Part shown: in pieces, positions 1 to 64,000 of the stretch
Position numbering within the stretch: the first letter of the stretch is position 1
Layout: each line of letters starts with the position of its first letter
Origin: Clostridia bacterium
Lineage (GTDB): Bacteria; Bacillota; Clostridia; Lachnospirales; Anaerotignaceae
NCBI GenBank assembly: GCA_022651385.1
Contig: JALCQR010000008.1
Coordinates: 1-64,000, forward strand
Direction: 5' to 3'
Length of the DNA: 64,000 nucleotides
Notes under the pieces: model-generated
Database searches by the model: none
The model's input: the letters and a program-made list of their open reading frames with translations, nothing else
Told to the model about the DNA's origin: nothing
Made by a program: the position numbers and the translations under genes

Positions 1-377
1 GAAAGAATATCCGTAAAGATTTCAATTGTTTCGCCGTAAAGTGTCTTGTCTGAAAGTACATGGTCGCCTGCTTTTGTGTTGGCAATGATTGCTGTTGAGA
101 TTGCAGCCATACCTGATGAGCAGCCTATGGAATCATCTCCGCCTTCAACATAGCTTATAAGGTCAATAAGAGCAGATCTGTTCGGGTTACGGTTTCTGTT
201 ATAACAAAAGTCTCCGTTTTTATATCTGTCAAGAAGGTCTGCAACGTCCTCTACGTTATGTGCTGTTGACATATGTATAGGGAGTGCTTCAGGGTTTGCA
301 GCAGGATGGTTGAAGTATGCGCCTGCTTCAAGTATGTTTGTTTCAAATGCGAATTTCGGATCAAATTCATGTAACAT
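1..377 (-). CDS. Trans-sulfuration PLP enzyme (methionine gamma-lyase / cystathionine or O-acetylhomoserine enzyme family), 3' end missing
   Basis: The N-terminal 125 residues are visible; the rest lies beyond the left edge. The protein begins MLHEFDPKFAFETN and contains YFNHPAANPEALPIHMST, the segment YNRNRNPNRSALIDLI and SSGMAAIS, typical of the Cys/Met metabolism PLP-dependent family where SSGMAA contacts the cofactor phosphate. A strong site, GAGGAGGAATCTT, precedes the ATG at 377. Family members cleave or form C-S bonds in cysteine, homocysteine or methionine. The catalytic lysine and substrate-specific residues are off-window, so lyase and sulfhydrylase cannot be separated. The upstream 220 bases hold no recognisable S-box or T-box. 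Confidence 0.85.
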   Translation of the reverse strand, partial: MLHEFDPKFAFETNILEAGAYFNHPAANPEALPIHMSTAHNVEDVADLLDRYKNGDFCYNRNRNPNRSALIDLISYVEGGDDSIGCSSGMAAISTAIIANTKAGDHVLSDKTLYGETIEIFTDIL

Positions 378-598
378 TTAAGATTCCTCCTCTTCTTTTT
401 ATAGCCTACTTTGTATACTTACTTTGCATTTAATTCTATTTCTTTGATATTTATATTGTAAACATTATTGTAGGTAGAGAGTCAATATTTCTAATCATTT
501 CCTAATAAACTTCTAACCTGTCCCAAATCTTCGCACAAATTTATTAAAAAACATCCGTAATTCAAACTTTTATTATGACATTCTCACAAAATAAAAAT

Positions 599-2032
599 CT
601 ATGCTTTTCTTTTGCTTTTATAAATAGGAAATGAATTTACAAAAACGGTTTTTACCATTGGATTACTTTCGGCATATACATTTCCGCCAAAACTTTCCAC
701 TATTTCCTTTGCTATAGAAAGTCCAAGTCCTGTTCCCTCTATTCCGCTGTTTTCAGGCTTGTCGGAACGGAAAGACCTTTTAAATATAAACGGAATATCC
801 TCAGCTTTTATTCCTTTGCCGTTATCTTCTATGCTTATATAATATTTGTCGTCTTTTTCTTCAGTTTTAAACGTTATTATACCTTTATATTTCGTATACT
901 TAACGGCATTGTCGGCATATATCCAAAGCAGCTGTTTTATCATATTATAGTCGGCATATATCTCTGCATCGCTGTTGCATTTGAAATTTATTTCCACATC
1001 GGGATAAATTATTTTCATCTCATTTATAACGTCGGACACAGCTGAGCTTGGACTTACAGCACACATTTCCGCCTGTATTTTTCCCTGTTCGCTTCTTGCT
1101 ATAAAAAGAAGATTTTTAATCATATGCGACATGTGTTCACTTTCGCGGCTTATATTGTCAATGCCTTCATCCATAATTTCAGGATGCTTGTCCCCCCATC
1201 TGCGCATAAGATTAATGTAGCCGTCTATTACTGAAAGCGGAGTTTTAAGTTCATGTGAAACATCGGAAATAAACTGGCTTTGATTTTTAAACGATACCTC
1301 AAGCCGCTCAATCATTGAATTAAAAGTTTCTATAAGTTCCTGCATTTTTCCGTCGCTTTTGCCTACCGATATTCTTTTGCTGAGGTCAAGTGCAGTTATT
1401 TTTTCAGCTGTAACTCTTACCTTTTCAACAGGCGCAAATATCAGCTTGCTAAACTGCCTGCTAAGATACATAACAAGTATAACAGCTGACAGATTAAGCA
1501 CTATCATGCGCAATACCGTAAGACGATATCTTGCATTTTGAAATTTTATGCCTCTTACAGATTCAATAAGATATTTTCTGCCGTTTATGTCTCTTTTTCC
1601 CTGCATAACCGCATATGTTTTATTGCCGCATATAACAGTATTTACAACATATCTTGACGTGTGTATTGTTTTGGTTATATATATTCTTTTGTTGGTTGAA
1701 AAAAAAGCAGTATTTTCAAAATTGCCCACAGAAGCCCCTAATGTATAGTCTGTTATTTTAAAATCCGTTTCCTTATTATCAAGATACTGCAAAAGCAAAT
1801 GTACATCTATTTCTTCTTCATTCGGAAGTTTTGAAAGATATGACTCTATTCTTTCAAAATCAGAAACTACCCCATTTACTGCATTATCCAAATACAAATC
1901 TGAAATGGAAACAAATATCAGAATACTCATTATTGTTGAAAGCACGCCGAAAATAAAAATAAATGAAATTACGACCCTGCTTTCAAAGCTAATATTTCCT
2001 ACTTTTTCAAATACTGTTTTATTATTCTTCAT
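599..2032 (-). CDS. Sensor histidine kinase, HAMP/HisKA/HATPase type
   Basis: This 477-residue membrane kinase has one membrane span at about residues 19-44, an extracytoplasmic sensor of roughly 120 residues, a second span near 172-190 and then a HAMP linker. The HisKA box SHELKTPL holds the phospho-accepting histidine at about residue 260. The ATPase domain shows the N box (YADNAVKYTK), DNGKGI and GTGLGLSIAKEI. It overlaps the response regulator gene by 11 bases, so the two are translationally coupled and form a cognate pair. The signal is unknown; the sensor domain resembles none I recognise. Confidence 0.93.
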   Translation of the reverse strand: MKNNKTVFEKVGNISFESRVVISFIFIFGVLSTIMSILIFVSISDLYLDNAVNGVVSDFERIESYLSKLPNEEEIDVHLLLQYLDNKETDFKITDYTLGASVGNFENTAFFSTNKRIYITKTIHTSRYVVNTVICGNKTYAVMQGKRDINGRKYLIESVRGIKFQNARYRLTVLRMIVLNLSAVILVMYLSRQFSKLIFAPVEKVRVTAEKITALDLSKRISVGKSDGKMQELIETFNSMIERLEVSFKNQSQFISDVSHELKTPLSVIDGYINLMRRWGDKHPEIMDEGIDNISRESEHMSHMIKNLLFIARSEQGKIQAEMCAVSPSSAVSDVINEMKIIYPDVEINFKCNSDAEIYADYNMIKQLLWIYADNAVKYTKYKGIITFKTEEKDDKYYISIEDNGKGIKAEDIPFIFKRSFRSDKPENSGIEGTGLGLSIAKEIVESFGGNVYAESNPMVKTVFVNSFPIYKSKRKA

Positions 2033-2708
2033 CTTTTACAAAATACCCCGTTCCCCTTGCGGTATATATGTATTTTTTCCCGAATTTCTCATCTATTTTA
2101 GTTCTTAAGTATCTTACGTAAACATCAACAATATTGCTTCCGCCAAGGTAATCATATCCCCATACGCCGTTAAATATCTGCTCTCTTGTAAGAACAGTAT
2201 TTTTGTTTTTGGCAAGATAAAGCAAAAGCTCGTACTCTTTTTTTGTAAGGTCAACAGGTGTTTTACCAACCTTTGCAAGCATTTTTCTTGTATCTATGGA
2301 AATATCCATAAAGCTTACAATATCGTTTTCTTTTGAATTTGTTTTTTTAACTTTTCTGAAAGCAACTCTCATTCTCGCAAGAAGCTCTTCTATTGCAAAA
2401 GGTTTTGTCATATAGTCGTTTGCGCCGCTGTCAAGACCTGCAACTTTGTCCATTATTTCATCTTTAGCTGTAAGCATTATAATCGGCACGTTAGAAACAC
2501 GCCTTATACGCCGGCAGATTTCCATTCCGTTAAGACTTGGAAGCATTAAATCCAAAAGTACAAGATCAAACTCTTCTTTGTTAAAACGTTCATATCCTTC
2601 CCTGCCGTCATTGCATATAGTTACACTATAGCCTTCAAATGTAAGTTCTAGTTCAATAAATCTCGCAAGGCTGGCTTCATCTTCTATTATCAATATTTTC
2701 TCACTCAA
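2022..2708 (-). CDS. OmpR/PhoB-family response regulator
   Basis: The receiver domain begins LSEKILIIEDE, with the acidic pocket at residues 9-10 and the phospho-acceptor aspartate at residue 53 in LVLLDLMLP. The conserved T and K appear in MLTAKDE and TKPF. The C-terminal winged-helix domain has the family's KEYELLLYLA and VDVYVRYLRTKID segments. I chose the TTG at 2708 because GGGGGA lies seven bases upstream; a TTG at 2723 would add five residues with no binding site. The gene is followed with 11 bases of overlap by the sensor kinase, its likely phosphodonor. Confidence 0.92.
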   Translation of the reverse strand: MSEKILIIEDEASLARFIELELTFEGYSVTICNDGREGYERFNKEEFDLVLLDLMLPSLNGMEICRRIRRVSNVPIIMLTAKDEIMDKVAGLDSGANDYMTKPFAIEELLARMRVAFRKVKKTNSKENDIVSFMDISIDTRKMLAKVGKTPVDLTKKEYELLLYLAKNKNTVLTREQIFNGVWGYDYLGGSNIVDVYVRYLRTKIDEKFGKKYIYTARGTGYFVKDEE

Positions 2709-2844
2709 CCTCAATTCCCCCAAACATTAGCAGCATACATTTTCAGTTTTAATTATATTATTCAATAAAATAAATGTAAAGTTCGCAAAAAACACATAAT
2801 TGTATTAAAAGTTAAAAGAATTGATAAAATGTGACATATAAGTG

Positions 2845-2884
2845 AAAAAACATCCGGTGTTGCTGACTTCATCGGATGTTTTTT
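2845..2884 (-). terminator. Intrinsic terminator after the DUF819 gene
   Basis: A 12-bp perfect stem (AAAAAACATCCG paired with CGGATGTTTTTT) encloses a 16-base loop. It ends leftward transcription from the DUF819 gene, and the run of T on both strands means it could act in either direction. Confidence 0.85.
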
Positions 2885-2919
2885 GGAGAATTATAATATT
2901 AAAATTAATGAACTTGTAA

Positions 2920-4098
2920 TTAAATCAGTGAAAGATAATGAAGGAAATTACCAAAGGCTATTGCAAGTCCTGTACCTACAAGGTCTCCGAAAAATCCAAG
3001 AAGAATACCAAAAGAAATCCAGTTTGGGTTAAACGTTGCAGCCATAATAGGTGCTGATGATGTACCACCGTAGTTTGCCATAAGCCCAACCTCTGCTGTA
3101 AAAAGATCTATGTGGAAAATACGGTTAATTATAACCCATATAATAAGAGCTACAACAACTGCTATAATAGCAGCCACTGCAAAAGCAGGAGCCTGTGTAC
3201 ATGTGCTAAGATCTGAGTAAGACATTGTTACACAAAGACTCAGATAAAGGAATACATTTGCAACCTGACCGGCACCTTTTAACCAATGAAGTTTTGTTAA
3301 TCCAAGCAATATACCGAGAACTGATGAAAGAACAACTCTCCAGCCTGTGTTAGAAAGGAAAGTTACATCCGGAAGATGCGGTATAAGCCAGTTTATTGCA
3401 CATGTGCCTACAAGAGCAATTGCAAATAAAATTACATAATCGTACATCTGCGGTGCAGAATTATCTCTCTTTGATTCGGCATTTTCAATAGTTTTTGCAA
3501 TTTCATCAAGACCGTCTGTTGTAGCATGCATTTTTTCATTCCATTTTTTTGAATGAGGAACAAGTGCAAAAGCTACTGATGAAACTATTGTGAAACCAAC
3601 TGTATCAAGAAGAACCGCATATACATAGTCGGTTCCCTGAACGCCAAATACTGATGCAACTGCAACCATGTTTACAGTTTCTCCCATCCATGAACCCGAT
3701 ACCGATGCAAATGAGCCCCAAGCACTGGCAGGCATATGGTTTTTCATAACTAAGAAACCAACCGTAAGACCAATCAGTATGGAAAATGTTGCAATAAAGA
3801 ACCCAAGTATCATTTTAGGTCCAAGTTTAATAATATGTCTTATATCACATGTAAGCATGAACATTATAAGCATCATAGGAAGGAATGTTGAATACATCAA
3901 ATTCTGTGCATTAACAACGCCGTCAGAATTTAGGTCAAACACACCAAACGTAGCACATGCAGCAATTATAAGCATAAGCCAGACAAGGCCAGGTATTATA
4001 TTAAAAATTTTAGCTTTTTTATACCTGTTTGTAATAGTAAATACTATAGCCATTACAAGAAGCAAAAATGTAAAAAAACCAACTCCAGTCGTAATCAT
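2920..4098 (-). CDS. DUF819 family integral membrane protein (YjcL-like)
   Basis: The 392-residue protein has about ten or eleven hydrophobic spans. It contains the family's SGSWMGETVNMVAVAS segment in the first half and GLMANYGGTSSAPIMAA in the second, which look like paired re-entrant loops of an inverted-repeat carrier. A hydrophilic loop at about residues 185-215 separates the halves. DUF819 proteins have no firmly established substrate. It lies 24 bases downstream of the aspartoacylase-like gene and is co-oriented, so the pair may import and hydrolyse an acylated amino acid or peptide; that is inference. Confidence 0.88.
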   Translation of the reverse strand: MITTGVGFFTFLLLVMAIVFTITNRYKKAKIFNIIPGLVWLMLIIAACATFGVFDLNSDGVVNAQNLMYSTFLPMMLIMFMLTCDIRHIIKLGPKMILGFFIATFSILIGLTVGFLVMKNHMPASAWGSFASVSGSWMGETVNMVAVASVFGVQGTDYVYAVLLDTVGFTIVSSVAFALVPHSKKWNEKMHATTDGLDEIAKTIENAESKRDNSAPQMYDYVILFAIALVGTCAINWLIPHLPDVTFLSNTGWRVVLSSVLGILLGLTKLHWLKGAGQVANVFLYLSLCVTMSYSDLSTCTQAPAFAVAAIIAVVVALIIWVIINRIFHIDLFTAEVGLMANYGGTSSAPIMAATFNPNWISFGILLGFFGDLVGTGLAIAFGNFLHYLSLI

Positions 4099-4122
4099 AA
4101 AAATTCTCCCCTTAATCTAATC

Positions 4123-5079
4123 TTAGATGCCGTATGTAATTATTGGATCTCCTTCATTTATGGCAAGAGATACTGTCTCAAAAAGTATTATTGAATCATA
4201 TTTAGCCTTTACTTCACAAAGTGTTTTTCCGAAAATATCTTTTATAATTCCTATTACCTGTCCTGCTTTAACCTTCTCCTCAAGACCTGCCATAGGATAC
4301 CAGCGGCCTGAACATGTTGAGTCAAGGTATTCTGCTTTAGTAATAAGCTTTGCAGGTTTTTCAGGCAGTTTTGCCTCACCGGGATAAATTTTGAGGAATT
4401 TCATAATATTAATTATGTCTGCTTTGTAAACATTTACTTCTTTCTTTGACCAAAGGCCTCTTCCGCCCTGCTCAAGAAGAAGAGAAGGCACTCCAAGTAT
4501 TGCGCATGAGTTATACGCACCTGTTGTTGCAACACTGCGTACTCTGTATTTTGCGGAAAGCACATGTTTTGCAGCTTCCTCGGCATAAGCAAGACATTCC
4601 TTATTGTCGCCTATTCCGGGATTATATACGTATGGCGGAAGAGTCTCATGTATATCTCCGCCGTGCATGTCAATATAAAAATCGGACTTCATCTGATATT
4701 CATATGTAATGACATACGCAATTTTGTCTCCTATACTTCCGTTTTTGTCTCCAGGAAAAAGCCTGTTTATGTTTTTTTGGTCTGAAGGAAGTATGTATGA
4801 AATTCTTGCAAAATATGCTTCAATGTTTACAGGATGAATTATAACAACCTGTCCGCTGAGTTCCGCCGGATTAAGCTCCTCAGCAAGCTCAAATGCAGTT
4901 TCTATACATGGGTACTCTCCTCCGTGTATGCCTGCAGTAAGCAAAAGGGTTTTTCCTTCTTTTGCGCCGTTTATAACGGTAATAGGAAAAGAATAATCCG
5001 TATCAAGCACTTTTGCTAAACCGCTCTTTTTTGCTCCGGGTTCAACAGTAATGCCGCCAAAAGTAATACTTTCTTTCAT
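4123..5079 (-). CDS. Succinylglutamate desuccinylase/aspartoacylase-family zinc hydrolase
   Basis: The protein carries the zinc motif HGGEYPCIE (H-x-x-E) near residue 50, the third ligand region FYIDMHGGDIHE near 130, and a likely catalytic glutamate in LLLEQGGRG. A beta-barrel-like C-terminal extension ends INEGDPIITYGI. The ATG at 5079 is preceded by AGGGGGA; an upstream in-frame extension to 5214 has no binding site and low-complexity sequence. Family members remove acyl groups from amino acids such as N-succinylglutamate or N-acetylaspartate. The neighbouring DUF819 protein is a candidate transporter for its substrate. Confidence 0.85.
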   Translation of the reverse strand: MKESITFGGITVEPGAKKSGLAKVLDTDYSFPITVINGAKEGKTLLLTAGIHGGEYPCIETAFELAEELNPAELSGQVVIIHPVNIEAYFARISYILPSDQKNINRLFPGDKNGSIGDKIAYVITYEYQMKSDFYIDMHGGDIHETLPPYVYNPGIGDNKECLAYAEEAAKHVLSAKYRVRSVATTGAYNSCAILGVPSLLLEQGGRGLWSKKEVNVYKADIINIMKFLKIYPGEAKLPEKPAKLITKAEYLDSTCSGRWYPMAGLEEKVKAGQVIGIIKDIFGKTLCEVKAKYDSIILFETVSLAINEGDPIITYGI

Positions 5080-5497
5080 TTTTAATTCCCCCTTAAAATG
5101 ATTAAAAATAAAATATATAAAAGCAACTCCTAAATTAGCCGGTTCATGCCCGGCAAATAAGTATAGCTTTATTTTAAACATTACTTTTGGTAAAGTGTCA
5201 AACAAATATAGCATTTTTAATTATTTTAATGTTAATTTATTACACATTTTTAATACATATATAATTAAAATTGTTGAATTTTTTAGATATTTTTACTTTT
5301 TGCTTTTGCTATATATGTATAATATTTACAAAACTGCTTTTGCGCAAAAAATTGAATTTACTTATTTTTTCACAATATAATTTTATAAAGAGATTGGGAA
5401 TAAAAACGAAAGCTAAAATTAAAATTAAAAATCAATAAATTAAAATTCATTTGATATTTTTAATTTAATTAATTGAAAAATAATAAAGTGAACTATT

Positions 5498-5524
5498 AAA
5501 ACTCTATAGTTAGTATAGAGTTTT
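5498..5524 (-). terminator. Hairpin with A/T flanks
   Basis: AAACTCTATA pairs with TATAGAGTTT around a 5-base loop, flanked by A and T runs so that it could end transcription on either strand. It follows the hairpin at 5536 and looks like a backup terminator. Confidence 0.55.
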
Positions 5525-5535
5525 ATGAATATACA

Positions 5536-5569
5536 AAAACACACCTATTTTCACTTTTAGGCGTGTTTT
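5536..5569 (-). terminator. Intrinsic terminator after the substrate-binding lipoprotein gene
   Basis: AAAACACACCT faces AGGCGTGTTTT. Read on the minus strand the single mismatch becomes a G-U pair, giving an 11-bp stem followed by U residues, 29 bases after the stop codon. Confidence 0.75.
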
Positions 5570-5597
5570 AGAAAACAATTTGAAAAGTAAAATAAAA

Positions 5598-7151
5598 TTA
5601 ATTCTTAACAAGGTTATCCAAACGGTAGCTTCCGAGAGGTGTTTTGTAAAAACCTGAAATGTTATCTTTCATAGCAACAGCGTATTCGGAATGAAAAAGC
5701 GTTATAAGATGAGCTGAATTATATGATATTTCCTGAAGTTTTTTATAATATTCCTCTCTTTTTGCATCGTCAAGCTCTGTAGTAGCAGCATTATATATAG
5801 CTGTGGCGTCAGGATTATTGTAGCCTGTAAAGAAACACTGTGAATTATCATATCTCCAAAGATAGTCGCTAAGCTGTGACGGGTCGGCAATGTCGTCGGA
5901 CCATGAGCCTATGCAGACCTGATGTTTCATAGATGTTTCTCTTTCAAGAAGCTCACTTGTTTCAAGCGTTTTTATAGTTACGTCAACGCCTATTTTAGAC
6001 CACTGCTCACTGATTATTTCGGCAATTTGTTCATAAAGTGAATTCCCGCTTCTTACAAGAAATTCAAGTTTTATGCCGTTTGGATATCCGGCATCCTCAA
6101 GAAGGACCTTTGCCTTTTCCGGATTATATTCAACTGGTTTAATTTCGTTATCCCAAAAAAGTCCGTTTTTAGGCATATACGATACTGCAGGCTCTCCGTA
6201 TCCAAAAAGGCACCTGTCTACAATCTCCTGCTTATTTGTACCCATAAGGAGTGCCTGACGGACTTTTAGATTTAAAAGAATTGGGTCGGTGGTATTAAGA
6301 ACAAGATATTTGCTTGCCGTTGATTTAAAGCCATCTACCGAAATATCGTCCATTTTGTCAAGCACAGGCATTGAACTGTATGGAACTTCCGTTATTATAT
6401 CAACATTTCCTTTCTTAAGCTGTTCAACCCTTGAATCATCATCTGTTACGACAGTAAATTTAATTGTTGATGTTTTTGGGGCATTTCCGTGGTAATAAGG
6501 ATTCGCAGCGTATAGTATGTGGTCATCACGAACCCATTCTTTAACATAGTATGAACCGGTGCCTATTGGAAAATTGTTGTCATAGCTTCCTTTAGCTATA
6601 TAAAAAGCCTTTTCCTGAACAGTCATGTTAAAGCAAGTAAGTTTTGAAAGAGTTGCCGCATCCGGCGTTTTAAGCGTAAGAACAAGCGTTGAATCATCCG
6701 GAGATGTAACTTTGTCAATATTTGAGCATGCAAATATCCAATAGCCTTCCGTTGCATTCATAGCCCTTTCAAAAGACCAAATCCAGTCATCCGGTGTTAC
6801 ATAATTGCCGTCTGCAAATCTTATTCCCTTTTTAAGATGAAATGTATATTTAAGGCCGTCATTGCTTATATCCCATGAATCCGCAAGGCATGGCACTATT
6901 TTAGTTCCGTCATCGCTTGTTCTTACGAGGCCTTCAAGGGCAATTTCAAGTTTCCAAATAGTGTCCGTATCCTCTACAATCGTAGGGTCAGGCGTAGTTG
7001 CGCCAAGATTTGTGGCGATAGTAATTGTGTCATCAGGCTCTTTTGAAATATCAGGCGATGGTTTATTTGTCTCCATGCCAGATGAGCCACAGCCGGTGAG
7101 TATTGTTGCTGACAGCAAAAAAACCACGGATAATGATAAAATTTTCTTCAT
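5598..7151 (-). CDS. ABC transporter substrate-binding lipoprotein, family 5 (oligopeptide/dipeptide type)
   Basis: The 517-residue protein starts MKKILSLSVVFLLSAT with lipobox LTGC, so it should be anchored to the outer face of the membrane. It has the SBP_bac_5 hallmarks: LVRTSDDGTKIVPCLADSW, the segment GLKYTFHLKKGIRFADG and, late in the protein, NAAT and YAVAMKDNISGF. I chose the ATG at 7151 because GGAGGGG lies just upstream; the longer frame begins without a site. No permease or ATPase genes flank it, so it is either an orphan receptor or works with a transporter encoded elsewhere. The ligand could be a peptide, nickel chelate or other small molecule. Confidence 0.9.
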   Translation of the reverse strand: MKKILSLSVVFLLSATILTGCGSSGMETNKPSPDISKEPDDTITIATNLGATTPDPTIVEDTDTIWKLEIALEGLVRTSDDGTKIVPCLADSWDISNDGLKYTFHLKKGIRFADGNYVTPDDWIWSFERAMNATEGYWIFACSNIDKVTSPDDSTLVLTLKTPDAATLSKLTCFNMTVQEKAFYIAKGSYDNNFPIGTGSYYVKEWVRDDHILYAANPYYHGNAPKTSTIKFTVVTDDDSRVEQLKKGNVDIITEVPYSSMPVLDKMDDISVDGFKSTASKYLVLNTTDPILLNLKVRQALLMGTNKQEIVDRCLFGYGEPAVSYMPKNGLFWDNEIKPVEYNPEKAKVLLEDAGYPNGIKLEFLVRSGNSLYEQIAEIISEQWSKIGVDVTIKTLETSELLERETSMKHQVCIGSWSDDIADPSQLSDYLWRYDNSQCFFTGYNNPDATAIYNAATTELDDAKREEYYKKLQEISYNSAHLITLFHSEYAVAMKDNISGFYKTPLGSYRLDNLVKN

Positions 7152-7548
7152 ATCAAGTTCCCCTCCAAACAAAAACAATGCTTATATTTAAATTAAAAGC
7201 TATATGTTTTTATTTATTATATTGACATTAAAAATACAATGGCATATTATAATAAATTGATGTCTCCCTTTTTAATAAGATATAATATAATTATAAAAAA
7301 ATCAATCTATTTTACATTAAAATTCAGACTGAAATATTAGAAAAAATATTTTACAAGATTTTATTCATATATACTCATCATAAATTGTGTGATTATATAA
7401 TATCATCTGTTCCCCCATTTCAAATGATATATAAGCTTACATATAGGATTTATTTTACTGCATTAAAACAGTTTTAAATATCTAATAACGCTTATATTTA
7501 TAGAATATATAAAAACCTCCATCATTTTAAAGAATTGGAGGCTAAAAA
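7152..7548. other. Divergent promoter region; SD-sequestering hairpin before the permease gene
   Basis: This AT-rich region separates the leftward lipoprotein gene from the rightward AEC gene. An inverted repeat ATATCAT/ATGATAT lies at 7400-7430. CCTCCA at 7516-7521 is complementary to TGGAGG at 7536-7541, which is the Shine-Dalgarno sequence of the AEC gene, so the start could be masked in the mRNA. No ORF or known riboswitch is visible. Confidence 0.5.
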
Positions 7549-8484
7549 ATGTATTCACTTACAGTTATTAATTCAATGGTAGTAATATTTACACTTGCTG
7601 TGCCCGGATTTGTTTTTAGAAAACTTGGCTTAGCCGATGAACATCAGCTAAAAACAATGAGCAGTTTTATGATGAATATTATACTCCCCGCAATAATCAT
7701 CCAGTCAATGCAGATTAATTTCTCAAAAGAAATTCTTATATCGGGCGCAAAAATTTTTCTTGCTGTATTTATCATGTTTTTTGTTGTATTAGGTTTTTCA
7801 GTTGTTTTTTCAAAATCTGCAAGCATAGGCACAAAAAATACAGGTCTTGTGGCATTTATGCTGTTCTTTGCCAATACAGGCGGAATAGGAATACCTGTTA
7901 TGAAAATGCTTTTCGGAAATGAGGCTGTATTTTATGCTTCCTCAGTAGAAATCGCCGTAGATATTTTGATTTTTACCGGCGGAATATTATTAATGCAAAG
8001 TTCATCGGAAAACAAAAAAGTAAATTTTAACATCAGAGCACTAATAAGCCCGGGAACATTCGGAATAGTATGCGGACTAATATTGTTTGTTACGGGAATA
8101 CGTCTTCCCGACATATTAAACAACGTTTTCAATCATTTATCGGAAGCAAGTCTTGCAGTTACAATGTTTGTTATAGGAGCACAGATAGGTGCGGTAAAGT
8201 TTAAAAAAATGCTTTATGAAAAAAGAATGTATTACGTAACAGCGGCCAAGCTTATAGTCATTCCTGTAATTATGTTCGCAATTACATATTTTTTAAGATG
8301 CAGTTTTATGCCTTCTCTTGTGCTTACAGTTCTGTTTGCAATGCCTACAGGAGGAGCGGCAGTTATATTTGCAAATGAATACGGAACAGATGATATTTTT
8401 GCGGCAGAAGTTGTATTTTTAACAGATGTATGCAGTCTTTTTACAATACCAGTTCTCATGATTTTAATTAATTCCATTACTTGA
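7549..8484 (+). CDS. AEC (auxin efflux carrier) family permease
   Basis: The 311-residue protein has about ten hydrophobic spans arranged as two five-span repeats, beginning VINSMVVIFTLAVPGFVFRK. The first half contains the family segment FANTGGIGIPVMKMLFG and the second half AMPTGGAAVIFANEYG, the conserved broken-helix positions. Bacterial AEC members export or exchange organic acids such as malate or lactate; no substrate can be read here. GGAGG lies eight bases before the ATG and could be occluded by a hairpin. It is monocistronic, ended by the terminator at 8503. Confidence 0.9.
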   Translation: MYSLTVINSMVVIFTLAVPGFVFRKLGLADEHQLKTMSSFMMNIILPAIIIQSMQINFSKEILISGAKIFLAVFIMFFVVLGFSVVFSKSASIGTKNTGLVAFMLFFANTGGIGIPVMKMLFGNEAVFYASSVEIAVDILIFTGGILLMQSSSENKKVNFNIRALISPGTFGIVCGLILFVTGIRLPDILNNVFNHLSEASLAVTMFVIGAQIGAVKFKKMLYEKRMYYVTAAKLIVIPVIMFAITYFLRCSFMPSLVLTVLFAMPTGGAAVIFANEYGTDDIFAAEVVFLTDVCSLFTIPVLMILINSIT

Positions 8485-8502
8485 AAATTTTATTAAGAAC
8501 AT

Positions 8503-8538
8503 AAAAATACCCTCCGGCAATAAGTCGGAGGTATTTTT
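8503..8538. terminator. Bidirectional terminator between the AEC gene and spoIIID
   Basis: AAAAATAC-C-CTCCG pairs with CGGAGGTATTTTT with a single bulged C. A and T runs on the two sides suit both the rightward AEC gene and the leftward spoIIID 3' half, whose stop codon is eight bases away. Confidence 0.85.
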
Positions 8539-8545
8539 AATTTAA

Positions 8546-8706
8546 TTACTTTACATTATTTTTCATATGCAGATATTTTTCCCTTGTTGCCATGCCGCCT
8601 CTTATATGCCGTTCGGCTTTGTTAATTTCGAGCACACGCCGCACTTCTTTGGCAAGCTGTGGATTTATGTGCAAAACCCTGTCTGTTATATCTTTGTGTA
8701 CAGTTG
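8546..8706 (-). CDS. spoIIID: spoIIID, 3' part of split gene (residues 35-87 after joining)
   Basis: Read leftward from the core repeat the frame gives TVHKDITDRVLHINPQLA, then KEVRRVLEINKAERHIRGGM and ATREKYLHMKNNVK. This matches the second half of SpoIIID, including the hallmark INP-LA-EV and RH-RGG-AT-KY positions and the basic C-terminal helix used for DNA binding. It has no start codon of its own: upstream the frame enters the element and meets TGA and TAA stops within about 25 bases. It is therefore silent unless joined to the 5' half at 14738-14875. Length, motifs and an intact stop codon argue against a decayed pseudogene. Confidence 0.93.
8697..8706. repeat. Attachment core, left junction
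   Basis: TGTACAGTTG, identical to 14763-14772 and in the same orientation. The coding sense of the core is CAACTGTACA, inside the spoIIID codons for STVH. The element lies to the right. Strand exchange by the serine recombinase should occur within this repeat, probably at its TG/CA end, which is the centre of the reconstructed attP. Confidence 0.85.
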
Positions 8707-8739
8707 TAAAACAATGGAAATTTTATTATCACAATTTCG

Positions 8740-8768
8740 GCATTATAGCTTGTACATAAGCATATCTT
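8740..8768 (+). promoter_or_regulatory. Weak sigma-E-like promoter for the recombinase operon
   Basis: GCATTAT and CATATCTT are separated by 14 bases, the spacing used by mother-cell sigma-E promoters (consensus about GHATATT and CATACAHT). Five of seven and six of eight positions fit. It lies just inside the element, 43 bases before the small ORF. Sigma-E control would match skin-type recombinases, but the match alone is weak. Confidence 0.4.
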
Positions 8769-8810
8769 TGTAATAGCAAAAATTTATATCAATATAGAGG
8801 TGATACAAGC

Positions 8811-8945
8811 ATGACTATAAAGTTTATTAACCCAAATTCGCCTGACGTTTCTGAAAAGATATTAAAAACACAAATTATTATAAATTTGGAAATGCTTATT
8901 AAAGAAAAGTCAGCTACGCTTGATAATCTAAATCGCACGGCATAA
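8811..8945 (+). CDS. Small 44-residue protein, candidate recombination directionality factor
   Basis: The ORF begins MTIKFINPNSPDVSEKILK and ends LDNLNRTA. GAGGTGATACAAGC precedes the ATG, a good binding site with AGGTG spaced eight bases away. It stops 12 bases before the recombinase start, so the two form an operon. I do not recognise a named family. Small proteins beside large serine integrases often set excision versus integration, and the C. difficile skin element requires such a factor, so this is the best candidate in the element. That role is inferred from position and size only. Confidence 0.65.
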   Translation: MTIKFINPNSPDVSEKILKTQIIINLEMLIKEKSATLDNLNRTA

Positions 8946-8957
8946 GGGGGCCAAACT

Positions 8958-10514
8958 TTGGACCAATGTGAAAAAATCAAAGTAGCCGCATACTGCCGTG
9001 TTTCAACAGACAAAGATGACCAGATTGCAAGCCTTGAAAACCAAAAAACTTTTTTTGAGGAATACGCACGCATTCATAACTATGACCTTGTTAAGCTGTA
9101 TACCGATGAAGGCATAAGCGGAACAAAATTAAAAAAGCGAAAAGCCTTTAACCGAATGCTGGCTGACGCAAGACTTGGCAAATTTGAAATGGTATTTGTA
9201 AAGGATATTTCACGTTTTGCCAGAAATGCCGTTGATTTTCTTACAAGTATACGTGAGCTTAACTCTCTTGGCATAAAATGTTATTTTGTAAACTCAAATC
9301 TATCAACAAATGACGGTGAATTTGCTCTCGGAATACTTGCTCTTGTTGCACAGGAAGAAAGTGCAAACATGTCTAAAAGAGTTAAATTTGGAAAATCAAA
9401 AAACGCAGCACTTGGAAAAGTACCTAATATTGTATATGGATATGACAAAACACCCGGAGAGCTTTTTAATCTTAAAATAAATGAATATGAAGCATCAATA
9501 ATACGTCGTATATATAACATGTATATAAATACGGGCATAGGTACAAACAAAGCAGCGCAAATTTTAAACAGCGAAGGAATAAAAACCAAGCGAGGCTGTC
9601 ACTGGACATCAAATGCCGTATCACGTATACTTTCAAATCCCATATATACAGGAACAATAATAAACGGCAAAGAAGAAGTAAAAGATTTCCTTACAGGAGT
9701 CAGAACCAAAAATCCCAAAGAAAAATGGCACATAACCGAAAACAGCAGCCTTGCAATAATCTCAAAAGAAACATTTAAGAAATCCCAAAATCTTCTTAAA
9801 CAAAGAAAAACATCATTTAAGATTGAAAAAAAACGCGAAAGCTGCAAATACCCGCTTTCAACTCTTATTAAATGCGCATCATGCGGATATAGCTTCAGGC
9901 GCATATATCGCCGGTATAAATACGGAGAATATATAAAATGGTCTTGCTGCGGGAGGAATACATATGGAAAAGATTTTTGTAATAACACAACAAATGTAGA
10001 TGAAAAAGAACTTATTGAATCCATATGCGGCTATTTATGCGGTATAGTTTCAGATAAAGACAGTTTTATTAAAGACATATGTGACGAGCTTGAAAAGAAA
10101 ATCAAGTCCTCTTATCCTTCAGACACAAGCTCCATTAAAAAAAGGCTTTCGGAGTTAAAAAGAGCAAAGTCACGTCAGACAAAAATGTATGAGGCCGAAA
10201 TAATTACTCTTGACGAGCTTAAGGAACGCACATCGGAATTAAATATGGAAATTAAGAAATATAATGCTTTACTTAAAAACACTGACAACGAAGTTGAATC
10301 AAAAAAGCAGGAAAAGCTTATAAAAAGTTACTGTAAAAATATCGAGACTCTTTTGCCTGAAATACTGGACAACCATATGCTTAAACGAATAATAGAAAAA
10401 ATACTTGTAAATGATAACGGTGAGGTTGAAATATATTTAAGGCTCTATTCACCGTCTGAACTCAAAAGCCAAAAAGGTTCCTTAAATACAATCTTAAAAA
10501 ACACACTGTTTTAA
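8958..10514 (+). CDS. Large serine recombinase (site-specific, skin/SpoIVCA class)
   Basis: The 518-residue protein has the N-terminal resolvase domain (about 8-150) with catalytic Ser16 in YCRVSTD, the DISRFARN active-site segment and an RVKFGK linker. A recombinase domain follows (NKAAQILNSEGIKTKRG, WTSNAVSRILSNPIYTG). A zinc ribbon comes next (CASCGYSF, WSCCGRN and a CNN cysteine), then a charged coiled-coil near 380-450. Start is TTG at 8958 with AAGGGGG eight bases upstream. It lies beside the left att core and is ended by a terminator at 10498. It is the obvious enzyme for moving the 6-kb segment. The domains appear complete and undamaged, so the enzyme should be active. Confidence 0.95.
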   Translation: MDQCEKIKVAAYCRVSTDKDDQIASLENQKTFFEEYARIHNYDLVKLYTDEGISGTKLKKRKAFNRMLADARLGKFEMVFVKDISRFARNAVDFLTSIRELNSLGIKCYFVNSNLSTNDGEFALGILALVAQEESANMSKRVKFGKSKNAALGKVPNIVYGYDKTPGELFNLKINEYEASIIRRIYNMYINTGIGTNKAAQILNSEGIKTKRGCHWTSNAVSRILSNPIYTGTIINGKEEVKDFLTGVRTKNPKEKWHITENSSLAIISKETFKKSQNLLKQRKTSFKIEKKRESCKYPLSTLIKCASCGYSFRRIYRRYKYGEYIKWSCCGRNTYGKDFCNNTTNVDEKELIESICGYLCGIVSDKDSFIKDICDELEKKIKSSYPSDTSSIKKRLSELKRAKSRQTKMYEAEIITLDELKERTSELNMEIKKYNALLKNTDNEVESKKQEKLIKSYCKNIETLLPEILDNHMLKRIIEKILVNDNGEVEIYLRLYSPSELKSQKGSLNTILKNTLF

Positions 10515-10542
10515 AAACCGTCGCTAAACAGTGTGTTTTTTT
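10498..10542 (+). terminator. Terminator overlapping the recombinase stop codon
   Basis: AAAACACACTGTTT pairs with AAACAGTGTGTTTT across a 14-base loop and is followed by T residues. The left arm includes the last codons of the recombinase. Confidence 0.9.
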
Positions 10543-10572
10543 AGTTTTTAAATAATTAAATTTAAGTATATG

Positions 10573-10581
10573 TGATATAAT
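10573..10581 (+). promoter_or_regulatory. Extended -10 promoter candidate for the AmmeMemoRadiSam genes
   Basis: TGATATAAT fits an extended -10 (TG-n-TATAAT), 139 bases before the start codon. There is no convincing -35 hexamer. This would give the cargo its own vegetative promoter, independent of the recombinase. Confidence 0.4.
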
Positions 10582-10719
10582 TAAAACAGAAAATGTAAAA
10601 GTACTGCTTTATGCATTGAGTCTGCATATAAAGAAATCAATACATTAACTTATACACATTACTTTATTGGCTTTCTTAATTTAAAATTATTAATTTTTTA
10701 TTGAAACGGAGGGATTATT

Positions 10720-12105
10720 ATGTCTATTTTAGCAGCATATGCCGTTCCTCATCCTCCAATTATAATGCCGGAAGTTGGACACGGCGAAGAAAAAAAAATT
10801 CAAAAAACAATTGACGCATACCGTTTCGCAATGCGCAGCGCCGCACAGTTTAGGCCGGACACTGTCGTTGTTACAAGTCCCCATTCTGTAATGTACGCAG
10901 ATTATTTTCATATTTCACCCGGAACACATGCCGAGGGAAGTTTCAGTCAGTTTGGAGCACCGAAAGTCAAAATTGAGGCAACATATGATACCGAGTTTGT
11001 TTCAGTGCTTTCAAATCTCTGTGGCCAAAACAACATTCCGGCAGGAACAATGGGAGAACGAAACCGTCATCTTGACCACGGAACAATGATACCTATTCGG
11101 TTTCTTCAGGAAAATTATTCAGACTTTAAGCTTGTGCGCATAGGTCTGTCGGGCCTTAATCCTATTATGCACTACCGTCTGGGGCAGTATATTTCCAAGA
11201 CTGCCGACGAGCTTAACCGGAAGGTGGTTGTAATTGCAAGCGGAGACCTTTCTCATAAGCTGAAACCTGAAGGCCCTTATGGATTTGCTCCCGAAGGCCC
11301 CGTATTTGACAGTAAAGTTACCGATATACTCGGACGAGGCGATTTTTTAAGCCTGCTTGAAATGGATTCGGATTTATGTGAGTCGGCTGCGGAATGCGGC
11401 TTAAGGTCTTTCTGGATAATGGCCGGAACTCTTGACAAAAAAAGCGTTGAAAGCTCTCTTATTTCATATGAAGGACCGTTTGGAGTCGGATATTCGGTAT
11501 CATCTTTTATTGTTACCGGAACAGATGAAACCCGTGATTTTTCAAAACAGTATATAAAAGATGAGAAAACCCAGCTTGAAGAAAAGAAAAATGCCGAGGA
11601 TTCATTTGTACGTCTTGCAAGGTACAGCCTTGAAACCTATGTAAGGGAAGGCATGTATGCGGAAATCCCAGAAAATCTTCCAAATGAGCTTACATCCGTA
11701 CGTGCCGGAGCATTTGTGTCGCTTAAAAAAGACGGAAGGCTCAGAGGATGCATAGGCACTATTTTGCCTGTACATTCAAACCTTGCCGAAGAGATACTTC
11801 ACAATGCTGTGTCGGCAGCCGTTCATGACCCGCGTTTTGCACCCATAACACCTGATGAGCTTGATAAGCTTGTATACAGCGTTGATGTGCTTAGCACACC
11901 CGAACCTATTGAATCCTCAAAACAGCTTGATGTAAAGCGTTACGGCGTAATTGTGGAAAACGGCAACCGACGCGGACTTCTTCTTCCAGATCTTGCCGGA
12001 GTTGATACACCTAAAAAGCAAATAGAAATTGCATGTCAGAAAGCCGGTATATCACCAGAAGAAGACATAAAAATGTGGCGTTTTGAGGTGGTGAGACACA
12101 AATGA
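10720..12105 (+). CDS. AmmeMemoRadiSam system protein B/A fusion (MEMO-like plus AMMECR1)
   Basis: Residues 1-270 form a MEMO/LigB-like domain ([50 protein letters not shown]), with histidines that in related LigB dioxygenases bind metal. Residues 285-461 form an AMMECR1 domain containing the invariant LRGCIGT motif. Separate B and A proteins are common, and fused forms like this also occur. The biochemical role of the system is not established. The gene overlaps the radical SAM gene by four bases, so the two are translated together. GGAGGG precedes the ATG. It is inside the spoIIID element, an unusual location. Confidence 0.93.
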
Positions 12106-12923
12106 AAACCGTATGCCGTCTTTGCCCGCATGAATGTGAGCTTGAGAGCGGACAAACCGGTTTTTGCAACGCAAGAACAAATGTGGACGGCAGTATAAAA
12201 TGTACAAATTACGGTCGCCTTACATCAATTGCTCTTGACCCTATTGAGAAAAAGCCGCTTTTACATTTTTATCCCGGCAAAAACATACTTTCTGTTGGTA
12301 GCTACGGATGTAATCTTCGCTGTCCGTTCTGTCAGAACTATTCAATTTCAATGGCAAAAGCCGAGACAGCCTATGTGTCACCAGAAAAGTTAATTGATAC
12401 AGCTGAGAGTCTTATAGACACGCACAACAATATAGGTATAGCTTTTACTTATAATGAACCGCTTATAAGCTATGAGTATGTTCTCGACTGCTGTACGCTT
12501 GCGCATGATAAAGGGCTTAAAACAGTACTTGTGACAAACGGTATGATATTAGAAAAACCTCTGTTAAACCTATTGCCATATGTTGACGCAATGAATATAG
12601 ACTTAAAAGGTTTTTCGCAAAGCTTTTACAGCTGGATTGACGGTGATTTTGAAACTGTAAAGAATACTATAGCTGCTTCAGTTAAACATTGCCATGTGGA
12701 AATTACAACGCTGATTATACCCGGTAAAAATGATTCCGAATGTGATATGAACTCTGAAGCACAGTGGATAGCATCGCTTAATACTGAAATACCTTTGCAT
12801 ATAACGCGTTTTTTTCCAAGATATAAACTGAGAAATACAGCTGCAACCCCGGTTGAAAAAATATACAGTCTCTGTGACACAGCAAAAAGATATCTTAAGC
12901 ACGTTTATCCCGGAAACTGCTGA
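12102..12923 (+). CDS. AmmeMemoRadiSam system radical SAM enzyme
   Basis: This 273-residue radical SAM protein has the cluster motif C-x3-C-x2-C in [14 protein letters not shown] at about residues 70-78. An N-terminal cysteine region ([18 protein letters not shown]) resembles that of pyruvate formate-lyase activating enzymes. [14 protein letters not shown] and MNIDLKGF are also typical. It is the usual partner of the MEMO and AMMECR1 proteins. The substrate is unknown; glycyl-radical activation and small-molecule or protein modification have been considered for the family. It is the last gene of its operon, ended at 12965. Confidence 0.93.
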
Positions 12924-12964
12924 TTTTTTATGTTTAACAAATATCTATTTAAAATTGATATATC

Positions 12965-12993
12965 AAGGCTGTCGATAAAATCGACAGCCTTTT
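12965..12993 (+). terminator. Intrinsic terminator after the radical SAM gene
   Basis: AAGGCTGTCGAT pairs perfectly with ATCGACAGCCTT around a three-base loop and is followed by TT and an A/T run. Confidence 0.93.
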
Positions 12994-13361
12994 ATCAAAA
13001 TCAAGATTTTGACAAGTACTGTATGTTAAAATTATGAGTTCCAGCGGCACAAATGCAATAAACTAAGCAAATTATATTTTTTAATTGAATTTTTAATAAT
13101 ATCTCACCTTCATGTTTAATAAATATTTACCTATAATTATATATATTTTTAAATATTGATTGTAAAAAAAATTTCTCATGATATATTGTATATAGTAATT
13201 TTTTGTCAATTTAGGCTGTAAAAATCAAAAAAAGCTGATTTGGTATAATTTTTATACAAAAAACGCTTGATTTTATTGTACATAGTGATAATATAGTCGT
13301 TGAGCGTAAAATTTATAAAAGTATATAATTACAATTATACATAGAAAAGAGACAATGCAAA
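12994..13361. other. AT-rich leader of the glycosyltransferase gene
   Basis: This 368-base gene-free stretch inside the element has strings of T and A and no ORF. It includes the promoter at 13267 and near-repeats TGTACATAG and TGTATATAG. Nothing else is recognisable. Confidence 0.5.
13267..13294 (+). promoter_or_regulatory. Sigma-A-type promoter for the glycosyltransferase gene
   Basis: TTGATT and TAATAT separated by 16 bases, 67 bases before the start codon. Confidence 0.5.
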
Positions 13362-14672
13362 ATGCTACATGTACTTACTAACTTAAATATTATTGTAATC
13401 ATTATAATGACCGCGGCATATTTTTATCAGTTAATTTACACAGTAATAGGATTGGTATATAAAAATAAAGTGCCAATGCACGAGGATGCCGAGCCGCATA
13501 GATTTGCAGCTCTTATTTGTGCGCGCAATGAATCGGCGGTCATAAGTGAGATTATAAAAAGTTTAAAAAAGCAAAGGTATCCTTCGGAATTTCTTGATAT
13601 ATATGTGCTTGCCGATAACTGTACCGATAATACGGCCAAAAAAGCTGAGCGTGCCGGCGCGTTTGTTTATAAGCGCTGGAATAAGCAGCAGGTCGGCAAA
13701 GGTTATGCCCTCGACTATTTATTTAAAAAAATAGATATGAACAGAGGCATAAAATATTATGACGGATATTTTATATTTGATGCAGACAATATAGTTGATG
13801 AAAACTTTGTAGCAGAAATGAACAAAACTTATTCCAAAGGTTATAATGTGGTTACAAGCTACCGAAACTCAAAGAACTTTGCTTATAATTGGATTACATA
13901 TGGATATTCTCTTTGGTTTTTGCATGAGGCTCGGTTTATTAATTATCCGCGTATGGTTTTGGGAAACGGATGTGCAGTATCAGGAACCGGCTTTTTGGTA
14001 TCCTCAAAAATCATAGAAGAAAACAAGGGATGGCCTTTTCATCTTATGACAGAAGATATACAGTTTTCAGTAAACTGCGCCATAACAGGATGTAAAATCG
14101 GCTACTGTGACAAAGCAATGGTATACGATGAACAGCCGACCACTTTTACTCAGTCATGGACACAGCGTATGCGTTGGGCAAAAGGTTTTTATCAGGTAGA
14201 TACAAAATATATGGCGCCGCTTTCAAAGTGTGCTCTTACAGCCAAAGGCAGAAAAATGACATGTTATGATATTCTTATGACTGTAGCTCCTATAATGCTG
14301 TTTTCAATTTTCTTTGCCGTGTTTAATATAGCTGTAGCCGCCACATTTGTAACAGCACCTCCGTTAATAGCCAAAATTGTAATTGACAGGACAATGTCAT
14401 TTGTTTTCCTTACATTTTTATCCGCATACATAGGATTGCTTATAGTGGGATTTTTGACAGTTGTCTCCGAATGGGACCGAATACATGCAACATCGGTACA
14501 AAAGCTTATATATCTTCCGATATTCCCGCTTTTTATTGCTACATATATCCCTATAGCTCTTGCGGCACTTGTTATGAAAGTTGACTGGAAACCGATACGT
14601 CATTTTTCATGTTCAGAGATACAAAGTCCAATAAATACTGAAAACCAAAATTATTCTTTCAGCAATAAATAA
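13362..14672 (+). CDS. Membrane glycosyltransferase family 2 (processive/cellulose-synthase-like)
   Basis: The 436-residue protein has an N-terminal membrane span (about 5-27), a cytoplasmic GT-A domain and three or four C-terminal spans. The GT-A domain holds YVLADNCTDNT, the UDP-sugar DxD-type motif FDADN, GTGF, the acid-base TED and the QRMRW motif seen in processive enzymes such as cellulose, chitin and hyaluronan synthases. It could polymerise or export a polysaccharide at the membrane, perhaps part of the spore or cell envelope; substrate is unknown. A moderate AAAGAGA precedes the ATG. It lies inside the spoIIID element, next to the right junction and convergent with the spoIIID 5' half. 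Confidence 0.9.
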   Translation: MLHVLTNLNIIVIIIMTAAYFYQLIYTVIGLVYKNKVPMHEDAEPHRFAALICARNESAVISEIIKSLKKQRYPSEFLDIYVLADNCTDNTAKKAERAGAFVYKRWNKQQVGKGYALDYLFKKIDMNRGIKYYDGYFIFDADNIVDENFVAEMNKTYSKGYNVVTSYRNSKNFAYNWITYGYSLWFLHEARFINYPRMVLGNGCAVSGTGFLVSSKIIEENKGWPFHLMTEDIQFSVNCAITGCKIGYCDKAMVYDEQPTTFTQSWTQRMRWAKGFYQVDTKYMAPLSKCALTAKGRKMTCYDILMTVAPIMLFSIFFAVFNIAVAATFVTAPPLIAKIVIDRTMSFVFLTFLSAYIGLLIVGFLTVVSEWDRIHATSVQKLIYLPIFPLFIATYIPIALAALVMKVDWKPIRHFSCSEIQSPINTENQNYSFSNK

Positions 14673-14737
14673 ACAAATTAACCGTACTCTCAAACATATT
14701 GAAAGCACGGTAATTTTTATCTTTTTATTAAAGTTCT

Positions 14738-14875
14738 TTAGTTCTTTTTTGTTACAACCGTATGTACAGTTGACTTGCTTATACCAAATTTTTTAGCAGT
14801 CTCTCTTACAGTTGAATTTGAGCTTACAATAAATTTTGCTACTTCAACTGCTCTTTCCTCTATATAATTTTTCAA
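14738..14875 (-). CDS. spoIIID: spoIIID, 5' part of split gene (residues 1-38)
   Basis: From TTG at 14875 the frame reads (M)KNYIEERAVEVAKFIVSS, then NSTVRETAKKFGISKSTVH. This is the first half of SpoIIID, the mother-cell DNA-binding regulator, ending exactly at the end of the helix-turn-helix. Past the core the frame enters the element and stops after TVVTKKN. Joining VH to KDITDRV at 8546-8706 gives an 87-residue protein; B. subtilis SpoIIID is 93. The TTG is chosen from the usual SpoIIID N-terminus and the sigma-E-like promoter at 14910. GTG at 14884 and TTG at 14932 are alternatives. The unspliced product has the HTH but lacks the basic C-terminal helix and is probably inactive. Confidence 0.93.
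   Translation of the reverse strand: MKNYIEERAVEVAKFIVSSNSTVRETAKKFGISKSTVHTVVTKKN
14763..14772. repeat. Attachment core, right junction
   Basis: TGTACAGTTG, direct copy of 8697-8706. The flank to the right is the spoIIID 5' half; the flank to the left is element sequence beginning, in spoIIID sense, TACGGTTGTAAC. Confidence 0.85.
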
Positions 14876-14909
14876 AATTACCACGACCGATGTTTTTTTG
14901 TTCAACTTA

Positions 14910-14938
14910 TATATATGCACGTTTTCTTCCAAACATAA
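14910..14938 (-). promoter_or_regulatory. Sigma-E-like promoter of spoIIID
   Basis: On the minus strand TTATGTT and CATATATA are spaced by 14 bases. Five of seven and six of eight positions fit the sigma-E consensus. A start about 15-20 bases downstream would give a leader of roughly 27 bases to the TTG at 14875. SpoIIID is transcribed by sigma-E in B. subtilis. Confidence 0.5.
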
Positions 14939-15039
14939 TTAAAAAAACAAGCCATTGCCATTTTAAATACAAAATACTTTTATTCACATGTATTTAAAAT
15001 GTAAAACGCACAAACTTACTGTCTGCACATGCAACAAAA

Positions 15040-15633
15040 TCAATTTAAAGCACTTGTATCGTCCTTGGTTTTAGAGTCATCTTTTACAGCTTTACCCAGT
15101 TCAAAATATGTAACACTCATATTTACAGAAACATTTCCGCTGTTTATGTTTTCGTTTTTGGAAGTCATTGAAAGCGACGTTATTATATTTCTGTATCTGC
15201 TTGACCTTATACTTTCAACAATATCTTCTGCAGTTTTATATCCTCCGCAGGTAAAACTGAGCTGCATTTCACGCCGAACAATATTATCCTGCTGCGAAAG
15301 CGGCATAAAGGATACAGTATAATTCTCAGCTTTAATAAGTATGCCGTTTAACTCAGACATAAGTTTTTGTGAGTTATCATAATCGGGCACCAAGCTCATT
15401 TGCCTGCCTTCCTGTTTGTCTCCTGAAAGCTCCATCTGCATATTTTTAAGGCTTTGATTTTTAGTCTGCTCGAAAGTCAGCCCGTTTTGGGCATTGCTCA
15501 TATTCTGAGGTGCATCGGCAATTGTGCTGTTTACATCAAGATAGACAAATTTAAAATACAATACCGCAATTATCAAAATCGTCATAATTATTAAAAGCAG
15601 TTTTTCCCTGAATGTAAAAGGACGCGACATCAT
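15040..15633 (-). CDS. pilO: PilO-like type IV pilus assembly protein
   Basis: The 197-residue protein has a short cytoplasmic N-terminus, one membrane span (about 12-30, LLLIIMTILIIAVLYFKF) and an extracytoplasmic part with a ferredoxin-like fold pattern (NYTVSFMPLSQQ, MQLSFTCGGYKTAEDIVESI). This is the layout of PilO, which with PilN links PilM to the pilus machine. Sequence identity to known PilO is low, so the call rests on topology and gene order. It overlaps the PilN-like gene by four bases. It is the last pilus gene before spoIIID. Confidence 0.7.
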   Translation of the reverse strand: MMSRPFTFREKLLLIIMTILIIAVLYFKFVYLDVNSTIADAPQNMSNAQNGLTFEQTKNQSLKNMQMELSGDKQEGRQMSLVPDYDNSQKLMSELNGILIKAENYTVSFMPLSQQDNIVRREMQLSFTCGGYKTAEDIVESIRSSRYRNIITSLSMTSKNENINSGNVSVNMSVTYFELGKAVKDDSKTKDDTSALN

Positions 15634-16220
15634 TGTTTATCACCCCCGCTGTACTTTGACTTAAGGGTAACGGTAATCGTAGCCGTGACATTTTGTCCCT
15701 GAGAAAGTTTCTGACCATTGTTTGTTGTAGCCGTAGAAACGGTAACCGTATCCACTATAGGACTTTTATATAAATCCGATACTATCAAAGACACATCCTT
15801 AAGTGTAAGGTTATCAATAACTGTATTTAATACGTTTGACTCAAACACAAAACTTTTTATCTGTGCCTTTGGCATTATTTCTCTGTCTATAGTGGTAAAC
15901 AAATCATCAATATCTACAAGTGCAAGCTCGTCATCATTATAAAACGAATATGTGTAATGTTCATAATTATCCTTAACATTATCATATTGTTCATTTTCTT
16001 TATGAAGCATTTCAGCCTGCTGGTTTAAATAATTAATCTCCGAATAAACATCGTTTGCAGCGTTAAGCCTGTCAATTACTGCAAACTTACAAAAAGCAGC
16101 AATAAGTACAGCAGTTATTATTGCTGCAGGCAATAATACTTTAGGGTCATTCCCCTTATTTTTTTCTTTTACAGCAAGATTAAGCGTTCTCTTTAAAGAA
16201 GTATTTTTAATTTTTTTCAT
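15630..16220 (-). CDS. pilN: PilN-like type IV pilus assembly protein
   Basis: The 196-residue bitopic protein has a cytoplasmic basic N-terminus, one span near 28-48 and a coiled-coil stretch (INYLNQQAEMLHKENEQYD), followed by a small alpha/beta domain. PilN binds PilM through its N-terminus and pairs with PilO. Identification depends mainly on order between pilM and pilO. Confidence 0.72.
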   Translation of the reverse strand: MKKIKNTSLKRTLNLAVKEKNKGNDPKVLLPAAIITAVLIAAFCKFAVIDRLNAANDVYSEINYLNQQAEMLHKENEQYDNVKDNYEHYTYSFYNDDELALVDIDDLFTTIDREIMPKAQIKSFVFESNVLNTVIDNLTLKDVSLIVSDLYKSPIVDTVTVSTATTNNGQKLSQGQNVTATITVTLKSKYSGGDKQ

Positions 16221-16231
16221 TACTCACGCCC

Positions 16232-17248
16232 CTACTGTATAGCCGCACCTACAGCACATACAAAAATCTCTCCGTTTGTGTCAAAATTTCCGGCATATGA
16301 AAGAATATCATTTGCGCTTTTAAGCTCAAGCGCAGTGCTTTCGGCTAAGGCCTTAATAAGCGGCTCTATCATGCCTCCGCCGCCGCAAATAAAAGCACTT
16401 GACAAATTGCTTTCCTGATTATTAAAACGATAAAAATTAATTGCCCTCATAACCTCAACGGCAATTGAATTATAAATATTCATACACCCTTCGCTTTCAA
16501 GTATTCCTCCGCTTTGGGCTTCTTTATATCTTTTTGCAATATGCACATCAACATTTTTTTCTTCCGCAATTGCCAAGTCAATCATATTTAAACCATAATC
16601 AAGTGTCCTCGAAGCTGAAAGCTTATGCCCGTCAAAAATATGTATTCGGCATTTTGTATGTCCCAAATCTATAAAACAATATTCATCTTTTTTTTCGCCG
16701 GTTTCGCTTTGTTCAAAATTCTTCTTTTTTCCTTCCAACAGATATATCAAATTAGTATATGCCATAACCGAAGGTATGGCAATAGACATTTTAAGCCCGG
16801 CACGTTTAAACATTCCCCTGTAATTATCTATTGTGGATTTTAGTGCCGCTGCCGCCAAAAGATCTATTTCTTTATGCCCTTCATTACTTTCGTTCAAATC
16901 AAGCATGGCATAGTCATAAACGTATTTATCTTTGTCATCATTTATAAAATCATGAAATTCGTAGGGAATGTTTACCCTCAGCTGTTCGGAATTCATAAAA
17001 GGCATATTTATCCTTCTTGTAAAAACCAAAGTATCCGGAAGTATTACAGAACATTTTTTCTCCGAAATATGATTCTTTTTAAGCGTTTCTTTAATAAACT
17101 GGCTCATTGCCTCCAAAGACAATACCTGCCCTTCGCTTACCATATTATCAGGCATGGATTCTGAAAACAAATGTATTTTGTTTTTGGAATATTCAGCAAT
17201 TTTAAGGCTGCTTGAGCCTATATCAATACCAATACATCCATTTGCCAC
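16232..17248 (-). CDS. pilM: PilM, actin-like ATPase of the type IV pilus
   Basis: The protein begins VANGCIGIDIGSSSLKIAEY, the phosphate-1 motif of the actin/FtsA/PilM fold. It has CFIDLGHTKCRIHIFDG as phosphate-2 and FICGGGGMIEPL as the adenosine motif. PilM forms the cytoplasmic ring that connects the motor to PilN. GTG at 17248 is chosen because AAAGGAGG lies eight bases upstream. The slightly longer frame has no site. Confidence 0.88.
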   Translation of the reverse strand: MANGCIGIDIGSSSLKIAEYSKNKIHLFSESMPDNMVSEGQVLSLEAMSQFIKETLKKNHISEKKCSVILPDTLVFTRRINMPFMNSEQLRVNIPYEFHDFINDDKDKYVYDYAMLDLNESNEGHKEIDLLAAAALKSTIDNYRGMFKRAGLKMSIAIPSVMAYTNLIYLLEGKKKNFEQSETGEKKDEYCFIDLGHTKCRIHIFDGHKLSASRTLDYGLNMIDLAIAEEKNVDVHIAKRYKEAQSGGILESEGCMNIYNSIAVEVMRAINFYRFNNQESNLSSAFICGGGGMIEPLIKALAESTALELKSANDILSYAGNFDTNGEIFVCAVGAAIQ

Positions 17249-17262
17249 TAAAAAATCCTCCT

Positions 17263-18099
17263 TTAATAAAACAAGCCCAGGTACCAAGAAATTATATATT
17301 TTCCGGCAAGCATTGTAACCAATGTTGCAAAAGCTATAGATGGTCCAAAAGGCACAGGCTTTGAAAATTTGCCGCTTTTTTCATAATTTTCTGTATTTCC
17401 CATAGCTTTTTTATGTATGGAATTGCCGAAAACAAATGTAAAAAATATTCCTACTATGCAGGCTATTATTAAATTAAGCAGATTCTGCATAGGACCAAGA
17501 TACAAGCCCGTTACAAAAAACAGTTTTATATCTCCGCCTCCAAGGGTTTCCTGTCCTTTAATTTTATCAAAAATAATGCTGAGTGTAAACAGTCCGAAAG
17601 CTACAGACAATCCGCCTATTATTCCATACCCGGCATTTTTCAAAGGGTCTGGCATTAACGGCAATGTCGCAATCCAAATTATAATGCCGGATATAATAAG
17701 TTTGTCAGGTATTATAAAGCTTTCCAAATCTATTAAAGCTATAGCCATAAGAAGGCAAGTAAATATAAGCGCCCGCAAAAGTTCCTCGCTTATGTTAAAC
17801 CTTAGTACAAGCAGCATAAAAGCAACAGCGAGTATTATTTCAGACAAAAAACTTGCAGGGCTTATTTTTTCTTTGCAGTAGCGGCATTTTCCTCTAAGCA
17901 CGATGTATCCTATTATAGGTATAAGGTCTATAATCCCAAGTACATGGCCGCATTTATCACACTTGCTTCTGCCTTTAAGCACGCTTTCATTATTTATATA
18001 TCTATAGGCAAAACAGCATATAAAGCTGCCTAAAGCGCTGCCTAAAACAGCGGCTTTAATAAGAAAATAAGCCGTAAAAAACGGCGAAATGTAAAGCAT
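17263..18099 (-). CDS. pilD: Prepilin peptidase / N-methyltransferase
   Basis: This multi-span aspartyl protease has the N-terminal two-CxxC zinc site (CDKCGHVLG, CRYCKEKI) and catalytic aspartates in IALIDLESFIIPD and LGGGDIKLFF. It cuts prepilin leaders after glycine and usually methylates the new N-terminus. The ATG at 18099 follows GTGGAGG and starts immediately after the pilin gene stop. Its substrates here should include the main pilin, the second pilin and the giant and minor pilins on the other strand. Confidence 0.93.
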   Translation of the reverse strand: MLYISPFFTAYFLIKAAVLGSALGSFICCFAYRYINNESVLKGRSKCDKCGHVLGIIDLIPIIGYIVLRGKCRYCKEKISPASFLSEIILAVAFMLLVLRFNISEELLRALIFTCLLMAIALIDLESFIIPDKLIISGIIIWIATLPLMPDPLKNAGYGIIGGLSVAFGLFTLSIIFDKIKGQETLGGGDIKLFFVTGLYLGPMQNLLNLIIACIVGIFFTFVFGNSIHKKAMGNTENYEKSGKFSKPVPFGPSIAFATLVTMLAGKYIISWYLGLFY

Positions 18100-18100
18100 A

Positions 18101-18520
18101 TCAATGATCCTCCACCCAGTCGTATTTAATATTTTTGCCGTCATAAGTTATTCTTATAACCATGGTGCCCGGAGCACCGGTATACATTACCTTATCAACA
18201 ATCATAACTGAATATTTATTGTACCCCTTTGGTATATCGGCTACAATTTGGTTTGACTTGTCGTCATAATAGCCGACATATGTTAAATTATCATTTCCGA
18301 ATATACTTCCAGTCTCATTTATGTTAACTTCGGCTAAATTTTTTGCAGTTATCAAATTAAGCTTATCCGTGCCAACAGCCGCCTTTTTTTGGTATTCAGA
18401 CACGGCAAAAATTATTATTCCTATAACAATACATATAATGACCGAAACGGAAAACACTTCTATTACTGAAAATCCTGATTCCGATAAAATTTTACTGTGT
18501 TTTTTCAATGCAATCTCCAA
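18101..18520 (-). CDS. Type IV pilin-like protein (minor prepilin)
   Basis: The 139-residue protein has a short leader ending at the cleavage site SG|FSVIEVFSVSVI, with glutamate at +5 and a hydrophobic helix after it. A globular domain of about 85 residues follows. It sits between pilA and pilD and stops one base before pilD. It is probably a minor pilin. Confidence 0.8.
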   Translation of the reverse strand: MEIALKKHSKILSESGFSVIEVFSVSVIICIVIGIIIFAVSEYQKKAAVGTDKLNLITAKNLAEVNINETGSIFGNDNLTYVGYYDDKSNQIVADIPKGYNKYSVMIVDKVMYTGAPGTMVIRITYDGKNIKYDWVEDH

Positions 18521-18749
18521 TAATTATACATCATATTAATTAAAAACGAAACAAACTAAATTTACATAATCCCTTATATACATTGAGCAGAGATATAAAA
18601 TCTCTGCCCATTTTTATTAAATAAAATTTATTTTCAGGAGACCTCAACCCATTGGCCAACCTGTAAAAAAATGCACTTAAAAAGTACCTAATACATAAAT
18701 AGATTTCTTAATAAATTTAAAACTGGAATATGTTAAATTATGAAATATC
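18521..18749. other. Spacer after pilA with hairpin
   Basis: GCAGAGAT (18587-18594) pairs with ATCTCTGC (18600-18607). T residues follow only on the plus strand, so on the leftward transcript it may be an RNA-stabilising or partial-termination hairpin between pilA and the lower-expressed genes. Confidence 0.45.
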
Positions 18750-19247
18750 TTAAGGCTTTACCCATTTTTCAGAAATTACACCTTCATCAGTAGTTTTTCC
18801 GTGGAAATTTTGAGTAGTACCATCACTAATGAAAACCTCAATAATTTTGCCATCTGCATCACCAGTATATTTATCAACGTTTTCAGCTCCATAAGTTATA
18901 CTTGGGCTTGTCGATGTTCCCTTGCCATAAGCTGTAAGCTTCTTAGCAGTATCAGCATCAACAAGTTCACCTTTTGCAGCATCATAATAAAATGTTCCTG
19001 TTGTTTTAATAGTAGTAGTACCAGTATCACTATCAGTATCAGTACCACTATCAAGGTACTTTGCAACAGCTACTGCCTTTGCAGCACGCATATTTGCAAC
19101 ATCCGTTGCCTCTCTTGCCTTTTCAAGCTTTGATGTAAATACAGGAATTGATATAGCAACAAGAACTGCTATTATTGCAACAACTATAAGAAGCTCAGCC
19201 AATGTAAAACCTTTTTTGTTGTTTTTTCTGTCGAACAATTTTTTCAT
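18750..19247 (-). CDS. pilA: Major type IV pilin
   Basis: The 165-residue protein has a basic leader then KG|FTLAELLIVVAIIAVLV, the canonical prepilin cleavage site with glutamate at +5 and a long hydrophobic N-terminal helix. The head domain is rich in threonine, aspartate and glycine (TDTDSDTGTTT) and lacks a cysteine pair. A good AGGTGAG site precedes the ATG. It lies between pilC and the second pilin and is the best candidate for the major pilus subunit. Confidence 0.93.
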   Translation of the reverse strand: MKKLFDRKNNKKGFTLAELLIVVAIIAVLVAISIPVFTSKLEKAREATDVANMRAAKAVAVAKYLDSGTDTDSDTGTTTIKTTGTFYYDAAKGELVDADTAKKLTAYGKGTSTSPSITYGAENVDKYTGDADGKIIEVFISDGTTQNFHGKTTDEGVISEKWVKP

Positions 19248-19313
19248 ATTAACTCACCTCATATCTCATTTTTATGTATATAAACCGGCGGGTTGATTCC
19301 GGCAAATCACTGT

Positions 19314-20522
19314 TTACATTGCCGAATACATCGAAAACATCGGCAGGTAAAGCGATATTACTATAAATCCGGCAATAAGGGCTGTTGCTATAAGCAAAGC
19401 CGGCTCAAGCATACTAATTGCCCTTGTAGCCGAAGTTTCAACTTCATTATCAAAATAAAGCGCTGTTTTTGAAAGTGTTTCCTCAAGAGCGCCTGTTTCC
19501 TCGCCTACGGAAGTCATTTCACTTAAAAGGTCCGGGAAACATCCTTCCTGTGTCATACAGGCGCCAAGGCGTTTTCCCATTTCTATACCGCCTACCATTT
19601 TGTTTGTGCAAAGCCCCAAGTAATAGTTATCCAAAACCCTTGACGTAACATCAATTGCACGGCTTACGCTTATTCCGGCTGAAAGCAGTGTCGACATAGT
19701 GTTGGCAAACTGGCTTGCACCGTTCATAAGCACTATTTTTCCTATTATAGGCATTTTTAAAGAAAGTTTTGAAAGCTTTTCTCGGCCCTTTTCAGTACGT
19801 TCATATGATTTATAAGCAATAATTGCGGCCGCAATCACAAAAACCATAAGAAGCCACCATTTTTGGAAAAACTTTGACGACGCTATAAGCATTTTGGTAC
19901 TGATAGGAATTTTGGTATCAAGCTGGTCAAAAATAGAAAGAAGTGTCGGAATAACTTTTACCATCATTATCATCATTACTACTGCCGCAACAATAAGTAC
20001 AAAAATAGGATATGTAAGAGCATTTCCAACCTTGGCCTTTATTTTATAGCTCTTCTCAAAGTATACGGCCAGCTTGTCAAACGATTTGTCAAGCGCTCCC
20101 GATTCTTCTCCCGCACGTATTGTCTCAATCATTGTGGCAGGAAGTTTTGGTCCTTTGCTTTCAAAACTTGAAGCAAGAGAATGTCCCGCAGACACATCCT
20201 GTGATACTTGTTCAAGTATTTTTTTTAGTTTTTTATCCTTTGTTTGGTCAGTTATCATTTTAACCGTTCTTGTAATGCTAAGCCCTGAACGAATTAACAC
20301 AGAAAACTGAGAACACATTATGCTTAAAGATTTCTGTTTAACTTTTCCGGAGCCAATTTCCATTGTCAGTATCCCGCTTTTTTCCTTTACCTGTGAGATA
20401 TTGGTTACATAAGCGCAGTTTTCCTTAACCTTTACAACAGCGTCATATTCGTCATAGGCCTCAATTACACCTGAAACTTTGGCTCCGTCTTTTGACACCG
20501 CCTTATACTGATAGGTACTCAT
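19314..20522 (-). CDS. pilC: PilC/GspF inner-membrane platform protein
   Basis: The 402-residue protein begins MSTYQYKAVSKDGAKVSG and has the two T2SSF domains, each with CSQFSVLIRSGLSITR- or QFANTMSTLLSAGISV-like helices, and three membrane spans (near 170, 225 and 375). The motifs IRAGEESGALD and SVGEETGALEE are the repeated family signature. PilC is the membrane platform rotated by the PilB/PilT motors. Confidence 0.95.
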   Translation of the reverse strand: MSTYQYKAVSKDGAKVSGVIEAYDEYDAVVKVKENCAYVTNISQVKEKSGILTMEIGSGKVKQKSLSIMCSQFSVLIRSGLSITRTVKMITDQTKDKKLKKILEQVSQDVSAGHSLASSFESKGPKLPATMIETIRAGEESGALDKSFDKLAVYFEKSYKIKAKVGNALTYPIFVLIVAAVVMMIMMVKVIPTLLSIFDQLDTKIPISTKMLIASSKFFQKWWLLMVFVIAAAIIAYKSYERTEKGREKLSKLSLKMPIIGKIVLMNGASQFANTMSTLLSAGISVSRAIDVTSRVLDNYYLGLCTNKMVGGIEMGKRLGACMTQEGCFPDLLSEMTSVGEETGALEETLSKTALYFDNEVETSATRAISMLEPALLIATALIAGFIVISLYLPMFSMYSAM

Positions 20523-20544
20523 TTATATCACCTCATCAGACGAG

Positions 20545-21600
20545 CTACATACCTGTATTTCGTTTTACATATTCTTTGTCTCTTGCAGCAAGCTGTGCCG
20601 TATCTTTTGATATTTTGCGTTCTCTGTAAAGCTTTATAATGCTGTTATCCAGAGTTATGCTTCCCACAGAGGCCGATGTAGCCAATACGTTGGCAATCTG
20701 AGGTGTTTTTCCCTCTCTTATAAGATTTCGTACTGCCGCGGTTACAATCATTATCTCGCAAGCCGCTATACGTCCGCCGCCTGTTTTTTTAGGCAGAAGT
20801 TTCTGTGAAAGCACAGCCTGCAGTGTAGTTGATACCTGCATTCTTATCTGCCTTTGCTCTCCTTCCGGAAAAACCTCCACCATACGGTCAATAGCTTCCG
20901 CTGCCGTACCTGTATGCAGTGTGGTAAAGACAAGGTGTCCTGTCTCTGCCGCCGTGAGTGCTGTTCTTATTGTGTCAAGGTCTCTCATTTCTCCTATAAG
21001 AATTACATCCGGGTCCTCTCTCAATATAGCTCTTAGTCCGTCGGAATATGTTTTAGTGTCCCGTCCTATTTCTCTTTGGTTTATAACACATAAATCCGGC
21101 TTATAAACATATTCTATAGGGTCCTCAAGTGTGATAATATGTGCGTGTTTTGTATGGTTTATTGTGTCAAGCAAGGCCGCAAGTGTAGTTGATTTTCCTG
21201 AACCGGTAACTCCCGTTACAAGCACTATTCCGCTTTGTAATGCCGGAAGTGTGCCTACAGCTTTAGGCAAAGCAAGTTCATCAAGACTCGGTATATGACT
21301 ATGAAGAATACGTATTGCAGCTGAAACACTGCCCTGCTGGCGGAATACGTTTATACGGCACCTAACATTTCCATAAGTTTTTGCTCCGTCCCATTCTCCA
21401 ATATTTTCTATATCACTGTAATCTTTTCCAACAATTTCCTTTGCATAATTTTCACAGTCCGCAGACGTGAGTCTTTCTTCACACATATCCGTTATTTCCC
21501 CGTCGATACGGCATCTCGGAGGCAAACCGTATACCAAATGAATATCGGAAGCGCCGTTTTTTTCGGCTGCCCGTATAATATCCTGCAAAGCAAAAGGCAT
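20545..21600 (-). CDS. pilT: PilT retraction ATPase
   Basis: The 351-residue hexameric ATPase shows Walker A GVTGSGKSTT, the Asp box LEDPIEYV, Walker B VILIGEMRDLDT and the His box TAAETGHLVFTTLHT. The family's AIRNL motif is degenerate here (AVRNLIREGK). PilT depolymerises the pilus and drives twitching. It lies between pilB and pilC, with 19-22-base gaps, in one operon. Confidence 0.95.
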   Translation of the reverse strand: MPFALQDIIRAAEKNGASDIHLVYGLPPRCRIDGEITDMCEERLTSADCENYAKEIVGKDYSDIENIGEWDGAKTYGNVRCRINVFRQQGSVSAAIRILHSHIPSLDELALPKAVGTLPALQSGIVLVTGVTGSGKSTTLAALLDTINHTKHAHIITLEDPIEYVYKPDLCVINQREIGRDTKTYSDGLRAILREDPDVILIGEMRDLDTIRTALTAAETGHLVFTTLHTGTAAEAIDRMVEVFPEGEQRQIRMQVSTTLQAVLSQKLLPKKTGGGRIAACEIMIVTAAVRNLIREGKTPQIANVLATSASVGSITLDNSIIKLYRERKISKDTAQLAARDKEYVKRNTGM

Positions 21601-21619
21601 ATGTCATTCCTCCAAAAAT

Positions 21620-23311
21620 TCAATCATCTGTATTCATACATTTTTTAGCTTCTTCAACAGTTGTTGTGCCTTCAAGCACCAACCTGCGGCAGTTTTCAGA
21701 AAGAGACACAAAATCTTCACTGTCCGCAACTACATCCAAAACAGATTCTCTGTCAAGATGATTTAAAACGGCCTGACGTATTTTTCTGTTGAATGTTATT
21801 ATTTCAAACACTCCTATACGTCCTTTGTATCCTGTATTAAAGCACTGCGGACATCCCTTTGCTCTGTAAAACTTAATGCCGTCTTTTTTCTCAATTCCCA
21901 TAAACCCCAGTTCATCATCATCAGGAGTATATTCTTCACGGCAGTAAGGACATACCTTCCTTACAAGTCTTTGGGAAATTATGCCTCTTAACGCCGCCGA
22001 TACAAGGTATGGCTCCACACCCATATTTTCAAGTCTGTCTATTGTCGAAGCAGCGTCGTTTGTATGTATAGTTGAAAGTACAAGATGCCCCGTAAGCGCC
22101 GCTCTCATTGCTATCTGTGCCGTTTCACCGTCACGGATTTCACCAACAGCTATTATATCCGGGTCCTGACGAAGTATTGACCGTAATCCTCCGGCAAATG
22201 TCATTCCGGCTTTTTCATTTATCTGTACCTGATTTATGCCGTCAATATTATACTCAACAGGATCTTCAAGCGTTACAAGGTTTACCGTTTCTTTGTTAAG
22301 TTCGTCTATAATAGTATACATTGTCGAGGATTTTCCTGAGCCTGTAGGCCCCACCATAAGCACAACACCTGAAGGAAAAGATATAAGTTTTACATATTTT
22401 TTAAGGTCATGCCCTGAAAGTCCGATTTTTTCCTTAGTAAGTATCTGAGAAGACTTATCCAAGAGACGAATTACGACTTTTTCGCCGTATATTGTAGGAA
22501 GTGTGGACATACGAAGGTCAATGTCCCTATTTTTTATTAATACGTTGCTTCTGCCGTCAAGAGGCACTCTGTGTTCGGATATATCCATGCCGCCCATAAC
22601 CTTAAGGCGTGTTATCACAGCGTCCTGCAAATTATGAGGTATTTCCATAATATGGTGCAAAAGTCCGTCTATTCTCATTCTTACATTAAGGCTGTCTTTA
22701 TGCGGCTCAATATGTATGTCCGACGCATTTACAGTAATTGCTCTTTCTATTATTGAGTTTACAAGACATATTGTAGGAGCTGATTTTGCGCCGTTTTCGT
22801 CAAGTGAATTTACAGTTAATCCGGAAGATTCATCCAAAACGTTTATTTCACGTTTCATTTCCTCAATGGCCCGGACAGCACCCTCATTGCCGTAAAGATC
22901 CATTATTGCACGATCTATGGCGTCACTGTAGCCAATCATAGGCACTACATGTTTTCTTGTAGCCGTTTTGACCTCTTCCAAAGCCATAAAGTTCATAGGA
23001 TCAGCCATCGCTAAGAAAAGTGTGCCTTTTTCTAATTTTACGGGAACGACACTGTATTTTTTTGCTATATTTTTAGGTACCACCTGTGAAAGTTCAGGCG
23101 GTATTTGTTTATTTGACAAATCTATAAATTCAATTCCCAGCTGCATTTGAAGTGCTTTTATTAACTGATTTTGAGTTATATATCCGGATGTTATAAGCTG
23201 GTCGCCAAGACGTTTTTTTGTTATTTTCTGCTGTTCCAAAGCTTCCTGAAGCTGTTTTTCAGTTATAAGACCAACCGACATAAGAAGGTCGCCAAGACGT
23301 TTATATCGCAT
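21620..23311 (-). CDS. pilB: PilB extension ATPase
   Basis: The 563-residue protein has N-terminal MshEN-type domains (GDLLMSVGLITEKQLQEAL and a repeat QLITSGYITQNQLIKAL). The ATPase core has Walker A GPTGSGKSSTMYT, LEDPVEYN, Walker B IIAVGEIRD and TGHLVLSTIHTNDA. A zinc tetracysteine (CPYC, CPQC) lies near 450-490. MshEN domains can bind cyclic-di-GMP in some homologues. It is the first gene of the leftward pil operon. Confidence 0.95.
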   Translation of the reverse strand: MRYKRLGDLLMSVGLITEKQLQEALEQQKITKKRLGDQLITSGYITQNQLIKALQMQLGIEFIDLSNKQIPPELSQVVPKNIAKKYSVVPVKLEKGTLFLAMADPMNFMALEEVKTATRKHVVPMIGYSDAIDRAIMDLYGNEGAVRAIEEMKREINVLDESSGLTVNSLDENGAKSAPTICLVNSIIERAITVNASDIHIEPHKDSLNVRMRIDGLLHHIMEIPHNLQDAVITRLKVMGGMDISEHRVPLDGRSNVLIKNRDIDLRMSTLPTIYGEKVVIRLLDKSSQILTKEKIGLSGHDLKKYVKLISFPSGVVLMVGPTGSGKSSTMYTIIDELNKETVNLVTLEDPVEYNIDGINQVQINEKAGMTFAGGLRSILRQDPDIIAVGEIRDGETAQIAMRAALTGHLVLSTIHTNDAASTIDRLENMGVEPYLVSAALRGIISQRLVRKVCPYCREEYTPDDDELGFMGIEKKDGIKFYRAKGCPQCFNTGYKGRIGVFEIITFNRKIRQAVLNHLDRESVLDVVADSEDFVSLSENCRRLVLEGTTTVEEAKKCMNTDD

Positions 23312-23608
23312 ATAAACCTCCCATACAAAAATTGCAAAATATACTATATTTTATACAATTTTAATATTAACACTTTTCTCATGCCGTTTCAACGTTTCGC
23401 AAAAAGACATATTGTAAAATAATAATTGAAACTGAAGTGAAATTTTGAACAAATAACACAACTGCAGGTTATAAATGCTCCGTTTTATTTCTTTTTTCTC
23501 TGTTTTGCGTTCCTTTTTATTTCTTTCAGTTTACTTTGATTTTTACATCTGATAAAATACAATTATTATATTTGAAATCATTTTACAAATATTTCGAGGT
23601 GAAAAATT
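23312..23608. other. Divergent control region of the two pilus transcripts
   Basis: This AT-rich region separates pilB from the giant prepilin gene. TTTACT (23530) and TAAAAT (23553) with a 17-base spacer form a likely rightward promoter, 51 bases before the giant gene. No clear riboswitch is recognised. Confidence 0.5.
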
Positions 23609-26600
23609 ATGCTTGCCTCTGTTAAAAAACATATTGCAAATAAATCCGGATTCACTCTTGGTGAAATTTTGATAGTGGTTGCTATATTGTCGATAATTGC
23701 GGCCATAGCTATTCCGTCAGCAATATATATTAGAAATAAAATGCATCAAACAACACTCGACAATACGGCAAGAGAAATTTTTATTACAGCTCAAAATAAG
23801 CTATCTGGCTTAAAAAGCTGCGGGCTTGATATGCCGGAGGGCAAAACCATGGGAAAAGACGAACCCACTGATTTTTCTGAAACCGGCCTTGAATGGACAA
23901 ACACCGGAAATTCGTCTGACGCTTATGTTTACTGTGCCTCATATGACGAAAATTTTCATTGGCTTGACGATACATCTTACGCTCCTAAAGACACCGACGG
24001 AGAATATATAATAGAATTAAATCGTTTGACAGGAGACGTATACAGTGTTTTTTACTGGGATTTTAATTCCGGTCCTTATGGCAAAGGCTCTTTTGAATAT
24101 CCGAAAGACTATAATGTTTATACCGATAAGAACGGAAATGAGTATTCTCTCAGAGAAAATAAGTCAAACCGTATGAAAATATTTGTAGGCTACTATGGCT
24201 CAAACGGAAGTTTCAGCTCGGATATAAAAACATTTGACTATTCTCTTTTGATTAAAAATGAGGACAGGCTTTCTGTTTCAATAACTCCCGACGAGCTTTC
24301 TGTCGGCATGAATACCGAATACAATATTGAAATATCCTCTGCCACAGATACGTCAAATCAAAATAAATATACATACCAAATTGAATATAAAAACGGTGCC
24401 GCCTATGCCGGCGGCGGCAATAATTTAACAGACATGTCTACGGCTTATCCCAATGTTACAGCTGATATAACGGATTTTTCCTTTGACATAGTGCTTGACA
24501 GCCTTGAGGGCAATAAGCATTTTGCAAATTTATATCCAAAAATAAAAGCCGGCGACGACATAAAAGTTACCGTAAACGCAATGTATATAGGCTCAAAGGG
24601 AATGTATGCCCAAAAAGAACCGAAACATGGCGAGGCAAACAGCCTTTTTGATGGATTGCGCCAAAATTCCGACGGAAGTCCAAATACCAAGGGAAACACA
24701 GTTCAAATAGCAAACGGACGGCATCTTCAAAATATGGCTTATGAAATATCAAACCTCGGCCGTACATCTGACGGAAATATTACACCTTATACTATAAAAT
24801 CTGCGGTTTTAAACAATGACATCGACTGGTCGGATTATAACGGCATAAACACAAAATGGACAAGTACCGAACCTTTAAACAGTTTTTATCCGATAAGCAA
24901 TATATATGCCGATACATCAAACCCTATTACATATGGAATGAACACCGGCATAACTTCTTTTGACGGCAAATTACATGAGATTAAGAATCTGAATGTTGCC
25001 GAAACAAAAACGCTTACGGATGCCATTACAAAAAGCGATAACCTATACAACAATAAAAACGAAATTGAAAACCGCGCAGCCTCAGGGCTTTTTGCTTTTA
25101 TGTATAATGTAGGCACAATAAAGGATTTCACATTGTCAAACGCATATGTGAAAAACGATTTTTCAGACACTTCTTATAAAACCGGCGTTGCTGCTCTTTG
25201 CGGCTTTGTGTCAACGACATTAAACTCTAAAAACAAAAACGGTACAATAGATAAAAGTACTGCCGGTACAATAGAAAACGTTAAATTTATAGACTGTACC
25301 GTTACATCAGAAATAGCAAACACAGGTATGGCGGCAGGATGTATATCTTTGCTCGGTAACAAAGGCTCGGATAATTCAGATATAACAGACGGCTTATACA
25401 TTAAAAAATGCGGCTCATATCTCGATGATGATAATTCCGATAAATACTATAAAAAAGATATAAGCTCAAATCCTGATTATGCCGTAAAATCAACTAACGG
25501 TAATGCCGGCGGAATTGTTGGTTTTCTTGAGTACGGAGTTGCACAAATAACTGACTCGTTTTCGGCCGTAAATGTGTACGCATATTCAAATGCAGGCGGT
25601 ATTATAGGTTTATCCGATGACAAACTGCAAATAAACAACTGTTATTCATCATGTGATGTAAAAGCTCTATCTTTATCAGACGGAAACACCGGAGGCATAG
25701 CCGGAAAAATAGGCGGCGGATGGATAAAACTTGATAACTGCCTTACAACATGCGATGTAAACGGCGAACATTATTCCGGCGGTGCTTTCGGCTGGATTGA
25801 CATTTCCGAAAACATGTACACATCTTCAGTAAGCGTAAGCAATTGCCTAAGCTATGGTACCGTAACTTGGAAAAACAACGAGGTATGCCAAAACAGCTCA
25901 AACCTGACTTTATCCGGAGCCTGCTCGGGCGGTTTTGTTGGACGCATAGAAAGCTCAGCATTAAATAAAAGTTCGTTTGATATGAAAACCAACTGCCGAT
26001 ATCTTTCAATGAACGGTTATAATGACAGCAACCCAGTTTCATCAAAAATAAGCGGCTACGGCTATGATTATTCAGATTACAGCAATAAAATAAATATACT
26101 TCCTTCTCTATATGAAAATGATTCGTCAGGTAATGCTTATATGCCTCCTGCTTCTCTTTCGGCTTTACAGCAAAAAAGAAAAACTCATCCTTATATCAGC
26201 GAGCTTAAAAATACAGCTTTTCCGTTTGAGCTTATAAAAGCGTCTGATAATTCTGTGTTGGATTACTACGGCAACTGGCCGCAAAAAAGATATATAGAAA
26301 CAGCTTTATGCTACTATGAAAAATATACAAACGGGTCTGATACAAAATACGGATTTTACGCTACAGCAACAATGGGAGCAGGCCAGCCGGAATGGACTCT
26401 CGATACACTTATGAGCCAAAAAGATTTGTCCTCTTCAGGTTTTTATCTTACCGAAGACGGGTATGCACTTATTTCTTCATATGACATAGGTCAATTTAAC
26501 TATGTTTTTGACAGCGCAAACGGTACGATATGTGTTACAGACGGTGATGCCACTAAAAATGAAGCCGGAAAAATAATATCCGGCACAAAACTTGAGTTTG

Positions 26601-29600
26601 CAAACACGAACTCTGAAACACTTACAATGTATGCAAATGTTTATAAACTTCCTTTCTTTTTTCAGGAAACAGACAAAGACAAGTCAACGGAATTTTATGA
26701 CAAGTTTGATATAAGCTACACATCAGACAAAAAATACGACGAAAGCGGAAATCTAAAAGATATTTCAGCATATGCAAGCGAAAATAATCCGAATTGGCCA
26801 CACGGCAAACGGCAGGTATCGGATAATTATACGTTTTACTACTGCTGTCATTTTTCAAAGACGGCAATAAATCCGTATATAGGCAGAACTTCCGCCGTTA
26901 TGCCCGAAACTATATCAAAAGTATATGTACGTTCTCCAAGACAGCTTAACGCTTTGGGACGCTACTGCTGCTATTGGAACAGCATAAACGGAAACTTCTG
27001 TACATTTATTCAGGAACTTGACTTGAATTTCAGTACATATACAAAAGCCTACTGCGGTGTAAATTATAATATGTCGCCGAAAGGCAACTATCAAAATATG
27101 CCTATTGGCGGAAACAAAAACGATATGCCTTACAGTTTTCAAAATAATTACAACGGCCAAAACAAAAAAATAATTAATTTTAAAATAGATACCGAAAGTC
27201 TGCACTATGTAGGCCTTTTCGGTGAAATATCCGGAACAATTAAAAACATAAACATGTGCGTCGATGACAAAATTGCAAAAGAATTTAACGATTATTCCGA
27301 GTACGGAAGCGGATATATAAAAGCTACATTTACTTATGGAAAATTAAAAGCACTTCCTGGAAACACGGACCACAATCAAAACAATAACTACATCCTTGGT
27401 GCTCTGGTGGGAAACGTGTCCGACAACAGCTTAATACAGAACTGCTCCGTAAGCGGATATACAATTTTAGGACAGATGAGCAGCGAAAAAATATGTGTAA
27501 ACTCGTCCGGCGAAACTGTTGAAATAAATAAATTTCCAAATTCTTCTGATTTTTATGTAGGCGGACTTGTAGGACTGAACGGTGATTATGTTTTAAACTG
27601 TACATCAGAAAACAAACTTGTAAAGTTTATATATGCTCATCCTTACACCGACAATAATTTTTACGGACAGGAAAAGAACGTAGGCGGACTTGCAGGCTCA
27701 AACCAAGGCGTGATTGACGGCTGTTATGCCGGAGGAACTCTTCAAATAGACAGCGACAATTCGGCTTCTTACGGAATAGAAACAGCTAAGAATGACTTTT
27801 ATATAGGCGGTGTTGCCGGTACAAACTGCTGTACTGGAAACGAATACGGTGAAACATACTCAAACTCTGTCGGAACATATAAAGGCACCCTGATTGCAGA
27901 CAGTTATTCATTTTGCAGCATACAAAAAAGCGGCTCTGCAAACAGTTTTGTGCCTTCCGGAAATATATACGGAATTGCATATACAACAGACAAAAATACA
28001 TCTCTTGATGATTACAAAAACAGTTGCAATAATGTTTCGGAAAACATAGCAAACTGCTATTTCTTAAATGAGTCTGTAAATTTAGGAAAAGATAACCCAG
28101 CCGATTTTGATTTTAATATGGAAAACTCATTAAAAGCCGGCATATATTATGACAAAATGTCAGATATCCCAGATTATTCGGAAGTTTTAAATTCAGGTAT
28201 TAAAAACGCAGTTTACAATATAAGTAACTCAGATATATCACCAAATTTATTTAGCACCATACCTCTGCCCCCTTCAGAGTCTTATCCATATTCAGACAAT
28301 TTAAGCGGCCGTGCCTATCCGTTTCCGGCAGCAGTTGAAAACGACGGGAATTATGTGCATTACGGAAACTGGCCGCTGCACAAAAATAATAATATAGGTC
28401 TTTGCTATTATGAAAAATACGGCGACGGTTCAACAGGACTTTATATTTACGGCATTGATACCGAAAAATATTCAGGAGGAGACCCGAACAGCGCAGAAAC
28501 AGCCGGTACATGGTTTGTAAATACTCTTAAATATGAAAACGGCCCTATTGTTACGGAAAACGGATACCTGTTGGCAGCTCAGGGAAATGCTGATGTATCC
28601 GGACTTGAAAAGGCTTCGGCTCCGACAGTAAACGGATACAGTTTTTATAAAATATCGGCTTCGCAGAATACCGACGGCATAGTAAAAACAACTTTGCCAA
28701 ATACGTCAGTGTCCGCATTTTACAATCCGAATTTTGCCTCGTCTATTCGTTTAGGAACACTTAATAATTATTACGCCAACCAATTTGATTCATATCAAAT
28801 AAGGACCATATCCGAGTTTGAAAATATAAACTCTTACAGATACAATAAAATAAACTTTGAACAGACAATAAATATCACCACATCAAAAACATATGACACA
28901 CCATATATAATACCGGACTTCAACGGAACATATGACGGGAAAGGCAGACGTGACGACGGAATACGAGAAAATATAAGCATTCCCGACGAAAGCTATAAAA
29001 TCACTTTTACATCGCCTCTCACATTTGACGTATATAAAATATCCAAAACAATATGTTCCGGAATATTCGGCATAAACCACGGCACTTTGAAAAACATGGA
29101 TGTCTCAGGCTCAATGGTTTGTTCATATGAAAACAGTCCGTACGATTTGCTGATAGGCGGAATTACAGGCTTAAATGAAAGTGATTCATACGGAAACAGC
29201 GGAAATGTAATCTGCTGCAAGGTGGATATGAATATTTCTTTGGAAAACAAAAGCAACCATTCCGGTCTCGGCATGACATGCATTGGCGGGCTTATAGGCA
29301 AAAACACAAGTGACGGCAGTTGTTTTGGAAACGCCTCTTTTGGCAAAGTAGCATATAACAGCAATATAAAAATGAACAATGGTCAGGGAAATTCATTGTA
29401 CATAGGCGGATTTGTAGGCTACAATGGAAATTATATGTCTGCTAATTATTCTACAGGCTCAGTATGCGAAAACGCATATATTAAAGAAGGCAAACTTTGT
29501 GCTGCCGGAGGGTTTGCAGGCGCAAATTACGGTAAAATAAGCGCGTGCTATTCAATAGGGAATGTTTTTTCAGCAATATATAACTGCGGTCAGTTTGCCG

Positions 29601-29854
29601 GTATATGTTCCTCTGCTTTAAACAGCTGCTACGGCTGGGAACCCGATTCCGGCTTAGGATTTTATGGTATAAATAATTCGGCATTATTTAAAAACTGTTA
29701 CTGTTATAATGACACTGTATCAGAAACCGGCATTATATATATGCCTTCATGGAACCAAAGCACAGGAAATCTTAAAGACTCCGATATAGAACAAACTTTA
29801 AATTTACATTGGAAATATGATACTAAAACATTAACTCCGGTTTTTGCAAAATAG
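23609..29854 (+). CDS. Giant prepilin-like adhesin (2,081 residues)
   Basis: The N-terminus is a full prepilin signal (SG|FTLGEILIVVAILSII, with glutamate at +5) and hydrophobic helix, but the protein is more than ten times the length of a usual pilin. Three blocks of GLUG-like repeats (GGIVGFL, GGLVGLNG, GGFVGYNG types) start near residues 630, 1315 and 1830. A module containing YGNWP, then LCYYEKY, recurs at about 885 and 1584. GLUG-type repeats are found in surface proteins. It should be processed by PilD and could be a pilus-tip or pilus-borne adhesin. AGGTG precedes the ATG; the three minor pilin genes follow. Confidence 0.85.
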   Translation: MLASVKKHIANKSGFTLGEILIVVAILSIIAAIAIPSAIYIRNKMHQTTLDNTAREIFITAQNKLSGLKSCGLDMPEGKTMGKDEPTDFSETGLEWTNTGNSSDAYVYCASYDENFHWLDDTSYAPKDTDGEYIIELNRLTGDVYSVFYWDFNSGPYGKGSFEYPKDYNVYTDKNGNEYSLRENKSNRMKIFVGYYGSNGSFSSDIKTFDYSLLIKNEDRLSVSITPDELSVGMNTEYNIEISSATDTSNQNKYTYQIEYKNGAAYAGGGNNLTDMSTAYPNVTADITDFSFDIVLDSLEGNKHFANLYPKIKAGDDIKVTVNAMYIGSKGMYAQKEPKHGEANSLFDGLRQNSDGSPNTKGNTVQIANGRHLQNMAYEISNLGRTSDGNITPYTIKSAVLNNDIDWSDYNGINTKWTSTEPLNSFYPISNIYADTSNPITYGMNTGITSFDGKLHEIKNLNVAETKTLTDAITKSDNLYNNKNEIENRAASGLFAFMYNVGTIKDFTLSNAYVKNDFSDTSYKTGVAALCGFVSTTLNSKNKNGTIDKSTAGTIENVKFIDCTVTSEIANTGMAAGCISLLGNKGSDNSDITDGLYIKKCGSYLDDDNSDKYYKKDISSNPDYAVKSTNGNAGGIVGFLEYGVAQITDSFSAVNVYAYSNAGGIIGLSDDKLQINNCYSSCDVKALSLSDGNTGGIAGKIGGGWIKLDNCLTTCDVNGEHYSGGAFGWIDISENMYTSSVSVSNCLSYGTVTWKNNEVCQNSSNLTLSGACSGGFVGRIESSALNKSSFDMKTNCRYLSMNGYNDSNPVSSKISGYGYDYSDYSNKINILPSLYENDSSGNAYMPPASLSALQQKRKTHPYISELKNTAFPFELIKASDNSVLDYYGNWPQKRYIETALCYYEKYTNGSDTKYGFYATATMGAGQPEWTLDTLMSQKDLSSSGFYLTEDGYALISSYDIGQFNYVFDSANGTICVTDGDATKNEAGKIISGTKLEFANTNSETLTMYANVYKLPFFFQETDKDKSTEFYDKFDISYTSDKKYDESGNLKDISAYASENNPNWPHGKRQVSDNYTFYYCCHFSKTAINPYIGRTSAVMPETISKVYVRSPRQLNALGRYCCYWNSINGNFCTFIQELDLNFSTYTKAYCGVNYNMSPKGNYQNMPIGGNKNDMPYSFQNNYNGQNKKIINFKIDTESLHYVGLFGEISGTIKNINMCVDDKIAKEFNDYSEYGSGYIKATFTYGKLKALPGNTDHNQNNNYILGALVGNVSDNSLIQNCSVSGYTILGQMSSEKICVNSSGETVEINKFPNSSDFYVGGLVGLNGDYVLNCTSENKLVKFIYAHPYTDNNFYGQEKNVGGLAGSNQGVIDGCYAGGTLQIDSDNSASYGIETAKNDFYIGGVAGTNCCTGNEYGETYSNSVGTYKGTLIADSYSFCSIQKSGSANSFVPSGNIYGIAYTTDKNTSLDDYKNSCNNVSENIANCYFLNESVNLGKDNPADFDFNMENSLKAGIYYDKMSDIPDYSEVLNSGIKNAVYNISNSDISPNLFSTIPLPPSESYPYSDNLSGRAYPFPAAVENDGNYVHYGNWPLHKNNNIGLCYYEKYGDGSTGLYIYGIDTEKYSGGDPNSAETAGTWFVNTLKYENGPIVTENGYLLAAQGNADVSGLEKASAPTVNGYSFYKISASQNTDGIVKTTLPNTSVSAFYNPNFASSIRLGTLNNYYANQFDSYQIRTISEFENINSYRYNKINFEQTINITTSKTYDTPYIIPDFNGTYDGKGRRDDGIRENISIPDESYKITFTSPLTFDVYKISKTICSGIFGINHGTLKNMDVSGSMVCSYENSPYDLLIGGITGLNESDSYGNSGNVICCKVDMNISLENKSNHSGLGMTCIGGLIGKNTSDGSCFGNASFGKVAYNSNIKMNNGQGNSLYIGGFVGYNGNYMSANYSTGSVCENAYIKEGKLCAAGGFAGANYGKISACYSIGNVFSAIYNCGQFAGICSSALNSCYGWEPDSGLGFYGINNSALFKNCYCYNDTVSETGIIYMPSWNQSTGNLKDSDIEQTLNLHWKYDTKTLTPVFAK

Positions 29855-29914
29855 AAATTTACTTATTAGTTTACATACACAATCTTCTTGCCAACAGTCA
29901 CAAAGAGGGATAAT

Positions 29915-30553
29915 ATGAAAAACAAACTTAAAAATGAAAACGGTGCATCAATTATTATCGCTTTGGTATTTTTCCTTATATGTGCCTCAGTAGGAGCAAG
30001 CATACTTGCCGCGGCAAAAGCCAATTCCAGCCGTCTTGTGCTGCAGAAAAAAACGGAACAGGCCTATCTTACAGTACGTTCCGCCGCAATGCTTATTGCC
30101 GATACATTAACCAAACCCGGAGAGCCGATTGCTGTACACACCGTTACCGAAACCACATATTCCGACGGAAGCACATCAACAGATGAAAGCTGGAGCAAAA
30201 AATACAAAAGTTTTGACGCATCTTTAAACCACAAAATATATGACTCTGTTTACGGCTTAATGAGCGGCACAGGCACCGGCGGCACTTTTAATATAACAAT
30301 AAGCAAAGACGGGCTTGACGATGTCAGCGCCGATATTACAGTTTCGGAAAAAGACGGATATCATTTGAACTCTGTACTAAGGCTTAAAGGCAGTAAAACA
30401 AATGACTACGATTATATAATGAACATGTCCATGACAGCTAAAATCACGTCAAGCGAAACCGTTACTGAATATACCGACGGAGACGATACTATAAAGCAAA
30501 CCGATACCGTATACACTTTAAACTGGATAAATGTAAATTATAAAAACGGATAA
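29915..30553 (+). CDS. Minor pilin, PilX-like
   Basis: From ATG at 29915 (GAGGGATA upstream) the protein starts MKNKLKNENGASIIIALVFF and has one N-terminal hydrophobic helix. The cleavage glycine is present but the usual +5 glutamate is not, as in PilX/GspK-type minor pilins. A beta-rich head domain follows. The earlier TTG at 29888 has no binding site. It is the second gene of the rightward minor-pilin operon. Confidence 0.7.
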   Translation: MKNKLKNENGASIIIALVFFLICASVGASILAAAKANSSRLVLQKKTEQAYLTVRSAAMLIADTLTKPGEPIAVHTVTETTYSDGSTSTDESWSKKYKSFDASLNHKIYDSVYGLMSGTGTGGTFNITISKDGLDDVSADITVSEKDGYHLNSVLRLKGSKTNDYDYIMNMSMTAKITSSETVTEYTDGDDTIKQTDTVYTLNWINVNYKNG

Positions 30554-30565
30554 AGAGGTGTTGAA

Positions 30566-30880
30566 ATGAAAGTACATAAAAAAACAATTAAAAATCAAAA
30601 AGGCGAAACTTTCGTGGAGACTCTCACGGCCGTTGTTATAATATCGTTTGCTACCCTGCTTTTTACAGGGATGGTTATGGCGTCGCAAAAAATAAATATA
30701 TCGCAAAAAAACGCCGATACCGCGTTTTATAAAGCCATGGCGGAATGTGAAGCCGTATCCAAAACAAAAGATTCCGACGTATTTATTAAAGATGAAAACG
30801 GCATACAGCTTGAAAAAATCACGTGTGCTGTATCTTCCCAATATGGCTTTACGTCATACAAAGCGGAGGATAAAAAATGA
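30566..30880 (+). CDS. Minor pilin (GspI/PilV-like)
   Basis: The 104-residue protein has a leader ending KG|ETFVETLTAVVIISF, with glutamate at +5 and a hydrophobic helix. The head is short, about 60 residues. AGAGGTG precedes the ATG, and the last four bases overlap the next gene. Confidence 0.78.
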   Translation: MKVHKKTIKNQKGETFVETLTAVVIISFATLLFTGMVMASQKINISQKNADTAFYKAMAECEAVSKTKDSDVFIKDENGIQLEKITCAVSSQYGFTSYKAEDKK

Positions 30881-31350
30881 AAAAACAAAACGGCTTTACA
30901 TTTATTGAAATGCTTGCGGCAATGCTGATTTTAGGGTTTTTGATACTGCTTGTGAGAAGCGGTACAAACGCGGCAATGAAAACATATGACGAGTCAATAA
31001 GCTATTCGGAGTCAAATACATTATGTTCAACTCTTATTTTTTCTATAGAAAACGAGCTCAGATATGCCTCATCATTTAATACCGACGCCGACGGCGTTAT
31101 TAATTCTTTTACAAGCGCAGATTACGGAATGGATACGTCGTTTAAAGTTGATAACGGAAAACTTAAAATATCGTCAAGCACAAATACTTTTCCAGTTGTA
31201 GGCGGCAAAACATATACCGACGGCCTTGAAGTTTATAAGTTCCAGATAAAAAAAGGCGGCAAAGTCCCTGCCGGACAAATGATTGAAATAAATATTACAT
31301 TAAACAACGGTACATCGGTGTCAACCGAAGTGCTTAACTTAAACAGTTAG
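30877..31350 (+). CDS. Minor pilin (GspJ/PilW-like)
   Basis: The 157-residue protein begins MKKQNGFTFIEMLAAMLILG, a canonical prepilin site with glutamate at +5. The head domain is of GspJ-like length. It is the last gene of the operon, ended by the terminator at 31368. Four prepilins in a row suggest an initiation complex capping the pilus, with the giant protein as tip. Confidence 0.85.
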   Translation: MKKQNGFTFIEMLAAMLILGFLILLVRSGTNAAMKTYDESISYSESNTLCSTLIFSIENELRYASSFNTDADGVINSFTSADYGMDTSFKVDNGKLKISSSTNTFPVVGGKTYTDGLEVYKFQIKKGGKVPAGQMIEINITLNNGTSVSTEVLNLNS

Positions 31351-31367
31351 TTATACACTTATTTATT

Positions 31368-31418
31368 AAAAACAGTCCTGTTTGTCAACTTTAATGTGCA
31401 CAAACAGAGCTGTTTTTT
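31368..31418 (+). terminator. Terminator of the minor-pilin operon
   Basis: AAAAACAG with CTGTTTTTT, and an inner CTGTTTG with CAAACAG, form a two-part stem ending in T residues. Confidence 0.85.
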
Positions 31419-31455
31419 GTGTGTAAATTTAAGTTTTTGATTTTTAAAGCAATGA

Positions 31456-31485
31456 CACATTTTGTAAAATCACATTTTGTAAAAT
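31456..31485. repeat. Tandem 15-bp direct repeat before the Kelch gene
   Basis: Two adjacent copies of CACATTTTGTAAAAT, 53 bases before the start codon. It may be a regulator site or part of the promoter. Confidence 0.7.
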
Positions 31486-31537
31486 ATGGTAGAATATTTT
31501 ATGAAACATAATATTAACATCAAAGGGAGGATTTTTT

Positions 31538-33067
31538 ATGAAACGATTTTTATCAATGTTATTAGTTTTAAGTGTTTTTTCTGTATTTTTAATTAGTTCC
31601 AACACTATGGTTTTAGCGGCGGACAGTACCGAAAGTACAAATGGTACGGAAAGTACAAGCAATACAGACAACTCGGAAACCATAGATAATATGGAAAGTT
31701 CTGATGAAACGGAAACTTCCGAAACTACAGAAAGTGCTTGGGAATATGAAACACCTATAAGCAACGATTCCATGATATCCGGAGGAAGTGCTGTATCTGT
31801 AGGAAATAAAATATATTATACAGGTGGTACAAAACGCATTGGTTCTGATTATGTTATTACCAATGAAGTCAGAATCTATGATACAAATACAAAAAGATGG
31901 TCATTTGGCACACCTTTTAAAACAGCAAGGGGAGGTCATGTATCAGCTGTTTATAATAATAAAATCTATATCATGGGTGGGCAAGCAAAAAATGGAATCA
32001 CTACAACAGTAGAAATTTACGACATTAATACAGATACTTGGTCTCAAGAAAAGAGTATGTTATATTTTGAATCTTTAATGGACTGTATTTTGGTAGGAGA
32101 TAAAATATATGTATTAAATCCTGATAATACACACAATTCAAATGTACAAATATATGATATTGAAAATGATACGTGGAGCTATGGTGTTAATTTACCAGAA
32201 TATTTATATCAACCTCGAGCTGCAGCTATAGGTGACAAAATTTATGTTGTTGCAAGGACTAGCCAAAATGATGGGAAGCAAAAACCAATATATATTTATG
32301 ACACGACAACTGATTCTTGGTCCACAACAGGTACATTGCTTAATTCCGTCCATTACACAAATTGCGTTGCAGTAGGTAATAAAATATATGTTACACCATA
32401 TGAAGATTATAAAACTGTAGGAGGTTCTAACAAAACAATAATTTATGATGTAACAACAAATACATGGACACAAGGTCCAAATTTAAACGAACCACGACTT
32501 AATCGTGATATAACATTAGCTGGAAATAAAATATATGTTATTGGTGGAAATAATAGTAATTCTAAAACTACAGTTGAGTCCCTTGTTGTAGATGCTCCTA
32601 ATGATGGCACAAACGACAACAAGCTTTCTGTCCTTCTAAACCAAGGTGAATCCGTAAAGCTAAGTGTAACAAGTACCCCTTCCGACAACTCTAAATATAC
32701 TTGGACATCATCGGACGAAACTGTTGCAACAGTAGATGAAAACGGAGTAGTAACAGCCGTAAACACAGGAAAAGCAAACATATATGCCGAGAACACAGAT
32801 GATAATTTTAAAGAGTACATACCTGTAGTTGTGGTTGAGGGAACAGCAGACGAAACAAGGCTTGCCGTAAGTCTTGGCCTAAACCAGACAAAAAAGCTGT
32901 ACCTCAATGACGACTACAAAAACATAACATGGAGTTCTAACGACGACTCCAAAGTTACTGTATCGGACAGCGGTGAAATAACAGGCATAGCCAAAGGATT
33001 AGCACTTATAAATGCTTCATACAACGACGAGACATATAATATATATGTAAGAGTAACAAATTCTTAA
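31538..33067 (+). CDS. Secreted Kelch-repeat protein with Ig-like (BIG2) C-terminus
   Basis: The 509-residue protein has a signal peptide (MKRFLSMLLVLSVFSVFL, cleavage near ADS) and an acidic Ser/Thr/Glu-rich linker. About five or six Kelch blades span residues 70-350 (GNKIYYTGG, NNKIYIMGGQ, NKIYVIGG, each with VEIYD/TDTWS-type strands). Two bacterial Ig-like domains follow (YTWTSSDETVATVDENG and ITWSSNDDSKVTVSDSG). No sortase motif or membrane anchor is seen. It is probably a secreted or wall-associated beta-propeller. AAAGGGAGG lies just upstream. The Kelch half looks more AT-rich at third positions than the Ig-like half. Confidence 0.88.
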   Translation: MKRFLSMLLVLSVFSVFLISSNTMVLAADSTESTNGTESTSNTDNSETIDNMESSDETETSETTESAWEYETPISNDSMISGGSAVSVGNKIYYTGGTKRIGSDYVITNEVRIYDTNTKRWSFGTPFKTARGGHVSAVYNNKIYIMGGQAKNGITTTVEIYDINTDTWSQEKSMLYFESLMDCILVGDKIYVLNPDNTHNSNVQIYDIENDTWSYGVNLPEYLYQPRAAAIGDKIYVVARTSQNDGKQKPIYIYDTTTDSWSTTGTLLNSVHYTNCVAVGNKIYVTPYEDYKTVGGSNKTIIYDVTTNTWTQGPNLNEPRLNRDITLAGNKIYVIGGNNSNSKTTVESLVVDAPNDGTNDNKLSVLLNQGESVKLSVTSTPSDNSKYTWTSSDETVATVDENGVVTAVNTGKANIYAENTDDNFKEYIPVVVVEGTADETRLAVSLGLNQTKKLYLNDDYKNITWSSNDDSKVTVSDSGEITGIAKGLALINASYNDETYNIYVRVTNS

Positions 33068-33153
33068 ACAAAAACAGTACGAAATGAGTATGTCTATTAA
33101 TTAACACTTGGTGTATGGTGTGCATAATATGTGCCATATGTAAAATACGTATC

Positions 33154-33182
33154 TTGCACATTATAAAATCACATGCTATAAT
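33154..33182 (+). promoter_or_regulatory. Promoter of the antisense RNA
   Basis: TTGCAC and a perfect TATAAT with a 17-base spacer. A start near 33189 gives an RNA of about 88 bases. Confidence 0.82.
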
Positions 33183-33188
33183 GTAACT

Positions 33189-33276
33189 AAGTAGGAAACT
33201 GCCACAAAGGTGGTAACTCCAGTATAGCTAAACTACCTGTTTAACCGTCCAAAGTCAATAACAGGTAGTTTTTTTA
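33189..33276 (+). ncRNA. Antisense RNA antitoxin candidate
   Basis: The RNA runs from the strong promoter at 33154 to an intrinsic terminator with 12-bp stem AAACTACCTGTT/AACAGGTAGTTT and seven T residues. A small 5' hairpin forms from CCAC and GTGG. It is convergent with the toxin ORF and overlaps its stop codon and 3' untranslated region. This is the arrangement of type I pairs such as txpA/RatA and bsrG/SR4. It codes for nothing. Confidence 0.75.
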
Positions 33277-33366
33277 TTTTCTCTTATCTATGTAAGAGAG
33301 CAGTGCTATTAACATCAGAGCAAATGTAAAAGTTAACATTAATGCTTCATATATAGTTATAAGCAC
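33274..33366 (-). CDS. Small membrane toxin, putative holin-like toxin type
   Basis: A 30-residue hydrophobic peptide starts at GTG and reads (M)LITIYEALMLTFTFALML, then IALLSYIDKRK. The YEALMLTF-FALMLIALLS pattern with a charged tail matches the small putative holin-like toxins of Firmicutes. GGGGG lies three bases before the GTG and can pair with CTCCC upstream in the leader. That would mask the ribosome site, as is common in type I toxins. It is probably lethal at the membrane and restrained by the RNA at 33189. Confidence 0.78.
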   Translation of the reverse strand: MLITIYEALMLTFTFALMLIALLSYIDKRK

Positions 33367-33424
33367 TACCCCCAATCCTTAGTAAATTGGGAGCTAACCA
33401 CCTGTTTCGGTTTCCATAATAGAG

Positions 33425-33453
33425 ATACTATCACATGAATATCCATATTTCAA
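33425..33453 (-). promoter_or_regulatory. Promoter of the toxin mRNA
   Basis: TTGAAA and TAGTAT on the minus strand with a 17-base spacer, giving a leader of about 55 bases before the toxin GTG. Confidence 0.8.
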
Positions 33454-33504
33454 CATTAGAGCCGCTATAAAGTTATTTATTATTTACTAAAATTAAGTAC
33501 GCAT

Positions 33505-33542
33505 AAATAAAAACAAGCCCCAGAACCAACGGTTTTGGGGCC
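33505..33542 (-). terminator. Terminator of the ribosomal protein operon
   Basis: In minus-strand sense GGCCCCAAAACC pairs with GGTTCTGGGGCT around a three-base loop, then TTGTTTTTATTT. It follows rplL by about 18 bases. Confidence 0.92.
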
Positions 33543-33560
33543 TTTCTTGACATTCTGCAA

Positions 33561-33932
33561 TTACTTAAGTGTTACTTTTGCGCCAACTTCTTCAAGTTTA
33601 GCTTTCATTGCTTCTGCGTCTGCTTTAGCAACTGCTTCTTTGATTACCTTTGGAGCAGCATCTACTGTATCTTTAGCGTCTTTAAGTCCAAGACCTGTGA
33701 TTTCTCTTACAGCCTTGATAACTTTAATCTTCTGAGCACCGATTTCTGTAAGTTCTACGTCAAACTCTGTCTTTTCTTCTGCTGCTGGAGCTGCGCCTGC
33801 TGCTGCTACTGCAACACCTGCTGCTGCTGATACGCCGAATTCCTCTTCTGCTGCTTTTACTAAATCGTTAAGTTCAACAACTGTAAGTTCTTTAACAGCT
33901 GCGATAATTTCTTCAATTGATAACTTTGCCAT
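33561..33932 (-). CDS. rplL: Ribosomal protein bL12 (L7/L12)
   Basis: The 123-residue stalk protein begins [17 protein letters not shown]. It has the Ala/Gly-rich hinge ([19 protein letters not shown]) and the C-terminal factor-binding domain ([20 protein letters not shown]). It recruits translation GTPases. GGAGG precedes the ATG at 33932. Confidence 0.98.
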
Positions 33933-33980
33933 TATAAGCACCTCCGAATATTATAGGTTTTTGATTTCATATATATTTTA

Positions 33981-34478
33981 TTATTCTGCTGCCTGAGCAT
34001 CCTTTTCTGCAATCTGTTTGATAACACGTGCGAAAGATGACATTGGGCTCTTGAAGCTTCCAAGAAGTTTTGAAAGAAGAACTTCTCTTGACGGAATACC
34101 TGCAATTGCCTTCGTGCTTGCTGCGTCATATACTGTATCTTCTATAATGCTTGCCTTAAACCGAAGGTTTTCAAGTGTCTTTGTAGCCTGATTAAGTATA
34201 GATGCCGCTGCTGTAGCCTCGTCATAGCTGAATGCAAAAGTACTCGGTCCTTCAAGATACTGTGTAAGTCCTTCAAATTTTGTACCTTTAACAGCAAGTG
34301 CAAACATTGTATTCTTGTATACTTTATAATCAACGCCCGCATCTCTTAATGACTTTCTAAGCTTAGTATCTTCATCAACTGTTAGACCTCTTCCGTCAAC
34401 AATTACTACAGATGCCGCTTTCTGAAGTCTTTCTTTAATTTCATTTACTACAGCTTGTTTCTTTTCAGTATTTGCCAT
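33981..34478 (-). CDS. rplJ: Ribosomal protein uL10
   Basis: The 165-residue protein begins MANTEKKQAVVNEIKERL with the conserved VDGRGLTVDE region, and its C-terminal helix binds L12 dimers to form the stalk base. AGGAGG precedes the ATG. Expression is probably controlled through the leader at 34505-34632. Confidence 0.97.
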   Translation of the reverse strand: MANTEKKQAVVNEIKERLQKAASVVIVDGRGLTVDEDTKLRKSLRDAGVDYKVYKNTMFALAVKGTKFEGLTQYLEGPSTFAFSYDEATAAASILNQATKTLENLRFKASIIEDTVYDAASTKAIAGIPSREVLLSKLLGSFKSPMSSFARVIKQIAEKDAQAAE

Positions 34479-34504
34479 TGTTACACCTCCTCATGTAAAA
34501 TTAA

Positions 34505-34632
34505 AAAAGCTTCTCTGCCAATAGACAGAGAAGCTGATAAAATCAATCACTAATCCTCGGCAGGCAATCTTACGATTTTACGCTTTCGCGCCTACTGTCT
34601 ACGGCAGTATCAAACACTTATATTAAGTTAAC
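34505..34632 (-). ncRNA. L10 (rplJ) ribosomal protein leader with attenuator
   Basis: The transcript between rplA and rplJ contains GACAGTAGGCG, AAAGCG and AAGATTGCCTGCCGAGGA, features of the L10 leader where L10-L12 bind. It ends in the stem AGCTTCTCTGTC/GGCAGAGAAGCT followed by TTTT, an attenuator-type terminator just before the rplJ start. Confidence 0.85.
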
Positions 34633-34684
34633 ACATTTCTTTTACCATGTCAACTATTTTTTTATCTGACACAGCCGTAAATAA

Positions 34685-35380
34685 TTACTCTGAAAGTTTA
34701 GCTGTGTTGACTTTTATGCCAGGGCCCATTGTGGATGTTAATACAACACTCCTAAGATACTGGCCCTTAGCTGTCTGAGGTCTTGCTTTTATAATTGCAC
34801 TCATAAGAGTCTGGAAGTTTGCTGATAATTTTTCTGAACCAAATGATGCCTTGCCGATTGGGACATGGATGATATTTGTTTTGTCAAGACGGTATTCAAT
34901 TTTGCCGGCTTTAATTTCTTTAATTGCTTTTGTGACATCCATAGTAACTGTTCCTGCCTTAGGGTTTGGCATTAAGCCTTTAGGTCCAAGTATACGGCCT
35001 AAACGCCCTACTATACCCATCATATCAGGTGTAGCTACTACAACGTCATATTCAAACCAGTTTTCGTTCTGGATTTTAGGAACAAGTTCCTGTCCGCCTA
35101 CGAAATCTGCGCCTGCTGCCAAAGCTTCGTCAGCTTTTGCACCTTTTGCGAAAACCAAAACACGAACTTTTTTACCTGTGCCGTTTGGAAGTACAACTGC
35201 ACCACGAACCTGCTGGTCTGCGTGTCTGTTGTCTACGCCTAAACGGATATGAGCCTCTATTGTCTCATCAAATTTTGCGTTTGATGTCTTTTCTACGAGA
35301 TCGATGGCGTCTGCTGCGTCATAATATGTTGCGCTGTCTACAAGCTTAGCTTTTTCTAAATATTTCTTTCCTCTTTTCAC
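34685..35380 (-). CDS. rplA: Ribosomal protein uL1
   Basis: The 231-residue protein begins [20 protein letters not shown] and has [16 protein letters not shown] and [14 protein letters not shown]. It binds 23S rRNA at the exit-site stalk and often represses its own mRNA. A folded motif precedes the gene at 35398. Confidence 0.98.
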
Positions 35381-35397
35381 TTTCGTGTCCTCCTTAT

Positions 35398-35427
35398 GTG
35401 GTAATATCGGGAGAAAGTCCCTCCCAC
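35398..35427 (-). promoter_or_regulatory. Leader stem before rplA (possible L1 site)
   Basis: In mRNA sense GTGGGAGGGA, a short loop, TCCCG and then ACCAC fold into a stem that ends just before the AGGAGG of rplA. A very similar copy precedes rplK at 35903. L1 is known to regulate the rplK-rplA mRNA in other bacteria. Confidence 0.55.
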
Positions 35428-35458
35428 TGATGATAAGCTCAAAGCCTATCCAAACAAA

Positions 35459-35884
35459 TTACTCTTCTACAACAATACCCATGCTTCTTGCTGTTCCGCA
35501 AATCATTTTGTATGCGGTATCAACTGATGCGGCATTGAGATCCGGCATTTTAAACTCAGCAATTTTCATTACTTCTGCCTTAGGTATCTTTGCTACCTTT
35601 GTCTTGTTAGGTACTCCTGAGCCTGATTCGATTTTGCATGCCTTCTTAAGAAGAATTGCTGCAGGCGGAGTTTTTGTCACAAATGTGAAGCTTCTGTCTG
35701 CGTATACTGTTATAACTACAGGAATTATAAGACCGGCCTCTTTTGCTGTCTTTTCGTTGAATTCCTTGCAGAAGCCCATGATATTAAGACCATGCTGGCC
35801 AAGTGCAGGACCTACCGGCGGAGCTGGTGTTGCCTTACCTGCTGCGATTTGTAATTTAATATAACCTGTTACTTTCTTTGCCAT
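35459..35884 (-). CDS. rplK: Ribosomal protein uL11
   Basis: The 141-residue protein begins [20 protein letters not shown] with [22 protein letters not shown]. It binds the GTPase centre of 23S rRNA. TAGGAGGTG precedes the ATG at 35884; the longer in-frame start at 35935 runs through the leader stem. Confidence 0.98.
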
Positions 35885-35902
35885 ATCGGCACCTCCTATA
35901 AT

Positions 35903-35931
35903 GTGGTAATTAACGGGATTTTCCCTCCCAC
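35903..35931 (-). promoter_or_regulatory. Leader stem before rplK (possible L1 site)
   Basis: The motif GTGGGAGGGA, AAAA, TCCCG and TACCAC matches the copy at 35398. It is preceded by a separate hairpin, GCACAC pairing with GTGTGC (35932-35951). Confidence 0.55.
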
Positions 35932-35972
35932 GCACACTTCTTTAGTGTGCAGCTGATAACTTTCAAAAAATC

Positions 35973-36539
35973 TTACTCCATTTTCTCAAGCTGCGTATAG
36001 TCAAGCTCAACAGGTGTTTCTCTGCCGAAGATAGAAAGACTTACAATAACTGTATGCTTGCTTTCGTTTATCTCTTTTATAATACCTGTCGAATTTTTGA
36101 ACGGACCGCTTGATACCTTTACGCTTTCTCCAAGCTCAAAATCGAATTTAACAGTGTTTTCCTCTATACCCATAGCCATTACTTCCTCATCGGTAAGCGG
36201 CACAGGTTTGCTGCCGGGACCTACAAAGCTTGTTACGCCTCTTGTATTTCTTACAACGTACCATGTTTCGTCGTTCATTATCATTTTGATAAATACATAT
36301 CCTGCATATGTCTTATGCTTTACAGTACGTCTCTGTCCGTTTTTCTCTTCGATTTCATCTTGCATAGGCACATCAATCTCGCATATTAGCTCTTGCATGC
36401 CTCTGTTTTCAACAGCTTTTTCAATATTGGCCTTTACTTTGTTCTCATAGCCGGAATACGTATGAACAACATACCATTTTGGCTCATTTGAAGTTTCTTC
36501 TGGCAGGCCGTTTTCAGCATTCATATTTTCATCAGACAT
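35973..36539 (-). CDS. nusG: Transcription antitermination/pausing factor NusG
   Basis: The 188-residue protein has the NGN domain (KWYVVHTYSGYENKVKANIE, GYVFIKM) and a KOW domain (VSSGPFKNSTGIIKEINE). Position between secE and rplK is the usual one. It contacts RNA polymerase and couples it to the ribosome. Confidence 0.98.
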   Translation of the reverse strand: MSDENMNAENGLPEETSNEPKWYVVHTYSGYENKVKANIEKAVENRGMQELICEIDVPMQDEIEEKNGQRRTVKHKTYAGYVFIKMIMNDETWYVVRNTRGVTSFVGPGSKPVPLTDEEVMAMGIEENTVKFDFELGESVKVSSGPFKNSTGIIKEINESKHTVIVSLSIFGRETPVELDYTQLEKME

Positions 36540-36561
36540 AATCTCATCCTTTTTAATGTGA

Positions 36562-36837
36562 TCAGCTTAATAAATGTATAACCAAAGATTGTAATTCTGT
36601 GAAAACAGTATCCATACAGAAAATGACACCACCAGTAAACAAAGATGTCACGATGACCATAACTGTTTTCTTACCAACTTCAACAGGTTTAGGCCAAACA
36701 ATTTTCTTGAACTCGGCCTTGTGGTCAGCTACTACATCTGAAAAGCTTGGCTTATTTTTCTTTGGAGCGGCTTTAACTTTCTTTGATTCATTTTTCTCGT
36801 TTTTGTCGTTCGCAGTGTTTTCGTTTTTCTGTTCCAT
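36562..36837 (-). CDS. secE: Preprotein translocase subunit SecE
   Basis: From ATG at 36837 the 91-residue protein has a Lys/Glu/Asn-rich N-terminus, the amphipathic segment ADHKAEFKKIVWPKPVEV and one C-terminal membrane span. This is the bacterial SecE form. The extension to 36873 lacks a binding site. Confidence 0.95.
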   Translation of the reverse strand: MEQKNENTANDKNEKNESKKVKAAPKKNKPSFSDVVADHKAEFKKIVWPKPVEVGKKTVMVIVTSLFTGGVIFCMDTVFTELQSLVIHLLS

Positions 36838-36878
36838 GTTTTCTTCCCAATCCCTTTCAGGCTGCCTTAACACAAAAC

Positions 36879-37028
36879 TTATTTTGTTTCTTTGTGTAAA
36901 GTATGTGTCTTGCAGAACTTACAATATTTTTTTATTTCCATTCTGTCAGGCATAGTTTTTTTGTCCTTCGTTGTTTCATAATTTCTCTGCTTGCACTCTG
37001 TGCATGCTAAAGTTATTTTGGTTCTCAT
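36879..37028 (-). CDS. rpmG: Ribosomal protein bL33
   Basis: The 49-residue protein reads [20 protein letters not shown] and later [15 protein letters not shown]. The two CxxC pairs show the zinc-binding form. GGAGGTGTAACTG precedes the ATG. It is the first gene of the rpmG-secE-nusG-rplK-rplA-rplJ-rplL series. Confidence 0.96.
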
Positions 37029-37096
37029 CAGTTACACCTCCATCTCAGATAAAACAAAATTTCGCATAAAAAAAAGACTTACGCCAATCATAGCTT

Positions 37097-37126
37097 AGTT
37101 TAGCATAAGTCAAATAAATTTGTCAA
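37097..37126 (-). promoter_or_regulatory. Promoter of the rpmG-rplL series
   Basis: TTGACA and TAAACT with an 18-base spacer, about 70 bases before rpmG. TTGACT with TATGAT further downstream is an alternative. Confidence 0.5.
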
Positions 37127-37171
37127 TACATATTTACCGCCAATATATGTAAATATATAACAAAAATTCTA

Positions 37172-37423
37172 TTAATGCGCTTTTTTATATTCTTCAAGTG
37201 CAACAACAAGCTGGTCCGGGCAAGAAGTGGATTTGTGACCACATTTAATGCCCTTTAATTTTTCTATAACGTCGTCAACATTCATTCCGTCAACAAGGCT
37301 TTCAATACCTATGTGACTTCCCGGACATCCGCCCATAAATGCAACATCTTTTACTTTTCCGTCTTTAACATCAAAATTTATTTGTCTTGCACAGACACCG
37401 CTTGGTTTAAAACTATAAGCCAT
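37172..37423 (-). CDS. TSCPD domain protein
   Basis: The 83-residue protein has the motif TSCPDQL near its C-terminus and conserved CxxGC-like and GGCPGSHIG segments. TSCPD domains also occur at the end of vitamin-B12-dependent ribonucleotide reductases. The free form has no assigned function. It follows the hexapeptide protein by 19 bases. Confidence 0.88.
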   Translation of the reverse strand: MAYSFKPSGVCARQINFDVKDGKVKDVAFMGGCPGSHIGIESLVDGMNVDDVIEKLKGIKCGHKSTSCPDQLVVALEEYKKAH

Positions 37424-37442
37424 TTTTTTAATATCTCCTATC

Positions 37443-37955
37443 TTATTTTAAATATTCTTCTGCAAGGTTTTTGTATTCCTTTATAGTATCAAAAATGTCT
37501 TTTCGTTCAGCTTCGCTGACAGGTCTTTTTTCCTTTGCCGGAACTCCAAGAGCCATATATCCACTTTGTATTTCACATCCGGCAGGTACAACAGCTCCTG
37601 CTCCTATAAGGCAAAAGCTTCCTATATGTGCTCTGTTTTGCACAATGCTTCCCATACCGACCATAGCCGAATCGTCAATAGTACAGGCATGTATAATTGC
37701 TCCATGCCCTATTGTTACATTTTTTCCGATATATATCCCGCCGTCAGCAGAATCCGTATGTATGCAGCATAAATCCTGAATATTTGTATTGTCGCCTATA
37801 ACAACAGGGAACCCCTCGCCCCTGATTACGCATCCGGGCATTATAACACAGTTTTCGCCTATTGTCACGTCGCCGTATATAGAAACGTTTTCAAAAATAA
37901 AGGTGCTTTCAGCTATTTTGGGACTTTTTCCCTTATATTCTCTTTTTGTAAACAT
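37443..37955 (-). CDS. Gamma-carbonic-anhydrase-like hexapeptide protein (YrdA/PaaY family)
   Basis: The protein has a left-handed beta-helix made of [LIV]-G-x4 repeats (VTIGENCVIMPGCVIRG, IYIGKNVTIGHGAIIHACTI, VGMGSIVQNRAHIG) and metal-binding histidines in IHTDS, IGHGAIIHA. Family members are zinc or iron enzymes, some with carbonic anhydrase or thioesterase activity. The start at 37955 follows AGAGGTG. Confidence 0.9.
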   Translation of the reverse strand: MFTKREYKGKSPKIAESTFIFENVSIYGDVTIGENCVIMPGCVIRGEGFPVVIGDNTNIQDLCCIHTDSADGGIYIGKNVTIGHGAIIHACTIDDSAMVGMGSIVQNRAHIGSFCLIGAGAVVPAGCEIQSGYMALGVPAKEKRPVSEAERKDIFDTIKEYKNLAEEYLK

Positions 37956-38100
37956 ACATATCACCTCTTTAAAGTATGGATATATATCTTTATATCATAT
38001 TTTTTTATTTCAGACAATACAGACGCCGAAATTTTTGCATATATTTTTTATTTAGAAATATATATAAGCTTCCCCAAACCTTATTTTCTGTACAAAAATA

Positions 38101-38140
38101 AAAGTATATCCTTAATATTTTTGTATTGAGGATATACTTT
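38101..38140 (-). terminator. Terminator after the YjdF gene
   Basis: AAAGTATATCCT pairs with AGGATATACTTT around a 16-base loop; T-rich sequence follows on the minus strand. Confidence 0.88.
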
Positions 38141-38151
38141 TTAAAACTGCT

Positions 38152-38577
38152 TTAATGTCCTTTATGTTTTTCTTTTCTTTTTGACTGATGAAGTTCAAAC
38201 TGGCGTTTCTGTTCTTCTTCGCGAAGTTTTCGTGAATGTGCTTTTCGTTTCTGTTTGCCTGCTTCATGCTGTAGCTTTAAAGCCTGCTGTGCTTTTGTTC
38301 CCATTCCCGTATTATGCAGTTGCTTTTCAATTTCACGCTGCAACCGTTTTGGATTAATACGTTTTTCGGGTTCTTTTTCTAATTCAAGTGATTTTGAAAA
38401 ATTAAGGTGCCATGATTTATTAAGCAAAAAGTAATAAACCTCGTAGTCTTTAGGCTCGGCTCCGAATGTAATTTTACACACCTCATAACTTTCACTTGTT
38501 TCACATTCGTATATTCCAACCCAAAAAGGCTCTTCAAAACATACAGTAAGCTTTGCTAAAGCTTTATCCATAGCCAT
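38152..38577 (-). CDS. yjdF: YjdF family protein (DUF2992)
   Basis: The 141-residue protein begins with an alpha/beta domain (LTVCFEEPFWVGIYEC, YEVCKITFGAEP). A strongly basic coiled tail rich in K, R, E and Q follows (NPKRLQREIEKQL onward). Function is unknown; it is the gene usually controlled by the yjdF riboswitch, which senses aromatic heterocyclic compounds. The riboswitch lies directly upstream here. Confidence 0.92.
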   Translation of the reverse strand: MAMDKALAKLTVCFEEPFWVGIYECETSESYEVCKITFGAEPKDYEVYYFLLNKSWHLNFSKSLELEKEPEKRINPKRLQREIEKQLHNTGMGTKAQQALKLQHEAGKQKRKAHSRKLREEEQKRQFELHQSKRKEKHKGH

Positions 38578-38595
38578 TCCTCCTTAAAAAATAAC

Positions 38596-38681
38596 GCAAA
38601 GAACGGACAACCAAGGAGGCAGGTTACTTACAGAAAATTTCTGCGTCCGGACTACCGACCGAACTGTGTTTTTATCTTTGC
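38596..38681 (-). promoter_or_regulatory. yjdF riboswitch
   Basis: In mRNA sense the element is closed by a stem GCAAAG/CTTTGC and contains GGTAGTCCGGACGCAGAAA, TCTG and GTAAGTAACCTGCCTCC, followed by AAGGAGGA before the yjdF start. The composition and gene context match the yjdF motif, an azaaromatic-sensing RNA. Control is likely at translation initiation because no terminator separates it from the gene. Confidence 0.85.
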
Positions 38682-38799
38682 TTTAAAAAATTACTACATT
38701 TATATTATATACCAAAACAGATATGTTCTCAAATTAAAAATATAAAAAAGTGCCGCGTTTTATTCCCACAGCACTTTTAAATAAGAAATTAAGTTTTTA

Positions 38800-39330
38800 T
38801 TACACAGAAAAGCGATTATATTTTGAAAAGCAGTCCAAACATACATGCTTACCGTTTTGCATCCTTATGTAATTTTCAGATACTGTTTCTCCGCAGCACT
38901 CACAATCAACAGAACTAAAAAGTCTCGCATGCTCAGGTAATTTTACAATAGCTTCTTTTACGTCAAACATGTCTTCCGGTTTACAGCCCTGATAATACGC
39001 AAATGATTCTTCACGTGTCATATCTTTAGATTTTTTCTTTAATACAAGACGTACGGATTTTCCGGTTTTGCGGTTATAAAACGAAAAAGCCTGTTTCCCC
39101 GTCATATGGAACAAAAGATTTCCTCTTCCTATACTGCATCCAAGTATTACCTGTACTGCGTCTACTCCGCAGGCATCATTTTCCGAAACACACACTACCT
39201 CTTCATCTTTTGAAAACTTAAGCCCTAAAAGCTTGATTGCATAAAGTGCTGCTTTATATCCAATTGTAAGTCCCCCGCATTCATGTCCGTGGAATGCAAC
39301 ACATTTTTCCCATATATTCTTTTCATCCAT
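38800..39330 (-). CDS. FmdE family protein with C-terminal zinc ribbon
   Basis: The protein begins MDEKNIWEKCVAFHGHECGG, matching the FmdE cysteine-histidine region. Residues ENDACGVDAVQVILGCSIGRGNL follow, and a treble-clef zinc ribbon (CECCGETV, CLDCF) ends it. FmdE was named from formylmethanofuran dehydrogenase operons but has no proven reaction. It is the fourth gene of an importer operon, which points to a role in handling the imported metal or chelate. ATG at 39330 follows GGAGGTAAT. Confidence 0.88.
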   Translation of the reverse strand: MDEKNIWEKCVAFHGHECGGLTIGYKAALYAIKLLGLKFSKDEEVVCVSENDACGVDAVQVILGCSIGRGNLLFHMTGKQAFSFYNRKTGKSVRLVLKKKSKDMTREESFAYYQGCKPEDMFDVKEAIVKLPEHARLFSSVDCECCGETVSENYIRMQNGKHVCLDCFSKYNRFSV

Positions 39331-39346
39331 GTTTTTTATTACCTCC

Positions 39347-40213
39347 TTAAAAGTCGCTGATTTTATATTTTTTTTCATTTTGTATGAATTTATTTCCTTT
39401 TTTAATTAGTTCGGCACTGTTTATCTTTTCCACAACAGTATGTTCATTATTTTCATTAGGAAAAGGAATTATAACAGGAATACCCATATATTCAATAATA
39501 CTTACTTTCATCTGATATACTTTTTCAATATTTTCCGGTGTCATAACTTCCAATCCGCCAAACGCAAATACATGCGAATCCTTTAAAAACAGAAACCTAT
39601 CACAATACCTTACAGCAAGATTAAGGTCATGAAGAATAATTCCCACACATATATGGTGTTCAAGCGCGATTCTTTTTACAGTTCTAAGCACCTCATGCTG
39701 ATTTCGAGGGTCCAAATTGCTTGTAGGCTCATCAAGAAGCAAAAATTTCGGTTCCTGCGCCAGTGCTCTTGCAAGCATTATTTTTTGGGCCTCGCCGCCT
39801 GAAAGTTCAGACACATTTCTTAAAGCAAAATCACTAAGATTCATTTTCTGCATTATATCCTGTACTATTTGCCTGTCTTTTAAAGTTGTATCCCACTTTA
39901 TATATGGCTTGCGGCCAAGCAGAATAAAATCAAACACAGTCATATTAATAGAATCATTATTTTGAGGAACATATGCGATGCTTTGCGCCATTGCTTTTTT
40001 AGGCATTGCAAAAGCATCTTGGCTGTCCACAATAACTGTGCCTTCTTTAGCAGTATAAATGCGGTCGATACATTTTAACAGTGTGCTTTTGCCGGCTCCG
40101 TTATTTCCCAATATAGCTATACACTGATTGTTTTGTATTGCAAAGCTTACTTCTTTTAAAATATTTTCTGAGGTTCGGTTGTATTTAAAACTTATATTTT
40201 TTATATCAACCAT
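39347..40213 (-). CDS. FecE/BtuD-type ABC transporter ATPase
   Basis: The protein has Walker A GNNGAGKSTLL, Q-loop SIAYVPQNND, signature LSGGEAQKIMLARAL, Walker B FLLLDEPTSNLD and the switch histidine ILHDLN. It is the energy subunit of the adjacent permease. ATG at 40213 overlaps the permease stop at 40206 by eight bases. Confidence 0.93.
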   Translation of the reverse strand: MVDIKNISFKYNRTSENILKEVSFAIQNNQCIAILGNNGAGKSTLLKCIDRIYTAKEGTVIVDSQDAFAMPKKAMAQSIAYVPQNNDSINMTVFDFILLGRKPYIKWDTTLKDRQIVQDIMQKMNLSDFALRNVSELSGGEAQKIMLARALAQEPKFLLLDEPTSNLDPRNQHEVLRTVKRIALEHHICVGIILHDLNLAVRYCDRFLFLKDSHVFAFGGLEVMTPENIEKVYQMKVSIIEYMGIPVIIPFPNENNEHTVVEKINSAELIKKGNKFIQNEKKYKISDF

Positions 40214-41285
40214 AGTTTTTACCTCCTTTAAGCAGAAGAAACAGAAACATAGGAGCACCTAAAAATGATGTAATTGCTCCGACCGGAAGTACAACAGGCG
40301 CAACTATAAATCTGCCGAATGTGTCGGCAAGTATAAGAAGAAGTGCTCCTGATACGGCAGAACACGGTATCAGATATCGGTAGTCGTCGCCCACAAACTT
40401 ACGCATCATATGCGGTGCAACAAGTCCCACAAAACTTATAATGCCTACAAAAGAAACAGCAACTGCCGCCGTCAAAGAACAAATTCCCATGCTTATAAGC
40501 ATTACGTTCCTTGTATTGACGCCAAGGCTTTTTGCAGTATCGGCTCCGCTTTCCATAGCATTGTAGTTCCACCTGTTGAACAAAAAATATAACATTCCGG
40601 CAGCACTTATTACCGCAAGTATTAAAAGTTCGGTCCAGTTTATTCCTCCCAAATTTCCGAATGTCCAGAATACGACGGCGCTTATTTTCGTATCATCTGC
40701 AAAATACTGAAGCAGTGTACTTCCGCCGTTAAAAAGAGAGCTTAAAGCAACACCGGCCAATATAAGCCCTCCCGGACCCAAATTTTTCTTAAATTGAGAC
40801 AGGAGAAGAATTACAATTGTGGATAATGAACCAAATATAAAAGCACACAATGTAACTATGTAAGGATTGTTTATAGCAATTGCCACATTTGTGGAGCCGG
40901 AATTAACCACTCCGCCGCCAAACACTATAATGCCCAATGCCGCACCGAAAGCGGCACCCTGAGAAACACCCAGTGTTGATGCGGAAGCCAACGGGTTATG
41001 GAGCACACACTGCATAACAGCTCCTGACACTGCCAGTGCCGCCCCTACCAATATAGCCGCCGTAACACGAGGAAGTCTTATTCCCAAAATAACTGTTTTA
41101 GACATATCACTGCCTTTGCCGAAAATTGTTTTTACAACCTCAATGACTGAAATATTAATTGAGCCGTAGCTTACGGCAAATACAGCCACAACTATAGTAG
41201 CAATAACAGCCAAAATAAATACAAACTGCTTCTTTCGTACAAAAGTATCATAAGATCGGATTTGTGTGTCGCTATCTTGTGTCAT
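40206..41285 (-). CDS. FecCD-family ABC transporter permease
   Basis: The 359-residue protein has about ten spans and the BtuC/FecCD motifs RLPRVTAAILVGAALAVSGA, NPLASASTLGVSQGAAFG and FVGLVAPHMMRKFVG. It imports metal chelates such as siderophores, cobalamin or heme. It overlaps the binding-protein gene by one base. Confidence 0.94.
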   Translation of the reverse strand: MTQDSDTQIRSYDTFVRKKQFVFILAVIATIVVAVFAVSYGSINISVIEVVKTIFGKGSDMSKTVILGIRLPRVTAAILVGAALAVSGAVMQCVLHNPLASASTLGVSQGAAFGAALGIIVFGGGVVNSGSTNVAIAINNPYIVTLCAFIFGSLSTIVILLLSQFKKNLGPGGLILAGVALSSLFNGGSTLLQYFADDTKISAVVFWTFGNLGGINWTELLILAVISAAGMLYFLFNRWNYNAMESGADTAKSLGVNTRNVMLISMGICSLTAAVAVSFVGIISFVGLVAPHMMRKFVGDDYRYLIPCSAVSGALLLILADTFGRFIVAPVVLPVGAITSFLGAPMFLFLLLKGGKNYG

Positions 41286-42454
41286 TAATCATCACCTAAA
41301 TTAACTTGTTCGTATCCCGAACCATAATTGTCAAGCACATCCATATAATTGTCAACGCCAAGGAAAAACTTAAAAATCTCATTAGCTTTTTTACTAACAT
41401 CAATATCGGAAAATTTATCCGGATAAAGCAGTTTGCCGACATAATAGCTGTTTGCCAAAGGAATTTCAACATTTGAAAAATAGCATGTTGAGCTTGGATA
41501 CTGATATATATGTCCGCCTTTGAATGCCGTAAGTTTTGCGTAATAATCAGGATTTGACTTATAGTCCTCTTTAACAAGAGATACACCGCCGCTGTCCAAG
41601 AAAATATATGCCGGATCCCATGATATAATCTGTTCTTTATCCACTATTACAGTGCTGCCGCCGGTTTTTGAGCTGCTTGCGGCAATATTATTTGCGTCGA
41701 CCGCCGTCATAACAGGATCATCTATACGTACACCTTCTATGCCGTGTGTTCCTTTAAACGTTGCGGCAGCAGATAATACGGCAGGTTTTTCATCATCAGC
41801 AATATTAGATGTTCTTGATTTAAGGTCGTCTAAGCTATTATTTATATAAGATATAACTTCTTCCGCCCTGTCCTTTGCACCGCAGACATCGCCTAAAATA
41901 CGAAGCGACTGTTCATAATCTTCTCCAAACAAAGTCCCCGGAGCAACAGCAACAACCGGAATACCGGTCTGTTTTTGAATATTGTCTGCTACATCTTTTG
42001 TATATGTACACAAAACCACATCAGGTTTAACACTTATTATGGTTTCAGGATAATAATCTGTATTGCCGTATGAATCTGTTCCCACTACAGGCAGGCTTGA
42101 CCATAAGTCTTTGTTTGCGTAAGCGTAAGCCTGAAGAGGTGTGACAGTTTTAGCATCAAACCCGCTTATTCCAACTACCTTGTCGGCAAGTCCAAGATAT
42201 GCAATCATACGAGGGGTATTTCCCAGAGGTACAATTCTTTCTACGTCCGCAGGAATCTCCACATTACGCCCAAGAGCGTCAGTAATAGTTCTCGTGCCCT
42301 TTTCAGTAGGCTGACTGCTTGCTGAAGCAGAAGCCTGACTGACCGTACTTTCAGTGCCGCTGCTCTTTGCATTACCGGAATTTCCGCATCCGCTTAATGT
42401 AAATGTCAGCATTAAAAATGCTAAGGCTATTGACATTATTTTTTTTAACTTCAT
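41285..42454 (-). CDS. Periplasmic-type iron/metal-chelate binding lipoprotein
   Basis: The 389-residue protein starts MKLKKIMSIALAFLML with lipobox LSGC, then a Ser-rich linker and a TroA/FecB-type fold (TITDALGRNVEIPADVERIV, ETIISVKPDVVLC, FLGVDNYMD). Ligand is uncertain: iron or cobalt chelates are usual, and the FmdE partner raises the possibility of molybdate or tungstate. ATG at 42454 follows AAAGGAGGA. A folded leader precedes it. Confidence 0.9.
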   Translation of the reverse strand: MKLKKIMSIALAFLMLTFTLSGCGNSGNAKSSGTESTVSQASASASSQPTEKGTRTITDALGRNVEIPADVERIVPLGNTPRMIAYLGLADKVVGISGFDAKTVTPLQAYAYANKDLWSSLPVVGTDSYGNTDYYPETIISVKPDVVLCTYTKDVADNIQKQTGIPVVAVAPGTLFGEDYEQSLRILGDVCGAKDRAEEVISYINNSLDDLKSRTSNIADDEKPAVLSAAATFKGTHGIEGVRIDDPVMTAVDANNIAASSSKTGGSTVIVDKEQIISWDPAYIFLDSGGVSLVKEDYKSNPDYYAKLTAFKGGHIYQYPSSTCYFSNVEIPLANSYYVGKLLYPDKFSDIDVSKKANEIFKFFLGVDNYMDVLDNYGSGYEQVNLGDD

Positions 42455-42477
42455 ATTATTTTCCTCCTTTATTTCTA

Positions 42478-42545
42478 TAAAAAAATGCCACAAAAACATC
42501 TGCCGCTCTTCTGAGCAGCAAACACCTTCGTGGCATAAAAATTTA
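42478..42545 (-). terminator. Leader terminator/attenuator of the importer operon
   Basis: In mRNA sense ATGCCAC and GTGGCAT close a long hairpin that contains CTGCTC/GAGCGG, followed by TTTTTTT, 24 bases before the binding-protein ATG. Its position inside the leader suggests regulated read-through. Confidence 0.75.
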
Positions 42546-42794
42546 TTTATTAACTTTTAACATATAAAAACGCTTAGCAGAATTTCTCAGTATTTCAATA
42601 CCGATACAAACATACTTTCAAGTATGCTTCTTTAATTATAATATCACAATAATTTTCAAATTATCAGAAATATTACACTAATATATCAACAGTTTTATTT
42701 TACAGGTCATCAGACCGCCGCACAAGCCCCTATGGGGGATATTTTGCATAATATGCTCTACTTAAAGGCTTGACCTAAATTCACCAATTTTATA
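42546..42794. other. Leader region between hemL and the importer operon
   Basis: It holds an inverted repeat AGCATACTT/AAGTATG (about 42608-42628). A folded block lies at 42704-42776: outer stem AGGTCA/TGACCT, inner CAAGCC/GGCTTG, and hairpins CCCCTATGGGG and GCATAATATGC. I cannot assign it to a known riboswitch class. Confidence 0.5.
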
Positions 42795-44060
42795 CTATCC
42801 TTTGTATGACAATATAACATCGCATGTTTTTTTAATATCTTCATCAGTATGTGCATCTGACACAAACATAGCTTCAAACTGTGACGGTGCTACATAAATG
42901 CCGTTTTCAAGCATATGTGAAAAATAATCGGCATATTTCTTTGTATCGGAATTTATTGAAGAATTATAATCCGTTACGTCTTTTTCAGAGAAAAACGCAC
43001 TCATAAGCGAACCGGCTCTGTTTACTTTTACAAGTCTCGTCTTTAAAAACGCCTTTTCTATTTCAGCGGCTTTCTTGTCTATTCTGTCATAAATTCCGCT
43101 GTCATTCATGAGAAGCTCCAGAGTTTTTATCCCCGCAGTCATGGCAATTGGGTTTCCGGAAAGAGTGCCAGCCTGATATACTTTGCCCAAAGGCGATATA
43201 CACTCCATAATCTCTTTTCTTCCGCCGTATACTCCAACAGGCATACCCCCGCCTACAATTTTGCCTAAAGTTGTCATATCAGGTGTTACGCCGAAATACT
43301 GCGAAGCGCCTCCAAGACTAAGTCTAAAACCAGTTATAACTTCGTCAAATATAAGCAAAGCGCCGTATTTTTTAGTAATGTCTCTGAGGAAATTCAAAAA
43401 TCCTTTTTTAGGAAGCACTACCCCCATATTTGCAGCTACAGGTTCAACTATAACGCAGGCTATTTTATCAGAATATTTTTCAAAAAGTTTTTTTACAGAT
43501 TCCTCATCGTTATAAAATGCCACAAGTGTTGTTTCTGAATATCCTTTTGGTACTCCGGCACTGTCCGGTGCTGCATTTGACAAAAGTCCCGAGCCTGATT
43601 TAACAAGCAGTCCGTCTGAATGTCCGTGATAACACCCAGCAAATTTTATTATCATATCTCTGCCTGTAAAACCTCTTGCCGCTCTTATTGCGCTCATTGT
43701 GGCCTCGGTTCCGCTTGACACCATTCTCATCATTTCCATATGCGGAATACATTCCCTAATCATTTTTGCGAGAACTGATTCTTTTTTGGTAGGCGCCCCA
43801 TAGCTTAAACCATAGTTACAGGCCTCTTTTACAGCTTCTATAACTTCATCTCTGGCATGTCCCAGTATTCCCGGGCCCCAGCTGCATACATAATCTATAA
43901 ACTCATTTCCGTCCTCATCATATATTTTTGAGCCTTTTGCCTTTTTAATAAAAAGCGGCGTTCTGCCTACGGCGTTAAAAGCACGCACCGGAGAATTTAC
44001 GCCTCCCGGCATAAGAGTTTTTGCTTCCTCAAAATATTTTTCGGAGATTTCCGTTTTCAT
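42795..44060 (-). CDS. hemL: Glutamate-1-semialdehyde 2,1-aminomutase
   Basis: This class III PLP enzyme begins MKTEISEKYFEEAKTLMPGG and has SSGTEATMSAIRAARGFTGR, LIFDEVITGFRL and the PLP lysine in TTLGKIVGGGMPVG. It makes 5-aminolevulinate from glutamate-1-semialdehyde, the product of HemA. It follows hemB with one base between coding regions. ATG at 44060 follows GAGGTGG. Confidence 0.97.
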   Translation of the reverse strand: MKTEISEKYFEEAKTLMPGGVNSPVRAFNAVGRTPLFIKKAKGSKIYDEDGNEFIDYVCSWGPGILGHARDEVIEAVKEACNYGLSYGAPTKKESVLAKMIRECIPHMEMMRMVSSGTEATMSAIRAARGFTGRDMIIKFAGCYHGHSDGLLVKSGSGLLSNAAPDSAGVPKGYSETTLVAFYNDEESVKKLFEKYSDKIACVIVEPVAANMGVVLPKKGFLNFLRDITKKYGALLIFDEVITGFRLSLGGASQYFGVTPDMTTLGKIVGGGMPVGVYGGRKEIMECISPLGKVYQAGTLSGNPIAMTAGIKTLELLMNDSGIYDRIDKKAAEIEKAFLKTRLVKVNRAGSLMSAFFSEKDVTDYNSSINSDTKKYADYFSHMLENGIYVAPSQFEAMFVSDAHTDEDIKKTCDVILSYKG

Positions 44061-44061
44061 T

Positions 44062-45030
44062 TTATTCCACCTCTTTAAGCCATTTCGCCATGTCAAGAGC
44101 ATGATATGTTATAATAATCTTTGCTCCCGCACGCTTCATGGCAGTAAGATTTTCAGTAACTATTCTTCTTTCGTCAATCCAGCCGTTTAATGCGGCAGCT
44201 TTTACCATAGAATACTCGCCGCTTACATTATAAACAGCAATAGGATAATCAAACATTTCCGATACCGCTCTTACAACATCAAGATATGCAAGTGCCGGTT
44301 TTACCATTACAATATCAGCACCCATTTCAATATCGTTTTCTATCTCTCTTACCCCTTCTTTAACATTTGCAGGGTCCATTTGGTATGATTTTCTGTCTCC
44401 AAAACCCGGGCATGAACCGGCTGCGTCCCTGAAAGGAGAATAATAAGCCGAGGCATATTTTGCGCTGTAGCCCATAATGGGAGTGTTCTTGTATCCGTTT
44501 TCATCAAGTACATTCCTTATAGCCTCAACATCTCCGTCCATCATATCGGAAGGAGCCACCATGTCAGCCCCTGCCTGAACACATGTCAAAGCCATTTTTG
44601 CAAGGAGAGGAAGCGTTTCATCATTAAGTATTTCAGTGCCCTTTACAAGCCCGCAGTGGCCGTGGCTTGTATATTCGCAAAGACATATATCTGCAATTAC
44701 AAGCATTTGGGGATATTTTTCTTTTATATATCTTATGGCTTTCTGCACTATGCCGTTTGGATTGTAAGCTTCCGAGCCCACTTCGTCTTTATGCTTAGGT
44801 ACACCAAAAAGAAGTATTCCGGAAATGCCGCTTTCATCCACTTTTTTGAGTTCCTCATCTATCATATCTATACTGTAGCGGTATATCCCCGGCATAGAGT
44901 CAATACTTTGTTTAATGTTCTCGCCTTCTATAACAAACATAGGATATATCAAATCCTTGGAAGAAACAGATGTTTCTCTAACAAGACTCCTCAATGTATC
45001 ACTGCTTCTCAGTCTCCTGAATCTGTTCAT
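44062..45030 (-). CDS. hemB: Porphobilinogen synthase
   Basis: The 322-residue enzyme has the metal-binding CLCEYTSHGHCG region and catalytic lysines in GYSAKYASAYYSPFR and MVKPALAYLD. It condenses two 5-aminolevulinate molecules. Its start lies 32 bases inside the end of the preceding fused gene, a marked overlap. Confidence 0.97.
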   Translation of the reverse strand: MNRFRRLRSSDTLRSLVRETSVSSKDLIYPMFVIEGENIKQSIDSMPGIYRYSIDMIDEELKKVDESGISGILLFGVPKHKDEVGSEAYNPNGIVQKAIRYIKEKYPQMLVIADICLCEYTSHGHCGLVKGTEILNDETLPLLAKMALTCVQAGADMVAPSDMMDGDVEAIRNVLDENGYKNTPIMGYSAKYASAYYSPFRDAAGSCPGFGDRKSYQMDPANVKEGVREIENDIEMGADIVMVKPALAYLDVVRAVSEMFDYPIAVYNVSGEYSMVKAAALNGWIDERRIVTENLTAMKRAGAKIIITYHALDMAKWLKEVE

Positions 45031-46501
45031 TTATGCACACCTCATCTATAATTGTATTTACAATGCCTTCTGCTGTGGCAATTTTGCTTATTAAAGGCAT
45101 TATACCATATTTTTCAAGTGTCTTGGCCGTTATTTCGCCTATTGCTACAGCCTTTGCATGGCTTAAATTAAGGCCGTTTTTTATAAATCCCTCAACGGAC
45201 GACATGCTTGCAAAAGTAAAATAATCAAGGTCGCCTGTTGCAGGCAGATTTTTATTTTCCAAAACCGTATCATAAATTTTAATTTCTTTAAAATCTATAT
45301 TGTTTTCAGACAATATGTCCGTAAGCTCATCCGTTCCTTTTTCAGCTCTCGGTATAAGCAGTCTGTCTGTTCTTTTGGTACACTTTATAAGCAGTTTGGC
45401 AAGGTCCTTTGATGTATAATTTTGAGGAATAAAATCAGCGTTTATATAGTATTTAGCCAGCTCTTTTTTTGTGCCTTCTCCTATAACGGCAAATTTCAGA
45501 TGCGAAAACATGCGAATATCAAAGCCGTTGCTTTTAATCATATCAAAAAACAGCCTTATGGCATTTGCCGATGTAAAGACAATATAGCTGTAATTTTTTA
45601 TATTTTTTACTTCTTCTGAAAGAGTATTTTTTATAGGTTTTATATCAACATAATCAAATGTGCGGACATAAGCTCCTTTCTCTTCGAGCATTTTCGATAT
45701 TTTAAGGCACAGCCTTGTAGTGCCGCTCACCCCAACTTTTATTCCGTAAAGCGGTGGCTTTATATTACTTCTCATATCAAAAGCCGCTGTTTTTCCTACA
45801 ACTATTATAGCAGGAGACATAACTTTCTTATTGTTTTCAACTGTATTCGCTATATCTTTAAGACTGTCTTTTACAATATATTCTTTTTCTGTAGTGCCGC
45901 CTGAAATTACTGCAGCAGGCGTATCCGGCGACTTTCCGAATTTTATAAGACTGGACGTAATTTTTTCTATATTGTTAAGCCCCATAAGAAAAACAAGAGT
46001 TCCGTTAAGTTTTGCAAGAGCCTCATAGTTTTCGCAGTCCTCGCATTTTCCGTCGGCGCTGTGGCCCGTTACAACCGTAAACGAACGGCTTAACCCTCTG
46101 TGTGTGACAGGTATGCCGGCTTTTTCAGGCACTGAAATACAGCTTGAAACAGCAGGTATAACTTCATATGGTATATTTAGTTTTTTAAGATACTCTGCTT
46201 CTTCCCCGCCTCTGCCGAAAACAAAAGGGTCTCCGCCTTTTAATCTTAAAATGGTCTTTCCCTCCATTGCTTTATCGGCAATAATACTGTTTATTTCGTC
46301 TTGTTTCATGTAATGTCTTCCTGCTTTTTTGCCTACGTATATTTTTTCAGCATTTTTGCCGCATAAAGAAAGAAGGCTACTGTCAAGCAGCCTGTCATAT
46401 ATTATTACATCACTTTTTTTTATAAGCTCATAGGCTTTAACTGTAATAAGCTCCTTATCTCCCGGCCCTGCTCCGGCAATATACACAAATGGTTTGCTCA
46501 T
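44999..46501 (-). CDS. cobA-hemD: Uroporphyrinogen-III C-methyltransferase / uroporphyrinogen-III synthase fusion
   Basis: The N-terminal 245 residues are a SUMT (VYIAGAGPGDKELITVKAYE, GGDPFVFGRGGEEAEYL, PVTHRGLSRSF, LMGLNNI). The remaining 250 form a HemD domain (YSYIVFTSANAIRLFFDMI, SMSSVEGF). HemD closes the tetrapyrrole ring to uroporphyrinogen III and CobA methylates it to precorrin-2. This fusion is common in Clostridia. Confidence 0.96.
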   Translation of the reverse strand: MSKPFVYIAGAGPGDKELITVKAYELIKKSDVIIYDRLLDSSLLSLCGKNAEKIYVGKKAGRHYMKQDEINSIIADKAMEGKTILRLKGGDPFVFGRGGEEAEYLKKLNIPYEVIPAVSSCISVPEKAGIPVTHRGLSRSFTVVTGHSADGKCEDCENYEALAKLNGTLVFLMGLNNIEKITSSLIKFGKSPDTPAAVISGGTTEKEYIVKDSLKDIANTVENNKKVMSPAIIVVGKTAAFDMRSNIKPPLYGIKVGVSGTTRLCLKISKMLEEKGAYVRTFDYVDIKPIKNTLSEEVKNIKNYSYIVFTSANAIRLFFDMIKSNGFDIRMFSHLKFAVIGEGTKKELAKYYINADFIPQNYTSKDLAKLLIKCTKRTDRLLIPRAEKGTDELTDILSENNIDFKEIKIYDTVLENKNLPATGDLDYFTFASMSSVEGFIKNGLNLSHAKAVAIGEITAKTLEKYGIMPLISKIATAEGIVNTIIDEVCINEQIQETEKQ

Positions 46502-47358
46502 AAAAGTCCCTCTGCAATCTTTCTTATTTCTTCTTTCATTTTTATTTTTAAAAACCTTTTGGTTATAATATCCGAATTCTTATAAAAACAGGTAATATCA
46601 GCATAATCCCCTTTAGTTTTTGCAAATGCCCCGGCCGATTCATGGCAGTCGGCCCCAAGATAAGACATAAGCAGCCTTTCCGTATCAAACTCAAAATGGG
46701 TTTTTTCATCGTCTATTTTTTTTAATATTTCAAAAACCTCACTGCCTTTTAATGCCTCTACGGCAATTATTCCCTGAGATGCCGCCGGCACAAAATCTAT
46801 CTCATCAAAAGGCATTATATTTAAGCATTCATCTTTTATTTCAAGCCGTTCGAGTCCGGCACACGCAAGTATAATTGCATCATATTCGCCGTCTTTGAGT
46901 TTTTTAATCCTCGTTGGGACATTTCCGCGTAAGTTTTTTACCTCACATTTCGGATAAAGTCTTTTTATAAGTGTTTTTCTTCTGAGACTCCCTGTTCCAA
47001 TAACAGAATTATCTGGAATACCGGTATCTTTTCTTGAAACTATACAGTCTTTAGGGTTGCCTCTTTTTAAAACGGCACATATTCCAAAGTCTTTCTCACA
47101 TGTATTGGGAATGTCTTTTCCGCTGTGTACGGCAATATCAATTAAGCCATCTCTCATGGCTTTTTCAAATTCAGTTATAAAAAGGCCCTTCCCTCCTATA
47201 TCAAGAAGCGGTTTATCAAGTATTTTATCGCCTTTTGTTGTCATTTCAACTATTTCGATATAAATATATGGATATGCTTTTTTTATTGCTTCAGCAGTCA
47301 TTTTGGTCTGTTTCATTGCAAGGAGGCTTTCTCTTGTCCCTATTCTTATTGTTTTCAT
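46498..47358 (-). CDS. hemC: Porphobilinogen deaminase (hydroxymethylbilane synthase)
   Basis: The 286-residue enzyme begins MKTIRIGTRESLLAMKQTKM, has HSGKDIP, RRKTLIKRL and LRGNVPTRIKKL, and the dipyrromethane-cofactor cysteine in LGADCHESAGAF. It overlaps the next gene by four bases and the preceding one by 68. Confidence 0.96.
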   Translation of the reverse strand: MKTIRIGTRESLLAMKQTKMTAEAIKKAYPYIYIEIVEMTTKGDKILDKPLLDIGGKGLFITEFEKAMRDGLIDIAVHSGKDIPNTCEKDFGICAVLKRGNPKDCIVSRKDTGIPDNSVIGTGSLRRKTLIKRLYPKCEVKNLRGNVPTRIKKLKDGEYDAIILACAGLERLEIKDECLNIMPFDEIDFVPAASQGIIAVEALKGSEVFEILKKIDDEKTHFEFDTERLLMSYLGADCHESAGAFAKTKGDYADITCFYKNSDIITKRFLKIKMKEEIRKIAEGLL

Positions 47359-47950
47359 ATCCGCCCTCCTTTATAATCTCAAAAAGTGATACTGTTTTTC
47401 CTTCAAGCATTAATGAAAGTCCTTTTTTCAGGAATTCTTTTCTCTGTGAGTTTTCAATATGTTCTTTGGCATAAACTCTTAACATGCCCATTTTATCATT
47501 TATATCGCCTATGTTTTCAGGCCAGTTATCAATTAATATTTTTTTTATTTTCTGTGTTACAAGAGGGCTTTTTCCTCCGCTTGATACGGATGCCACAACG
47601 TCTTTATCTTTAACTATAGCCGGAAAAAAGAATGTACAAAGTTTTGGGTCATCCACAATATTTACAGGAATATTTTTTTCGCGCGCCGTTTTTGAAACAA
47701 ATATATTTACGTTTCTGTCATCAGTGGCTCCTATTGCCATAAAAGCCGTATCCAAATCTGAAATTTCAAATTTTTTTAAAAAAAGCTCGGTACTTTTTAA
47801 ATTCGAAAATTCAGGTTTTATTATAGGCGCTACTACCTTTATTTTGGCTCCGAATTCCAAAAGCGCTTTTGCTTTTCTAAAAGCCGTATTGCCTCCGCCT
47901 ATTACTACGCATTCCTTGTCTTTAATATCAATATAAAACGGAAAATACAT
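47291..47950 (-). CDS. Precorrin-2 dehydrogenase (CysG N-terminal/Met8-like)
   Basis: The 219-residue protein has the NAD-binding motif VVIGGGNTAFRKAKALLEFGA near residue 18 and the family segments AIGATDDRNVN and CTFFFPAIVKDKDVVASVSSGGKSP. It oxidises precorrin-2 to sirohydrochlorin and may insert iron. Its last 68 bases lie within hemC, an unusually long overlap giving a tail not needed by the family fold. It starts at the hemA stop. Confidence 0.92.
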   Translation of the reverse strand: MYFPFYIDIKDKECVVIGGGNTAFRKAKALLEFGAKIKVVAPIIKPEFSNLKSTELFLKKFEISDLDTAFMAIGATDDRNVNIFVSKTAREKNIPVNIVDDPKLCTFFFPAIVKDKDVVASVSSGGKSPLVTQKIKKILIDNWPENIGDINDKMGMLRVYAKEHIENSQRKEFLKKGLSLMLEGKTVSLFEIIKEGGYENNKNRDKRKPPCNETDQNDC

Positions 47951-49092
47951 TATTTTTCCTCACTTTTTATATAGGCCTTCATCCAGCTCGAGACAGCTTC
48001 CAGCTGGTGTCTGTCGGTGTTCTTTCTAAGGGAATAAAACATATGCTCAAAGCCTTTTTCTTCCACAAGTTTATTTAGTTTTGAAAGGTTTCCCACAAGG
48101 TCGTGAAACACAAGCTCTTTTATTATCTCGTCTTTTTCTTCTTCAAGCAGCTGTTTTATGTTTTCTGCTTCCTTGATTTTTAAAATACTGTTTTTGTCTG
48201 AAACCGTTTTAAAATAATCAATGCCGTAAAGTGTGCAGTCCTTTAAATCAGCAATTTCCTCATCAATGTCCGGAGGAACAGCCAAGTCAATAAAAATTCT
48301 GTTTTTTTCAGATGTATATTTTAAAAACTCATCTTTTGTTATCGTATAATGCGGACTTGACGTAGCTGAAATTATTACATCCGCTTCGTTTATGTATTCA
48401 TAGCGTTTTGCAAAAGGCACTATTTCCACATTCTTGTTTGTTGTTACAAATTCATTTTCGGCATTATGGCGTCTGCCTGTACCCATTATCTTTATATTTG
48501 GTTTTGCCAATATATTTTTAGCCGTTATAGTTCCTATTTTTCCCGTTACACCAATTATAAGTACCTTTTTAAATTCCTGCGGAACAGAAAACACAATATT
48601 AGCTGCAAGCGTGCCGTATGACACCGGTGTTTTTGAAATCATTGTGTTTGTTTTTATTTTTTTCACAGATGTAATAACCATTTTAAATACAGTATTCAAT
48701 TCAAAGCCTGTAGTCCCGCTTTCAAGAGCAAGCGAAAAAGCGTCTTTTACCTGACCAAGTATTTCATCTTCTCCCAAAACCATGCTGTCCATACCGCATG
48801 TAACCTTTAAAAGATGCAGCACAGCGTTTTCAGATGTATATACATTATAATATTTTTTTGCCTTGTCTTTATCAATGCCTTTAAAATCGGCAAGAAGGTT
48901 TTCTACACCCTTTATATTCTCACCGTCAAAATATATTTCGCATCTGTTGCACGTGGAAACAAGCACACATTGGGTTACCCCTTTGGTTTTTACAGCGGCT
49001 TTTAAAAATTCAGGTCTTTCCTCATCGCTAAATGAAACTTTTTTCCTAATTTCAATAGGTGCTGTTTTATAACTTATACTTAAAATATTCAT
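47950..49092 (-). CDS. hemA: Glutamyl-tRNA reductase
   Basis: The 380-residue enzyme has the catalytic cysteine in STCNRCEIYFDG, GEDEILGQVKDAF and the NADPH fold (VLIIGVTGKIG; the usual GxGxMG is altered here). It reduces Glu-tRNA to glutamate-1-semialdehyde, the first step of C5 tetrapyrrole synthesis. AGGGGA precedes the ATG. The gene starts 12 bases after the IclR gene, so some transcripts may be shared. Confidence 0.95.
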   Translation of the reverse strand: MNILSISYKTAPIEIRKKVSFSDEERPEFLKAAVKTKGVTQCVLVSTCNRCEIYFDGENIKGVENLLADFKGIDKDKAKKYYNVYTSENAVLHLLKVTCGMDSMVLGEDEILGQVKDAFSLALESGTTGFELNTVFKMVITSVKKIKTNTMISKTPVSYGTLAANIVFSVPQEFKKVLIIGVTGKIGTITAKNILAKPNIKIMGTGRRHNAENEFVTTNKNVEIVPFAKRYEYINEADVIISATSSPHYTITKDEFLKYTSEKNRIFIDLAVPPDIDEEIADLKDCTLYGIDYFKTVSDKNSILKIKEAENIKQLLEEEKDEIIKELVFHDLVGNLSKLNKLVEEKGFEHMFYSLRKNTDRHQLEAVSSWMKAYIKSEEK

Positions 49093-49104
49093 TTGTATCC
49101 CCTG

Positions 49105-49902
49105 TCAATCTTTTGTAAAACCGAGAAATTCGGAAATTTCGCTGCATGCGTCTTTAAGCAAAGGCTTAATTTTACTTACCTTTTCATTTGTCATTCTCTT
49201 TGAAGGCCCGCTTACACTTATGCCTGCCGCAATATTTCCGGAAAAGTCTCTTATAGGCATTGCAACACAAATCATACCGTCAACATATTCCTCATTGTCG
49301 ATAGCATAATCCTGTTTTTGTATTATTTCAAGTGCTTGTCTCATTTTTTCTCTGTCAGTGATAGTATTTACGGCAAGTTTTTGCATTTCTGTCTTATTAA
49401 AGTAGTTCTCAATCTCCTCTTCAGAAAAATTAGTCATAAAAAGTTTTCCCAAAGCAGTTGCATATGCCGGCTCTCTTTCGCCTACACGCGTATTTGTTCT
49501 AAGCATTACGGCAGGCTCCATTTTGCAAATTATTATTGTTTCATAATTGTTTAATATACCCAGATTTACGGTCTCAAGAAAAGTATTGCATAGCTTTTCA
49601 ATTAAAGGCATATAGTTGGCTCCGTTTAAAGTATGCTGTTTAGGTACAGCATTTCCGGCATTGAAAAGCCCCCAGCCGAGACGATACGCCGGAGACACTC
49701 CGTTTATTTTTTCAATAAAATCATACGCCATGAGAGTATCAAGAAGTCTGTGCACTCCGCTTTTGCCAATACCCAAAGCGGAACTTACTTCTGTAAGTGT
49801 TACACCCTCGCTTGACGGGTTGTCTCTTATATATGTAAGTATATCCAAAGCCTTTGAAAGAGTCTGCACAGGATATTTAGGCACATGCTTAAAATTATTC
49901 AT
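49105..49902 (-). CDS. IclR family transcriptional regulator
   Basis: The 265-residue protein has the N-terminal winged helix (LSKALDILTYIRD, LTEVSSALGIGKSGVHRLLDTL) and the C-terminal effector domain (AYATALGKLFMTNFSEEE, DNEEYVDGMICVAMPIRD). It is divergent from the kor operon across 322 bases, so it probably controls that operon. The effector could be a 2-oxoacid or aromatic acid; not determined. Confidence 0.93.
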   Translation of the reverse strand: MNNFKHVPKYPVQTLSKALDILTYIRDNPSSEGVTLTEVSSALGIGKSGVHRLLDTLMAYDFIEKINGVSPAYRLGWGLFNAGNAVPKQHTLNGANYMPLIEKLCNTFLETVNLGILNNYETIIICKMEPAVMLRTNTRVGEREPAYATALGKLFMTNFSEEEIENYFNKTEMQKLAVNTITDREKMRQALEIIQKQDYAIDNEEYVDGMICVAMPIRDFSGNIAAGISVSGPSKRMTNEKVSKIKPLLKDACSEISEFLGFTKD

Positions 49903-50078
49903 AATTAAAATCCCCCTGATATTTTTTAATATTTCCTACTCTATTAGCACATTTTTAATCGGCTATGCGCACATTTGTTGTTCTGAATAATAGAATAACA
50001 TATTTATTATATAGATTCTTACCAAATTTGTAAAGAAATTTGAGCAAAATTTAAGCTGATTTTTAATATTAAATATCA

Positions 50079-50107
50079 TTGACACACCGTGTTAGCTTTA
50101 CTATAAT
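50079..50107 (+). promoter_or_regulatory. Sigma-A promoter of the kor operon
   Basis: Consensus TTGACA and TATAAT with a 17-base spacer, about 118 bases before the first gene. Confidence 0.92.
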
Positions 50108-50124
50108 ATGTGTGTAGAAACAGA

Positions 50125-50181
50125 AAGGCTTTCTAATATTTAGAACACATTAAACCTCAACCTTATACAACCATTAGAAAG
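50125..50181. promoter_or_regulatory. Inverted repeat in the kor leader (operator or RNA stem)
   Basis: GGCTTTCTAAT (50125-50135) and ATTAGAAAGCC (50171-50181) are perfect complements 35 bases apart. The left arm also forms the palindrome GAAAGGCTTTC. It could be an IclR-family operator or a 5' leader stem. Confidence 0.6.
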
Positions 50182-50224
50182 CCGCTTTATTCATAGTTAA
50201 TTTTAGAAAGAGAGGAGCTTTTCT

Positions 50225-50437
50225 ATGAACCGAGTTACAGTAGATCGGGAAATGTGCAAAGAATGTGAATATTGCTTACATTTCTGCCCAAAAGGCACAA
50301 TACTTAAAAAAAGCACAACAGTAAATAAAATGGGATATTATCCGGCTGAAGCAGTTGACATGACAGACTGTATCGCATGCGGAATATGCGCATCGGTATG
50401 TCCTGAAGGTGCTATCACTGTGGAAAAGAACATATAA
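50225..50437 (+). CDS. korD: 2-oxoacid:ferredoxin oxidoreductase delta subunit
   Basis: The 70-residue ferredoxin has two 4Fe-4S motifs (CKECEYCLHFCPKG, CIACGICASVCPEG). It relays electrons from the catalytic subunits to free ferredoxin. AGAGGAGC precedes the ATG; it leads the korDABC operon. Confidence 0.93.
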   Translation: MNRVTVDREMCKECEYCLHFCPKGTILKKSTTVNKMGYYPAEAVDMTDCIACGICASVCPEGAITVEKNI

Positions 50438-50450
50438 GGAGGGTTAATCA

Positions 50451-51503
50451 ATGGGAGATAAAGTATTTATGCAGGGCAATGAGGCCTTCGCAGAAGCAGC
50501 AATCCGTTCCGGATGTAAATTTTTCTTTGGTTATCCTATTACACCATCAAGTGAAATTCCGGAATATTACGCAAAAAAAGCTCCTTCAGAGGGACTTACA
50601 TTTATACAGGCAGAAACAGAAGTTTCAGCATTTAATATGGTGGCAGGCGTTGCAGCAACAGGCAAAAGAGGCATGACAGCAACATCAGGCCCTGGCTTCT
50701 CGCTTGGATGCGAGGCTATGAGCTATATGTCGGCAGCAGGACTTCCTTCAGTTATAGTAGACTGTATGCGTCCGGGCCCTGCCGATGGTGAAATTCTTGG
50801 TTCACAGGGCGACTACAATCAGCTTACAAAAGGCGGAGGACACGGAGATTACAACACTATAGTTCTTGCTCCTTATTCAGTACAGGAATATGCAGACTTT
50901 GCTCCTTTGGCTTTTGATCTTGCTGAAAAATACAGAAACCCTGTAGTAGTTGCAAGCGACGGTACAATTGCAAAAATGATGGAAAACGTTGAGTTTCCTG
51001 AAAAAATCGCTCCTAAAGGAAGAAGTGACTGGGCTTGCGACGGAATAAACGGCAGAGACCATTATAACGATATTACAACCTGCGGCGACGGTCCTGAACA
51101 ATGGGAAAAATACAACCTTAATCTTCAGTCAAAATATACTAAAATCAGAGAAAACGAGCAGAGATGGGAAGAAATTCAAACCGACGACGCAGATATATTA
51201 ATAGTAGCTTTTGGTTCACTTTCAAGAGTTTGCCTTACAGCTATGAGAATAGCAAGAGAAAATGGAATTAAGGTCGGCATTATAAGACCTATTACATTAT
51301 GGCCGTTCCCGGTAAAGGCATTTGAAAAATTTGCAGACAAAGACGTTAAGTATTTTGTAACAGAGCTTAATGCAGGACAAATGGTAAATGATGTAAAGCT
51401 TGCTGTAAACGATAATAAAAAAGTAGAATTTTACGGCAGATTAGGCGGTATCACACCTACTCCGGTAGAACTCTACAAAAAATTATGCGAGCTTTATAAA
51501 TAA
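50451..51503 (+). CDS. korA: 2-oxoacid:ferredoxin oxidoreductase alpha subunit
   Basis: The 350-residue subunit has the domain I motif FFGYPITPSSEIPEYYAKK, QAETEVSAFNMVAGVAATG and TSGPGFSLGCEAMSYM, the KorA/VorB type, and domain II near LRIIRPITLWPF-like GIIRPITLWPFP. Substrate could be 2-oxoglutarate or branched-chain 2-oxoacids; sequence alone does not decide. Confidence 0.93.
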   Translation: MGDKVFMQGNEAFAEAAIRSGCKFFFGYPITPSSEIPEYYAKKAPSEGLTFIQAETEVSAFNMVAGVAATGKRGMTATSGPGFSLGCEAMSYMSAAGLPSVIVDCMRPGPADGEILGSQGDYNQLTKGGGHGDYNTIVLAPYSVQEYADFAPLAFDLAEKYRNPVVVASDGTIAKMMENVEFPEKIAPKGRSDWACDGINGRDHYNDITTCGDGPEQWEKYNLNLQSKYTKIRENEQRWEEIQTDDADILIVAFGSLSRVCLTAMRIARENGIKVGIIRPITLWPFPVKAFEKFADKDVKYFVTELNAGQMVNDVKLAVNDNKKVEFYGRLGGITPTPVELYKKLCELYK

Positions 51504-51521
51504 TTGGGAGGTGAACTAAAA

Positions 51522-52271
51522 ATGAGTATAGTATATAAGAGACCTGAAGTATTTACAGACGAATATAAAAAATATTGCGGCGGCTGCGGCCACGGAATTA
51601 TAAACAGACTTATCGGCGAAATAATGGAAGAGGAAAATCTTGTAGACAAGGCAGTCCTTATCTGGCCTATAGGATGTTCAGTATATGCCGATAAATATTT
51701 TAAAACAGATTCTATCTGCGCCCTTCACGGACGTGCTCCTGCTGTGGGAACAGGTGTTAAAAGATCCTGTCCTGAAGACCTTGTAGTTGTATATCAGGGT
51801 GACGGCGATATGGTTTCAGAAGGTATGGCTGAAATTATGCACGCCGGCATAAGAGGCGAGAAATTTACAGTTGTATTTGTAAACAACTCTATATACGGCA
51901 TGACAGGCGGCCAAATGGCTCCTACAACACTTATGGATCAGGTTACAACCACAACACCTTACGGAAGAAAAGACGAAAACACAGGTCATCCTGTAAACAT
52001 GGCTGAAATAATTTCCGGCCTTAACGGATGTTATTACAGTGAACGTGTTACAGTAAATTCTCCTGCAAACATAAGAAAAACAAAAGCTGCAATCAAAAAG
52101 GCATTTAAATATCAGATGGAGGGCAAAGGCCTCAGCTTCGTTGAAGTGCTTTCACCATGCCCTACAGGCTGGAAAGTTAAACCTTTGCAGGCTCTTAAAT
52201 GGATTGACGACGTAGTTACAAAGCAATACCCTCTGGGCGTATTTAAAGACTGTGGACAGGAGGAAAAGTAA
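51522..52271 (+). CDS. korB: 2-oxoacid:ferredoxin oxidoreductase beta subunit
   Basis: This TPP-binding subunit has CGGCGHGIINRLIGE, GDGDMVSEGMAEIMHAG and the metal/TPP segment NNSIYGMTGGQMAPTT. Cysteines near the N-terminus likely help ligate a 4Fe-4S cluster. ATG at 51522 follows GGGAGGTG. Confidence 0.94.
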   Translation: MSIVYKRPEVFTDEYKKYCGGCGHGIINRLIGEIMEEENLVDKAVLIWPIGCSVYADKYFKTDSICALHGRAPAVGTGVKRSCPEDLVVVYQGDGDMVSEGMAEIMHAGIRGEKFTVVFVNNSIYGMTGGQMAPTTLMDQVTTTTPYGRKDENTGHPVNMAEIISGLNGCYYSERVTVNSPANIRKTKAAIKKAFKYQMEGKGLSFVEVLSPCPTGWKVKPLQALKWIDDVVTKQYPLGVFKDCGQEEK

Positions 52272-52273
52272 TT

Positions 52274-52798
52274 ATGAAAAGTGAACTTATATTTTCAGGA
52301 ATAGGCGGTCAAGGCACTATTCTCATGGGAAAAATGGCCTGCACTGCTGCTTCAAAAAAAGGCTATAATGTAACTCTTTCACCTGCATACGGTCAGGAAA
52401 AAAGAGGCGGACGCGCAAGCTGCCAAGTAGTTATATCGGAAGAAATAGGATCACCTATCATTTCTGAAGCCGACACTGTTCTCGTCATGGACGAAAAATC
52501 GCTTAAAGACTACGAGGGAAAAGTAAAATCAGGCGGCACGCTTGTAATAAACAGTTCTATGATAAGCACAAAGGCAACAAGAAAAGACATTAAAGTAGTT
52601 GAAATTCCTTTTACAGAAATCGCAACTAAGGTTGCCACTGCAAAATCAGCAAACATGGTTGCTCTCGGCGCCGTTGTAAAATCTCTTGACATTATAACGC
52701 TTGATGATGCCAAAGAAGTACTCAAAATAAAAATGAAGCCTGCTCTTGTAGACGCCAACATAAAAGCACTTGAAGCAGGATACAATTTCGTAAAATAA
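52274..52798 (+). CDS. korC: 2-oxoacid:ferredoxin oxidoreductase gamma subunit
   Basis: The 174-residue subunit begins ELIFSGIGGQGTILMGKMAC with YGQEKRGGRASCQVVIS, the gamma-domain pattern. It completes the four-subunit enzyme that oxidatively decarboxylates a 2-oxoacid to an acyl-CoA with reduced ferredoxin. Confidence 0.94.
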   Translation: MKSELIFSGIGGQGTILMGKMACTAASKKGYNVTLSPAYGQEKRGGRASCQVVISEEIGSPIISEADTVLVMDEKSLKDYEGKVKSGGTLVINSSMISTKATRKDIKVVEIPFTEIATKVATAKSANMVALGAVVKSLDIITLDDAKEVLKIKMKPALVDANIKALEAGYNFVK

Positions 52799-53233
52799 AA
52801 AGTTTTAAATGTATGGAAAAGAAGGGGAAGATGCCGCAGCTTATAACTGCGGCATCTTATTTTTTTAATTTCAAACAATACCTATCATATTTTAATTATA
52901 GTAATATATTACTGACTTTATAAAAAATGATTTTTAATATAACTTTTGTGTGATATAATACATATACAAGTGTCAATTTTGGGACACATTATATAAATTA
53001 TTCTTAAAAAATTATGATTAATGTAAATTTATATAGTCAATGCCGCAGATATTTTAAATTTAATACTTATATTCTTATATTTTAAAATATTTATATATAT
53101 CTATGGTGAGCATTAACTATTTTTGTGATATAATATATAAATATTTTGTTTTAAACTTATAATGTTTATGGTAAAATAAAATAGTATATTAATATGTTAA
53201 TATAAAAATATGAATAGGCAGGGTGCAAAGAAA
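52799..53233. other. AT-rich spacer between kor and the GntR gene
   Basis: After the terminator at 52828 it is very AT-rich. TTGTGATATAATA occurs at two places (near 52946 and 53121), each a plausible -10 region. No further gene is visible. Confidence 0.45.
52828..52866 (+). terminator. Terminator of the kor operon
   Basis: AAGATGCCGCAG pairs with CTGCGGCATCTT over a seven-base loop, then a T-rich tract. Confidence 0.95.
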
Positions 53234-53923
53234 ATGTCAATACGAATTAGAGAAAATACAAGCAAACAAAGAGTCTTTGATGAAATCATGGACAGAATAC
53301 AGTATCTGCAAATGAAGCCAGGTGAAATGATAAATGAAAAACAGCTGGCCGATGAGCTTGGTGTTAGCAGGACACCAATAAGAGAAGCTCTTATTTTACT
53401 TGCAAGAGAAAACTTAATAAGTATTTATCCACAAAAAGGCACTTATGTTTCAAAAGTTGATTTGAAACGTGTAAGCGAAATGCTTTATCTTAGAACAATA
53501 GTTGAGGTTGAGATACTTACCGAGTTTGCAAAAACCAAACCTCGTATTCACGAAAAAGTTGAGAAAACTCTTATGCTTCAGGAATATGCTCTTAAAGTAG
53601 ATGATGTAGTAGAATACATAAAAAACGATTATGCTTTTCACAAAATTTTATTTGTAGCTGCAGGACACAGTGAAATATGGGAAGTAATAGAAAGAATACT
53701 TATGCACAATACAAGATGGTGCGTTATAGGATGGCGTTCATCAAGAAAAGACTTTGAGACAACATATCAAGAACATAAAGACATGGTAAAATATATTGAA
53801 GAAGGAAAGCTGGATGAACTTAAGGCTCTTATAAAAAAACATCAAGACTTCCATATGAAAAAGTATCTTACAAAAACCGTTAGCGAACACAGAGAATATT
53901 TTGAAAACATAGATGCTATATAA
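53234..53923 (+). CDS. GntR/FCD family transcriptional regulator
   Basis: From ATG at 53234 (AGGCAGGGTG upstream) the protein has the GntR winged helix (LQMKPGEMINEKQLADELGV, SRTPIREALILLARENLI) and an FCD ligand-binding domain with metal-type histidines (DYAFHKILFVAAGHSE, HQDFHMKKYL). The ATG at 53210 would add eight residues but lacks a site. It is convergent with the unrecognised five-gene cluster across a large palindrome and could regulate it or the symporter. Confidence 0.9.
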   Translation: MSIRIRENTSKQRVFDEIMDRIQYLQMKPGEMINEKQLADELGVSRTPIREALILLARENLISIYPQKGTYVSKVDLKRVSEMLYLRTIVEVEILTEFAKTKPRIHEKVEKTLMLQEYALKVDDVVEYIKNDYAFHKILFVAAGHSEIWEVIERILMHNTRWCVIGWRSSRKDFETTYQEHKDMVKYIEEGKLDELKALIKKHQDFHMKKYLTKTVSEHREYFENIDAI

Positions 53924-53985
53924 TAAGCCTTCAACCTATATTGGAATGATGACTTTTTCTTTTTTAATATAAAAAAATATAAAAA

Positions 53986-54163
53986 AAGAAACTGCCATAA
54001 AAGTGATTTCAGAATCGCATTAAATTCATAAAGCTGTATATTTTATTGCATAATTGAATTATGAATTAGTTTACGGCAAGCTTTAATGCGGCCGATTATA
54101 TCATAATAATTAATAGCTTTTTAATATATTCGGCAGTCTGAAATCAATTAACAGCAGTTTCTT
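53986..54163. repeat. Nested 178-bp imperfect palindrome (MITE-like or giant hairpin)
   Basis: Four nested arm pairs are visible. AAGAAACTGC (53986) pairs with GCAGTTTCTT (54154). TGATTTCAGA (54004) pairs with TCTGAAATCA (54137). CGCATTAAA (54016) pairs with TTTAATGCG (54082). ATTCATAA (54024) pairs with TTATGAAT (54059). It lies between two convergent genes. It may be a non-autonomous inverted-repeat element, or a structured termination region. Confidence 0.7.
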
Positions 54164-54180
54164 GTTCGGAATATGGTACC

Positions 54181-54212
54181 TTGATATTTTTGAAGGGGAT
54201 AAAAAATATCAA
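54181..54212. terminator. AT-rich hairpin between convergent genes
   Basis: TTGATATTTTT pairs with AAAAATATCAA over a 10-base loop, followed by T residues on the plus strand. Confidence 0.5.
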
Positions 54213-54217
54213 AATTT

Positions 54218-55498
54218 TTAAAACTGAGTAATTAAATTACCTTTTAAATCAAATTCAAGTGAAAACGGTTCACTTTGTATAGAAAGCTGTTTAATGTTTT
54301 CAGCTTCTTTAATCATTGACTCTGAAATAAGAATATCTTCTATTTCCAAAGAGTTGTTTATTATAATAATGCGAGGATTTTCATAATCTATTCCCAATGA
54401 GCTTGCAACACATGCCTTTAACACTTCCTCATCGCTGTCGACTATTACGGGTATGCGGTATGCCGTAGTGTCATAGCTTGTAATTGCGTTTGGATATGTA
54501 TCATCAAAACTTAATTTTTTATAAAATCTCATAGGAGCAAAATCAGCACGTCCCATGCCCGTTGCATTTCCGTGAGATTCATCGCTTAAATCAAGTATGC
54601 CTATTCGTTTTGAAGTTATACCCATTTTAAGTTTCGGATTTACACATCTTCCAACTATGTTTGGGTCCATACCCGCTCCTGTGTAATTTTTGCCTATTGA
54701 GCGTACAATAAGCGTATCACATGAATCAAGCCATATTCGTCCCATAGCTTTTTTTGCTCTTTCAAGCAGTTTTGGTTCTTCCTCAGGTATTTCCTTATCA
54801 GTAAGTACCTTCACGTCAAATGTCTTATCGAAAGAGTTTTCAAGAAGCGCAACACCCATTATAACATTTGTGTGTTTTATAACTTCTCTTCCGTTAAGAC
54901 CTATTCTATGTGACATACTGTCGTCGCCTTTTGAGTGGCATATATGTGCTCCGTACTGTTTTCCAAGCCCAATTGTCATCATTTTCATAAGGCCACTTTC
55001 ATAAGGCCCCTGAAAACTCGTGTGTGCTTTTACACGGTTAAGCACAATTATGCCGTCTGCCTCGTAAGCATTTTTATCTATACATACATCAAAATCTTCC
55101 ACATGGCTTATTTTTACCGTTTCCATAGATGAAAGAATAGGACATCCCATACTTTCTTCAGTAATGCCAAGGCTTTCCAGTATTTTTTTCTGGCCTTCGC
55201 CCGTGGCACCGCCATGACTGCCCATAGTAGGTATCAGGAAAGGTTCGGCATGTTGTTCTCTTATGTAATTAACAAGCGTTTTTGTAATAAAGTTCATGTT
55301 TGACACACCGCGGCTGCCACATGTTATACAAATGCGCTGCCCCGGTTTAATCTTGCCCTTTATTCCTTGCTTTTCAAAACCGTCTTTCAGTATTTTTAAA
55401 ATCTGCTCCTGAGTCAATTCATTATGCTCAAATATTTGATGTACTTTTACAAAACGAGGCAGATTTATATTGTTTATAAGTTTAGTTATACCAGACAT
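54218..55498 (-). CDS. LarA-like (lactate racemase N-domain, DUF2088) protein
   Basis: The 426-residue protein contains CITCGSRGVSNMNFITKTLV, then PTMGSHGGATGEGQKKILES, a pattern resembling the LarA N-domain where T/SHG histidines face the nickel-pincer cofactor. HTSFQGPYESGLMKMMTIGLG follows. It lacks close identity to true LarA, so racemase or epimerase activity on a hydroxy acid is only a family-based guess. It is the last gene of the five-gene leftward cluster. Confidence 0.72.
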   Translation of the reverse strand: MSGITKLINNINLPRFVKVHQIFEHNELTQEQILKILKDGFEKQGIKGKIKPGQRICITCGSRGVSNMNFITKTLVNYIREQHAEPFLIPTMGSHGGATGEGQKKILESLGITEESMGCPILSSMETVKISHVEDFDVCIDKNAYEADGIIVLNRVKAHTSFQGPYESGLMKMMTIGLGKQYGAHICHSKGDDSMSHRIGLNGREVIKHTNVIMGVALLENSFDKTFDVKVLTDKEIPEEEPKLLERAKKAMGRIWLDSCDTLIVRSIGKNYTGAGMDPNIVGRCVNPKLKMGITSKRIGILDLSDESHGNATGMGRADFAPMRFYKKLSFDDTYPNAITSYDTTAYRIPVIVDSDEEVLKACVASSLGIDYENPRIIIINNSLEIEDILISESMIKEAENIKQLSIQSEPFSLEFDLKGNLITQF

Positions 55499-55538
55499 AT
55501 TAAAAACTCCTATTCATATAGAGTTGAGAATATATTTG

Positions 55539-56066
55539 TCAAATAGTTTCTGCGGCACCTACAGGGTACTGCGCCAGCACCGCATTTGCCATATCAAGGC
55601 TAATTTCCTCAATGTTTTTGCCTTTGCTTACAGCTTTAAGATACGCTTCGCATGCGGCTTTTGCCTCATCAAACGGTCCCGGAACATTAATTATTGTCGT
55701 AGCTCCTTTTTTGCCGCACACAAGTTTAGACCACATGTGCCCGTTTTTGCCGTATATTTCATGTGAGGCATATTCATCAAGATACTTTTCAAGGGCCGAA
55801 TGAGTAAAATCCTTGCCGAGGGATTTGCTGAAACGGTGGCCTCCCCCGCTTCCGCCTATGAGCACAACCAAGTCAGGCTGTTTTTGTACAACCTCACTTA
55901 TTTTTTGAAAAATAGTATCTTCCACATCAAGCAGAGGACAAAGGCGGGTTACCTCAGCTTGAGGAAAAGCACGTACAATTTGTCTTATTATTTCCGGCGC
56001 ATCAATATCAAGCACTATTCCGCTTTTTATCTCGTCACCGGTAGGAAGGATATAAGCTGATTTCAT
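55539..56066 (-). CDS. MoCF-fold (MogA/MoaB/CinA-like) domain protein
   Basis: The protein starts MKSAYILPTGDEIKSGIVLD, with the TGDEI-G---D motif of molybdopterin-binding domains, VVLIGGSGGG in place of GGTG, and NVPGPFDEA near the end. The ATG at 56066 overlaps the previous gene's TAA as TAATG, evidence for coupled translation and for this start. Key MogA residues are altered, so molybdenum chemistry is uncertain. Confidence 0.68.
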   Translation of the reverse strand: MKSAYILPTGDEIKSGIVLDIDAPEIIRQIVRAFPQAEVTRLCPLLDVEDTIFQKISEVVQKQPDLVVLIGGSGGGHRFSKSLGKDFTHSALEKYLDEYASHEIYGKNGHMWSKLVCGKKGATTIINVPGPFDEAKAACEAYLKAVSKGKNIEEISLDMANAVLAQYPVGAAETI

Positions 56067-56425
56067 TATCGTTTCATCCATCTTTCTCTGGCACATTTAG
56101 AAATAGGTTCATCAGGAATAGAGTCATAATCCACTTCAACAATTTTGTCACTGCACGATATTTTTGTAAGGTCAGTTACAGTTATGCCTTCAGTAAGCAC
56201 AATGCTTTTGACAATTCCTTCTTCATTTTTGCGCACTTGGTCAGGTTCAATATTATAAACATCCATTTCAATATTGTCTCCTGTAACACCGATTACACGT
56301 ACAAATGTATGAAGCTTATCAGCAAGTATCTGCTCAAGCTGTTTTGTATTAAGACCATTTACCTCTAATCCGGATATTTTAAGAACCGATTTATCAGCAT
56401 GTGCGATAATATATTCATGTTCCAT
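56066..56425 (-). CDS. Unrecognised 119-residue protein
   Basis: I do not recognise the family. The sequence is soluble, acidic and alpha/beta in character (EHEYIIAHADKSVLKISGLE, VRVIGVTGDNIEMDVYNIEP, KIVEVDYDSIPDEP). There are two cysteines near the C-terminus, no membrane span and no signal peptide. It is joined by overlap to the MoCF-fold gene and lies after a hairpin downstream of the 343-residue gene. Good AGAGGT site before the ATG. It is probably a subunit or partner of its neighbours. Confidence 0.65.
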   Translation of the reverse strand: MEHEYIIAHADKSVLKISGLEVNGLNTKQLEQILADKLHTFVRVIGVTGDNIEMDVYNIEPDQVRKNEEGIVKSIVLTEGITVTDLTKISCSDKIVEVDYDSIPDEPISKCARERWMKR

Positions 56426-56452
56426 ATATTTTACCTCTGACTATTATATACA

Positions 56453-56484
56453 CACACCCTTATTCCATACAGAACAAGGGTGTG
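56453..56484 (-). other. Intercistronic hairpin in the five-gene cluster
   Basis: CACACCCTT pairs with AAGGGTGTG over a 14-base loop. No U tract follows on the minus strand, so it may protect or process the mRNA rather than end it. Confidence 0.55.
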
Positions 56485-56506
56485 ACAAATTTATTTTCTA
56501 ATTATC

Positions 56507-57538
56507 TTAAACCTCAGCATAGCAAATATTACATATATCTGATACTTTGAAAAGCTTTCCTTCGCTTATACCTGGTACAATTTCATCGGCATTAGCGATA
56601 ACTTCTTCACGTGAAAGTTTCTTTGAAGGAGCTTCAAGCCAGCTGCGTTTAATTCCTACGCTTTCAAGTTCAACCCATGCTCTGTCTTCAATATTGTCAA
56701 ATGCAATAGGAGAACCAAATGCTTTAGCTATTGAAAGAACTGCAGGCGAACATCCAAGGTCACGTCCAGGAACAAGTCCTATTTCAAGAGCACGGAGTGT
56801 ATATTCTGCAAGAGTCTGTTTTCGCCCGGCAATTGCAGGATAGTCACTCTTAACTGTCTTTGCATATACACCTGAGTTATGAGCAGTTAAACCGGCGCCA
56901 TATGAACGGTTGAAAATACGTCCGTATGTTTCAAATACAACCATGCCGATACCAACAGAAATTTCAGGACCGGCAGGGCCAATAAGAACCTCACCGTCGT
57001 GCATTATCTCAAGAGCGCCGTATGCAGGTACAAGTATTTCAGTCATATCTACTACGTTCATAAATTCCGAACCTGTATTATTGTTTGCAATACGTCCTGT
57101 AATTGTCTGTGTCTCATTATGAGCAACACGAGGAAGTCTGTCTTCAAAGTTAGGTCCCCTGAAAAGCTGTTTTCCTCTGTAAGCCGGTATTGCATTCCAC
57201 TGTTTCATATGCGGCTCTTCCTGAAGAAGTTTTTCGGAATACGGTCTTTCGGAAATACCAAGATACCCGAAGTCACGGTTAATCATGCCATAGTCTATTG
57301 AGGCAAATGCAACAACTGCATAATCAACTACTATGCCGTCACTTGTTACAGTTATGGCATCCATATCCATAACGTCAATGGCAGCCGGCTCCTTAAAATT
57401 CTTTGCCATTACATTGCATGCCTCACGATATGTAAGACCTGCTGCCAAAACATCTTTTTTGTCAATAAAAATAAGATTAATAGGCACTCTTCCTTCAGCA
57501 GCACCCTTTGGAATAAGTTTATATTTTAACTTAGACAT
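56507..57538 (-). CDS. Unrecognised 343-residue protein
   Basis: I cannot name the family. The sequence has no signal peptide or membrane span. It is rich in conserved-looking glycine turns: RVAHNETQTITGRIANNNTG, GALEIMHDGEVLIGPAGPEI and RSYGAGLTAHNSGVYAKTVK. A cysteine pair, CNIC, lies at the C-terminus. Cysteines and histidines suggest a metal site or catalytic role. It is the second gene of the cluster, 50 bases after the 124-residue gene, with AAAGGAATT before the ATG. Confidence 0.7.
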   Translation of the reverse strand: MSKLKYKLIPKGAAEGRVPINLIFIDKKDVLAAGLTYREACNVMAKNFKEPAAIDVMDMDAITVTSDGIVVDYAVVAFASIDYGMINRDFGYLGISERPYSEKLLQEEPHMKQWNAIPAYRGKQLFRGPNFEDRLPRVAHNETQTITGRIANNNTGSEFMNVVDMTEILVPAYGALEIMHDGEVLIGPAGPEISVGIGMVVFETYGRIFNRSYGAGLTAHNSGVYAKTVKSDYPAIAGRKQTLAEYTLRALEIGLVPGRDLGCSPAVLSIAKAFGSPIAFDNIEDRAWVELESVGIKRSWLEAPSKKLSREEVIANADEIVPGISEGKLFKVSDICNICYAEV

Positions 57539-57588
57539 ATCTAAAATTCCTTTCTTTTACATTAACTGTAATATAATTTATTGTCTTT

Positions 57589-57963
57589 TTAGTCGTATGA
57601 AACTCTGCGGTCGTCAACTTCTTCTGAATCATGATAATAACATTCAGGAGCAGGAGTTGTGATAAACATACTCTCAAGGATAGTTTTTTTGCTCTTTCCA
57701 TCCTTCTGGACACCTTTTATTACTACAGTGTGAATGGTTTCAGGAATTTGCGGAAGAACAGTAACTTCTACTTTTGCAACGTTTGGATCTTGAGTAATTT
57801 CAATAATTTCTTCCTCGATTCGTCCAACACGAAGAGAAGCAAGTTTTGCACTCTTCATGCTTTCAAGACCACGAAGAACTACTTCCGTCTCCGGACGGAG
57901 TTTTTTGCCGGCTGCTGCAACTTTTTTACAGAAATCCGGTAGTTTTGTGTGCATTAATTTCAT
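57589..57963 (-). CDS. Unrecognised 124-residue protein
   Basis: No family recognised. The protein has a basic N-terminal helix (MKLMHTKLPDFCKKVAAAGK), a central alpha/beta section (VAKVEVTVLPQIPETIHTVV) and an acidic end. It is the first gene of the leftward cluster. A GGGGGAAAC site lies before the ATG. Confidence 0.65.
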   Translation of the reverse strand: MKLMHTKLPDFCKKVAAAGKKLRPETEVVLRGLESMKSAKLASLRVGRIEEEIIEITQDPNVAKVEVTVLPQIPETIHTVVIKGVQKDGKSKKTILESMFITTPAPECYYHDSEEVDDRRVSYD

Positions 57964-58174
57964 GGTAATGTTTCCCCCTTGTTTAATATAAACAATTTTT
58001 AATAATAATTGTTACATTGATTTATTACAATACTAATATATCACTCGTTTTTTAAAAAATCAATATGTTTTTTGAATATTAGAATATTAATTTTTTTTAA
58101 ATCAGATATGTTTGACAAATATAGTATCTGGCAGTAAAATCTGCTCATAATTATTCATAAAGGAGCGTACTGTT

Positions 58175-58813
58175 ATGAAGTCTTTAAACAAACGTATAGG
58201 AATACTCGGCGGTACATTTAACCCTATCCACAACGCCCATATAGCTATGGCACAGTCAGCTATAAAAAATGCAAACCTTGATAAAGTGCTGCTGCTTGTG
58301 GCAAATAATCCTCCGCATAAAAATCTGAAGGAATCCGTTAAAGCATCAGACCGAATGCGTATGGCACAGCTTGCAGCCGCCGATTATCCCAAAATCTCTA
58401 TATGTGATATAGAGTTTGGGATACAGGGCAAAAGCTATGCAGTTAAATCATTGGATGCGATACGCAAAAAATACACAAATGCAAAACTCTTTTACATTGT
58501 TGGAGGTGACACGCTTGAAAGTATGCCATATTGGTACGAAAGCGGAAAAATTTTCTCTTATGTAAGTATAGTGTGTATCAGAAGATGCAAAAACAACAGT
58601 GAAAACGGTGTTGCTCAGTATATTGAAAAAAAATACGGCACATCTGTTCAGATAATAGAAGACAAAGTTCCAGATATATCCTCAACCGTTATACGTGAAA
58701 ATATACGAAAGGGACTTCCTATAGACAATTTTGTACCTGCATCTGTTGCACATTATATATATGAAAATCACCTGTATATGATTCGCAATTCAAAAGAAAT
58801 AGTCAAATTATAA
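58175..58813 (+). CDS. nadD: Nicotinate-nucleotide adenylyltransferase
   Basis: The 212-residue protein begins with ILGGTFNPIHNAHIAMAQSA, the nucleotidyltransferase HxGH-type loop (HNAH). VADRMRMAQLA-like ASDRMRMAQLAAADYP and the ISSTVIRENI motif at the C-terminus follow. It makes deamido-NAD. It is divergent from the five-gene cluster and not obviously related to it. AAGGAGCG precedes the ATG. Confidence 0.95.
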   Translation: MKSLNKRIGILGGTFNPIHNAHIAMAQSAIKNANLDKVLLLVANNPPHKNLKESVKASDRMRMAQLAAADYPKISICDIEFGIQGKSYAVKSLDAIRKKYTNAKLFYIVGGDTLESMPYWYESGKIFSYVSIVCIRRCKNNSENGVAQYIEKKYGTSVQIIEDKVPDISSTVIRENIRKGLPIDNFVPASVAHYIYENHLYMIRNSKEIVKL

Positions 58814-59364
58814 CATATTACAAAATTATATATTGTTTTCGTCATATTTGTGTGCAGTATATTACTATAGAGTTTTAAATTATTCTAATAATTTTAATAT
58901 ACTGTTGACAATTTCATATAATTGGTCGTATAATAATGGCAATTAATTAGTGTAATTGTCTTTTTATTTATTCATGCTGATATATTAAAATATATGATGT
59001 ATTCATATTGAATTTTTGTAAAAATTCATATTATATTTTCAGATACGTATAATATAAAGAGATTTACCAAGACAACCTTTAACAAATGCGTTTATCAGTA
59101 AATTCAATCGAAGGTGGATTGATTTTTTATTTACCTTTAATAATATATTAGTATTATATTATGTTAGTACATGTAGTACGTTATTTTAACGCAAGTCCCT
59201 GTATAATTATTCAAAACAAATGAATATTACAAGGCTGCTCCGTTTCCGAAAAACTAATATAATAAAATTTTATATTGTATTTAAACTTAACAGTAGCGAA
59301 CGCTGTTGAGCATTAAATAAAGCATTAATATAAAAATTTTTATTAAGAAAGAAAGGGAGAATTT
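58814..59364. other. Long leader before the sodium symporter gene
   Basis: This 551-base AT-rich region has a possible terminator (TCAATC/GATTGA then TTTTTT at 59104-59128). Small inverted repeats GTAC-ATGTA-GTAC and CGTT-ATTTT-AACG lie near 59167-59192. A hairpin AACAG-TA-GCG/CGCTGTT lies near 59289-59307. No known riboswitch is recognised. Confidence 0.45.
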
Positions 59365-60801
59365 ATGAGTATCAATTGGTTGTTGTTAGGTTCAGTTATT
59401 GTCTACATATGTATTGTTGTAGGCGTAGGCGCAATATCCAGTAGGAGACACCCTGCAAAAGACACAAAAGATATGGCTCTTGCAGGCAAACAGCTTGGTC
59501 CATTGGTCCTTGGAGGTACAATGGCAGCTACTTGGGTTGGCGGCGGCACCATTACCGGCGGCAGTTTGGCTGTCGGTGCAAATTACGGTGTTTTTCCAGC
59601 TCTTGGCTACACGCTTTTCTCTTGCTGTGCCCCATTACTTTTGTACGTTATTGCGTCAAAGGTTAATCGTCGTGGAGCAATGACGGTAGGAGCTATTTTT
59701 CATGACCGTTATGGTGATTTTGCCAAATATTTCAGTGCTATAGTAATAGTAATTGCCTATGTTGGAACAGCTTCATACCAGTTTAAAGCTTTCGGCAACG
59801 CTATATATGTATGCACAGGAATTAATATTGATGTTGCTATGGTTGTTGGTGTTATAATAATTACATCTATTGCCATGATGGGTGGTATGCGAAGCGTAGC
59901 AATAACAGACTGTATAGGTGCTATATTCATATGCTTTGCTATGATTGTAACTCTTGTAACTCTTACAGGATCAAACGGCGGTTTTTCAGGCATTGCTGCC
60001 CGTGCTGCCGAAGGCACAACAAAATTCCCATTTGGAAATATGCTCGTTTTAGACTGGCTCGCTCTTACATTCGGAGGTACAATGAATATCATTGGTGACC
60101 AGAACTTTATACAGAGAATGTCAGCCGGCAAAAATGACAAGACACTTAAAAGAGCAATAGTAATATTCGTTGTACTTATTCTTGCTGTTCAAATATGTTC
60201 ATCAACATTGGGCTGGGTACTTCGTACTAAATATCCTGATGTTAATTCAAGTCTTATATTCTTTACATATGCCGCTGATGCCGCTCCTGTCATCGGAGCT
60301 ATGATGCTTGCCTGCGGCGCTGCTCTTATACTTACAACTGCAAACTCTTATCTGCTTTCAGCAACAACAAGCGGTGTAATGGATTTATGGTGTGTATTTG
60401 TAGATAAAAAAGCTACAGAAAAAAGAAAAGTATGGTACATAAGAGCATGTCTTGTAGTATTTGCGGTAGTTGCATTTGTAATGTGTCGTTTCTTCCCGGA
60501 TGTGCTTTCAATTCAGACTTATGTTTACGCTCTTTACAGCTCGGCTATCACACCTGCACTTTTTGCAGCACTTCTTTGGAAAAAAGTTACAAAACAAGGC
60601 GCAGTCAGTTCTATCGTTTCAGGAACGTTAATTACTCTTGTTAACGAATTTTCCGGAAAGCCAATTCATGGTATAGCAAGTGCTATATTTGCCATACCGG
60701 TATCCGTTCTTCTTCTTTACTTTGTATCAAAAGCTACATATAAAGGACCAACAGATTCCGACAGAGAATTCTTTAAGGAGCAAGGAGAAAGCTTAAGCTG
60801 A
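59365..60801 (+). CDS. Sodium:solute symporter (SSS family)
   Basis: The 478-residue protein has about 13 spans. Family features are DMALAGKQLGPLVLGGTMAA near residue 35, WVGGGTITGGSLAV, GGMRSVAITDCIGAIFIC and MNIIGDQNFIQRMSAGKNDK. The sodium-site segment is around residue 320 (AALILTTANSYLLSATTSGV). Substrate is unknown; organic acids, amino acids and purine-like compounds are all possible. It may serve the nearby cluster. AAGGGAG precedes the ATG. Confidence 0.93.
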   Translation: MSINWLLLGSVIVYICIVVGVGAISSRRHPAKDTKDMALAGKQLGPLVLGGTMAATWVGGGTITGGSLAVGANYGVFPALGYTLFSCCAPLLLYVIASKVNRRGAMTVGAIFHDRYGDFAKYFSAIVIVIAYVGTASYQFKAFGNAIYVCTGINIDVAMVVGVIIITSIAMMGGMRSVAITDCIGAIFICFAMIVTLVTLTGSNGGFSGIAARAAEGTTKFPFGNMLVLDWLALTFGGTMNIIGDQNFIQRMSAGKNDKTLKRAIVIFVVLILAVQICSSTLGWVLRTKYPDVNSSLIFFTYAADAAPVIGAMMLACGAALILTTANSYLLSATTSGVMDLWCVFVDKKATEKRKVWYIRACLVVFAVVAFVMCRFFPDVLSIQTYVYALYSSAITPALFAALLWKKVTKQGAVSSIVSGTLITLVNEFSGKPIHGIASAIFAIPVSVLLLYFVSKATYKGPTDSDREFFKEQGESLS

Positions 60802-60820
60802 TTTAACAGGCATTTTTCTG

Positions 60821-60853
60821 AGGCAGACAAAGATAATGCACGATCTGCCTTTT
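60821..60853 (+). terminator. Terminator of the symporter gene
   Basis: AGGCAGA pairs with TCTGCCT over a 16-base loop, then TTTAAATTTT. Confidence 0.8.
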
Positions 60854-61002
60854 AAATTTTAATTTTATAGATATATTAATATAGTAAAGACGTAATATAA
60901 TTATATATATAAAAATTATCGGTTTGATTTAATTTCATTGGCCGATATGGCGTTTGTTCGCATTGAAATAAAATACTTTCCGAGGTTAAAATTAGGGGAT
61001 AT

Positions 61003-61048
61003 CCGACAGATAGTTATCTTTTTAAAGATTAGTATCTGTCGGTTTTTT
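61003..61048 (+). terminator. Strong terminator without an assigned gene
   Basis: CCGACAGATA pairs with TATCTGTCGG over a 20-base loop, followed by TTTTTT. It may end an unannotated RNA begun after 60855. Confidence 0.85.
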
Positions 61049-61116
61049 AGTTTAATTAATAATACTGTTTAAATATAAGCCAAATATAATGGCACAGCTA
61101 TAATAACGAGAAAAGA

Positions 61117-61152
61117 CAAAAATGGCACCGTTAATAACCGGCGCCATTTTTG
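61117..61152 (-). terminator. Terminator of the NifX/ParA series
   Basis: In minus sense ATGGCGCCG pairs with CGGTGCCAT over an eight-base loop, followed by TTTTT. Confidence 0.9.
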
Positions 61153-61222
61153 TATAATTAGATATTATAATTATAGTCTCTTGTGCGCATTTAATTTAAT
61201 TAGGCAGGCTTTATAAATATTT

Positions 61223-61579
61223 TTATCTTCCGCACTCGTCAGCATGCTGATGTTCATGGCAAACAGAACCGGTTGATTTTAATTTGCCCTGTAAATAATT
61301 ATTTACTGCTGTTTCTGCGTCTCCTGATGCTCCGGTTATAACTTCAATACCTTTTTCATTGAAAATGTCAACGGCACCGCCGCCCATACCGCCTGAAATG
61401 ATAACATTTACTCCCTTGTCATTCAGAAAAACCGGTAAAAATCCAGGTTTATGTCCCGGATTCGGTACAAATTCCTTGTTCTTAATCTGGTTGTTTTCAG
61501 CCTCAAATATTGCAAAGCCCTCACAATGACCAAAATGCTGTGTTACCATTTTACCCTCACTTGCAACTGCAATTTTCAT
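61223..61579 (-). CDS. NifX/NifB-like FeMo-cofactor-domain protein
   Basis: The 118-residue protein begins MKIAVASEGKMVTQHFGHCE, the opening of the dinitrogenase iron-molybdenum cofactor domain. Residues GHKPGFLPVFLNDKGVNVII and GGMGGGAVDIFNEKGIEV follow. A His/Cys tail (CHEHQHADECGR) suggests metal binding. Such proteins occur beside Mrp ATPases in anaerobes. ATG at 61579 follows AAAGGAG. Confidence 0.9.
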   Translation of the reverse strand: MKIAVASEGKMVTQHFGHCEGFAIFEAENNQIKNKEFVPNPGHKPGFLPVFLNDKGVNVIISGGMGGGAVDIFNEKGIEVITGASGDAETAVNNYLQGKLKSTGSVCHEHQHADECGR

Positions 61580-61652
61580 AATATAATTTCTCCTTTCATT
61601 ATTCACTTAATTATGACTGTTTTAAATTAAATTGTTTTAATGCTTTTATTTC

Positions 61653-62525
61653 TTAATTTGCGCTTTCGCAAAAAAAGTTTTCATAAATGTTATTCCATAT
61701 TGATTTAATAGCTTTTCCGGCAGGACTGTCTGGATAACAGGCAATGCTTTTGCAGCTGTTTACAGCTTTTACAACTGTTTCGTCAAACGGTATTTTGCCT
61801 ATCACAGGAACATTAATATCTTTACAATATTTTTCTATTTCAATTGCATTTTCAGTATTTACATCAAATTTATTTATACATACGGCACACATTGTACCGA
61901 AATTTCTCGCCGTATCTATAATTCTTTTCATATCATGCATGCCTGATATTGTAGGCTCTGCAACAATCAAAACTATATCAACGCCGCTTATTGATGCAAT
62001 AACCGGACACCCTATTCCCGGTGAGCCGTCTATTATGGCAAGCTCCGCATCCGTCGCTTCGTTTACAAGCTGATTTTTTACCGCCGCTACGAGTTTTCCG
62101 GATGTACCGCTGCCCATTTTAAGCTGTGCCGAAGAAAATACCTTATCGTCATACTTATATAGTTTAAGGCTTCCCGATGAATATTCAGTCATCTTAATTG
62201 CATGTACGGGACAAATTTCCGCACATAATCCGCAGCCTTCACATTCATAAATTCCAACCGTATAGTCTTTTATTGCATCAAAACGGCAGCTTTTTTCACA
62301 TAAACCGCATTGAATACACTTTGAACTGTCAATAACCGCTTTGCCTAAGCCATAAAAATCCGTCTTTACTGGTTCAGGCATTTTTTGTGAAACAATTAAA
62401 TGAAGATTAGGCGCATCTACATCACAGTCTGCAAAAGCACGGCATTTACTAAGCTCTATAAATGCACTTGACACTGTAGTTTTGCCAGTGCCGCCTTTGC
62501 CGCTTAATACAAGAAGCTGTTTCAT
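61653..62525 (-). CDS. ParA/MinD-type ATPase with inserted ferredoxin domain
   Basis: The 290-residue protein has the P-loop SGKGGTGKTTV, two inserted 4Fe-4S motifs (CIQCGLCEKSCRF and CEGCGLCAEICPV, near 65-115) and IIDGSPGIGCPV. Proteins of this type are thought to act in iron-sulfur or cofactor assembly. It overlaps the paralogue by four bases. Confidence 0.92.
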   Translation of the reverse strand: MKQLLVLSGKGGTGKTTVSSAFIELSKCRAFADCDVDAPNLHLIVSQKMPEPVKTDFYGLGKAVIDSSKCIQCGLCEKSCRFDAIKDYTVGIYECEGCGLCAEICPVHAIKMTEYSSGSLKLYKYDDKVFSSAQLKMGSGTSGKLVAAVKNQLVNEATDAELAIIDGSPGIGCPVIASISGVDIVLIVAEPTISGMHDMKRIIDTARNFGTMCAVCINKFDVNTENAIEIEKYCKDINVPVIGKIPFDETVVKAVNSCKSIACYPDSPAGKAIKSIWNNIYENFFCESAN

Positions 62526-63358
62526 TGCTCTGCCTCCTTTTCAACGTCTTTAAGCAGTTTTTGAAAAAGCTCTTTATACTGCTTTGTTTCACGTACGGCT
62601 ATAAGACCTTTGGAATTTAATTTGCCTAAATCCTGATTAAAAGGAACTTTGGCAAGAATATTGATTTTTTTATCAATGCAAAATTTTTCAGCAGGATTTT
62701 CTTCAGGCAAACATTTGTTAAGCACAACTCCAAACGGTTTTTTAAACAGTTTAACCAAATTATAAACCATTTCCAGATTATGCACTCCAAAAAGTGTCGG
62801 CTCCGCAACCAAAATACAAAAATCTGCTTTTCTAATGCTCTCCATTACAATACAGGCACTTCCCGGAGGGCAGTCAATTACCGTCGTTCCCTGATTTGGC
62901 ATTTTCTCCATAAGCCCTTTTATAATAGGCACTCCTGAAACCTCTCCAGTATTTAAACATCCTGTTAGAATAGTTACATTTTCAGATGTACCATTTTCAA
63001 TTGTGCCGATTTCTCTGTCTTTTTCGGAAATTGCTTTTTCTGGACAAATGACTGAACATCCGCCGCATGAATGGCATACCTCATAAAAAATTAAAAATTT
63101 CTTTTTAATCAGAGCAAGTGCATTATATCTGCAAAATTCAACACATTTTCTGCATCCTGTGCATTTACTCATATCAACTTCAGGTACAGATACCGCAACA
63201 GGTAGCTTTTTTGTATTTTCGGGTTTTAAAAACAAATATCCGTTTGGTTCCTCAACATCACAATCCACATATACCGACTTATCAGCGGCACAGGCAAGAT
63301 TGACAGATACAAAAGTTTTTCCGGTTCCCCCTTTTCCGCTGAGCACGGCAATTTTCAT
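62522..63358 (-). CDS. ParA/MinD-type ATPase with inserted ferredoxin domain (paralogue)
   Basis: The 278-residue protein has P-loop LSGKGGTGKTFVSV, clusters CTGCRKCVEFCRY and CHSCGGCSVICPE, and VIDCPPGSACIVMESI. It and the gene at 61653 look like a duplicated pair and may form a heterodimer. It abuts the NifX-like gene at 63358, sharing one base. Confidence 0.92.
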   Translation of the reverse strand: MKIAVLSGKGGTGKTFVSVNLACAADKSVYVDCDVEEPNGYLFLKPENTKKLPVAVSVPEVDMSKCTGCRKCVEFCRYNALALIKKKFLIFYEVCHSCGGCSVICPEKAISEKDREIGTIENGTSENVTILTGCLNTGEVSGVPIIKGLMEKMPNQGTTVIDCPPGSACIVMESIRKADFCILVAEPTLFGVHNLEMVYNLVKLFKKPFGVVLNKCLPEENPAEKFCIDKKINILAKVPFNQDLGKLNSKGLIAVRETKQYKELFQKLLKDVEKEAEQ

Positions 63359-63729
63359 TATTTTTCACCCCCATGGTTGTGAAAACCAGCATGAATCTGA
63401 GTCAATAAAGGAAGTTTTCCGGCTTTAAATTTTTCAATATTTTCATTAACCGAACCGTCCTGTGCTTTATACATTTTAATATCGGCTGCATTTAACACAT
63501 CGGCTGCATTCTGGCCGCATCTATATGTTATAACAGCATCGGCATGGCTGTCTACGAGCATTTGAGCTGCTTTAATTCCTGCCCCGCCCTGACTGGCAAT
63601 AGCCGAGTTATCAATAAACTTATGTTCTTCGCTTTCTGTGTCATATAAAGCAAAAAAAGGAGTTCGTCCGAATGAAGGGCATACAGCAGTATCAAGAGAT
63701 TTCTTTTCCACAGGTAATATTAATTTCAT
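63358..63729 (-). CDS. NifX/NifB-like FeMo-cofactor-domain protein
   Basis: The 123-residue protein begins MKLILPVEKKSLDTAVCPSF and has the domain's FALYDTESEEHKFIDN and GGAGIKAAQMLVDSHADAVI segments. It ends with histidines (HAGFHNHGGEK). It is the second NifX-like protein of the series. AGGAAAGC precedes the ATG. Confidence 0.88.
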   Translation of the reverse strand: MKLILPVEKKSLDTAVCPSFGRTPFFALYDTESEEHKFIDNSAIASQGGAGIKAAQMLVDSHADAVITYRCGQNAADVLNAADIKMYKAQDGSVNENIEKFKAGKLPLLTQIHAGFHNHGGEK

Positions 63730-63794
63730 ATTGCTTTCCTCCTATAGTTTTTTATTGTTCTGTATTTTGGATTATACAGCAGTGTTTTATTTAC

Positions 63795-64000
63795 TTAGTT
63801 TTTATTTAATAACGCCTCAATTTCTTCAGACGCATATTTTAAACAATCATTGCTGAACCTTTCAAATTCACCTTTATCGGCAAGCTTTGCCATAACGGGG
63901 TCAATAGGCACTCTTCCAAGCACATTAAGGCTCAAGTCTTTTGCTGTTTCCGTCAGATTGCTTTCACCAAAGAGTTTAATAACTTTTCCGCAGTCAGGAC
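63795..64000 (-). CDS. Mrp/NBP35-type Fe-S carrier ATPase, 5' part beyond the window
   Basis: Only the C-terminal 68 residues are visible: PDCGKVIKLFGESN-like DCGKVIKLFGESN, then LSLNVLGRVPIDPVMAKLAD and the end EEIEALLNKN. This matches the end of Mrp/ApbC proteins, which carry Fe-S clusters. The Walker motifs lie off-window. It begins the same leftward series. Confidence 0.82.
   Translation of the reverse strand, partial: PDCGKVIKLFGESNLTETAKDLSLNVLGRVPIDPVMAKLADKGEFERFSNDCLKYASEEIEALLNKN

Follow-up and report, generated by a model that had tools for sequence, protein, structure and literature searches.

AmmeMemoRadiSam and glycosyltransferase genes as probable acquired cargo of a non-phage intervening element that splits spoIIID in a Clostridia bacterium

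The AmmeMemoRadiSam genes and the glycosyltransferase gene found side by side in the stretch of 64,000 nucleotides analysed here (the window) are best explained, with a probability of about 0.78, as the acquired cargo of a non-phage element inserted into spoIIID, within the codons for the recognition helix (S-T-V-H-K-D); this element would be lost from the mother cell while its cargo would serve the vegetative cells. The main interest resides in the family of spoIIID elements to which it belongs, a variant of the intervening elements of the gin and skin type. Known elements splitting sporulation genes are few, mostly phage-like, and located in late genes, whereas spoIIID encodes an early sporulation regulator. 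The element and its borders comprise the following features, numbered according to the window:

8546-8706, minus strand: 3' (C) half of spoIIID (HMM positions 35-81, 4.3e-25; from its translation)
8697-8706, minus strand: attachment core CAACTGTACA at the C-half junction (exact 10-bp repeat; the two cores lie 6,066 bp apart)
8811-8945, plus strand: 44-aa ORF beginning with MTIKFINPNS, putative recombination directionality factor (RDF) from its position and motif
8958-10514, plus strand: large serine recombinase with a TTG start (Pfam Resolvase, Recombinase and Zn-ribbon; relatives occur at split spoIIID genes)
10502-10547, plus strand: hairpin terminator of the recombinase unit (fold z -4.05)
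10720-12105, plus strand: AmmeMemoRadiSam B/A fusion (LigB/Memo and AMMECR1; Pfam LigB 1.2e-45, AMMECR1 3.4e-48)
12102-12923, plus strand: AmmeMemoRadiSam radical SAM enzyme, amrS (TIGR04337; CxxxCxxC at C70/C74/C77)
12966-12991, plus strand: hairpin terminator of the B/A-amrS unit (AAGGCTGTCGAT-aaa-ATCGACAGCCTT; fold z -4.47)
13362-14672, plus strand: processive-type GT2 glycosyltransferase, EpsU/PgaC-like (NCBIfam, tree)
14681-14711, no strand assigned: hairpin that separates the GT2 gene from the spoIIID N-half junction, its GT2 side being T-rich (fold z -3.83)
14763-14772, minus strand: attachment core CAACTGTACA at the N-half junction (exact 10-bp repeat)
14763-14932, minus strand: 5' (N) half of spoIIID (Pfam SpoIIID 3.1e-16; HMM positions 1-43)

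The 6,066-bp element interrupts spoIIID at junctions 8697-8706 and 14763-14772, in such a way that the N-half stops within the helix-turn-helix, at GISKSTVH, and the translation of the C-half starts with KDITDRV and ends with RHIRGGMATREKYLHMKNNVK before the stop codon. Both halves retain their frame and conserved residues, and their in-frame joining at the core yields an ORF of 108 aa, with a score comparable to those of intact SpoIIIDs. The joined ends of the element form an imperfect palindrome centred on CA, with 17 of 25 arm positions matching, as compared to a background of 6.7 +/- 2.3 matching positions in the window, where 0.03% of positions are as good. The five genes of the element consist of the 44-aa ORF, the large serine recombinase, the B/A fusion, amrS and the GT2 gene. 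With its halves that can be joined in frame, its site-specific recombinase and its short flanking repeats, it corresponds to a sporulation intervening element of the skin/gin type rather than to a prophage: matches to PHROGs were confined to the integrase and to generic radical SAM and glycosyltransferase proteins, structural, packaging and replication genes being absent, and the cargo is thus as free of phage functions as the preliminary description had claimed. A scan of viral contigs for the attP junction returned nothing, and neither an excised circle nor a reconstituted spoIIID was seen. Both the recombinase and the cargo are oriented against spoIIID, unlike the recombinase of the other complete elements, which indicates that the interior of the element has been rearranged. 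The host genome carries spoIVA, so the host is probably a spore-former.

It is unlikely that spoIIID has decayed to a pseudogene no longer in use, the insertion being a dead scar. A spoIIID mutant of C. difficile indeed has a milder defect than mutants of sigE or sigK (PMC5025042); however, the preserved frame and conserved residues of both halves, the score of the joined protein, the intact recombinase, RDF candidate and attP, and the wide retention of the same arrangement in other genomes all argue against such a decay.

Other features were recognised elsewhere in the window. Directly upstream of spoIIID, a type IV pilus-like operon (15040-23311, minus strand) encodes PilM/N/O-like proteins, a prepilin peptidase, a pilin, PilC, PilT and PilB, as judged from inspected translations. 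An azaaromatic (yjdF) riboswitch (38587-38685, minus strand) and an L10 leader (34494-34622, minus strand) both exceed the Rfam gathering score.

The identity of the cargo genes, i.e., a B/A fusion, its radical SAM partner and a processive-type GT2, agrees with the preliminary description. All three curated AmmeMemoRadiSam cut-offs are passed, by protein A (AMMECR1; TIGR04335, 143.8 bits versus a cut-off of 99), by the radical SAM partner (TIGR04337, 266.8 versus 220) and, marginally, by protein B (Memo/LigB; TIGR04336, 27 versus 26). All three cargo genes are full-length open frames with catalytic-type residues that are invariant among homologues, e.g., C70/C74/C77 of amrS across 27 sequences. 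The best NCBIfam match of the GT2 is EpsU (1.9e-35), followed by PgaC/IcaA, and its scores stay under the equivalog cut-offs (122.6 versus 700 for EpsU, 63.8 versus 422.3 for PgaC), which designates it as an EpsU/PgaC-like member of the GT2 superfamily whose subfamily is left open. To our knowledge, the AmmeMemoRadiSam system has no established function, and a literature search on its function yielded no informative paper. In other genomes of the order, the B/A fusion adjoins the radical SAM gene as it does here, whereas in the window the pair is carried by a developmental element that is mobile, and not by a regular locus of the chromosome. A role of the cargo as a defence system was discarded, PADLOC having detected no defence system and just a weak generic radical SAM (pVip) similarity.

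Three transcription units, each closed by a strong hairpin, make up the element, the B/A and amrS genes overlapping by 4 bp in a single unit. The idea that every cargo gene possesses its own promoter or terminator is correct when transcription units are counted instead of single genes. Sigma-70 promoter-like matches occur at chance level (29 versus 24.2 +/- 5.1 expected). These separately terminated units, together with the G+C content of the B/A gene (0.442, above the window mean of 0.381 +/- 0.029) and the modular cargo of related elements, including one of 2.5 kb (L149) that has a recombinase and no other recognisable gene, would fit a stepwise assembly, starting from a recombinase element that subsequently received the B/A-amrS and GT2 units as independent acquisitions. 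This sequence of events is conceivable, with the odds leaning against it: neither inner repeats nor a second recombinase border the cargo, and the genes would remain cargo under any definition.

Taking into account their distribution and phylogeny, the three cargo genes look horizontally acquired, jointly or singly. The full memo/AMMECR1 fusion occurs in 2 of 58 genomes of the family, namely the window's own genome and another one with 34% identity, and amrS, detected at E<=1e-60 in 93 of 392 genomes of the order, is present in no other member of the family. In the GT2 tree, the window GT2 groups with the GT2s of another family (f6), with supports of 99/96 for the pair formed with G097 and 100/99 for a clade of five rows, apart from the GT2s of its own family. 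Phylogeny, which had been proposed as a check for transfer, thus speaks clearly for the GT2, while the B/A fusion and amrS are closest to f6 by distance, with weak supports for any donor in the tree. The searches made for phage or plasmid copies of the cargo found none. The GT2 tree, the lack of synteny and the scarcity of the B/A fusion and amrS in the family together point to acquired passengers.

The lack of synteny deserves attention with respect to the GT2, which could have been an ancestral downstream neighbour of spoIIID, captured as the C-half moved away. Within the same family, two genomes that belong to one genus (G030 and G008) harbour a 50%-identical GT2, tail-to-tail with an intact spoIIID at a distance of 4.5-7.3 kb, and some large split loci hold apparently chromosomal genes (30 kb with leuCDB in G002; 120 kb in G101). 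An ancestral neighbour is nevertheless very unlikely and was rejected, because the window GT2 belongs strongly with family f6 and not with that genus, the genes between and around the GT2 and spoIIID are wholly different with nothing else syntenic, and the B/A fusion and amrS are absent from the genomes of that genus. As no relative was found to display the recombinase-B/A-amrS-GT2 order beside an intact spoIIID, and the genes lie between the two spoIIID halves, their description as cargo of a sporulation-gene element is upheld.

The element of the window has many relatives. An alignment of nine recombinases was scanned against the genomes of 84,980 species, and a spoIIID half was present at 64 of the best 80 recombinase loci; the C-half follows the recombinase at a distance of at most 3 kb in 56 of these 80, and of at most 250 bp in 51, and in a few further loci it overlaps the recombinase end. 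The relatives, which occur in many gut clostridia, split spoIIID at the same helix-turn-helix codons and conserve the palindromic attP, since in the inspected junctions the joined ends show the same palindrome, with the central CA within the GTA-CAT codons (Val-His) of spoIIID. Where a single locus contains the whole element and the two spoIIID halves, the element measures from 2.5 kb to 9.4 kb. In the recombinase tree, the window groups with Anaerobacterium, Ruminiclostridium, Marasmitruncus, Pelosinus and a Selenomonadales MAG (SH-aLRT 98), and the recombinases from its own family are scattered over the tree, which indicates horizontal movement. Half-length SpoIIID matches alone occur in 49 of the 274 genomes of the order with a SpoIIID match above cut-off (about 1 in 6), a few single halves possibly being contig ends; 34 of these 49 have both halves at separate places, a number from which an adjacent pair in G264 was kept out as a frameshift. 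It is reasonably probable, on these grounds, that the elements constitute a widespread and previously unreported family of excision switches, always inserted at one position within the part of spoIIID that encodes the DNA-binding helix, distributed in Clostridia and some Negativicutes, gating the passage from sigma-E to SpoIIID and carrying exchangeable metabolic or anti-phage cargo. No report of a spoIIID-splitting element was found in the literature searched, preprints and most subscription papers lying outside the search, so that a prior description is possible.

Several loci deserve separate mention. The single phage-collection match to the recombinase, MT838016.1 (L235), deposited as "Bacteriophage sp.", was considered as an excised circle and rejected, being a piece of chromosome that contains a recombinase next to the C-half of spoIIID; it also holds polyphosphate-kinase-2-like cargo. 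Between the two halves in G002 (L049/L050, C2:155589-186009) lie leuCDB and further genes that look chromosomal, and the N-half is adjoined by the remnant of a recombinase with an internal deletion. The halves of G101 (C1:2412923-2533156) are found at a distance of 120 kb on the only contig of this 3.8-Mb genome. Recombinases of a sister clade (L154, L156, L157 and L161; 37-43% identical) occur outside spoIIID, and directly 3' of these recombinases, at about 11.4-12.0 kb, a conserved fragment resembling EVLDPMVLSSKV...RRLFVTLGQFSIIRLERDAQ...VPVLDYSIP is possibly another split spore gene.

The comparison of the cargo across related elements, as advocated in the preliminary description, revealed that it differs between otherwise homologous elements. 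Depending on the element, the calls come from inspected translations or from Pfam/PADLOC:

G022: zinc ABC transporter with ZnuA/ZinT (a zinc ABC transporter also in L093)
G014: Crp, nitrilase and ferredoxin-like proteins
L108, L117 and L121: RloAB/AbiL-type defence genes (L084, from Anaerobacterium chartisolvens, has the AAA part)
L127: Schlafen/NERD helicase set
L119 and L122: AAA-ATPase/PDDEXK nuclease and a chemoreceptor
L150: lysyl-PG synthase-like protein and a beta-lactamase-fold protein
L101: DAP-dehydrogenase-like enzyme
L088, from Ruminiclostridium sufflavum DSM 19573: SDR and amidase

A repeat array of CRISPR-like look, with a translation that repeats VSVPYEITLLSN, also adjoins the spoIIID-element recombinase of G022 (L064, 92-1202).

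Since it changes from one element to another, the cargo appears interchangeable. No AmmeMemoRadiSam genes were detected by tblastn in other spoIIID elements at the best 80 recombinase loci, and in the nine genomes of the order that possess both amrS and a split spoIIID, amrS is always on a different contig from the spoIIID halves. AmmeMemoRadiSam is therefore an interchangeable passenger, carried by the window's element alone among those examined, and its linkage to spoIIID, initially regarded as an informative clue to its function, turns out to be a weak one. In this respect, a functional coupling, by which the cargo would have been selected for sporulation timing, being required by the forespore or by vegetative cells but damaging to the mother cell past the sigma-E stage, seems extremely improbable: what speaks for it is that the cargo sits in an element whose loss from the mother cell is predicted, yet the cargo is not conserved among elements, about a quarter of the genomes of the order contain amrS with no spoIIID link seen, and those nine genomes keep the two apart. 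Nothing links the cargo mechanistically to sporulation.

Small ORFs with a [FYIVL]xNPN/DPN motif occur upstream of the recombinase at 33 loci, the window and 32 others, and this conserved small NPN ORF is the putative directionality factor of the element. The 44-aa candidate of the window, a short protein, has no family match in Pfam or PHROGs. Upstream of the ORF set, sigma-E-like promoters of the typical form TACTATT-N14-CATAGAAT reach a mean best score of 10.48, against 9.28 +/- 0.13 for shuffles and 9.48 for the reverse strand, while the site present in the window itself scores at chance level (10, p 0.87). In the proposed order of events, sigma-E would induce the NPN protein and, in the steps that we infer from there on, the NPN protein would direct the recombinase to excise the element and restore spoIIID. 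SpoIIID itself cannot be the trigger of the excision here, because the element splits its gene.

Experimentally characterized systems offer close parallels. The gin element, located in gerE of Bacillus cereus ATCC10987, is also a non-phage element that splits the gene of a small mother-cell transcription factor, with a short shared core, a large serine recombinase (GirC) and a directionality factor (GirX), putative in the window; it differs by its late target gene, its other host class, its three recombinases and the absence of any reported AmmeMemoRadiSam or GT2 cargo, and its sporulation-specific excision was shown experimentally (PMC5595907), whereas that of the window element is predicted. 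Similarly, skin, located in sigK of Clostridioides difficile, has a small RDF encoded apart from its large serine recombinase, and the window has a candidate for such an RDF; the skin RDF is controlled by sigma-E and SpoIIID, so that excision takes place in the mother cell alone, and skin is phage-like (PMC5025042). A dependence on SpoIIID is impossible for an element splitting spoIIID. The elements yin (yabG), vfbin (spoVFB) and SPbeta (spsM), listed in PMC10747680, are prophage-like and interrupt late genes, unlike the window element, and the sporulation genes they split are restored by excision, as predicted here. The loss of the element from the mother cell can be inferred with good reason from its architecture and from the biology of the homologous skin and gin elements.

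The forespore would keep the integrated copy, so that the cargo would be inherited via the spore and lost from the doomed mother cell only. In vegetative cells, where the cargo would be active, AmmeMemoRadiSam may act as a radical-SAM-dependent module for metal- or oxygenase-like modification and the GT2 may participate in surface polysaccharide synthesis, the cargo probably paying for the element as an accessory benefit to the host. For AmmeMemoRadiSam, the linkage adds no more than the mobility of its genes and, provided that excision takes place, the fact that the mother cell can do without them. If the proposed reading is true, DNA excision would commonly control how the mother cell develops in gut clostridia, in about one sixth of the SpoIIID-bearing genomes sampled, and the family of spoIIID elements would represent a niche for carrying genes at no cost to the spore line.
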